A stretch of DNA of 37,934 bases from assembly GCA_004796385.1 (NCBI GenBank), contig QZLD01000295.1, positions 1 through 37,934 on the forward strand, given 5' to 3'. The position numbers were made by a program, and so were the translations under genes. Source of the stretch: Gammaproteobacteria bacterium (GTDB taxonomy: Bacteria; Pseudomonadota; Gammaproteobacteria; QZLD01). Below, in pieces: positions 1 through 37,934 of the stretch. Each line of letters opens with the position of its first letter. Within the stretch, counting starts at the first letter, position 1. The notes under the pieces are model-generated. The model was not told the origin of the DNA. It searched no databases and worked only from the letters and a program-made list of their open reading frames with translations.

Positions 1-194
1 AGAAAAGTATTTGATGGTAAGGTCTCGCGAAGGGATGCTTTTTTATACATGGCATCCTTATCAGCAAGTTTTATTGAAGATGACATCTTCGGGGGTTCTT
101 TTGTTACGGTTGATCCGTCTGATGAAGAATCGCTGCATCCCGTAGTAAAAAACAAAATAGAAATCAGCACTGTAAGTGTAAGCTTTTTAAGCAT
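1..194 (-). CDS. Small lipoprotein, partial (C-terminus beyond window edge)
   Basis: Reading the minus strand from an ATG at 192-194 gives an open frame of 64 codons that runs off the left end of the window. It begins MLKKLTLTVLISILFF and then has a lipobox TTGC followed by a Ser/Asp-rich stretch (SDSSSDGS), so this is a lipoprotein signal peptide with acylation expected on Cys20. A good Shine-Dalgarno sequence (AGGGAG) lies 6-8 nt before the ATG. The mature part seen is polar, has no recognisable domain, and is probably surface or periplasmic. The product is unknown because most of the gene lies outside the window. An extended -10 box lies about 40 nt upstream of the start. Confidence 0.72.
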   Translation of the reverse strand, partial: MLKKLTLTVLISILFFTTGCSDSSSDGSTVTKEPPKMSSSIKLADKDAMYKKASLRETLPSNTF

Positions 195-228
195 AATATC
201 TCCCTGATGTGGTTGAATTCGCAATTAA

Positions 229-245
229 TGGAAAAATTCTAGCAT
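229..245 (-). promoter_or_regulatory. Extended -10 promoter for the leftmost lipoprotein gene
   Basis: On the minus strand TATGCTAGAAT (about 246-236) matches an extended -10 element (TGnTAnAAT). Transcription would start near 229, leaving a leader of about 35 nt before the lipoprotein ATG at 194. No convincing -35 box is present, which is common for extended -10 promoters. This is a motif match only. Confidence 0.4.
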
Positions 246-303
246 ATAAAAGTTGATGGAGTTTGCTTTTTTGCTATTTTTTTATAATTTTCCAAGGCTT
301 GTA

Positions 304-1413
304 TTATGAAATGCTTGAGAAGGCTATTGTTTTGTTTCGGCCAGACTCTTTGGCTTTGTACAGGGATGAATCTGCTTTTTCTATGATCTCTTCAATTATT
401 ATTTCATTATCGTCAGTGCCGAAGTGGTGGCTATAAACACCTATGCTTATTGTTATGTATTTACTGCATGATGATGAGGGATGTTCAAGTTGCAATAATT
501 CAACGGCGTTTCGTATTCTTTCGCAGACAAACCCGGCTCCAACTGCATCTGTATCAGGCATAATAAGTGCGAACTCTTCGCCGCCATATCTGGCAACATG
601 GTCTGCAGGCCGAGCCAGATTTTCTGAAATTGTCTTAGCAATCTTTCGTAGTATTGCATCTCCAGCCAAATGACCAAGGTTGTCATTTATTCCTTTGAAG
701 AAGTCAATGTCGCAAATAGCAAACGAAATAGCTTTTTTATCTCTTTTGGCACGGTTAATTTCTGAAAAAAGCATGTCATCAAGGGCTCTTCTATTCATTA
801 TTTCAGTTAAAGGATCCAGTCTTGCTAAGGCTTCTGTTTTGAATCTGGACGAAAGGGCGTCAACAATCATATTGTGAGAGCGCCATCCTGCGATTGATGT
901 ATATATAATAAAGACTACACATAACACTCCCATACCGAAAGCCAGTCTTTCCTGTTGCGATATCAGCAGAATAGCAATCGGTAATAACAGCGATAACATA
1001 AAAAAGTAAAAGACAGGAAGAAATACAGGTAACGAGCTTACGGAGCCTGCAACCATTCCTGTTAGCAGGATGGCGATAAACATTTGATAGCCAACGTTTC
1101 CATCAACAAAGAAGAGGTATCCGCTTAAACCCCAGATAATGCCAAAGCAGGCCGTAAGAGGGTTATATACAGCATACCATCTGCTCGGATTACTTAATCT
1201 TAGAAGTTTTCTTGTTGTCGGCAGGCTTATTGCGGCCCTTATAATTCCTCCAATAAAAAGAGAGGATATCCAGGCAATAAGTATATAATGCTCAACCACC
1301 GGCCAAAATATTATAACTGCTATGGTGGCGTTTATCAGATTTGCCAGAATATCGCTGTTCCACTGGTTTACAGCAAATTCATTTTTTACCTCGAATATTT
1401 TTTTTTCTTCCAT
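304..1413 (-). CDS. Membrane-bound diguanylate cyclase (GGDEF)
   Basis: This 369-residue protein makes cyclic di-GMP from two GTP. Residues about 25-178 are strongly hydrophobic and fit five to six membrane helices, a MASE-like sensor region that I cannot assign to a named family. Residues about 195-365 are a GGDEF domain. It carries the DxLT-type entry (DPLTEIMNRRAL), the metal-binding DIDFFK motif, and the active-site GGEEF at 277-281. RPAD at 268-271, exactly five residues before GGEEF, is an intact RxxD inhibitory site, so product inhibition is expected. It is read leftward and is followed by a short gap and the lipoprotein gene. The Shine-Dalgarno sequence before the ATG is weak. The enzymatic class is clear, but the input signal is unknown. 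Confidence 0.9.
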   Translation of the reverse strand: MEEKKIFEVKNEFAVNQWNSDILANLINATIAVIIFWPVVEHYILIAWISSLFIGGIIRAAISLPTTRKLLRLSNPSRWYAVYNPLTACFGIIWGLSGYLFFVDGNVGYQMFIAILLTGMVAGSVSSLPVFLPVFYFFMLSLLLPIAILLISQQERLAFGMGVLCVVFIIYTSIAGWRSHNMIVDALSSRFKTEALARLDPLTEIMNRRALDDMLFSEINRAKRDKKAISFAICDIDFFKGINDNLGHLAGDAILRKIAKTISENLARPADHVARYGGEEFALIMPDTDAVGAGFVCERIRNAVELLQLEHPSSSCSKYITISIGVYSHHFGTDDNEIIIEEIIEKADSSLYKAKESGRNKTIAFSSIS

Positions 1414-1542
1414 TTTTTTGTGGGTGTCGCGGGTTGTTTTTTCAGTGGATGTATTGGTGCTAATAAAGCGTCTTCTATGATATTAGGACATAATAAAAAA
1501 TAGTCATTATTGTTTTGATATATATCTACAAAATGTAATGGG

Positions 1543-2013
1543 TTAGTCGTTTTTATGATCTATTTTCTCAGAGTGGTTGGTCTCTTTTTTGAATTCGCCT
1601 TCAATAATATCTTCATTATTATTATCACCGTGTTCTTTAGAAAAGGTTGAGTAAATGTGGAATTTTCCTTTTGATATAAAGGATTTCGCGATTATTTGGC
1701 GAACGTAAGGGATTAGCAGGGTAAAACCTACGGTATCTGTGAAAAAACCGGGGGTTATCAGAAATGCTCCACTTATAAGCAGAGCGATTCCCTCAATAAG
1801 TTCCGATGCCGGTATTTTGTTTTGTCTTAGGTTTTCCTGAGCACGGTGCAGAGTTGAGAGTCCCTGATGTTTCAGTAGTTTAGAGCCAATAATGGCTGTT
1901 GCAATAATGATAGCTACAGTAACTCCTGTTCCAATAAGGCTGCCGATTTTAATGAAAAGGTAAAATTCTATTACCGGGACAATGATAAATATCAGAAAAA
2001 ATATTTGGAACAT
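1543..2013 (-). CDS. fxsA: FxsA family membrane protein
   Basis: This 156-residue inner-membrane protein starts MFQIFFLIFIIVPVIEFYLF and continues with the FxsA/YtzA signature: a second hydrophobic segment with IGSKLLKHQG, then GIALLISGAFLITPGFFTD and a final hydrophobic stretch. The C-terminal 40 residues are charged and rich in Asn, Asp and Glu, so probably cytoplasmic. In E. coli FxsA (suppressor of F exclusion of phage T7) has no defined biochemical role. The gene is divergent from dsbD with 95 bp between them. fxsA and dsbD also sit close together in E. coli, so the neighbourhood is conserved. Family assignment is firm; function is unknown. Confidence 0.88.
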   Translation of the reverse strand: MFQIFFLIFIIVPVIEFYLFIKIGSLIGTGVTVAIIIATAIIGSKLLKHQGLSTLHRAQENLRQNKIPASELIEGIALLISGAFLITPGFFTDTVGFTLLIPYVRQIIAKSFISKGKFHIYSTFSKEHGDNNNEDIIEGEFKKETNHSEKIDHKND

Positions 2014-2108
2014 TAGAGAGCCTTGTTTGTATAAAAAGAAATGTTTGCGGCAACTGATAGCTGCTTGTAGTATGCGATTAACCTATCAAAAAATATCGGT
2101 GTAATTCA

Positions 2109-3938
2109 ATGTTATCGAATTTTATCACAAAAAAACCTTTAAACAGATTTTTACTAATGGTGTTGTTTTTTTCTGTCATGTTATTGTCAAATCTAAGTTT
2201 GGCTTCTGGTTTTCCTTTTTCGGAAAATAAAAATAACGATGGCCTTTATGGTGGTTTTCTTCCCCCGGATCAGGCTTTTGTTTTTTCTGCATATGCGGAT
2301 TCTGCCGATAAAGTTATATTAAGTTGGCAGATAGCAGAGGGGTACTATTTATATAAAAAAGATATTTTACCTCAGGGAGTTGATGGTGCTGTTGAGTCGG
2401 TAAAATTAAAGTTTCCTGAGGCAGTGATTATTAATGATCCCAAATACGGTGACATGGAGGCATTTACCGGGAGTCTTGAAGTGCCGATGGTTTTAAGTGA
2501 ACCGGTATTTAATGGTGAGCATGAGCTGAAAATAAAATATAAAGGATGTGCAGCACAAGGTCTCTGTTATCCATATATAGATAAAAAACAATTACTTGTA
2601 TTTAATTATCCGGAGCAGTCTTTTATAAAGACTGTTGCTGATGATGGGGTTGAAATTAAGTTTTCGGATAATAAGAACGAGGTTGATAATGTTGTAGATG
2701 ATTTAAATAAAAAAAGTATTTTCTGGATTATTCTCTCATTTTTCGGTGTTGGTGTATTTGCATCGTTTACCGGATGTAGCTATCCATTGGTGCCGATTTT
2801 ATCTGCGATGATAATTGGTAGTGATGCAGGAAAGGTAACTCTGTCTAAAAGTATTGTGTTATCACTGGTGTTTATCTTTTTTTTGGCAATAACCTATGGG
2901 GTGGCAGGTGTTGTTGTGGGTTCGTTCGGAATTAATCTTGAACAGATAACTCAGTCAAGACTGGTGCTTTCTGGTTTCTCAGCGATTTTTATCTTTTTGG
3001 CTTTCGGAATGTTTGGTTTGTTTGAGATAAAAGTTCCTTCTTTTATTGCCAATTTTGCCGCATCTCTTAATAGTAAACAAAAAGGCGGTAATATTATTGG
3101 TGTTGCTGTAATGGGTGTGCTTTCAGCAGTAATTGTAGGGCCCTGTGCTACTCCGTTTATTGCTGGTGCTTTACTTTATATTTCTCAGGAGGGGAGTTCC
3201 GCAACAGGAGGTCTGGCCCTTTTTTCTATGGGGCTTGGTACTGGGCTCCCCCTGTTTATTCTGGCTGTTGGTTTAGGCACAATTTTGCCGAAATCAGGAG
3301 GTTGGATGAAAAGCATACAGCATTTTGGAGGTTTTGTTCTATTGGCTTTGGCCGCATATTTCCTTGGTTTGGGTATTATATCGTCTCAGCAGCAGTTAGG
3401 GTTATACGGGTTAATAATTATTGCGGCAGGCATATATCTGTTTTTTATGTTTAAAGCGAAATTTGTTGCGGTAATAATGATCTCAATGACGGTTATTGTT
3501 TTTGGAGTATATGTAATTGCCGGAGCCATATATGGAGGGGAAAGCGTTTTATCCCCTTTTAAAGCTTATGGCGAAACCGATTTTGTGGTTGTTGATTCTA
3601 TGAAGGAAATAATAGACAGAACATCAGGAGATCAATTAGGCAGGAAGGTTTTGCTGAAGTTTTCTGCGGACTGGTGTAAAGAGTGCCATGTGATGGATGA
3701 GCAGATATATTCCGGTAGTGAATTTAAAGAGCTGGCAAAAGGGGTGGTTCTTCTTAAGGTTGATATGAGCGTGCTCTCCACAGAGGAAAAAGAGATCATA
3801 AAGCATTATAAAGTTGTAGCTCCGCCAACTCTGGTATTTATTGATGGTTCACGCAAGGAGGTGCGTAAGTATCGTTTGGTGGGTAATAGCGGATATCAAA
3901 AGATAATTGATAATATTGGGCTTTTTGTTAGTGAATAG
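2109..3938 (+). CDS. dsbD: Thiol:disulfide interchange protein DsbD
   Basis: DsbD carries reducing equivalents from cytoplasmic thioredoxin across the inner membrane to periplasmic DsbC, DsbG and CcmG-type proteins. The 609-residue product has a signal peptide (about 1-33), then an N-terminal periplasmic domain with the Cys147/Cys153 pair (GCAAQGLCY). A membrane domain (about 203-475, eight helices expected) has Cys223 (TGCSYPLVPI) and Cys346 (GPCATPF). A C-terminal thioredoxin-like domain has Cys523-Lys-Glu-Cys526. All six redox cysteines of the three-domain relay are present. The first membrane Cys is preceded by Gly rather than the usual Pro of the TPC motif. Length fits the family. The Shine-Dalgarno sequence is poor. 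aroQ follows in the same direction after about 210 bp. Confidence 0.95.
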   Translation: MLSNFITKKPLNRFLLMVLFFSVMLLSNLSLASGFPFSENKNNDGLYGGFLPPDQAFVFSAYADSADKVILSWQIAEGYYLYKKDILPQGVDGAVESVKLKFPEAVIINDPKYGDMEAFTGSLEVPMVLSEPVFNGEHELKIKYKGCAAQGLCYPYIDKKQLLVFNYPEQSFIKTVADDGVEIKFSDNKNEVDNVVDDLNKKSIFWIILSFFGVGVFASFTGCSYPLVPILSAMIIGSDAGKVTLSKSIVLSLVFIFFLAITYGVAGVVVGSFGINLEQITQSRLVLSGFSAIFIFLAFGMFGLFEIKVPSFIANFAASLNSKQKGGNIIGVAVMGVLSAVIVGPCATPFIAGALLYISQEGSSATGGLALFSMGLGTGLPLFILAVGLGTILPKSGGWMKSIQHFGGFVLLALAAYFLGLGIISSQQQLGLYGLIIIAAGIYLFFMFKAKFVAVIMISMTVIVFGVYVIAGAIYGGESVLSPFKAYGETDFVVVDSMKEIIDRTSGDQLGRKVLLKFSADWCKECHVMDEQIYSGSEFKELAKGVVLLKVDMSVLSTEEKEIIKHYKVVAPPTLVFIDGSRKEVRKYRLVGNSGYQKIIDNIGLFVSE

Positions 3939-4147
3939 CTGTTAAAATACACTTAAATGTTTTGAATTTCTGTGAATTTGCGGATATTTTTCAAAAAACT
4001 GGACAAAAAGCTAAAACTAGAGCAGAATTTCGCACTATCTTGTTTTCTTCGGTTTGATTATTGATATTTTTACCAGATTCTGTAAGAAGGGAGTGTTTTT
4101 ACCGAAGATCAAGGTTTTTAGCCAAATTCGTGAAGCAGGAGATAGCA

Positions 4148-4591
4148 ATGGCCAGAATACTATTGGTTAATGGCCCCAATTTGAATCTGTTGGGGGTGCG
4201 GGAACCTAAAATATATGGATATGCCACACTGGCAGAGATAGAAGAAAAGTTACACAAAATGGCTGTTGATGCAGGGCATAAACTGGAAACTCTGCAATCT
4301 AATGCCGAACATGAGATTGTTGAATTTATCCAGAAAGCAGTAACAGAAAAAGACATTTCATTTATTATTATAAATCCGGCGGCTTTTACCCATACAAGTG
4401 TTGCAATTCGTGATGCGCTTCTTTCTGCTGCTACCCCGTTTATTGAATTACATATTTCCAATGTTCACAGCAGAGAGGCATTCAGGAATAAATCCTATCT
4501 TTCAGATATCGCTTTAGGAGTTATCTGCGGGTTAGGGCCACAGGGTTATGAGCTTGCAATGCAAGCAGCACTAGCAAATATACAGGAATAA
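4148..4591 (+). CDS. aroQ: 3-dehydroquinate dehydratase, type II
   Basis: Type II dehydroquinase converts 3-dehydroquinate to 3-dehydroshikimate in the shikimate pathway. The 147-residue product starts [20 protein letters not shown], as in the family. It shows the active-site loop with the conserved Arg and Tyr (REPKIYG), the [16 protein letters not shown] segment with the catalytic His, and the substrate-binding ELHISN and REAFR motifs. The ATG at 4148 is chosen because AGGAG lies just upstream and the family begins here; an upstream in-frame TTG at 4061 would add 29 residues without homology. It is the first gene of aroQ-accB-accC, a common gammaproteobacterial operon, with accB 4 bp downstream. 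Confidence 0.95.
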
Positions 4592-4595
4592 GATT

Positions 4596-5060
4596 ATGGA
4601 TATCAGAAAAGTAAAAAAATTAATTGAGTTATTGGAAGAGTCCGGGATTTCGGAGCTGGAGATAAAAGAGGGTGAAGAATCTGTACGTTTATGCAGGTAT
4701 TCTCAGGCTCCGGTAGCACAATATCAACCTGCAGCAACAGTTCCGGTTATGCAGCAGAACAATGCTGTTCAAGCAGTAGCGGATGATAATGCGGTAGCAG
4801 CTGAATCCACAGAAAATGTACCTGACGGGCATGTAATTGCATCTCCAATGGTCGGAACTTTCTATAGATCACCATCACCTGGAGCAGATCCGTTTATCGA
4901 AATCGGTTCAACTGTAACCGCAGGCGATTCTCTGTGTATTATCGAAGCAATGAAGATGATGAATCAGATTGAGGCAGATAAAAGCGGAAAGGTTGTTGCT
5001 ATTTTGGTTGAAGATGGGCAGCCGGTAGAATTCGATCAGCAGCTCTTCATAATAGCCTAG
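4596..5060 (+). CDS. accB: Biotin carboxyl carrier protein of acetyl-CoA carboxylase
   Basis: This 154-residue BCCP carries the biotin that is carboxylated by AccC and then handed to the AccA-AccD carboxyltransferase to make malonyl-CoA for fatty acid synthesis. The N-terminal 35 residues form the usual amphipathic helix and strand. Residues 36-80 are an Ala/Pro/Gln/Val-rich flexible linker. The C-terminal biotinyl domain carries [12 protein letters not shown], with Lys120 as the biotinylated residue, 34 residues from the C-terminus as expected. The domain also has the BCCP-type thumb segment ([18 protein letters not shown]). accC follows after 37 bp, and the two are presumably co-transcribed with aroQ. 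Confidence 0.97.
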
Positions 5061-5097
5061 TACGATTTTTGCATTTCTGATTTAACGGAGATTAAAT

Positions 5098-6447
5098 ATG
5101 CTCGATAAGATAGTAATTGCAAATCGTGGCGAGATTGCCCTTAGAATTTTGCGTGCCTGTAAAGAGCTGGGTATAAAGACCGTAGCAATTCATTCAACTG
5201 CAGATAGAGACCTGAAGCATGTCAGACTTGCTGATGAATCCGTCTGTATTGGGGGCGCTTCAGCAATGGATAGCTACCTGAATATTCCTGCAATTATCAG
5301 CGCAGCCGAGGTTACAGATGCAGTCGCAATTCATCCCGGTTACGGTTTTTTAGCTGAAAATGCCGACTTTGCTGAACAGGTGGAAAAAAGCGGATTTGTT
5401 TTTATTGGCCCTAAGCCATCCACCATAAGAATGATGGGCGATAAGATATCTGCAATAAAATCCATGAAAGATGCTGGAGTACCGTGTGTTCCCGGTTCCG
5501 GAGGAGATCTTGGGGATGATGCTAACAAAAACATAGAGATGGCAAACAAGATAGGTTATCCGGTTATAATCAAGGCTGCCGGTGGTGGCGGTGGTCGCGG
5601 AATGCGAGTAGTTCACAGTGATGCCACACTTATTAATGCTATTTCAGTGACCAAGACTGAGGCCGGAAACTTTTTCGGTAACAGTGAAGTTTACATGGAA
5701 AAGTATCTGGAAAATCCTCGTCATATCGAGGTGCAGGTTTTGGCGGATGAGCATGGAAACTCTATTCACTTAGGTGAGCGTGACTGTTCAATGCAAAGAA
5801 GACACCAGAAGGTTATAGAAGAGTCCCCGGCTCCAGGCATTAGTCCTGAGCAGAGAGAGAAGATCGGAACAATCTGTGCAGAAGCGTGTAAGCGGATTGG
5901 TTACAGAGGCGCGGGAACCTTTGAGTTTCTTTATGAAAAAGGCGAGTTTTATTTTATAGAAATGAATACCAGGGTTCAGGTTGAACATCCTGTTACAGAA
6001 ATGGTTACAGGTATAGATATCATTAAGGAACAGCTTAAAATTGCAGCCGGAAAACAGCTGAAATACAAGCAGCGGGATGTCAAAGTAAACGGGCATGCAA
6101 TTGAGTGTAGAGTGAATGCGGAAGATCCAGCTACATTTATTCCGTGGCCTGGAAAAATTACTCAGTATCATGCTCCCGGGGGGCCTGGTATCAGAGTTGA
6201 TTCTCATATTTATAATGGATACACAATCCCATCATATTACGACTCTATGATAGGAAAAGTGATTACTCACGGGGGAAATCGTTTGGAAGCAATAGCCAGA
6301 ATGAGAAATGCCCTTGATGAAATCGTTATAGAAGGCATAAGGACAAATATTCCTCTACAGAAAGAGCTGATAGATGATGCTGCTTTTATTTCAGGAGGAA
6401 CCAATATTCACTATCTTGAAGATAAGCTGGAGCGTAAAGCCAAATAA
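5098..6447 (+). CDS. accC: Acetyl-CoA carboxylase, biotin carboxylase subunit
   Basis: AccC carboxylates the biotin on AccB with ATP and bicarbonate, the first half-reaction of acetyl-CoA carboxylase. The 449-residue protein matches the usual length. It begins with the family motif [17 protein letters not shown], followed by [10 protein letters not shown]. The glycine-rich ATP-grasp loop is [14 protein letters not shown]. The active-site segment [20 protein letters not shown] includes the conserved Glu, Asn and Arg. An ACGGAG Shine-Dalgarno sequence precedes the ATG. In many gammaproteobacteria prmA follows accC; here a small zinc-ribbon gene follows instead, 20 bp downstream. Confidence 0.97.
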
Positions 6448-6467
6448 TATTTGCGGGCATATAGATT

Positions 6468-6824
6468 ATGGATGATGAAATAAATTGCTGGAATTGCGGA
6501 GCTGATCTTTCTCAGTTGCCGCAACCTTTTTCCAGAAAGGAAGAGTGTCCGGGCTGTAGTAAAGAGGTTAGAGTTTGCAAGATGTGTATTTTCTACGACC
6601 CTAAACTCCATAACAGTTGTAAAGAGCCAGTTGCTGATAGAGTTAACGATAAAGAACGAGCTAACTTTTGTGATTACTTCAAAGTTAAGTCTGGAGCATA
6701 TTGCGAAGGTGGTAATAATAGTGATGCAATGAAAGGTTTATCTGATCTGTTTGGTGGTGTTGCTGTTAGTTCATCCCCCTCATCGGGAGATGCCAAAAAG
6801 AAGCTGGAAGATCTTTTTAAATAG
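6468..6824 (+). CDS. Cysteine-rich double zinc-ribbon protein, function unknown
   Basis: The 118-residue product has nine cysteines at 7, 10, 27, 30, 37, 40, 51, 68 and 79. C7-x2-C10/C27-x2-C30 would make one zinc ribbon. C37-x2-C40 with C51 and C68 could form a second site, in a stretch reading CKMCIFYDP, CKEPVADRVNDKERANFCDYF. This second part resembles a conserved, uncharacterised bacterial zinc-ribbon family. The C-terminal 35 residues are Ser/Gly-rich and end in a short amphipathic helix (KKKLEDLFK), perhaps a partner-binding tail. No catalytic motif is visible. It sits 20 bp after accC and may be read through from it, but no role in carboxylation can be inferred from position alone. Confidence 0.8.
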   Translation: MDDEINCWNCGADLSQLPQPFSRKEECPGCSKEVRVCKMCIFYDPKLHNSCKEPVADRVNDKERANFCDYFKVKSGAYCEGGNNSDAMKGLSDLFGGVAVSSSPSSGDAKKKLEDLFK

Positions 6825-6861
6825 ATAGGGTTGGATTACAGATTCGATGGAGCAGCTGCTT

Positions 6862-8160
6862 ATGTATGCGAAAAAAGTAATCATGTTTTTCCTGTTTTTC
6901 CTTGCTGGATTTTCCTGTTTTGCAAGTCAGGATGACTACAAAAAGGGAGTAGAATATTTTAGAAATGGACAGTTTCAAAAGGCACTGACGTTTTTTAAAA
7001 AAGCAGCTAAAACTTCACCGGAGAATTCACAGGTCCGTTACAATATTGGTGTTATTAACTACAAATTGGGAATATATGGTGATGCGGCGGAGTCTTTCAC
7101 GGTTATATCTGAATCAGATCCAATGTTTTTTCTTGCTCAATATAATCTGGGGCTTATATCTTTAAAAAAGAATAATCCAGATTTGGCATTAGAATATTTC
7201 TCTGTAGTGATTGAGTTTTCAGGTAATACTAAACTTGCAACTCTCGCTAAATACCAAATAGACAAAATATCGACAGACAAGAATAATCAGGCAGCGGAAG
7301 CAGAAAAAAATAATTTTCTTATGGAGGCTTTCGTTGGGGTTGGTTATGATAATCACCTGTTATTGTTTGAACAAAGAAGTTCTGGAGGTTATGGTGATAG
7401 CTATAATAATCTCGGTATTAATGCACTGTTTCCTCTATGGAGGAATAGCGTAAACTTTTATTCATCGCTGGATATAATGAATTACTCTGAATATTCAGAG
7501 TATAACCGTATGGACCTGGAACTTGAATTATCTTACAGGTTAAAGTTTGGTAATAGCGAAGTTGAGCTGAGCTTGGGGGCAGAAAACAACTGGAGTGACG
7601 ATAGTCAATATCTGTTTACCACCAAATTACAGGCTGAATTTTTGCATCATATATCTAATTGCTATGCAGCTAAGCTAAGGTTTTTATATTCGGATTTCTC
7701 AGCGGAAAAGCATAACTTTTTTCTGGGTGGTAGTAGTAACGAAATATATTTGGAAACAGGTTATTATACCGATAACACAGATATTTTTCTTTATTATGAT
7801 TACAGTGATTACAACCGCGAAGATATAAAAAGACAATTTGTCTCATTTAGTTTTTCGCCAGAGGTTCATAAAATTGGGGTTGGTGGAAGTTTTATGGTTT
7901 TTTCAGGAATAGAAGTAGATTTCGATATTGGTTATTCTCGTTCCGAATATAGTACACCGGACAGGCTGGTTTGGTTTGGTCGGTTGTTTGAGCGTTACAG
8001 GGACGATAGCCATACTTATGCTTCCGTTTCTGTTTCGGCAGATATTGTTAAAAGTCTTAAATTCAGAACAGCGGCAAGTTACACCAATAAAGAGTCAAAT
8101 ATTTCAGCTGAAGATTATGAAAGAACAGATATGGCGGTTTTTCTTGTGTACTCAAATTAG
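6862..8160 (+). CDS. TPR protein with C-terminal outer-membrane beta-barrel-like region
   Basis: A signal peptide (MYAKKVIMFFLFFLAGFSCFAS) is followed by three to four TPR-like repeats (about residues 25-130, e.g. YKKGVEYFRNGQFQKALTFFKKA). The remaining 290 or so residues are rich in Tyr, Phe, Asn, Ser and Asp in alternating patterns typical of transmembrane beta strands. I chose the ATG at 6862 because GGAG (6849-6852) lies 9 nt before it; an ATG at 6847 would add five residues (MEQLL) with a poor ribosome site. The layout recalls periplasmic-TPR plus barrel proteins such as Slam-type surface exporters, but no diagnostic motif is visible and the protein is not confidently in that family. A terminator-like hairpin follows. 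Confidence 0.8.
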   Translation: MYAKKVIMFFLFFLAGFSCFASQDDYKKGVEYFRNGQFQKALTFFKKAAKTSPENSQVRYNIGVINYKLGIYGDAAESFTVISESDPMFFLAQYNLGLISLKKNNPDLALEYFSVVIEFSGNTKLATLAKYQIDKISTDKNNQAAEAEKNNFLMEAFVGVGYDNHLLLFEQRSSGGYGDSYNNLGINALFPLWRNSVNFYSSLDIMNYSEYSEYNRMDLELELSYRLKFGNSEVELSLGAENNWSDDSQYLFTTKLQAEFLHHISNCYAAKLRFLYSDFSAEKHNFFLGGSSNEIYLETGYYTDNTDIFLYYDYSDYNREDIKRQFVSFSFSPEVHKIGVGGSFMVFSGIEVDFDIGYSRSEYSTPDRLVWFGRLFERYRDDSHTYASVSVSADIVKSLKFRTAASYTNKESNISAEDYERTDMAVFLVYSN

Positions 8161-8228
8161 ACATAATGATTTGACCTGATCACCCTCATATCGTGCAGGT
8201 TATGATAAGGATGTATTAAAAACTCACG

Positions 8229-8281
8229 CAGAGCTACAAATAAGGAGGCCAAGTTATTATGTCTAGCTCTGTTCTTATTTA
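8229..8281. terminator. Candidate bidirectional terminator between convergent genes
   Basis: CAGAGCTA (8229-8236) is perfectly complementary to TAGCTCTG (8264-8271). Inside it AATAA (8239-8243) pairs with TTATT (8254-8258), leaving a 10-nt loop. A T-rich run follows on the plus strand. It lies between the barrel gene ending at 8160 and the convergent basic-protein gene ending at 8279, where a shared terminator would be expected. The stem is AT-rich in part and interrupted, so strength is uncertain. Confidence 0.45.
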
Positions 8282-8587
8282 TTTTGCGGTTCTCTGTCGG
8301 TTTCTTTCAATTATTGCTTTTCTTAACAGCTTTCTTCTTAAAAGTGCTTTTCGGAGTCTTTGTTGACGGGCTTTTTGTATTTTTTGTTTTTGTTCAGCAG
8401 TTAACTGGGGTTTATTGCCTTTCTGTAGAGCGGGCAGCTTGATTTTTCTGGTTATCTCTTTGGGGTTATTGTGCTCAACAATATCCATCGTGATGTCATC
8501 AATATCATTAGTATCCGACGAAAACGACATAGGTGCAAAGATTCCCAAACCAAATAAAAATGCTATTTTAAACACTGTTTTTTTCAT
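8279..8587 (-). CDS. Small secreted, highly basic protein of the ECF sigma operon
   Basis: This 102-residue protein has a signal peptide (MKKTVFKIAFLFGLGIFAPMSFSS), a short acidic segment, and then a strongly basic helical C-terminus rich in Arg, Lys, Gln and Leu (e.g. KALLRRKLLRKAIIERNRQR). The sequence LTAEQKQKIQKARQQ contains a single LTxxQ motif of the kind found in Spy/CpxP periplasmic chaperones. The protein is too short and too basic for me to assign it to that family. It is the third gene of a leftward operon after the sigma and anti-sigma genes, with only 21 bp from the anti-sigma stop. A periplasmic role as sensor, chaperone or regulator in the same stress circuit is plausible but is inference. 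Confidence 0.75.
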   Translation of the reverse strand: MKKTVFKIAFLFGLGIFAPMSFSSDTNDIDDITMDIVEHNNPKEITRKIKLPALQKGNKPQLTAEQKQKIQKARQQRLRKALLRRKLLRKAIIERNRQRTAK

Positions 8588-8608
8588 TTTGTTTTGCCTT
8601 AATTCCTG

Positions 8609-9304
8609 CTAACCGGTTTTGTTTTCTGGAAATGTTTCTTCTGAAAATGTATCAATAGTCAACAGGTTCAGTTTAAAGGTTTTTTCTTTATTGCCATATC
8701 TGATTTTTGCAATAAGCTCCCCTTTGCCTGCTTTTGTAGAAACAACAGGAAGCGAAATAAAATTTTGCCCTTTTACCAAATCTGTTTGCCACTCAAGTTT
8801 TGACTGGTTTGGATATCCGGCAAGTTCATAATCGCTGGAAAGCTCCATAGAGAGCGTTGCCCCTTTAAAGTCCTGAGGAACATTAAAAACCAGATTTACA
8901 TCTTTAAGTTCAAAAAGGGCAATTTTGACCTCAGGAATAGTTTGCTGAGGAGAGGTTTCAGGAGCCGTATTAATGTATATCAACAGAACCAAAACTACAA
9001 TGGTAATAGCCGATGCAAATCCAGTTGCAAATCCGGCAAGGTGATTTTTTTTAATTTTACAATCGCTGTTTGTTTTTACTGCATTTTTTAAAACATTTCT
9101 GCGGAATTTCGCAGATGGTTGTGGTGCGGGTATCTGTTTTAATTTATAAAGGAATATCTCTTCGTTTTCCAGATGCTTACGACAACGCTTGCATTCTTCT
9201 CGGTGTTTATGAAATGCCTGAATATCAAAAGAGAGATCATTGTTATCTTCTTTTTGATCTAAGTATTCAAAAATACTGTTTTTAAATTCTTTGCATTTCA
9301 TCAT
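8609..9304 (-). CDS. Membrane anti-sigma factor (zinc-finger ZAS type)
   Basis: This 231-residue protein is a probable partner and inhibitor of the ECF sigma factor encoded 26 bp upstream. The N-terminal cytoplasmic part has the ZAS zinc-binding motif H34-x3-C38-x2-C41 (HREECKRC) used by RsrA/ChrR/RsiW-like anti-sigma factors. A single transmembrane helix lies at about 89-111. The periplasmic part (about 125-231) is predicted beta-rich (LVFNVPQDFKGATLSMEL and following), perhaps an Ig-like fold that senses the envelope. A clear GGAG Shine-Dalgarno sequence precedes the ATG. Operon order sigma, anti-sigma, secreted basic protein suggests one signalling unit. Class is well supported; the signal is unknown. 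Confidence 0.85.
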   Translation of the reverse strand: MMKCKEFKNSIFEYLDQKEDNNDLSFDIQAFHKHREECKRCRKHLENEEIFLYKLKQIPAPQPSAKFRRNVLKNAVKTNSDCKIKKNHLAGFATGFASAITIVVLVLLIYINTAPETSPQQTIPEVKIALFELKDVNLVFNVPQDFKGATLSMELSSDYELAGYPNQSKLEWQTDLVKGQNFISLPVVSTKAGKGELIAKIRYGNKEKTFKLNLLTIDTFSEETFPENKTG

Positions 9305-9330
9305 TTTATACTCCTGAATAGAGAACGGGA

Positions 9331-9885
9331 TTATTCCGAAAAAGGTTCCATTAAAATAAGGCTCTCTTTAATTTTATTTCTGGCACGATGAAGTCTTGAT
9401 TTTAGCGTACCTATAGGGGTATTAAAAAACTCAGTAAGTTCTACCAGTGTATAGCCCTCAATATCATGCAAAGAGACCAAGGTTCTGTGTTCTTCGCTAA
9501 GGCAGCTAACGGCTTCAGCCATCTTATTACATATTTGCTCATTGTTTATCAGAGTCTCAATGCTTGGTGATTCTGCGACAAAACTAGCTAGAGCATCTTC
9601 TTTTTCACTATTGTTTACAGGATCGTTGTTGTTTTTTCTTATTTGGTCAATAAACAGATTATAAAGGCTTTTAGCAAGCCACGGACGAAGATTTTCAATT
9701 GTCTTTATGTATTCATATTTGGGGTAAAGTTTAACAAGGAAGTCCTGAAGCAGATCTTCAGATAGATCCTGATCGTTGGTGTATCGGAATGCCAGCCTAT
9801 ATAGATGGTCAATATACGGCTCAATCAGGAGTTCGAAAGGATCTTTCTTTCTAACCGCATTTAATAGACTGTTAAGTAAAGACAT
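9331..9885 (-). CDS. RNA polymerase ECF-type sigma factor
   Basis: This 184-residue sigma-70 family protein has only regions 2 and 4. Region 2 (about 22-95) contains YRLAFRYTNDQDLSEDLLQDFLVKLY, with the conserved aromatic and acidic pattern for -10 recognition and core binding. Region 4 (about 125-178) contains LSEEHRTLVSLHDIEGYTLVEL and the helix-turn-helix segment GTLKSRLHRARNKI. It is transcribed with its anti-sigma factor and is divergent from a large lipoprotein gene. The intergenic region has GGAACC elements facing both ways, so autoregulation and control of the lipoprotein are plausible. The subgroup cannot be fixed without a profile search. Confidence 0.92.
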   Translation of the reverse strand: MSLLNSLLNAVRKKDPFELLIEPYIDHLYRLAFRYTNDQDLSEDLLQDFLVKLYPKYEYIKTIENLRPWLAKSLYNLFIDQIRKNNNDPVNNSEKEDALASFVAESPSIETLINNEQICNKMAEAVSCLSEEHRTLVSLHDIEGYTLVELTEFFNTPIGTLKSRLHRARNKIKESLILMEPFSE

Positions 9886-10007
9886 TTTTTCAATTCCGTT
9901 TCAGGGGTATTCCATTAATTACCATGCAATTTAGCATACTTTTTCTGGAAGATAACCCTGGTTTATTTTTTAATGATTACTCACAGGCAACGTAAATTAC
10001 CCAAAAA

Positions 10008-10041
10008 GGTTCCTTAAAAATAAAAAATAAAAAAAGGAACC
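10008..10041. promoter_or_regulatory. Divergent GGAACC inverted repeat, candidate ECF -35 boxes
   Basis: GGTTCCTT (10008-10015) and AAGGAACC (10034-10041) are perfect inverted copies separated by an 18-nt A-rich spacer. GGAAC is the classic RpoE-type ECF -35 core. One copy faces left toward the sigma operon and the other faces right toward the lipoprotein gene. At the usual spacing the -10 positions read GTTGCC (leftward, ending about 9986) and GTTTTT (rightward, about 10058). Both are weak matches to GTCTAA, so the promoter call is tentative. The repeat could also be an operator or a hairpin. Confidence 0.45.
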
Positions 10042-10097
10042 ATTTTGCAACCACTGCGTTTTTCAAAATACATGATCAACAATTATTGGAGAACAAA

Positions 10098-11972
10098 ATG
10101 GAAAATACAGTATTTGATTCAATTAAAAGATTTTTATTAGCGATATTTATATCGGGAATAACACTTATGTTTGCTGCCTGTGGTGGGGGGGGTGAAGATA
10201 GCAATGAAGTAGCTGAAACAGATAGTGATACTGGAAAATTAATGCTCTCACTTACAGATGCAGAAGGTGATTTTTTAAGTTATTCGGTAGATGTTACATC
10301 AATAAAACTAACCAGAAACAATGGGCAGATTGTCGAGGTTATTCCGAATAGTACAACTGTTGATTTTGCACAATATGTCGAACTTACCGAATTTTTTACG
10401 GCAGCCGATATTCCTAATGGTGCTTACAATGGTGTAACAATGTCTCTTGATTATACAAATGCACAGATTGTTGTTGAGGGTGTGGACGGTAACCCGCAAT
10501 CTGCAACGATAGTAGATAGCGAAGGCAATGCTGTCACTGAGGTATCTATAGATGTTGAGATGGGTGAATCAGGTAAGTTGGTGATTGCGCCGGGAGTACC
10601 GTCATTTTTGACAATCGATTTTGATCTTAACAGTTCGCATACCATTAATATGGGAGAAGCAATCACGGCGGAGCTTGAACCTGTAATAATTGCCGATGCA
10701 GTTATCAAAGAGCCTAAGCCGCACCAGGTAAAAGGTTTGCTTGAAAGGGTAGATGTTGCCAATATGGTTTTTGTTCTTGATATCAAACCGTTTCGTTTCA
10801 GAAACGGGCGTTTTGGAGATATGACTGTAAATGTGGACAGTGAAACGGCTTTTGAGATTGACGGAGAAAATCACAATGCAGAACAAGGGTTGCTGGAGCT
10901 GGCAAGTCAATCTAATAATACAAAGGTGATGGTTATTGGGCAGGTTGATAAAAACTTACACAAATTTGTTGCCACTCATGTTTATGCTGGAGATAGCCTG
11001 CCTTGGGGAGAAAAAGACATAATTAAAGGCCATATTGTTGCCAGAGATGGAAATATTTTATCTGTTCGTGGAGCTAGAATAATCAGAAGTACCGGAAGAG
11101 TGCTGTTTAGAAAAGCGATTCAGATAGAGGTTTCAGAAGAGACTTTGGTAAACAGAGTGGGAGATGGAGATTCCTATATTGATCAGATCTCTGTTGGCAG
11201 TGTTATTACAGCTATAGGTGTGATGACGATAGATGATGCAGAAGATAATATTGAGCAGGAGAACATTTACCTTGATGCTACTAATGACGTTGTAAGAATA
11301 CATCAGACCACAATGTGCGGCACAGTAGTTTCCGTTACTCCGTTTGTGTTGGATTTGCAGGCTATCGGTGGCAGACCTGTTTCAATATTCGATTTTAGCG
11401 GAACAGGTTTTACTTCTGAAGATGATGCAGATGAGGAAAATTATGAGATTGATACAGGTGAAATGAGTTTAGAGTCAGTTAATATCGGTGATCCGGTAAG
11501 GGTTAAGGGATTTGTTGCAGATTTTTCTACTGCACCAATTGATTTTGAAGCTGGTACGGTTATCGACTCATCATCTGTAAAAGCAGTTCTGAATATCAGG
11601 TGGCAGGAAGATGGTGCTGCAGATGTGTTTTCAGAGATTACATCGGAAAAGATCATCCTTAATACTGGCACAAACTATCTTTCTAATGCTCATCACATAG
11701 TTCGGTCAGCAATTTTTACCGATATTCAGGTTGAAGGAGAAACAATAAACCTGATACCTGCAGATGTTGTTGGTGAAGATATGAAAGGGCTTTATACCAT
11801 CAAAACCGGAAACGGTATTCTGGTATATGCAGATTTCTCTGAGTTTGCCGCTGAACTTACTCATCTTTTAGATGAAGGTAAAACCGTAAAACAGTTAAGT
11901 GCAGTAGGAGCATATGATGATGTGACAACAACCTTTACATTAAATGGGTTGATTGTTGTTCTCAAGAATTAA
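10098..11972 (+). CDS. Large DUF4382/DUF5666-type lipoprotein
   Basis: The 624-residue protein begins with a signal peptide and lipobox (LMFAAC followed by GGGGED), so it should be lipid-anchored. Residues about 40-190 match the DUF4382 pattern (GKLMLSLTDAEGDFLSYSVDVTSIKLTR, ADIPNGAYNGVTMSLDY). The rest is a chain of beta-rich segments of the DUF5666 kind, beginning VKGLLERVDVANMVFVLD. These domains occur in uncharacterised surface or periplasmic lipoproteins and have no known enzyme activity. The ATG at 10098 is preferred because GGAG (10088-10091) sits 6 nt upstream; an in-frame TTG at 10086 lacks that support. The gene is divergent from the ECF sigma operon and may be its target. A strong terminator follows. 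Confidence 0.85.
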   Translation: MENTVFDSIKRFLLAIFISGITLMFAACGGGGEDSNEVAETDSDTGKLMLSLTDAEGDFLSYSVDVTSIKLTRNNGQIVEVIPNSTTVDFAQYVELTEFFTAADIPNGAYNGVTMSLDYTNAQIVVEGVDGNPQSATIVDSEGNAVTEVSIDVEMGESGKLVIAPGVPSFLTIDFDLNSSHTINMGEAITAELEPVIIADAVIKEPKPHQVKGLLERVDVANMVFVLDIKPFRFRNGRFGDMTVNVDSETAFEIDGENHNAEQGLLELASQSNNTKVMVIGQVDKNLHKFVATHVYAGDSLPWGEKDIIKGHIVARDGNILSVRGARIIRSTGRVLFRKAIQIEVSEETLVNRVGDGDSYIDQISVGSVITAIGVMTIDDAEDNIEQENIYLDATNDVVRIHQTTMCGTVVSVTPFVLDLQAIGGRPVSIFDFSGTGFTSEDDADEENYEIDTGEMSLESVNIGDPVRVKGFVADFSTAPIDFEAGTVIDSSSVKAVLNIRWQEDGAADVFSEITSEKIILNTGTNYLSNAHHIVRSAIFTDIQVEGETINLIPADVVGEDMKGLYTIKTGNGILVYADFSEFAAELTHLLDEGKTVKQLSAVGAYDDVTTTFTLNGLIVVLKN

Positions 11973-11996
11973 TATATAAGAATAGATAAAAGTGAA

Positions 11997-12028
11997 ACAA
12001 AGGCCGCTTTCAAGTGGTCTTTGTTTTT
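11997..12028. terminator. Intrinsic terminator after the lipoprotein gene (bidirectional)
   Basis: A 13-bp stem runs from ACAAAGGCCGCTT (11997-12009) to AAGTGGTCTTTGT (12012-12024) with two G-T wobbles and a 2-nt apex that would open to a normal loop, followed by TTTT. The convergent methyltransferase gene ends at 12027, and its transcript would also form the hairpin followed by a T-rich stretch, so it probably serves both genes. Confidence 0.8.
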
Positions 12029-12503
12029 ACAGCCAGCGCCTGACTCTTTGTTTGTATTGCAGATATTGTTCTCTGCACTCAATCTCCATTTTTTCTTCCT
12101 CATAAGGAATAAACATCCAGTTTAATACTGCAATCATGAGCAGAGGAGAAATAAACGAGGCAATGTTTCCAAGCAGAAGAGCAATTCCGGCTAAAATGAA
12201 AACAAAGCCGACGTACATTGGGTTTCTGGAATACTTATACAGCCCACTTTCTACAACACATAAGGATTTTTGAAAACTTTCCGGGGTCTTACTCTTTTTG
12301 AATAGAAAGAAAGAGTGCATTACAAAATAGCCGCCACAGGTGAGTATCGGGATGCCGATTATTATTCTTGGGAGTAGGGCAATTAAGTTTGTCTGGGGTA
12401 TTATAAAGCGCAATGCAATAGATAATGCGATACAGAAATAGAAATAAAACGGAGGAATAAGAAAGATCTTTTTCGAGTATTTTTGAATATTGTGTTTTTT
12501 CAT
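12027..12503 (-). CDS. Membrane methyltransferase, isoprenylcysteine/phospholipid methyltransferase-like family
   Basis: This 158-residue protein has four to five hydrophobic segments and ends with the signature of the ICMT/PEMT-like family: YSRNPMYVGFVFILAGIALLL, then EEEKMEIECREQYLQYKQRVRRWL. In characterised members this C-terminal region binds S-adenosylmethionine and methylates a membrane substrate such as a lipid or prenylcysteine. Bacterial members mostly have unknown substrates. The gene lies 20 bp downstream of a diguanylate cyclase in the same direction, so the two may be co-transcribed, without an obvious functional link. Confidence 0.82.
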   Translation of the reverse strand: MKKHNIQKYSKKIFLIPPFYFYFCIALSIALRFIIPQTNLIALLPRIIIGIPILTCGGYFVMHSFFLFKKSKTPESFQKSLCVVESGLYKYSRNPMYVGFVFILAGIALLLGNIASFISPLLMIAVLNWMFIPYEEEKMEIECREQYLQYKQRVRRWL

Positions 12504-12523
12504 TTTTGTATCTTTTGTACCAG

Positions 12524-13297
12524 TTAGCTTATCGCAATAGTAAGGTCACGCCCATTTCTTTTTGCTCTGTAAAGTGCAGTATCAGCATCAGAATAAAGTT
12601 TTTTCTCGCCATCAGGTTCATACTTATCTGTGGCTGCAACACCAAGAGATGCGGTAACTCTGATTTCAGTGCCGTCATTTATTACAATCCGCTCATCTTT
12701 AATGGTTTTTCTTACCCTTTCGGCAACCTGAACGGCATTGGCAAGATCACAATTTGGAAGAAGCAGAACAAACTCTTCGCCACCTACTCTGGCGGCTGTT
12801 TCGTTAATTCTGCGAGCATTGGTTATCGCCCTGGAAACAGACCTTAAAACATCATCACCAACAGGATGACCATAAGTGTCGTTGATCTTCTTAAAGTAAT
12901 CCAGATCAATAAGAATAACAGCAAGCGGAGTACCTGATCTGTCTATATTGGCATATGCTTCTGTCAGTCGATAATAGAAGTATCTTACATTATAAAGGCC
13001 GGTTAGAGGATCATGTAGTGCCAGAGCTGCCGACTTTTTCTCATTTTTGCCCACATATGCGGTGAAAATGGTAAATATGAGAAGAGAGCATAAAAACATA
13101 TAGGAATAAAGAGGTAAGTTATCAATAAACTCAGCAGAAAATGGTTTATTAAAAAATAAAATCTTTATTATTAACCAGCCGAAAGGTGTAACTATTGAGC
13201 ATAAAAAAACCAGCGCCGATTTTTTAAATATTGAACTGGGTTTATGCCACGCAGCTTGATGTGACTCAACAGCGGTTTGAGTATCTTCCTGATCCAT
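12524..13297 (-). CDS. Membrane diguanylate cyclase (GGDEF) with degenerate I-site
   Basis: This 257-residue protein has a cytoplasmic N-terminus, two transmembrane helices (about 28-49 and 63-82) and a GGDEF domain (about 93-257). Key motifs are DPLTGLYNVRYF, DLDYFKKINDTYGHPVGD and GGEEF at 172-176, so it should be an active cyclic di-GMP synthase. The inhibitory RxxD site is replaced by RINE at 163-166, so product inhibition may be weak or absent. The short loop between the two helices (about 50-62) leaves little periplasmic sensor. It is transcribed leftward, divergent from ackA. Confidence 0.9.
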   Translation of the reverse strand: MDQEDTQTAVESHQAAWHKPSSIFKKSALVFLCSIVTPFGWLIIKILFFNKPFSAEFIDNLPLYSYMFLCSLLIFTIFTAYVGKNEKKSAALALHDPLTGLYNVRYFYYRLTEAYANIDRSGTPLAVILIDLDYFKKINDTYGHPVGDDVLRSVSRAITNARRINETAARVGGEEFVLLLPNCDLANAVQVAERVRKTIKDERIVINDGTEIRVTASLGVAATDKYEPDGEKKLYSDADTALYRAKRNGRDLTIAIS

Positions 13298-13467
13298 GTG
13301 CGGGTTCCTTGGAATAAAGCGAATTGCACTTTTAAAAAAAGAATTCTAACAGTCAAGTTAAAAAAACACCATAATAAGCGATGATCATTTGCCGCGAATA
13401 TTGGTTAAATATAGTTGGTTTTTACGATTTTTATACAGAAAAATTGAATAAAAAATCGCACATATAC
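13298..13467. other. AT-rich intergenic region between a divergent GGDEF gene and ackA
   Basis: This is the left part of a 307-bp gap; the right part holds the ackA promoter and leader. It contains no coding signal. CGATTTTT (13425-13432) and AAAAATCG (13451-13458) form a perfect 8-bp inverted repeat about 10 bp upstream of the ackA -35 box, a possible operator or the end of an upstream stem-loop. Nothing else stands out. Confidence 0.5.
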
Positions 13468-13496
13468 TTGATTTTATTCGGTTGTGAATATAGATT
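13468..13496 (+). promoter_or_regulatory. Sigma-70 promoter for ackA
   Basis: TTGATT (13468-13473), a 17-bp spacer and TAGATT (13491-13496) fit a vegetative promoter with two mismatches in total. Transcription would start near 13503, giving a leader of about 100 nt before the ackA ATG. The optimal spacer makes this better than a chance match, but AT-rich DNA gives many near matches. Confidence 0.5.
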
Positions 13497-13502
13497 GTGC
13501 GC

Positions 13503-13604
13503 GTCAGAAATCTTATCTTGTATGCCGGATAAAATTTGTTGGTGAAAAATCCGGATGCAAATCCCCTGTAAATTAAACGGCGAAATAACCGAAGGTGCTT
13601 AACT
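13503..13604 (+). promoter_or_regulatory. Structured leader of ackA, possible riboswitch-like element
   Basis: The leader contains a 6-bp stem CCGGAT (13525-13530) with ATCCGG (13549-13554), then GGATGCAAATCC (13553-13564) and AACGGCGAAATAACCGAAGG ending at the ribosome site. GGTGAAAAATCCGG resembles the core of cobalamin riboswitches. GATGCAAATCC resembles the GACGCAAAGCC segment of class I c-di-GMP riboswitches. Neither consensus is complete: the cobalamin GGGAA box and GCCACTG are missing, and the c-di-GMP tetraloop receptor is not evident. The ackA Shine-Dalgarno sequence (GAAGGTG, 13591-13597) is the last part of the element. I call a structured leader, not a named class. Confidence 0.35.
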
Positions 13605-14804
13605 ATGAAAGTTTTTGTCTTAAATTGTGGAAGTTCTTCTTTTAAGTATCAACTACTTAATATGGATACAGAAGAATTGTTGGCCATTGGACTGGTTGAG
13701 AGAATTGGTTTGAATGACTCTGTGCTTGCTTATGAAGCTACAGGCAAAGAGAAGGTCAAAGAAGTAAGCGATATTGCGGATCATGCCCAAGCTATCAAAA
13801 TGGTTCTTGATAAGCTGGTAGATGCAGAAGTTGGAGTTATCTCTAAACTGGAAGAAATTTCTGCAATTGGACACAGAGCTGTTCACGGTGCAGACAAATT
13901 TACCAAGTCAGTTCTTGTTGACGATGAAGTAATCGCAGCTATGGAAGAGTGCGTTCCTTTAGCTCCTCTGCATAACCCTGCAAATATCACCGGTATGAAA
14001 GCAATGATGGACGTTCTTCCGGGAGTACCTAATGTTGCAGTATTTGATACAGCATTCCATCAAACAATGCCTGCTTCATCATTTATTTATGCTCTGCCAT
14101 ATGAACTGTATGAAGAGCACAAAGTAAGAAGATATGGTTTTCATGGAACTTCTCACTACTATGTATCAAACAGAGCTGCTGAAATCCTTGGTATTGAAAA
14201 AGATAACTTTAACTGCATTACCTGCCACATGGGTAACGGTTCTTCTTTCGCTGCTATCAAAGATGGTAAATGTTATGACACCACAATGGGTATGACTCCG
14301 CTTGAAGGTTTGGTAATGGGTACTCGTGCAGGTGATGTTGATGGAGGTCTGTTCAAGTTCCTGGAGAACAATGCAAATATGTCTATTGATGACATTGACA
14401 CTATGCTAAACAAAAAATCAGGTCTTCTTGGTATTTCAGGAATATCTTCAGATATGCGTGATATCGAATCTGCAGCAGCAGAAGGTAACGAAAGAGCTCA
14501 ACTGGCTATCGACGCTCTAATGCACAGAATCGTAAAATATATCGGTGCATTTGCAGCTCTACTTGGGCGAGTTGATGCCATTATCTTCACTGCCGGTATT
14601 GGTGAAAATGCTATTGAGCTTCGTGAAGAAGTTATGAAGCGTTTGACAGTATTTGGTATCAAAGGCGATTCTGATAAGAACAACTGTCGTGGTAAAGAGC
14701 AAATCATCTCAGCTGATGATTCAGCTATGACCGTCATGGTTGTTCCTACTAATGAAGAGATCACCATTGGTAGAGACACTAAAGAGATCGTTGCAGCACT
14801 ATAA
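13605..14804 (+). CDS. ackA: Acetate kinase
   Basis: AckA interconverts acetate plus ATP with acetyl phosphate plus ADP, in acetate excretion or uptake. The 399-residue length is normal. It begins MKVFVLNCGSSSFKYQL with the nucleotide-binding NCGSSS. It shows GHRAVHG (substrate Arg), FDTAFHQTMP (catalytic Asp), YGFHGTSH, GTRAGDVDGG (catalytic Arg) and the adenosine-binding FTAGIGENA. Codon choice is enriched in C-ending Asn, Phe and Tyr codons compared with neighbours, which suggests high expression. No pta lies beside it, so the partner phosphotransacetylase must be elsewhere. It has its own promoter, a long leader and a strong terminator, and so is probably monocistronic. Confidence 0.96.
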   Translation: MKVFVLNCGSSSFKYQLLNMDTEELLAIGLVERIGLNDSVLAYEATGKEKVKEVSDIADHAQAIKMVLDKLVDAEVGVISKLEEISAIGHRAVHGADKFTKSVLVDDEVIAAMEECVPLAPLHNPANITGMKAMMDVLPGVPNVAVFDTAFHQTMPASSFIYALPYELYEEHKVRRYGFHGTSHYYVSNRAAEILGIEKDNFNCITCHMGNGSSFAAIKDGKCYDTTMGMTPLEGLVMGTRAGDVDGGLFKFLENNANMSIDDIDTMLNKKSGLLGISGISSDMRDIESAAAEGNERAQLAIDALMHRIVKYIGAFAALLGRVDAIIFTAGIGENAIELREEVMKRLTVFGIKGDSDKNNCRGKEQIISADDSAMTVMVVPTNEEITIGRDTKEIVAAL

Positions 14805-14828
14805 TTAAATAGCCTATAACGAAATCGT

Positions 14829-14863
14829 AAGGCGTAGCTTTTCGGCTGCGCCTTTGTTGTTTT
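14829..14863 (+). terminator. Intrinsic terminator of ackA
   Basis: AAGGCGTAGC (14829-14838) pairs with GCTGCGCCTT (14845-14854), a 10-bp stem with one T-G wobble and a 6-nt TTTTCG loop. TGTTGTTTT follows. The position, 25 bp after the ackA stop, fits an efficient rho-independent terminator. Confidence 0.85.
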
Positions 14864-14912
14864 AAAGATTGGTTTTAAAAGATCGGCTTTAGGAAAAATA
14901 GTTTAAAAGTAA

Positions 14913-15971
14913 ATGAGTAGCGAAACAGAAAAAAAGATAAATTTGCTTGATCTTGATAGAGAAGGGCTTGCCTCTTTTTTTAAAAAGATTGGTGAAAAGC
15001 CTTATCGTGTCACACAGATAATGAAGTGGATATATCATCGCTCCATAGTCGATTTTGATCAGATGACGGATATCAGCAAAAAGACCAGAGACCATTTGAA
15101 AACTATCGCAACCATGGATATGCCGCAGGTTGAAAAAGAGCAGCTTTCCAGAGATGGTACCAGAAAATGGTTGTTGCGAATGGATGATAACGCAGTTGTA
15201 GAGATGGTTTTTATTCCGACAGATGATAGAGGAACGCTCTGTGTTTCGACTCAGGTTGGTTGTAAACTCGGTTGTGCATTTTGTGCAACAGCGCGTTTGG
15301 GATTTCAGCGTAATTTATCTGCCGCAGAGATAATTTCTCAAGTATGGCTGGCGCGAGCATGTTTGGAAAAGACCGATAATGTTAATGTCGGAATTACCAA
15401 TGTTGTACTTATGGGAATGGGAGAACCCCTTCTCAATTTTCAAAACACCATAGCCGCAACAAATCTTATGATGGATGATCTGGCATTTAAACTATCCAAA
15501 AGAAGAGTAACAATAAGTACATCAGGTATTGTTCCGGAAATATATCGTTTGAAGGAGCATACAGATGTTAGCTTGGCAGTATCCCTGCACGCGCCGGATA
15601 ATCAAATTCGCAATAAAATAATGCCGGTTAATAAACAGTACCCTATAGAAGAGTTGATCCCTGCCTGTAAAAACTATATAGCAGGAAGTACTCACAGAAC
15701 AATAACCTGGGAATATGTTCTTATTGCCGGAATAAATGATTCTCCTGAGCACGCAAAGAAATTGATTAAACTGATTAAGGGAGTACCATCAAAAATAAAT
15801 CTTATTCCATTTAACTCATTTCATGGTTGCGGAATGAAAGAGCCGACGGCGAAGACAGTCGACAGATTTGCAGAAGTTATCTACAAATCCGGACTTACAG
15901 TGACAGTAAGGAAATCAAGAGGAGATGATATTGATGCAGCTTGCGGACAGTTGGCCGCAAAAAATGATTGA
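14913..15971 (+). CDS. rlmN: Dual-specificity 23S rRNA A2503 / tRNA A37 methyltransferase RlmN
   Basis: RlmN is a radical SAM enzyme that methylates C2 of A2503 in 23S rRNA and A37 of some tRNAs. The 352-residue protein has the cluster motif C117-x3-C121-x2-C124 (CKLGCAFC). It also has the two mechanistic cysteines expected of RlmN: Cys110 (GTLC, seven residues before the cluster) and Cys344 (DIDAACGQL). Further family motifs are MGMGEPLLNF, SLHAPDN and GINDSPEHA. It opens the conserved rlmN-pilW-rodZ-hisS block. The Shine-Dalgarno sequence is weak. Confidence 0.96.
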   Translation: MSSETEKKINLLDLDREGLASFFKKIGEKPYRVTQIMKWIYHRSIVDFDQMTDISKKTRDHLKTIATMDMPQVEKEQLSRDGTRKWLLRMDDNAVVEMVFIPTDDRGTLCVSTQVGCKLGCAFCATARLGFQRNLSAAEIISQVWLARACLEKTDNVNVGITNVVLMGMGEPLLNFQNTIAATNLMMDDLAFKLSKRRVTISTSGIVPEIYRLKEHTDVSLAVSLHAPDNQIRNKIMPVNKQYPIEELIPACKNYIAGSTHRTITWEYVLIAGINDSPEHAKKLIKLIKGVPSKINLIPFNSFHGCGMKEPTAKTVDRFAEVIYKSGLTVTVRKSRGDDIDAACGQLAAKND

Positions 15972-16086
15972 GATCGGATTGGTTTTTTAACTACTGGCAT
16001 AGAGGATAATTTGCTATTCTTACAGCGAATATTCCACAAGTCACAGATACAGAGAAACGGGAAAGTAAAGCAAAGGGGTGGAGCAA

Positions 16087-16857
16087 ATGTTACATGGTGT
16101 AAAGTTTTATTGGATTATTTTAGTTGCGTTATTTGTTGTTTCAGGTTGTGATACTCAGCCGCCGCGTGAAGAGCCGACAAGCGGAATACTTAAAGCGGCA
16201 GAGATTAATGCGAAACTGGGAATAGCCTATCTTAAAGAAGGTAAGGTCGAAGTGGCAAAAAAGAAGTTTGCCAAGGCGTACAGACAAAATCCCGATTCAG
16301 TAAGTGTAAATACAGGCATGGGAGTTCTTTTTGAAAGACTTGATGATATAGAAAAGGCAGAAGAACACTACAAAAGAGCTGTAGATCTTGAAGGAGAACA
16401 AAATGCCTCTAATGCACATAATAATTATGCCAGTTTTTTATGTGGCAAAAAAAGATATAAAGAGGCCGATCGCCTGTTTATGCTGGCAGCAGAAAACCGA
16501 ATGTATGCCAACAGAGAAATTTCATTAACAAATTCAGGCTTATGTGCTTTTCAGCAAGGAGATAAAGACAAGGCAGAATCACGTTTTCGATACGCTCTTT
16601 CCGTTAATAAAAATTATGCTCCGGCGTTGCAGCAGATGTGTATGATAAGTTTTAATAAAAAAGTATATAAGCTGGCGAAGAGGTATCTGGATAGATGTAT
16701 GGGAACGGGTATGAAAAATCTGGAGATTGTTTACCTTGGATATATGATAGAAAGTAAACTTGGAAATGATTTTGAAAAAAGAAAATATGCAGGGATGTTG
16801 AAAAGCCTCTATCCGGATTCAAAAGAGGCATTCAAAGTATATCAGGATGAAGAATGA
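16087..16857 (+). CDS. pilW: Type IV pilus biogenesis/stability lipoprotein PilW (PilF)
   Basis: PilW/PilF is an outer-membrane lipoprotein pilotin needed for assembly of the PilQ secretin in type IV pili. The 256-residue product has a signal peptide ending in a lipobox (VVSGC followed by DTQPP) and then five to six TPR units (e.g. AKLGIAYLKEGKVEVAKKKFAKAY, NTGMGVLFERLDDIEKAEEHYKRAV). The ATG at 16087 is preferred, with AGGGG 8 nt upstream; a GTG at 16078 would add three residues. The position between rlmN and rodZ is the standard one for this gene in gammaproteobacteria. rodZ begins at its stop codon, so the two are translationally coupled. Confidence 0.9.
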   Translation: MLHGVKFYWIILVALFVVSGCDTQPPREEPTSGILKAAEINAKLGIAYLKEGKVEVAKKKFAKAYRQNPDSVSVNTGMGVLFERLDDIEKAEEHYKRAVDLEGEQNASNAHNNYASFLCGKKRYKEADRLFMLAAENRMYANREISLTNSGLCAFQQGDKDKAESRFRYALSVNKNYAPALQQMCMISFNKKVYKLAKRYLDRCMGTGMKNLEIVYLGYMIESKLGNDFEKRKYAGMLKSLYPDSKEAFKVYQDEE

Positions 16858-16858
16858 T

Positions 16859-17890
16859 ATGAAAAAAGATAACAGAGACGAGTATATTGCGCCTAAACTT
16901 GAGCAGGAGAGCGCATCTCAGGCTACGATAGATTTTGGGCCGGGACAGGTTTTGGCAGATGCCAGAGTTGCAAAAGGGATAACCATAGAGACGGTTGCAG
17001 CAGAGCTTAATGTGACCGAGAAAGTCATTAATGCTCTTGAGCGAGATGATTATGAAGGATTGCCTCCACCTATTTTTGTTCGGGGTTATCTGCGTAATTA
17101 TGCCAATTTTATTGGTGTAAGTGCCGAAGATGTTTTGGAAAAACATACAGGTCTGACATCAGCATCAATAGAGCCGACTTCGAGCAAAAAACTTAAGGCC
17201 AGAAGTAAAAACGCAGTAAAGAACAAAGGCTCGGATAAATCGGCAATTTTTATAGTTATTCTGCTTTTGGCAGTACTTGCAGGGCTTGGTTATTTTAGTT
17301 GGATTAATTGGGGCGATAAAATTGTTGAAATATTTCCGTTTTTGCAACAACAAGAGCAGCCGCCAAATAATGCGGAAACATCCGAAGATATAGATTCAAC
17401 GGATGCAGATAGCGAAAGTCAGCAAATTTCGGTTTTGGAAGATCCATTGAGTACAAAAATTGTTGAAGAAGAATCGTTGCCGCAACCGATAGGTGATTCG
17501 GAATCACAAAACAGAGAAGAAAATGGACAGGAATCATCTGAGTCAGGGGCGCAAGAATCGGAAAATGATAGTAGTGATTCCCAGGCTCAGGAAGGCAATG
17601 GGAGTGTTGATGCAACTGAAACAGAGGGGAATGGTCTTATTGCAGCAAGTACTCAGCGTGAAATAATGCTGAAATTTTCCGGAAAGTCATATGTTTACGT
17701 TCGTGATGCTGCAAAAAAAGTATTTGCAAACCGTGTTTATAATAACGGAGAAACAAAGAGAATTACAGCAGAGCCTCCTGTGCATATTCGTCTGGGAGAC
17801 CCTACCAAAGTGAATATAATCTACAATGGTTTGGATTATGATATGGGCGAAATAGAAGCTCGTGTGCCAAAAAACATTGAGCTTAAGTAA
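16859..17890 (+). CDS. rodZ: Cytoskeletal protein RodZ
   Basis: RodZ links MreB filaments to the membrane and sets rod shape. An N-terminal helix-turn-helix domain (about 20-90) begins GQVLADARVAKGITIETVAAELNV and contains RDDYEGLPPPIFVRGYLRNYA. A transmembrane helix follows (IFIVILLLAVLAGLGYF, about 128-148), then a long Ser/Glu/Gln-rich periplasmic linker (about 155-260), and a C-terminal DUF4115 beta domain (IMLKFSGKSYVYVRDA). ATG 16859 lies 1 bp after the pilW stop and has GAAG upstream; an overlapping ATG at 16847 is possible and would add four residues. In E. coli ispG follows rodZ; here hisS follows directly. Confidence 0.93.
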   Translation: MKKDNRDEYIAPKLEQESASQATIDFGPGQVLADARVAKGITIETVAAELNVTEKVINALERDDYEGLPPPIFVRGYLRNYANFIGVSAEDVLEKHTGLTSASIEPTSSKKLKARSKNAVKNKGSDKSAIFIVILLLAVLAGLGYFSWINWGDKIVEIFPFLQQQEQPPNNAETSEDIDSTDADSESQQISVLEDPLSTKIVEEESLPQPIGDSESQNREENGQESSESGAQESENDSSDSQAQEGNGSVDATETEGNGLIAASTQREIMLKFSGKSYVYVRDAAKKVFANRVYNNGETKRITAEPPVHIRLGDPTKVNIIYNGLDYDMGEIEARVPKNIELK

Positions 17891-17914
17891 TTAATCGAAA
17901 AAGAGAGAAAATCA

Positions 17915-19183
17915 TTGAGCAAAAAGATTCAGGGGATCAGAGGGATGAACGACTGTCTGCCGGAACAGACATACATTTGGCAGTTTCTTGAAGAAAAAAT
18001 AAAGAAAGTTTTGGATAGTTACTGTTATAAAGAAATACGTTTTCCCATTGTTGAAAAAACAGCTCTTTTTACTCGCTCTATTGGAGAGGTTACCGATATA
18101 GTGGAAAAAGAGATGTACACATTTGAAGACAGAAACGGCGAAAGTCTTTCGCTGAGACCGGAAGGAACAGCTGGTTGTGTTCGTGCCTGTATAGAGAACG
18201 GATTATTGCATAATCAGCAGCAAAAGCTTTGGTATAAGGGACAGATGTTTCGTTACGAAAAGCCGCAAAAAGGACGTTATCGCCAGTTTAATCAGATAGG
18301 AATCGAAACATATGGCATAGCAGATGCAGATGCAGATGCAGAGGTTATACTTTTATCTGCAGATTTCTGGAGAACAATAGGACTTACCGATGTAGAGTTA
18401 CAGATAAACTCTCTTGGAGATGAACAGTCCAGAGCAAAATACAGAGAAGTTCTGGTAGAGTACTTTAGAAATAGCTATGAGCTGCTTGATGAAGACAGCA
18501 AACGCAGATTAGAGAAAAACCCGTTGCGAATCCTTGATAGTAAAAATCCTGAGATGGCGGATCTGGTAAAAAATGCTCCGAATCTTCTTGAATATCTTGA
18601 TGAAGAATCAGAACGACACTTTCAAAGAGTGCAGGAGTATCTGAATGCGGCCGGGATTAGCTATGTAGTAAATCCCCGGTTGGTTCGTGGTCTTGACTAT
18701 TACAATCGCACCGTATTTGAGTGGGTAACGACAAAGCTTGGCGCTCAGGGGACGGTTTGTGCCGGTGGTAGATATGATGGTCTTGTTGAGCAGATTGGCG
18801 GCAGGGCAACTCCTGCTGTCGGATTTGCTATTGGGGTTGAGCGAATCATTGCCCTTTTAGAGGTATGTGGAGTGGAAATTTCTTCAAAATTACCCAATGT
18901 CTACATTGTTTCACTTGGCGATAAAGGCCAGGAACAGGCTTTTTCAGTGTCATCTATTCTTCGCAATGAAATAGACGGAATAACAATTATGCAAAACAGC
19001 GGGGGCGGTAGTTTTAAATCACAATTTAAAAAAGCAGATAAGAGTGGAGCAGGTATAGCATTAGTTATAGGTGAAGATGAAGTTGAAAAAGGGATTGTTG
19101 GTTTAAAGTATCTGCGCGAAAAAAGAGAGCAGGAAACAGTTTCTGTCTCAGAGATAGTTAGCAGGATGAGGGAACTAATATAA
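17915..19183 (+). CDS. hisS: Histidine--tRNA ligase
   Basis: HisRS charges tRNA-His. The 422-residue class II synthetase begins SKKIQGIRGMNDCLPEQ, which matches the family start, so the TTG at 17915 is the start despite being a rare codon; the next ATG would remove conserved residues. Motif 2 is in LRPEGTAGCVRA, the HisA signature is RGLDYYNRTVFEW, and motif 3 is VGFAIGVERI. The C-terminal anticodon-binding domain occupies about 325-422. A tandem hexanucleotide (GCAGAT three times, 18320-18337) encodes ADADADA without changing length noticeably. It follows rodZ by 24 bp. Confidence 0.97.
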   Translation: MSKKIQGIRGMNDCLPEQTYIWQFLEEKIKKVLDSYCYKEIRFPIVEKTALFTRSIGEVTDIVEKEMYTFEDRNGESLSLRPEGTAGCVRACIENGLLHNQQQKLWYKGQMFRYEKPQKGRYRQFNQIGIETYGIADADADAEVILLSADFWRTIGLTDVELQINSLGDEQSRAKYREVLVEYFRNSYELLDEDSKRRLEKNPLRILDSKNPEMADLVKNAPNLLEYLDEESERHFQRVQEYLNAAGISYVVNPRLVRGLDYYNRTVFEWVTTKLGAQGTVCAGGRYDGLVEQIGGRATPAVGFAIGVERIIALLEVCGVEISSKLPNVYIVSLGDKGQEQAFSVSSILRNEIDGITIMQNSGGGSFKSQFKKADKSGAGIALVIGEDEVEKGIVGLKYLREKREQETVSVSEIVSRMRELI

Positions 19184-19333
19184 AACAACCTTATCGAAGT
19201 AAAAGTTTTTTGACTTGAAAAAAAACTGCTTTTGCATGAATATACCCGGTTCTGAAATAGTGCGAAAAAACATCGTTAGAATAAAATTGAACAAATTAAA
19301 AACTAATGGTTCTTAGTGTTTAAGGAGAAAAAA

Positions 19334-20023
19334 GTGGCAGAATTACTTACAGAAGAAGAACAGGTTGAGCTGATAAAAGAGTGGTGGAAGAAAAACGGAA
19401 CCTCCGTTATCGTTGCCATATTTGTAGCGGTAGCTGCAATATATGGTTATCAATATTGGCAAAAAAGCAAGATTGAAAAAAGTGCAGCAGCCATGCAGGA
19501 ATACTACGAGCAAACGGAAAAGCTTAATAGTAATGATAAAAAAACCAAAGAGGCAGGAATGCAGCTGGCTGAAAAATATATTGAAAAAAATGACGGTCAT
19601 AAAGTACTTAGTACATTTACAGCATTACAAATTGCCAAAGAGCACGTTGTAGCCAATGAATACAAAAAGGCAGAAGAGTTTTTGCAGAAGGCTTTGAGTA
19701 TTAATGACGACAAAAGTCTGGAACCTATTATTAAGCACAGATTGGCTCAGGTTAATTTTGCTACCGGCAACAACGACAAGGCTCTAAGTTATTTGAAAAA
19801 TCCTCCGGAATCATTCCTTTCGCTTTATGCGGAACTTGAAGGAGATATTTACTTTGACAAAGGCGAGAAGGAAAATGCCGTAGCTTCTTATAAAAAAGCG
19901 TATAGCAGCAATAAAGAGCAGAATGACAAATCAAAGGAATTGATTAAGATCAAGCTAAAGAACCTTGGTGTTGATCCTGAAAAAACCGAAAAAGTATCTG
20001 TAAAAGGCAAGAAAAACGCATAA
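19334..20023 (+). CDS. yfgM: YfgM-like TPR ancillary protein of the SecYEG/BamB neighbourhood
   Basis: E. coli YfgM is an inner-membrane protein with a periplasmic TPR domain that associates with the SecYEG translocon and the chaperone PpiD. This 229-residue protein has the family layout. A short cytoplasmic N-terminus (LLTEEEQVELIKEWWKKNG) is followed by one membrane helix (about 22-40, TSVIVAIFVAVAAIYGYQYW), then TPR-like helices with AEEFLQKALSI and NAVASYKKAYSS, and a basic tail. The GTG at 19334 has AAGGAG 7-8 nt upstream; an in-frame GTG at 19316 is not preceded by a ribosome site. It lies between hisS and bamB, as in E. coli. Confidence 0.88.
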   Translation: MAELLTEEEQVELIKEWWKKNGTSVIVAIFVAVAAIYGYQYWQKSKIEKSAAAMQEYYEQTEKLNSNDKKTKEAGMQLAEKYIEKNDGHKVLSTFTALQIAKEHVVANEYKKAEEFLQKALSINDDKSLEPIIKHRLAQVNFATGNNDKALSYLKNPPESFLSLYAELEGDIYFDKGEKENAVASYKKAYSSNKEQNDKSKELIKIKLKNLGVDPEKTEKVSVKGKKNA

Positions 20024-20030
20024 TCAGATT

Positions 20031-20070
20031 AGCGTCTGCTGTTACAACGAGTTAATTGCAGGCGTTTTTT
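20031..20070 (+). terminator. Terminator-like hairpin between yfgM and bamB
   Basis: AGCGTCTGC (20031-20039) pairs with GCAGGCGTT (20058-20066), nine pairs with two wobbles, with a smaller AAC/GTT stem inside the loop, followed by TTTT. It lies 8 bp after the yfgM stop. bamB follows within 80 bp in the same direction, so it may attenuate rather than fully end the operon. Confidence 0.7.
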
Positions 20071-20101
20071 ATTTGTTCCTAACATAATAAAGGAAACAGT
20101 T

Positions 20102-21271
20102 TTGAAATCTTCCAAGGCAGCATTTACCGGAAAAATATTCATAATTTTTACAATATCGGCATTTTTTTACGGTTGTAGCTGGTTTTCCAGTGAAAAGCGT
20201 TCTGTTGAGCCAAAAGAGTTAAAGGATATAAACGTAACGGTAGATGCTAAAGTAACAGAAAGCTACGATCTTTCCGGCGATATTCTGCGAGGAGAAGTTT
20301 TTCTTAATCCTGTAGTTAATAATGAGGCAGTTTACGCAGCAGGAAAGGAAGGGGATGTTGTTGCAATTAATGCCAATTCCGGAAATGTTGTTTGGGAAAA
20401 GGATACGGAAACACAACTTAGCGGAGGAATCGCTATTTGCGAAAATCAGCTTGTATTGGGGAGTCGTGATGGAGAATTGTTATTTATCAATATTCAAAAC
20501 GGGGATATTGAATGGAAAGGGACGGTTGCCAGTGAAATTCTTTCTGTTCCCCAATGTAAAGATAACCTGATTATAGTCAGAAGTGTAGATGGTGCTATTA
20601 CTGCCTTTGATAAAACAAAAAAGAAAGTGAAGTGGGTTTTTGAAAGAGATATTCCTTCTCTGACACTTCGTGGATTGAGTAATCCGGTAATAAAAAACGG
20701 AGATGTAATTGCCGGTTTGGATAATGGTCGCCTTGTTGCCATTGATTTACAAACTGGCGCGTTAAAGGCTGATATTCCGGTTGCTATTGGCAGGGGCAGA
20801 TCAGATATAGAAAGAATGGTTGATATTGATGGCAGAATTTCAGTTACAGAAGAGAGTGTGGTTATTGCCAGTTTTGGAGGCAATGTAACCGCAATATCCC
20901 GGCGTAATGGCAGACCTGCATGGCAGAGAAAAATATCGTCTTATACAGGTATCGTTGATAGTGTAAATAATCTTTATATCGTTGACGATAAGAGCAAAAT
21001 ATGGGCGTTAGACAGAAGTAACGGCGCTTCATTATGGTTGATGGACGATTTCTATGGTCGCCAACTATCTGCAGCGGCTGTTGTTGGAAGTAATATTGTG
21101 GTTGGTGATTATGAAGGATATCTGCATATTATTGATAAAAACAACGGGAATATTGTTGGTAGGATTAGAGCAAGTGGTGACGCAATAATATTGCCTCCAG
21201 TTGTAGATAAGAGCATGGTTTTTCTTACCGACTCATCAGGTGATTTGATACAGGTAGAGATAAAAGAGTAG
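20102..21271 (+). CDS. bamB: Outer membrane protein assembly factor BamB
   Basis: BamB is the beta-propeller lipoprotein of the BAM complex that inserts outer-membrane proteins. The 389-residue product starts at TTG with AAGGAAA upstream, has a signal peptide and lipobox (FFYGC followed by SWFSS), and then eight blades of PQQ/YWTD-like repeats (e.g. VVAINANSGNVVWEKD, LVAIDLQTGALKADI, IWALDRSNGASLWLM). Its place after hisS and yfgM is the conserved one. der (engA), which follows bamB in E. coli, is absent; a TANGO2/NRDE gene follows after 6 bp. Confidence 0.94.
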   Translation: MKSSKAAFTGKIFIIFTISAFFYGCSWFSSEKRSVEPKELKDINVTVDAKVTESYDLSGDILRGEVFLNPVVNNEAVYAAGKEGDVVAINANSGNVVWEKDTETQLSGGIAICENQLVLGSRDGELLFINIQNGDIEWKGTVASEILSVPQCKDNLIIVRSVDGAITAFDKTKKKVKWVFERDIPSLTLRGLSNPVIKNGDVIAGLDNGRLVAIDLQTGALKADIPVAIGRGRSDIERMVDIDGRISVTEESVVIASFGGNVTAISRRNGRPAWQRKISSYTGIVDSVNNLYIVDDKSKIWALDRSNGASLWLMDDFYGRQLSAAAVVGSNIVVGDYEGYLHIIDKNNGNIVGRIRASGDAIILPPVVDKSMVFLTDSSGDLIQVEIKE

Positions 21272-21277
21272 GTTTTT

Positions 21278-22057
21278 GTGTGCCTGATACTGCTAAATTA
21301 TAAAAGAAACAGCAGATATCCACTTATAATTGCAGCAAATCGTGATGAATTTTACGATAGATCTGCAAAACAGGCACATTTTTGGGAGGATTGCCCAAAT
21401 ATTCTGGCCGGAAGAGACAACAGCGCTGGAGGAACATGGATGGGGGTTGGTAAAAATGGTCGCATAGCCATGCTGACTAATTTCAGGGCGCCGGAAGATG
21501 TTCGTGATACGGAAAAATCCCGTGGTGAATTGACAGCAGCTTTTTTAAGTGGAAATAGTAAAGCAGCGGATTATCTTACCGGACTTCGCAAAAGCAGGCA
21601 TGAATATAATGGCTACAATATAATATTCGGCACAGTGAAAAGCCTTCATTATTACTCAAACAAAAGTGACACTTATCAGTGTTTGTCCCCTGGTGTTTAC
21701 GGTTTATGCAATCATTTTCTTGATACCCCTTGGTGGAAAGTGCAGAGAGCCAAGCAACGTTTTGAAATACTTACATCGCTTCATAACAGCCATAGTGGAA
21801 ACATATCAATATCTGAGTTGTTTATGTTGCTGAAAGATAATACCAAATCCCCGGATTCTCAATTGCCGGATACAGGTATCCCCCAAATTTTCGAGAAAGA
21901 ACTATCATCAATTTTTGTGCGTATGGCAGAGTATGGTACTCGCGCATCAACGCTATGTATCTACGATAGAGAGGATACAATATCTTACTATGAAAGAAGT
22001 TTCGGCAAGGATGGTAAAATAATTTCCGACCTGGATTTTTTTATTCATCTTGTATAA
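21278..22057 (+). CDS. NRDE (TANGO2-like) family protein
   Basis: The 259-residue protein begins MCLILLNY and contains AANRDEFYDRSA, WEDCPNILAGRDNSAGGTWMGV and AMLTNFRAP. These are the N-terminal signatures of the TANGO2/NRDE family, which has an Ntn-hydrolase-like fold with Cys2 at the putative nucleophile position. Eukaryotic TANGO2 and some bacterial members have been linked to haem trafficking; bacterial members are mostly uncharacterised. The GTG at 21278 is the start that places Cys at position 2. It begins 6 bp after bamB, so it may be co-transcribed. The function here is unknown. Confidence 0.88.
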   Translation: MCLILLNYKRNSRYPLIIAANRDEFYDRSAKQAHFWEDCPNILAGRDNSAGGTWMGVGKNGRIAMLTNFRAPEDVRDTEKSRGELTAAFLSGNSKAADYLTGLRKSRHEYNGYNIIFGTVKSLHYYSNKSDTYQCLSPGVYGLCNHFLDTPWWKVQRAKQRFEILTSLHNSHSGNISISELFMLLKDNTKSPDSQLPDTGIPQIFEKELSSIFVRMAEYGTRASTLCIYDREDTISYYERSFGKDGKIISDLDFFIHLV

Positions 22058-22217
22058 GCACAAGTTTTATAAAATTTACTATCTGCTATGCAATACGGTA
22101 ATTTATTATGCTATCTTTAATTAGTTAACGTGTAATTTTTAAAAATTTGAACCGAATGCTGTATATAGGTTGTAGAGAATGGTGATTATTTACCATTATT
22201 AGAACAGGGAGAAGCAG

Positions 22218-24435
<2,218 letters not shown>

Positions 24436-24448
24436 CGATTTTCGTTAG

Positions 24449-24487
24449 AGTCGATGGTTGTCAATATTTGGCGCTATCGGCTTTTTT
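24449..24487 (+). terminator. Intrinsic terminator after adk
   Basis: AGTCGAT (24449-24455) pairs with ATCGGCT (24476-24482) with one wobble. Inside, GTCAA pairs with TTGGC. The run TTTTTT lies at the 3' end. A smaller hairpin TAACGA/TCGTTA overlaps the adk stop codon. Confidence 0.65.
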
Positions 24488-24780
24488 GTTTTGGGCAATA
24501 CTGGTTCATATATGGTTTTGAATGGTTATGGTCTTTAACTTCCTTTATTTTTAATAAGCAAACAATTATAATTCCTCAGTCTTGCAATGCACCAAAATTG
24601 CCGGACGCTGTTGTTTTACCCATTTGATTTTTGATGGAAGAGTCAAGTAAATCATAGGAACTATTTAACAGCATAACTATCTATCGGTATGGTATTTTCT
24701 GCGACTGTTTAAGGAGCGCGCAACAAAACAGTCCAGTTTAAACGGAAATTTTAATATGGAAACCTTGTTCGGGGGTTGGT
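24488..24780 (+). promoter_or_regulatory. Long leader region of zipA with a stem-loop
   Basis: This is the rest of a 345-bp gap between adk and zipA with no coding gene. Near its end GACTGTTT (24703-24710) pairs perfectly with AAACAGTC (24726-24733) around a 15-nt loop that contains AGGAG. It is followed by the palindrome GTTTAAAC (24736-24743). The loop AGGAG has no start codon at a normal distance. The element could be a regulatory stem-loop in the zipA leader. No clear -35/-10 pair was found. Confidence 0.35.
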
Positions 24781-25719
24781 ATGACGGAATTGCGAATAGC
24801 GTTATTAGTGCTTGGTGTTATATTAATTGCAGTTCTCTTTTTCTGGTATAAAAAAAATCACTTTTTGAAAAGCATTTTCGATAAAAAATCTGTAGATAAT
24901 TCGTTCAGAGGTCTTATTGACGATAAATATGCAGAAAATCTGTTTGTCAGTGATTTTGAGGCCGCAACGTTACCATCTGAACCTATCAGTATAGGTGATG
25001 ATGCGTTTATTTCTGAAAAAGATGAAGAGAAATTTACAATATCATCAAAGGCAGATAATCCTCAGAAAATAAAGCAGGAAGAGAAAAAATTGCCTGATTC
25101 GGCAGTTAATATTAAGGAAAATCAGAAAACAGTTATCAGGCCAGCTCATAAGGATAAGCCTAATCCATTTGCAAAATATCTTGAGGAAGAGGGACGTCCT
25201 CAGAAAAAGATAGATAAAGAGGTTGTCAACAGAGTTGATGCAAAGAAAAATGACATTGCAGGAGAAAGGCAAAGGCGTGTGGAAAAACAGCAGCAAAAGG
25301 TTGTTGATAAACAGGTTCTTTCTCTTGTTGTAAAGGCAAAAGGAGAGTTGCGTTTTAAGGGCGCTGATATTGATCGGGTGATGCGTGAGAACGGACTGAT
25401 TTTTGGCGGTATGAATATATATCATAAGAGTTATGGGGTAGGAGGAAATGCAGGTTTTGTTTTTAGTTTGGCGAATTTAATTGAACCTGGTTTTTTTGAT
25501 AGAGCAAAAATAGATAGTTTTACTACTCCGGGGTTGGTTCTGTTTTCGCAGATTCCTTCTGAGCTTGATGCAAATTATATATTTGATCAGATGTTGATTT
25601 CAGCAAAACAGATAGCGATGAAGCTTAATGGAACTGTTCTCGATGATAAGAGAGAGCCAATAAGCAGGGGTTGGATTGACAGCAAGAGACGAGCTATCTC
25701 AACGCTTCAGAGTGCTTGA
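24781..25719 (+). CDS. zipA: Cell division protein ZipA
   Basis: ZipA anchors FtsZ to the inner membrane during divisome assembly. The 312-residue protein has an N-terminal membrane helix (about 4-24, RIALLVLGVILIAVLFFWY), a charged, disordered linker (about 25-180, rich in Glu, Lys and Asp) and a C-terminal FtsZ-binding domain. The last begins near VLSLVVKAKGELRFKGADI and contains LIFGGMNIYH and the hydrophobic face residues of the family. The ribosome site GGGGGT precedes the ATG. ligA follows after 53 bp, the usual gammaproteobacterial order. Confidence 0.92.
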   Translation: MTELRIALLVLGVILIAVLFFWYKKNHFLKSIFDKKSVDNSFRGLIDDKYAENLFVSDFEAATLPSEPISIGDDAFISEKDEEKFTISSKADNPQKIKQEEKKLPDSAVNIKENQKTVIRPAHKDKPNPFAKYLEEEGRPQKKIDKEVVNRVDAKKNDIAGERQRRVEKQQQKVVDKQVLSLVVKAKGELRFKGADIDRVMRENGLIFGGMNIYHKSYGVGGNAGFVFSLANLIEPGFFDRAKIDSFTTPGLVLFSQIPSELDANYIFDQMLISAKQIAMKLNGTVLDDKREPISRGWIDSKRRAISTLQSA

Positions 25720-25736
25720 CATGTTTTTTATTGTAG

Positions 25737-27827
<2,091 letters not shown>

Positions 27828-27954
27828 AAAATGGATTGCCAGAACCCTTGCAATTAATGTCATTGGATATTACCTTGTAGAATGCAGCGACGGGACATCG
27901 CGATATTGCCGTCATCAGGTCAGAAAAAACAGAATAAAAATTAAGGAGTAGTTT

Positions 27955-28629
27955 ATGCCGACAATGGCACAAAGGATGAAGTTATTAGCTCAGGATTTTT
28001 TCTCAAAAAACGACATGGGTTCCGAGCAGGAAACAAGAATCTCTCTTTTTATGCAGGCAATAAAAACAACCAACGCAGCCATTCTTGCCAAAATTGAATT
28101 TCAGCCGTTTGAGTGGGAGCCATATAAAAGTTTTCACAGGCAATATTATAAAGAGATTGAATTGTCTACTCTTCTAAATAAAGCTACGTCATGGTCAACA
28201 AATCCGTTTGTATATATGGAGGCAACACAGTTAAATCTCTCTTTGTGGCAAAAAGCAGACATCAATCAGTATCTTCAGGGATTTTTTGCTATAGATGAAA
28301 AGTTCTTTACCTATCTCGCTCTTAGTCATGCTCTTATGGCAGAAGTGCGATTTCTTCCGGTTCTTCCTCCCACACTTTCTTTGGATACACCGTTTTTATC
28401 TGCAATAAGAGAGATTGAAGAAGAGAATGGCAGGCAGATTCAGGCGCAGATTCGTCTTCTCAAGGCTATAGATGTATCTCTTACAGAAGAGCATAAGCAG
28501 GATATAGTCGCTAAACAGCAAGCTATAGTACAGAGCGTATTTTGTGAACTATTGGCTGCAGTATGTAAGCTTCCTGAAGAAGAGGTTGAAGAGCTTGCCA
28601 GGGGTGGAGCAAAGGCAAAAGGAGATTAA
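27955..28629 (+). CDS. Uncharacterised helical protein paired with an alpha/beta hydrolase
   Basis: I do not recognise this 224-residue protein. It lacks a signal peptide and clear membrane segments, is rich in Leu, Ala, Gln and Glu, and is predicted mostly helical, with a Trp/Phe/Tyr-rich centre (FQPFEWEPYKSFHRQYY, TSWSTNPFVYMEA). The N-terminal 35 residues and the segment from about 150 to 205 look like amphipathic helices. A perfect AAGGAG ribosome site precedes the ATG. The hydrolase gene begins 3 bp after the stop, so the two products are likely made together and may act as partners. The upstream gap has a hairpin GACGG/CCGTC (27889-27913). Confidence 0.8.
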   Translation: MPTMAQRMKLLAQDFFSKNDMGSEQETRISLFMQAIKTTNAAILAKIEFQPFEWEPYKSFHRQYYKEIELSTLLNKATSWSTNPFVYMEATQLNLSLWQKADINQYLQGFFAIDEKFFTYLALSHALMAEVRFLPVLPPTLSLDTPFLSAIREIEEENGRQIQAQIRLLKAIDVSLTEEHKQDIVAKQQAIVQSVFCELLAAVCKLPEEEVEELARGGAKAKGD

Positions 28630-28632
28630 AGA

Positions 28633-29589
28633 ATGGCGATATATACATACAAAACACATGAAGTTTTCTATCAGGTATTTGGAGAAGAGGGGGCTCCGGT
28701 AATAGCCTTTATCAATGGTTTGTCTATGAGAACAGCCCATTGGATGCCTATGATAGAAAACCTTTGTTCAGGAGGTTTTCGTGTGCTTGTGTATGATATG
28801 TTGGGACAGGGATCATCATCAAAACCGGTTCTTAATATGAGGTTTGATGAGAATGCAGCTGTTTTATCAGGATTAATTGAAGAGATTGGCGCAGAGCAGG
28901 CATATGTATCAGGAATATCTTACGGAGGGGTGGTTGCCATGAAATTCGCCTATCTCTATCCTGAAAAGGCCAGGGGGGTTATTCCTGTCAGTACCTTTAC
29001 AGAGATGGATGGGCAGTTCAGATACAGAGCGATGAATCTTCATAAAGGGCTTACCGATGTCGGTTTTGGTTTTTATATTGATCTGCTTATGCCTCTTAAC
29101 TTTACCAGTGCTTGGATTGATGAGCATAGTAATATTTTGGAGTTTACCAAAAGAATTGCTGTTGCCGGTATGGAGGTTTATGGTATTCAGAATATTATGG
29201 AGCAGCTTGCCGATTTTACATCAATTACAGAAGACATAGCCAAAATAAAATGCCCTACCTTAATCATGAACGGGGAGTACGACTGTTTTACTCCAAGGCA
29301 TATGCACGACATAATCAGAAAGCAGATAAAGAATTCCAGAATGGTATTGGTGCAGAATGTTGCTCATGCCATGACGATTGAAATACCTGATCTTTGTTGT
29401 CAGGTAATTGCTCATTTTATCGAAGAGGTGGAAACGGGCACTTGGAAGGGGGATCAAGAGGTTTACATTGCCCAAGATAGTCTTGGTGCACATCCTGTGA
29501 TTTTTCCATGTGTAGGTGATTATATGCGAAATCTTCCAATCGAAATATCGCTGGAAGCGTTGAAGAAAAATAAAAAATCAAAGAAGTAA
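28633..29589 (+). CDS. Alpha/beta hydrolase with complete catalytic triad
   Basis: The 318-residue protein has the fold of MhpC/RsbQ-like hydrolases. The oxyanion region is INGLSMRTAHW. The nucleophile elbow is GISYG with Ser96, the acid is Asp217 (NGEYDCFTP) and the base is His245 (NVAHAMTIE). A C-terminal extension of about 50 residues (from about 268) is unusual for the family and ends in a Lys-rich tail (KKNKKSKK). Substrate cannot be inferred: esters, lactones or acyl-CoA thioesters are all possible. It starts 3 bp after the preceding gene, with its ribosome site inside that gene, so translational coupling is likely. Confidence 0.88.
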   Translation: MAIYTYKTHEVFYQVFGEEGAPVIAFINGLSMRTAHWMPMIENLCSGGFRVLVYDMLGQGSSSKPVLNMRFDENAAVLSGLIEEIGAEQAYVSGISYGGVVAMKFAYLYPEKARGVIPVSTFTEMDGQFRYRAMNLHKGLTDVGFGFYIDLLMPLNFTSAWIDEHSNILEFTKRIAVAGMEVYGIQNIMEQLADFTSITEDIAKIKCPTLIMNGEYDCFTPRHMHDIIRKQIKNSRMVLVQNVAHAMTIEIPDLCCQVIAHFIEEVETGTWKGDQEVYIAQDSLGAHPVIFPCVGDYMRNLPIEISLEALKKNKKSKK

Positions 29590-29669
29590 AATTTAGCATG
29601 ATATCCACTGCATATTCCTGATTTCTTCTTATAAAAAGTAATAATATTGCAAAAGCAATTGCCTCTGCG

Positions 29670-29698
29670 AATTAAATGTAATAATATAACATTTAATT
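29670..29698. promoter_or_regulatory. 10-bp perfect inverted repeat upstream of the anion channel gene
   Basis: AATTAAATGT (29670-29679) and ACATTTAATT (29689-29698) are perfect inverted copies with a 9-bp AT spacer, centred about 50 bp upstream of the channel gene ATG. Its shape fits a dimeric repressor operator. It could also be an AT-rich hairpin in the leader. Confidence 0.35.
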
Positions 29699-29733
29699 TG
29701 ATTTTAACACTCTATTTTAATTGGAGTAGATTA

Positions 29734-30732
29734 ATGAGCAGAGACAGAATATCCGAGGTGGTTGTTGAAGATGACCTTCGTCTGAAGCATATGCCAATCT
29801 CCTTTTTTGCAATTGTTTTAGGTATGGTTGGTTTTACTCTGGCTGTGCAGAAGGCCGAGCATATCTACCATATTGATTATGGAATAAGCACTGTTCTTCT
29901 TTATATTACTTTGCTTATTACAGCAGTGATTTCGGTAATGTATCTCTTGAAGGGGGTATTTTACCCTAGGGAGATTCAGGCTGAATTTCATAATCCTATC
30001 AAGATCAATTTCTTTCCTATTTTTGCCAAGGTTTTTCTTATTTACAGTGTGATCTTTTTAGATCGTTCATTGATTGTTTCCAGATATTTGTGGATAGTTG
30101 GTGCCGGTTTACAGTTTCTGTTTTCAATTGTGATTGTATCTGCATGGCTTAATCGTGACCGCTTTGAGATCAAGCACCTTAATCCTGCATGGTTTATTCC
30201 GATTGTAGGGAATTTGATTGTGCCAATTGCAGGTGTTAGGCATGGTTTTTCTGAGGTTTCATGGTTCTTTTTCTCAATAGGAGTGATCTTTTGGCTGTCA
30301 CTTTTTATTGTGATTCTGTACAGGGTGTTTTTTCATACCCCAATACCGGAAAAGCTGGTGCCAACCCTGTTTATACTGTTTGCTCCTCCTGCAATTGGTT
30401 TCATTTCATGGGTAAAGCTTAACGGTTTAACTGAGTTCGATGCAGTAGGACGAATAATGCTCTATTTTTCACTGTTTATGTTTGTTCTGGTATTTGCACA
30501 GGCAAAAAAGTTTTTAAATATCCGTTTTTATCTTTCCTGGTGGGCGTATACATTTCCAACTGCAGCAATATCAATTGCCTCAATGTTGGCATTTCATATG
30601 ACTGGCGGTACGCATTTTAAATATCTGGCGATTGTTCAGTTGGTGATTTTGGCGGTGATAATTTTAATTCTGTTATTTAAAACAGTGGTGGAGATTATTA
30701 ACCAGAGAATATGTATCTATGAGGAGGAATAA
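29734..30732 (+). CDS. SLAC1/TehA-like (TDT family) anion channel or transporter
   Basis: The 332-residue protein is almost wholly membrane, with about ten helices. It starts with the TDT signature region LKHMPISFFAIVLGMVGFTLAV and contains NPAWFIPIVGNLIVPIAG, APPAIGFISWVKL and FPTAAISIASMLAF. Family members transport tellurite-related anions, malate or sulfite, or act as chloride/nitrate channels (SLAC1, TehA). The ATG at 29734 has GGAG 7 nt upstream; a TTG at 29647 would add 29 non-conserved residues. Its two neighbours are sulfur-type flavin reductases, so an anion such as sulfite is possible, but this is inference only. Confidence 0.85.
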   Translation: MSRDRISEVVVEDDLRLKHMPISFFAIVLGMVGFTLAVQKAEHIYHIDYGISTVLLYITLLITAVISVMYLLKGVFYPREIQAEFHNPIKINFFPIFAKVFLIYSVIFLDRSLIVSRYLWIVGAGLQFLFSIVIVSAWLNRDRFEIKHLNPAWFIPIVGNLIVPIAGVRHGFSEVSWFFFSIGVIFWLSLFIVILYRVFFHTPIPEKLVPTLFILFAPPAIGFISWVKLNGLTEFDAVGRIMLYFSLFMFVLVFAQAKKFLNIRFYLSWWAYTFPTAAISIASMLAFHMTGGTHFKYLAIVQLVILAVIILILLFKTVVEIINQRICIYEEE

Positions 30733-30733
30733 G

Positions 30734-30798
30734 TTCAGCATGGCTTTGGTATGTTATTACATTACAAAAAAGAATGTGCTATAACATAATCTGCTGAA
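30734..30798 (+). repeat. Long imperfect stem-loop just after the channel gene
   Basis: TTCAGCA (30734-30740) pairs with TGCTGAA (30792-30798). TATGTTAT (30750-30757) pairs with ATAACATA (30781-30788). ACATT (30759-30763) pairs with AATGT (30773-30777). Together there are 20 pairs with bulges, and a 9-nt loop. It starts 2 nt after the stop codon but has no T run, so it is not a standard terminator. It may be an mRNA processing or stability element. Confidence 0.5.
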
Positions 30799-30901
30799 GG
30801 GATATCTGATTAATTGAGTTAAATAATGATGAGTAGTGAGGCGTTTTTTCCATTCACAGTCTATTTTTATATGTGAAGGAGTTTTTGCGTTACTGCATAA
30901 C

Positions 30902-30917
30902 TTATCTGTATAGATAA
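30902..30917. promoter_or_regulatory. 16-bp palindrome upstream of the disulfide reductase gene
   Basis: TTATCTGTATAGATAA has perfect 6-bp arms around GTAT and lies about 58 bp before the ATG at 30975. This fits an operator for a dimeric regulator near the promoter. No regulator gene lies nearby, and no named consensus is matched. Confidence 0.35.
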
Positions 30918-30974
30918 TTAATTCGAGTTTCCTTGAAAATTTTACTATTTAACCGAACGAACAGGGGATAATTA

Positions 30975-32666
30975 ATGAAAAAAAGTATTGTTGTAATTGG
31001 TGGTTCTGCTGCTGGCCCAAAGGCGGCATCTAAGGCAAGAAGAATGGATCCGAATGCGGAGATAACCATTATCCAAAAGGCCGAAAACCTGAGTATGGCC
31101 TCATGTGGTTATCCATATTTTATCGGCGGAACGTTTGATGAAGAGATTAAGTTGATATGTACACCGACAGGTGTACCGCGTGATCCTCAGTTCTTCTTTA
31201 ATGTAAAGGATATTAATGCCATTGTTAGTACAGAGGTTACATCTATTGATCCGCAGGAGAAAAAAATAACTGCAAAACACACCAAGACCGGTGAGGTTAT
31301 GGAGAAGAAGTATGACCAGCTGGTTATCTGCACTGGGTCAAAGCCGATAGTGCCTGGAATTCCCGGGATAGATCTGAATGGAGTAACGACTCTGCATACT
31401 ATGGAAGATGCAAAATTCCTGAAAGATATTGCCAAGAATAGAAAATCCAAACATGCGGTAATTATCGGTGGTGGCCTTATTGGTATAGAAGTGGCTGAGG
31501 CGCTGACTTTGGCCGGTATTAAGATAACAGTTGTAGAAAGGCAGGATCAGATTCTTTCATTTCTGGATCTTGAGATGGCAAAACTGGTAGAAAAACACCT
31601 CAAGGCAAAGGGTGGAAATATCTACACCGGAGCATCAGTAGAGAAGATTACAGGAAAGAATGGTCAGGTTGCTGGGGTTGAGTTAAGTGATTCTACCAAG
31701 ATCAAATGTGATCTGGTTGTCTCGTCAATTGGTGTTAGGCCAAATTCTGATCTGGCAGCAGATGCAGGTCTTGAGATTGGTGAAACCGGAGGCATTGCTG
31801 TAAATGAATATATGCAGACCAGTGATGAGAGTATTTATGCAGCCGGAGATTGTGTAGAGGTTAAGAGCCTGGTTACAGGCAAGAAAATGTTATGGCCAAT
31901 GGGTGATGCGGCTAACCTGCAGGGCAGAGTAATTGGTCAGAATCTTGCTCTTGGAAACAAAGTGGAATACAAGGGAGTGGTTTCTACCGGAATTTGTAAG
32001 GTGTTTGACTTTGTTGCAGGAAGTACAGGTATTTCCGAGGGACAGGCAGAAAGAGATGGAATAGAGGTTGTATCTACCATACATGCTGCACCTGATCGTC
32101 CGGGATTCATGGGAGCGCTGCCGATAGTTATGAAAATGATTGCTGAGAAAAACACAGGCAAAATAATCGGAGTACAGGCTGTCGGTATGGGAGATGTTTC
32201 CAAAAGAATTGCAGAGGCAGCTGTGGCCTTGCATGCAGGAATGACAGTTGATGATCTGTTAACTTTAGATTTGCCATATGCACCACCATTTTCTGCAGCG
32301 ATTGATAACTTTATTACCTGTGCTCATGTGCTTGATAACAAGATCAAAGGTTATATGAAGGGTATCAATCCGAAAGAGGTTAAGGCAAAATTTGATAGTG
32401 GCGAAGATTTTTGTTTTCTGGATGTTCGCGGGCCGGACGAGCTTGAAGAGATGCGTTTCGGTAAAGGTGAGCTTAATTTGCCATTAGGTGCTTTAAGGGC
32501 CAATACAGACAAGCTTCCGGAAGATAAAAATGCTGAAATTATTGCTTTCTGTAAAATATCTCTTCGTGGATATGAGGCGCAGTTATATCTCGAATCTATA
32601 GGCTATACTAATGTCAAAGTGTTGGAAGGTGGTATTGTTGCCTGGCCTTATGACAGAGAGAAATAG
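30975..32666 (+). CDS. CoA-disulfide/polysulfide reductase with C-terminal rhodanese domain
   Basis: The 563-residue flavoprotein has an FAD-binding GxGxxG-type start (VVIGGSAAGPKAASKARR), the single redox cysteine Cys44 in SMASCGYPYFIGG, and an NAD(P)-binding domain (IIGGGLIGIEVAEAL). An FAD-binding AAGDCVEV and a dimerisation domain follow. A rhodanese domain (about 465-563) contains FLDVRGPDELE and active-site Cys526 (AFCKISLRGYEA). This is the architecture of CoADR-RHD enzymes such as Shewanella loihica Npsr, which reduce CoA-disulfide/persulfide or polysulfide with NAD(P)H. AGGGG precedes the ATG. It may take part in elemental sulfur or polysulfide reduction or in persulfide detoxification. 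Substrate remains to be tested. Confidence 0.9.
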   Translation: MKKSIVVIGGSAAGPKAASKARRMDPNAEITIIQKAENLSMASCGYPYFIGGTFDEEIKLICTPTGVPRDPQFFFNVKDINAIVSTEVTSIDPQEKKITAKHTKTGEVMEKKYDQLVICTGSKPIVPGIPGIDLNGVTTLHTMEDAKFLKDIAKNRKSKHAVIIGGGLIGIEVAEALTLAGIKITVVERQDQILSFLDLEMAKLVEKHLKAKGGNIYTGASVEKITGKNGQVAGVELSDSTKIKCDLVVSSIGVRPNSDLAADAGLEIGETGGIAVNEYMQTSDESIYAAGDCVEVKSLVTGKKMLWPMGDAANLQGRVIGQNLALGNKVEYKGVVSTGICKVFDFVAGSTGISEGQAERDGIEVVSTIHAAPDRPGFMGALPIVMKMIAEKNTGKIIGVQAVGMGDVSKRIAEAAVALHAGMTVDDLLTLDLPYAPPFSAAIDNFITCAHVLDNKIKGYMKGINPKEVKAKFDSGEDFCFLDVRGPDELEEMRFGKGELNLPLGALRANTDKLPEDKNAEIIAFCKISLRGYEAQLYLESIGYTNVKVLEGGIVAWPYDREK

Positions 32667-32730
32667 TAGAGGTTTCCCTAAGGCAGATGATGTTTTTTTG
32701 ATCTGAACAAAAGGGGTAATGACATTCAGC

Positions 32731-32760
32731 ACAAAAAGCGCCTGAGAGGGCGTTTTTTGT
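32731..32760. terminator. Intrinsic terminator after the rhodanese-flavoprotein gene
   Basis: ACAAAAAGCGCC (32731-32742) pairs with GGCGTTTTTTGT (32749-32760) with one G-T wobble, leaving a 6-nt loop TGAGAG. The A-stem/T-tract form is typical of a strong bidirectional terminator. It separates this gene from the next oxidoreductase, which must then have its own promoter. Confidence 0.85.
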
Positions 32761-32796
32761 GGGGTTGTAAAATTAATCAACATTAAGGTGGTACTT

Positions 32797-34206
32797 ATGA
32801 AATACGAATACGACTTAATAACCATTGGGCTTGGGCCTGCAGGAATGGCAGTTTCAATAATGGGAGCAGAAATGGGTTTAAAGGTTTGTGCTATTGAAAA
32901 GCATAAGCTTGGAGGTGAGTGCATGAATGTCGGTTGCATTCCAAGTAAGTCGTTATTGCGTATGGGTAAGGCCAGGCATGTATTTGCCAAACTGGGTGAG
33001 ATGGAGCTTTCCGGAGCAGAAGAACCGCAGGTACTGAAACCATTTGAAAAGATACAAGGGTATCTGAAATACATTAACGAAGCCAAAACAGTATCCATGT
33101 TTGATAAGGTGGATCTGATTCTGGCAGAAGGCGAAGCCGGTTTTGTTGATGCCAACACTGTACAGGTGGGCGAACGAAAAGTTACTGCTAAAAGAATTTT
33201 TATCGCAGTGGGAACAAGACCTGCGATCCCTCCTATAAAGGGGATAGATAAGATAGATGTTGTTACCAATGAGAATATGTTTCATCTGGAAGAGGTTCCA
33301 AAAAGCATGGTGATTATCGGCGGTGGAGCAATCGGAACAGAGATGGCACAGGCGTTTAGTCGGCTTGGCACGGAAGTATCGCTTATTCATATGGATAAAC
33401 ATTTGGTTCCGGGGGCAGATCAGGAGAGTGGTGATCTGTTGGAGCAGACCTTTTCAGAAGAGGGTATCAAAGTTTATAACGGTAAAGGTGTCGAAAGTGT
33501 AGAGGAAAAGGACGGCATAATAACCCTGAAGAGCACCGATGGAGATATTTTACAGGGTGAAAAACTACTTGTGGCTGCAGGTAGAAAACCGGATTTTACA
33601 TCACTTAAATTGGAAAGAGCAGGAATCCGGACCACTGAAAAAGGCTTTATAAAGGTAAACAACTATCTGCAGACAACAACTCCGAATATCTACGGGGTTG
33701 GTGATTGTAATGGTCATTTTCTATTATCGCATGCAGCCATGCACCAAGGAATGATAGCTATTATGAATAGCATGATGTTCTGGCCAATGAAACGGAACTT
33801 TAAAAAATATGTAGTGCCGTGGACGGTATTTACCGATCCGCAGATATCTCATGTTGGTATGACAGAAAAGCAGTTGCAGGAAAAAGGTGAAAAATACGAA
33901 GTGATTAAGATGAACTATGGTGATTACGGCGCTGCAATTGCAGAAAATGTTACCAAAGGTTTTCTTAAGGCATATGTGAGTAAAACCGGAAAGATTTATG
34001 GTGCGCTTATTGTTGGAGAAGGCTCCGGTGAGATGATAAATGAGTGGGGGCTGGCAATACAGAATAAATTGCGTATGCACAATATTATGTTTTTGCAGCA
34101 CTCATTCCCGACGATGGGGTTTCTCACCAAAAGGTCATCTGAGGTATGGATGATGAATCGTATGAAATCACCGTTCCTTAAAAAGATGTGTAAGGTTATG
34201 TTTTAA
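32797..34206 (+). CDS. Pyridine nucleotide-disulfide oxidoreductase, dihydrolipoamide dehydrogenase-like, lacking the His-Glu dyad
   Basis: The 469-residue flavoprotein starts with an FAD motif (DLITIGLGPAGMAVS), the redox pair Cys42/Cys47 (GGECMNVGCIPSKSLL), an NAD-binding motif (MVIIGGGAIGTEMAQAF) and a second FAD motif (NIYGVGDCNG). In classical dihydrolipoamide dehydrogenase and glutathione reductase the C-terminal HPTxxE supplies the catalytic His-Glu. Here the equivalent reads F437-PTMG-F442, so both residues are gone. The tail has further substitutions and extra Met and Lys residues (RSSEVWMMNRMKSPFLKKMCKVMF). The ATG at 32797 has AAGGTG 6 nt upstream; a GTG at 32788 is less likely. 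The protein is not a standard lipoamide dehydrogenase; no E1/E2 partner genes are near. Confidence 0.9.
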   Translation: MKYEYDLITIGLGPAGMAVSIMGAEMGLKVCAIEKHKLGGECMNVGCIPSKSLLRMGKARHVFAKLGEMELSGAEEPQVLKPFEKIQGYLKYINEAKTVSMFDKVDLILAEGEAGFVDANTVQVGERKVTAKRIFIAVGTRPAIPPIKGIDKIDVVTNENMFHLEEVPKSMVIIGGGAIGTEMAQAFSRLGTEVSLIHMDKHLVPGADQESGDLLEQTFSEEGIKVYNGKGVESVEEKDGIITLKSTDGDILQGEKLLVAAGRKPDFTSLKLERAGIRTTEKGFIKVNNYLQTTTPNIYGVGDCNGHFLLSHAAMHQGMIAIMNSMMFWPMKRNFKKYVVPWTVFTDPQISHVGMTEKQLQEKGEKYEVIKMNYGDYGAAIAENVTKGFLKAYVSKTGKIYGALIVGEGSGEMINEWGLAIQNKLRMHNIMFLQHSFPTMGFLTKRSSEVWMMNRMKSPFLKKMCKVMF

Positions 34207-34312
34207 TAAATGGCAGTTACGCAGAATTATTTACAGTGTTTACAGGGAAATCGACGTTTATTGCCGCTTTTTTATTGGAGTTATAGTTTAAATGATTTGA
34301 AATATAAGGGCA

Positions 34313-36040
34313 TTAAGCTGGATCTTCTTGTGCACTGTTCATCTCTTCATAAGATATTACAACATTGCGACCACTTTTTTTGGCCGCATAAAGAGCCTTG
34401 TCAGCTTTGCTTAACAGTGTTTCAACAGAATCTTTTTCATTCCATTGGGCGCATCCGAAGCTGGCTGTTACGAAAAAATTGTTTTCGTCTATAGTTATCG
34501 GATTATCTGCAATGCCTTTTCTTACCCTTTCTGCAACACCTACAGCTGATTCAATATTACACTGAGGTAGGATTAATACAAATTCTTCGCCACCATAGCG
34601 ACAGGCTATATCCATTTCTCTGGCATATTTCACTAATCTGTCGGCTATTTCTTCAAGGCAATAATTTCCCATTACATGGCCGTTTTTATCATTAAAGTTT
34701 TTAAAATGGTCAATATCGCAAATTATGATTGATAGTGGATAGTTGTTATAGCGGTCAAGTTCGGAGGTACGCCTTTTCAGCATCTCTATAAGTGCTCCGA
34801 AGTTATACAGCTTGGTTAAGGAGTCATGGCGCGACAGATGGTCAAGTTCCGCGATTTTATTTGTCAGGCTTTTATTAAGATTGTTAATTTCATGCTGTTG
34901 TTCTTCCAGTTCTTTTCTTTGAGATTCAAGAGTGGTGTAAAGCTGAGCATTAACAATAGATGATCCAATAAATCCGCATATCAAGTCAGCCATTTTTAGC
35001 TCATTGGCATTAAGGTCAACAACTTCGTTGAATGTAATAAGGGCCATTACGCCAATAGGTTTTCCATGATGTCTTATCGGAACTTGTAAAATGCTTCTCA
35101 TGCTAACAACCTCCATGCTGGCTTTATCTGTTTCAGACATGGGGAGGTGTTGTAGTTGTTGCACATCCGGAATATAAAAGCGGGCATTTTGAACAAAGCA
35201 TGTGGGGGTCGCTCCCTCTTTGGGGTCGGGGCGGTGCTTTATCGGAAAGAAAAAACTGTCATATTTCATCTTCATGGCAGAATATTTTTCATCAATAATG
35301 GCTGTTTGTTCAACAGATAAAACATTATTTTCGTCATCATATAATACTAATGCCGCCAGATTAAACTTCATTATTTCCAGTATTTTGTGAGAAATTACAT
35401 CGTAAATTTGCTCAGTCGAGTCAAGCTGGTTTAGTTTTGTAATAAGTTCAAGAAACTGTTCTCTTTCTCGAAGAGATTGGGCAACCAAGTGTTCTCTTGA
35501 TCTTAGAAGAGTCATTTGGTGAGAGTTGCTTAGGGTATTTGTTAATATTTTGCTTTCAGAAATAAGCAGATCAACCTTTTCTCTTTTGATTTTTGTTTTG
35601 CAGTTAAAAGCAGTAATTACACCAAAGGAATTATCATGATCTTTGATTAATGGAATACATACCATTTCAAGCATATCCCAACGATCAAAGCGTAGTTGAG
35701 TGGTTGAGTCATAAAGAGAAATGCTGTCTTTATCAGTATATATAATCCTTTTTTTACCCCAGCTATGGATAATTGGATCATTTACAATTGTTTTGAATTC
35801 AAAATCTTTATAGATTGATTCGACGCCTTCATAACCATTGGGTAGCTTAATGCTTTTGCATATTAGCGCGGATTGCTTTTCATCATATAAAGAAATCAAC
35901 CAAGCATCGAAAATATCTGCATTTGCTATATGATCACTGAAGACCTGACAGACAACCTTTAAATCCAGAGTTGTAGTTACACGTTCAAGTAAAGATGATT
36001 CTTTGTTATGTGAAGTTACCATGGAATCTGAAAGATTCAT
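34313..36040 (-). CDS. GAF-domain diguanylate cyclase (GGDEF)
   Basis: The 575-residue soluble protein has two GAF-like sensor regions (about 20-165 and 185-345; the second contains RSILQVPIRHHGKPIGVMALITF), a coiled coil (about 365-395, SQRKELEEQQHEINNLNKSL) and a GGDEF domain. GGEEF is at 483-487 and the RxxD inhibitory site (REMD) lies five residues before it. It should make cyclic di-GMP under control of a small ligand or redox signal bound by the GAF domains. The ATG at 36040 has AGGA upstream; a TTG at 36079 would add 13 hydrophobic residues. It converges on the oxidoreductase gene, with no clear terminator in the 106 bp between them. Confidence 0.9.
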   Translation of the reverse strand: MNLSDSMVTSHNKESSLLERVTTTLDLKVVCQVFSDHIANADIFDAWLISLYDEKQSALICKSIKLPNGYEGVESIYKDFEFKTIVNDPIIHSWGKKRIIYTDKDSISLYDSTTQLRFDRWDMLEMVCIPLIKDHDNSFGVITAFNCKTKIKREKVDLLISESKILTNTLSNSHQMTLLRSREHLVAQSLREREQFLELITKLNQLDSTEQIYDVISHKILEIMKFNLAALVLYDDENNVLSVEQTAIIDEKYSAMKMKYDSFFFPIKHRPDPKEGATPTCFVQNARFYIPDVQQLQHLPMSETDKASMEVVSMRSILQVPIRHHGKPIGVMALITFNEVVDLNANELKMADLICGFIGSSIVNAQLYTTLESQRKELEEQQHEINNLNKSLTNKIAELDHLSRHDSLTKLYNFGALIEMLKRRTSELDRYNNYPLSIIICDIDHFKNFNDKNGHVMGNYCLEEIADRLVKYAREMDIACRYGGEEFVLILPQCNIESAVGVAERVRKGIADNPITIDENNFFVTASFGCAQWNEKDSVETLLSKADKALYAAKKSGRNVVISYEEMNSAQEDPA

Positions 36041-36220
36041 TATTATTATCCTGATATGTAAGTAATAAATAAAAATCAACCCACATACTGATTATAGTAC
36101 AGGAAAAAGATAGTCGCACAATATTATCTCTTCAGCGTTATATTATTTAAGCTGCTATTTTTTACACGGAAATACTTAATATGGGATAATCACTTTTTTC
36201 TTAACGGCTCAGGGAACAAA

Positions 36221-37934
36221 ATGGCTCTGCTTACAGTAAAAGATCTATCAATCGCCTTTGGTCACCGTCAGCTTCTTGATGGCGTTTCGTTTTCAATAGA
36301 CAAGAATGAGAGAGTTGCCCTTATTGGTCGTAACGGCGAGGGGAAGTCGACCCTGATGAAGATCCTCAGCGGTACTGTTGCTGCAGATTCAGGCGATATT
36401 ATCAGTCAGGATGCAATCAAGATCAGTTATCTTGATCAAAGCGCAAAGATGCAGACAGAGAATACCGTTTTTGAAGAGGTTATAAGTGGTGTAGGCGGAT
36501 TGAGCACTCTGCTTGTCGAATATAACAGGTTAATACATAGTGATATGCACAACGGTGCCAATATCAGAGAACTTGAGAGAGTGCAGCATGAGCTTGAGGC
36601 CAGGGACGGCTGGCAATTAAATAATCGTGTTGAGACGATTTTGCAAAAACTGGAGCTTAATGCAGATGCTGAATTATCTTCACTTTCAGGTGGCTGGTTG
36701 CGTCGTGTCTATCTGGCTAAGGCTCTGGTTCTGGAGCCCGATATTCTCCTGCTTGATGAGCCGACAAATCACCTTGATGTAGAGGCTATCGAGTGGCTTG
36801 AGGGTGTTATTGCAGATTTCTCAGGCAGTGTCTTTTTTATCACTCATGACCGCGCCTTTATGCAGAAGATTGCTACCAGAATTCTGGAGCTGGATAGGGG
36901 GGCTATAACTTCTTGGCCGGGAGACTACCAGAATTTTTTAAGAAGAAAAGATGAGCAGCTCAATGCTGAAGCCAAGGAGAATGAGCGTTTTGATAAAAAA
37001 TTATCACAGGAAGAGGTATGGATAAGGCAGGGGATAAAGGCGCGTCGCACCAGAAACGAAGGCAGGGTGCGGGCGTTGCAGCAGATGCGTCTTGAGCGCA
37101 GTCAGCGCAAAGAGCGTCAGGGTAAAGTGGATTTTACTTTAGAGGAAGGAGAAACCAGTGGCAAGCGTATTATTGCAGCAAGAAAACTCCACTTTTCCTG
37201 GGAAGATAAAAAGATAGCGGAAGATTTGAGCCTGACAATATTGCGGGGTGATAAGATCGCAATAACCGGCGCTAACGGCTGCGGTAAATCAACCCTAATA
37301 AACCTGCTTCTGAAAAAAATCGAACCGGATAGCGGTACAGTAAAGCATGGTACAAAGCTGGAGCTGGCATATTTTGATCAGTTACGAGAGAGTCTTGATC
37401 CGGAAAAGACCGTTGCAGACAACGTTTGTGACGGCAGCGATTTTGTAGAAATTGGCGGGAAGCGTAAACACATCATAGGCTATCTTGGAGATTTTCTGTT
37501 TCCGCCTGAAAAGGCGCATACGCCGGTTAAGGCACTGTCCGGTGGGGAGTCAAACAGACTGCTGCTGGCGCGCCTGTTTTCCAAGCCTGCAAATTTTATC
37601 ATCCTCGATGAGCCGACCAATGATCTGGATATAGAGTCTCTGGAGTTGCTGGAAGAGATACTGGCGGACTTTAAAGGTACGGTAATAGTAGTTAGCCATG
37701 ATCGCGCCTTTGTAAACAACGTTGTTACTACAACCCTCCATTTTCATGGCGATGGCAGAATCATTGAATATGCCGGAGGCTATGATGCGGTTGCCGAGGC
37801 GAAACTAAGAGAGCAGCAGGAACTGAAAGAGAAGCATCAGGAAGAGGCTCCTAAGGCGGAGACTAAAAAAACAACCAGAAATAACAGCAATAAAAAGCTT
37901 GGGTATATGGAAAAAAGGGAGCTGGAGCAACTGC
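36221..37934 (+). CDS. uup: ABC-F ATPase Uup, partial (C-terminus beyond window edge)
   Basis: The frame begins ATG GCT CTG after AGGGAA and stays open for 571 codons to the window end. It has two ATP-binding cassettes. The first has Walker A GRNGEGKST, signature LSGGWLRR, Walker B LLLDEPTNHLD and ITHDRAF. The second has GANGCGKST, LSGGESNR, FIILDEPTNDLD and VSHDRAF. The inter-domain linker is Arg-rich (WIRQGIKARRTRNEGR), as in Uup, and SWPGDYQNFLRRK follows the first cassette. Uup is a cytosolic ABC-F protein linked to ribosome function and precise excision of transposons in E. coli. The visible end is a Lys/Glu-rich stretch that should begin the C-terminal coiled coil. Confidence 0.9.
   Translation, partial: MALLTVKDLSIAFGHRQLLDGVSFSIDKNERVALIGRNGEGKSTLMKILSGTVAADSGDIISQDAIKISYLDQSAKMQTENTVFEEVISGVGGLSTLLVEYNRLIHSDMHNGANIRELERVQHELEARDGWQLNNRVETILQKLELNADAELSSLSGGWLRRVYLAKALVLEPDILLLDEPTNHLDVEAIEWLEGVIADFSGSVFFITHDRAFMQKIATRILELDRGAITSWPGDYQNFLRRKDEQLNAEAKENERFDKKLSQEEVWIRQGIKARRTRNEGRVRALQQMRLERSQRKERQGKVDFTLEEGETSGKRIIAARKLHFSWEDKKIAEDLSLTILRGDKIAITGANGCGKSTLINLLLKKIEPDSGTVKHGTKLELAYFDQLRESLDPEKTVADNVCDGSDFVEIGGKRKHIIGYLGDFLFPPEKAHTPVKALSGGESNRLLLARLFSKPANFIILDEPTNDLDIESLELLEEILADFKGTVIVVSHDRAFVNNVVTTTLHFHGDGRIIEYAGGYDAVAEAKLREQQELKEKHQEEAPKAETKKTTRNNSNKKLGYMEKRELEQL

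Follow-up and report, generated by a model that had tools for sequence, protein, structure and literature searches.

The gene at positions 32797 to 34206 of the window (the whole stretch of 37,934 nucleotides analysed here) encodes a member of an unnamed, uncharacterised conserved clade within the known class I flavin disulfide reductase superfamily. The textbook proton relay of this superfamily is a His–Glu pair contributed by the partner subunit. The scattered clade described here keeps the redox disulfide and has hydrophobic residues at both relay positions, and a large sister family with a Tyr–Glu pair lies beside it. What sets the clade apart is that Tyr/His and Glu have both gone; Phe in place of His would not by itself be unusual. 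Our tentative best guess is that the enzyme, with no proton relay from the partner subunit, would use NAD(P)H to reduce a small anion bearing sulfane sulfur, the electrons passing through FAD and C47/C42.

The open reading frame runs from an ATG at 32797 to a stop codon at 34204–34206. A possible alternative start, GTG, lies 9 bases upstream of the ATG, which is itself preceded by a good ribosome-binding site (AAGGTGG). The features of the gene are as follows.

32797..34206, + strand: flavin disulfide reductase-fold protein of 469 amino acids (P0001), member of the HSFPTMGF clade (open reading frame, domains, tree)
32827..32844, + strand: FAD-binding GLGPAG, residues 11–16, with G11, G13 and G16 invariant or nearly so (sequence)
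32917..32937, + strand: E41-C42-M-N-V-G-C47, the redox Cys pair after an acidic residue; the [DE]C is common to the sister family (alignment)
33319..33336, + strand: NAD(P)-binding GGGAIG, residues 175–180 (sequence)
33922..33927, + strand: D376-Y377, clade-specific, in the interface domain; aligned to glutathione reductase residues that we take to be its substrate pocket (alignment)
34099..34122, + strand: H435-S-F437-P-T-M-G-F442, in place of HxHPTxxE (sequence, alignment)
34129..34134, + strand: K445-R446 basic pair, 3 and 4 residues past the lost Glu, common to most of the sister family (alignment)

The redox cysteines lie within GGECMNVGCIPSK, and H435, F437 and F442 within QHSFPTMGFLTKR. 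Frame and residues agree with an earlier note on this DNA, whose reading of C42-x4-C47, of the FAD and NAD motifs and of F437/F442 in place of His/Glu is borne out by the open reading frame, its translation and the alignments. All the marks of a class I flavin disulfide reductase are present: Pyr_redox_2 and the dimerisation domain Pyr_redox_dim, both above their Pfam cut-offs, the FAD and NAD GxGxxG motifs, and CxxxxC. The best NCBIfam models are those for an FAD-containing oxidoreductase (PRK06370.1-3), MerA and lipoamide dehydrogenase; the protein scores far below every one of these cut-offs, so none of the models claims it. Its nearest solved structures, by sequence and Foldseek, belong to mercuric reductases and lipoamide dehydrogenases (about 25–32% identity, TM-score about 0.88), and the AlphaFold2 monomer has a mean pLDDT of 93.7. 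In most clade members the second-strand end of the NAD(P) motif has no acidic residue, so the use of NADPH as cofactor by these enzymes is possible.

Gap-free alignments anchored on the invariant Pro-Thr place F437 at the catalytic His position and F442 at the Glu position. The clade alignment holds 35 members, the window protein included, of which 34 cover each motif; the other members are 48–75% identical to the window protein. F437 occurs in all 34 members that cover the site, whereas the 70 more distant homologues have either His (62) or Tyr (8) there, a contrast far beyond chance. Position 442 is Phe in 27 of the 34, Leu in 4, Ile in 2 and Val in 1, and is never acidic. The dithiol-type pair of HPTxxE, supplied by the partner subunit, is absent from the window protein and from 34/34 clade members; its loss is real, and stronger than the earlier note had claimed. 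This pattern rules out an alignment slip as the source of F437 and F442. A sequencing error or pseudogene is likewise ruled out, since the motif recurs in orthologues and dN is a small fraction of dS (0.18 against a saturated value of about 3, measured against the 75%-identical orthologue, which indicates purifying selection). The earlier note had also named H435 as a residue that might sit in the dyad place. In the sequence alignment it falls, without gaps, on the first, non-catalytic His of HxHPTxxE, which lipoamide dehydrogenases carry beside their catalytic His, and on this alignment we reject H435 as a replacement.

Conservation extends beyond the motif. E41, C42, H435, F437, E449 and W451 are invariant in the 34 members, R60 and R446 are each found in 33/34, and position 445 is Lys in 33 and Arg in one; positions 60, 97, 445 and 446 are conserved as basic within the clade. 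C47 is kept in 32/34, the exceptions being L126 and L127. These two read GGECMNCGSIPSK at the positions equivalent to 42–47, with Ser for the second Cys and a Cys at 45.

In a tree built by a quick method and rooted at the midpoint, all clade rows fall on one side of a branch with SH-aLRT 100. The clade is joined (support 99) with an Ilyobacter protein, a DedA/TVP38-fused oxidoreductase and Bacillaceae relatives, while 2-ketopropyl-CoM oxidoreductase/carboxylase (2-KPCC) and Gor form long branches elsewhere. A search with the Ilyobacter protein found matches in 109 of 249 sampled genomes of the host's phylum, one of them the host itself through the window gene. Thirty sister-family sequences were read (L155–L184): all have GGDC...DRA...PYPTxxE, with Tyr at the His position, and most have KR after it. 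This GGDC...PYPTxxExxKR family is widespread and uncharacterised, and occurs DedA/TVP38-fused or free. Oxidoreductases of this kind have been described as fusion partners of COG0398 DedA (PMC10127716). Like the clade, the DedA/TVP38-associated FAD oxidoreductases (nearest NCBIfam model PRK06370.1-3) and their unfused relatives have the acid before C42, CxxxxC, the Lys-Arg after the motif and the C-terminal tail. They differ in retaining Tyr at 437 and Glu at 442 and in reading D-R-A for the clade's Y-G-A; some also carry an N-terminal DedA domain. The window protein accordingly has the [DE]C and KR of the sister signature [DE]C...YPTxxExxKR and lacks its Tyr and Glu. The sister family combines Tyr–Glu with the [DE]C and KR signatures that mark the clade, so both signatures probably arose before the clade did. 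Tyr–Glu is probably the ancestral state and Phe–Phe/Leu the derived one, and His had probably gone before the clade split off. Two Bacillaceae rows (L016, L038) read YPYPNHAA, an independent loss of the Glu of the motif.

How might such an enzyme work without the pair? In glutathione and mycothiol reductases, the partner-subunit His–Glu helps to deprotonate the interchange thiol and to protonate the leaving thiolate (PMC10910545). Position 437 itself has precedents: MerA has Tyr at the catalytic-His position, and Phe is typical of archaeal MerA and 46 bacterial homologues (PMC8261052), and functional mercuric reductases with Phe there are on record (PMC4500099, PMC8261052). M. sedula MerA, where the Phe is native, has a turnover of 23 per second, and the Y441F change makes BcMerA about 15-fold less efficient (PMC4500099). 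By analogy with these two enzymes, F437 would be compatible with reducing acceptors that need no protonated leaving group. These mercuric reductases and the Tyr–Glu sister family are the nearest comparisons, and the earlier note missed both.

For the sulfane-sulfur acceptor reading, we propose that electrons would run from NAD(P)H to FAD, then to C47 and C42. The acceptor attacked by C42 would be small and thiophilic. Sulfane sulfur is its likeliest form, carried by a persulfide, a polysulfide or a comparable anion, and the acceptor would depart as a stable thiolate or sulfide that needs no partner-subunit proton. The cleft wall opposite C42 would be hydrophobic. E41 (Asp or Glu in the clade and sister family), directly before the interchange Cys, may tune the thiol, and R60, K97, K445 and R446 may hold an anionic substrate; we infer from their conservation that E41 and the basic positions 60, 97, 445 and 446 could form a pocket for an anionic substrate or provide a relocated acid. 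For thioredoxin reductase, the acid–base residue has been proposed to be an Asp close to the cysteines (PMC4960239), which gives a precedent for an acid near the Cys. The full form of this idea, in which the acid–base group has moved from the partner His–Glu to [DE]41 before C42, leaving the opposite wall free for a hydrophobic or aprotic reaction new to the superfamily, is improbable. In anaerobes that live in sulfidic habitats, the likely role of the enzyme would be to maintain reactive sulfur or oxidised thiols in reduced form, and clade enzymes may account for some of the ways in which uncultured anaerobes deal with sulfane sulfur or thiols.

The genomic neighbourhood points weakly to sulfane sulfur or thiol redox. 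Upstream of the window gene lie the following features.

29647..30732, + strand: SLAC1/TehA-type anion channel protein (domain matches)
30975..32666, + strand: CoA-disulfide/persulfide reductase with a C-terminal rhodanese domain, Npsr-like (profile and structure-database matches)
32730..32761, + strand: terminator-like hairpin of 14 pairs, A/T flanked, between the Npsr-like gene and the window gene (sequence)

The best PDB match of the Npsr-like protein is 6PFZ. A gene of this type stands directly upstream of the clade gene in three genomes from two lineages: the host's, G001 (L088) and G388 (L128), the last two with the pair 67 and 51 bases apart and no hairpin between. Npsr relatives of at least 47% identity occur in 10 of 35 clade-bearing genomes against 1 of 45 control genomes (Fisher p = 0.0008, uncorrected for kinship and completeness). 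Elsewhere, a SLAC1 gene also adjoins the clade gene at L008/L141, a CysK gene lies near it at L125, and by eye a rhodanese-like protein is encoded downstream at L132. Most clade genes are solitary and show no recurring neighbour, and only a minority of loci therefore speak for the link to sulfur. A fixed operon is ruled out by these varying neighbours, by the mostly solitary loci and by the hairpin that separates the window pair. At 27955–28629 the window also holds an open reading frame of 224 amino acids with no Pfam or NCBIfam match.

Other neighbours bear on the alternatives. Reduction of a protein dithiol partner, of the glutaredoxin/thioredoxin type or a C_GCAxxG_C_C protein, which would bring its own acid–base residue, is possible though not likely. 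It would suit the glutaredoxin and FTR catalytic chain genes that are divergent to the clade gene at both spirochaete loci (L013 4046–4675, L020), and the C_GCAxxG_C_C protein encoded two genes upstream, with an ArsR-type regulator, at L009 (4328–5004) and L066 (4264–4897). The conserved C-terminal helix residues E449 and W451, which lie outside the usual family motifs, are also consistent with a protein partner. However, the candidate partners vary by lineage and are absent at most loci. The motif makes it unlikely that the protein simply handles a dithiol as lipoamide dehydrogenase or glutathione reductase does; here the earlier note, which took the protein to be no simple dithiol enzyme, was plausible.

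A MerA-like reductase of metals or metalloids (Hg, Te, Se or As species) is a doubtful alternative. ArsR-type genes lie upstream of or divergent from the clade gene at L009, L066, L125 and L128, SBF-family transporters lie near it at L088 and L139, and SLAC1/TehA-type genes do so in two genomes; metals and metalloids are a further setting in which ArsR and C_GCAxxG_C_C genes occur. In vitro, class I flavoproteins can reduce tellurite. MerA is among the best PDB relatives, and the likeness is closest to the Phe605 (archaeal) type, for example 4YWO, in fold, CxxxxC and Phe for His/Tyr. Of the published MerA marks (PMC8261052), the window protein has the redox pair equivalent to C207/C212, as C42/C47, and the archaeal-type Phe in place of Tyr605, as F437. 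The Tyr264 equivalent is missing, T98 being aligned there, and so is the C-terminal vicinal cysteine pair: the tail reads KKMCKVMF, with one Cys only, which is not conserved in the clade. The Glu after the motif is lacking as well, no mer genes lie near the window gene, and the score against TIGR02053 (mercuric reductase) is 351 bits against a curated cut-off of 454. With two of four marks missing, no mer genes and a score below cut-off, we reject MerA identity and a role in mercury resistance.

It is unlikely that the enzyme dispenses with thiol exchange and acts, in the manner of SthA, as an NAD(P)H transhydrogenase, a diaphorase or a quinone reductase. SthA has Tyr for His and Thr for the second Cys (PMC9460512), and its loss of the second Cys is paralleled by the Ser47 of two clade members. 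This serine suggests that the Cys pair may be dispensable in some members, and part of the clade looks as if it were drifting toward a non-disulfide enzyme. Nevertheless, both cysteines are kept in 32/34 members, so the window protein keeps the disulfide and has lost the Glu, whereas SthA keeps the Glu without the disulfide. In place of the CxxxxT and YxxxxE of SthA it has CxxxxC and FxxxxF, its score against the SthA model is 265 against a cut-off of 465, and SthA is distant in the tree.

The earlier note had drawn a comparison with 2-KPCC, and thioether cleavage with carbanion or CO2 handling of that kind is highly improbable. Both enzymes have lost the proton-donating His–Glu pair, which in 2-KPCC reads F501/H506. 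However, 2-KPCC has insertions and another layout around Pro-Thr, seen in the X. autotrophicus plasmid gene adjoining 2-hydroxypropyl-CoM lyase as F501-L-N-P-T-H506; the window protein has FPTMGF, with a hydrophobic residue at 442 in place of His. In the tree 2-KPCC, on its long branch, does not group with the clade, and kinship is not supported. That no CoM pathway is evident nearby, as the earlier note had remarked, holds for the host genome (85% complete), where a CoM-transferase query found no credible match (best 21 bits).

It is scarcely credible that this is a normal lipoamide dehydrogenase with some other residue in the catalytic role: the protein has the fold, FAD and NAD motifs, CxxxxC and the first His of HxHPT (H435), but its score of 346.2 bits against TIGR01350 (lipoamide dehydrogenase) lies below the curated cut-off of 408.8, the catalytic His and Glu are both hydrophobic residues and absent in all 34 clade members, and no pyruvate or 2-oxoacid dehydrogenase genes were recognised beside the window gene within the window. 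By the sequence criteria tested, the protein is neither MerA, lipoamide dehydrogenase nor SthA.

Clade genomes are of Gammaproteobacteria, Verrucomicrobia, Desulfobacterota, Planctomycetes, Bacteroidota and Spirochaete type. A homologue within the 48–75% identity range occurs in the sole other genome of the host's two-genome family, and none was found in the other 227 sampled genomes of the host's class. Counting the genome that served as the centre of each sample, homologues occur in 14/388 genomes of the Verrucomicrobia-like phylum, 5/345 of the Desulfobacterota-like phylum, 6/198 of the Planctomycetes-like class, 2/198 spirochaetes and 1/247 Bacteroidota-like genomes. This patchy distribution suggests lateral spread of the clade gene across phyla. 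The natural series from His–Glu through Tyr–Glu to Phe–Phe/Leu, and even C47S, lets one ask which acceptors need the relay, and these short proteins with a single domain set should suit expression and assay.

Two further observations concern the window as a whole. Three GGDEF-type proteins are encoded within its 38 kb, at 304–1413, 12524–13297 and 34313–36079, one recognised by Pfam and two by sequence alone. At 14913–21271 the gene order, which hints at the class of the host, is rlmN, TPR protein, RodZ-like, hisS, YfgM-like and BamB-like, an order that is presumably typical of Gammaproteobacteria.
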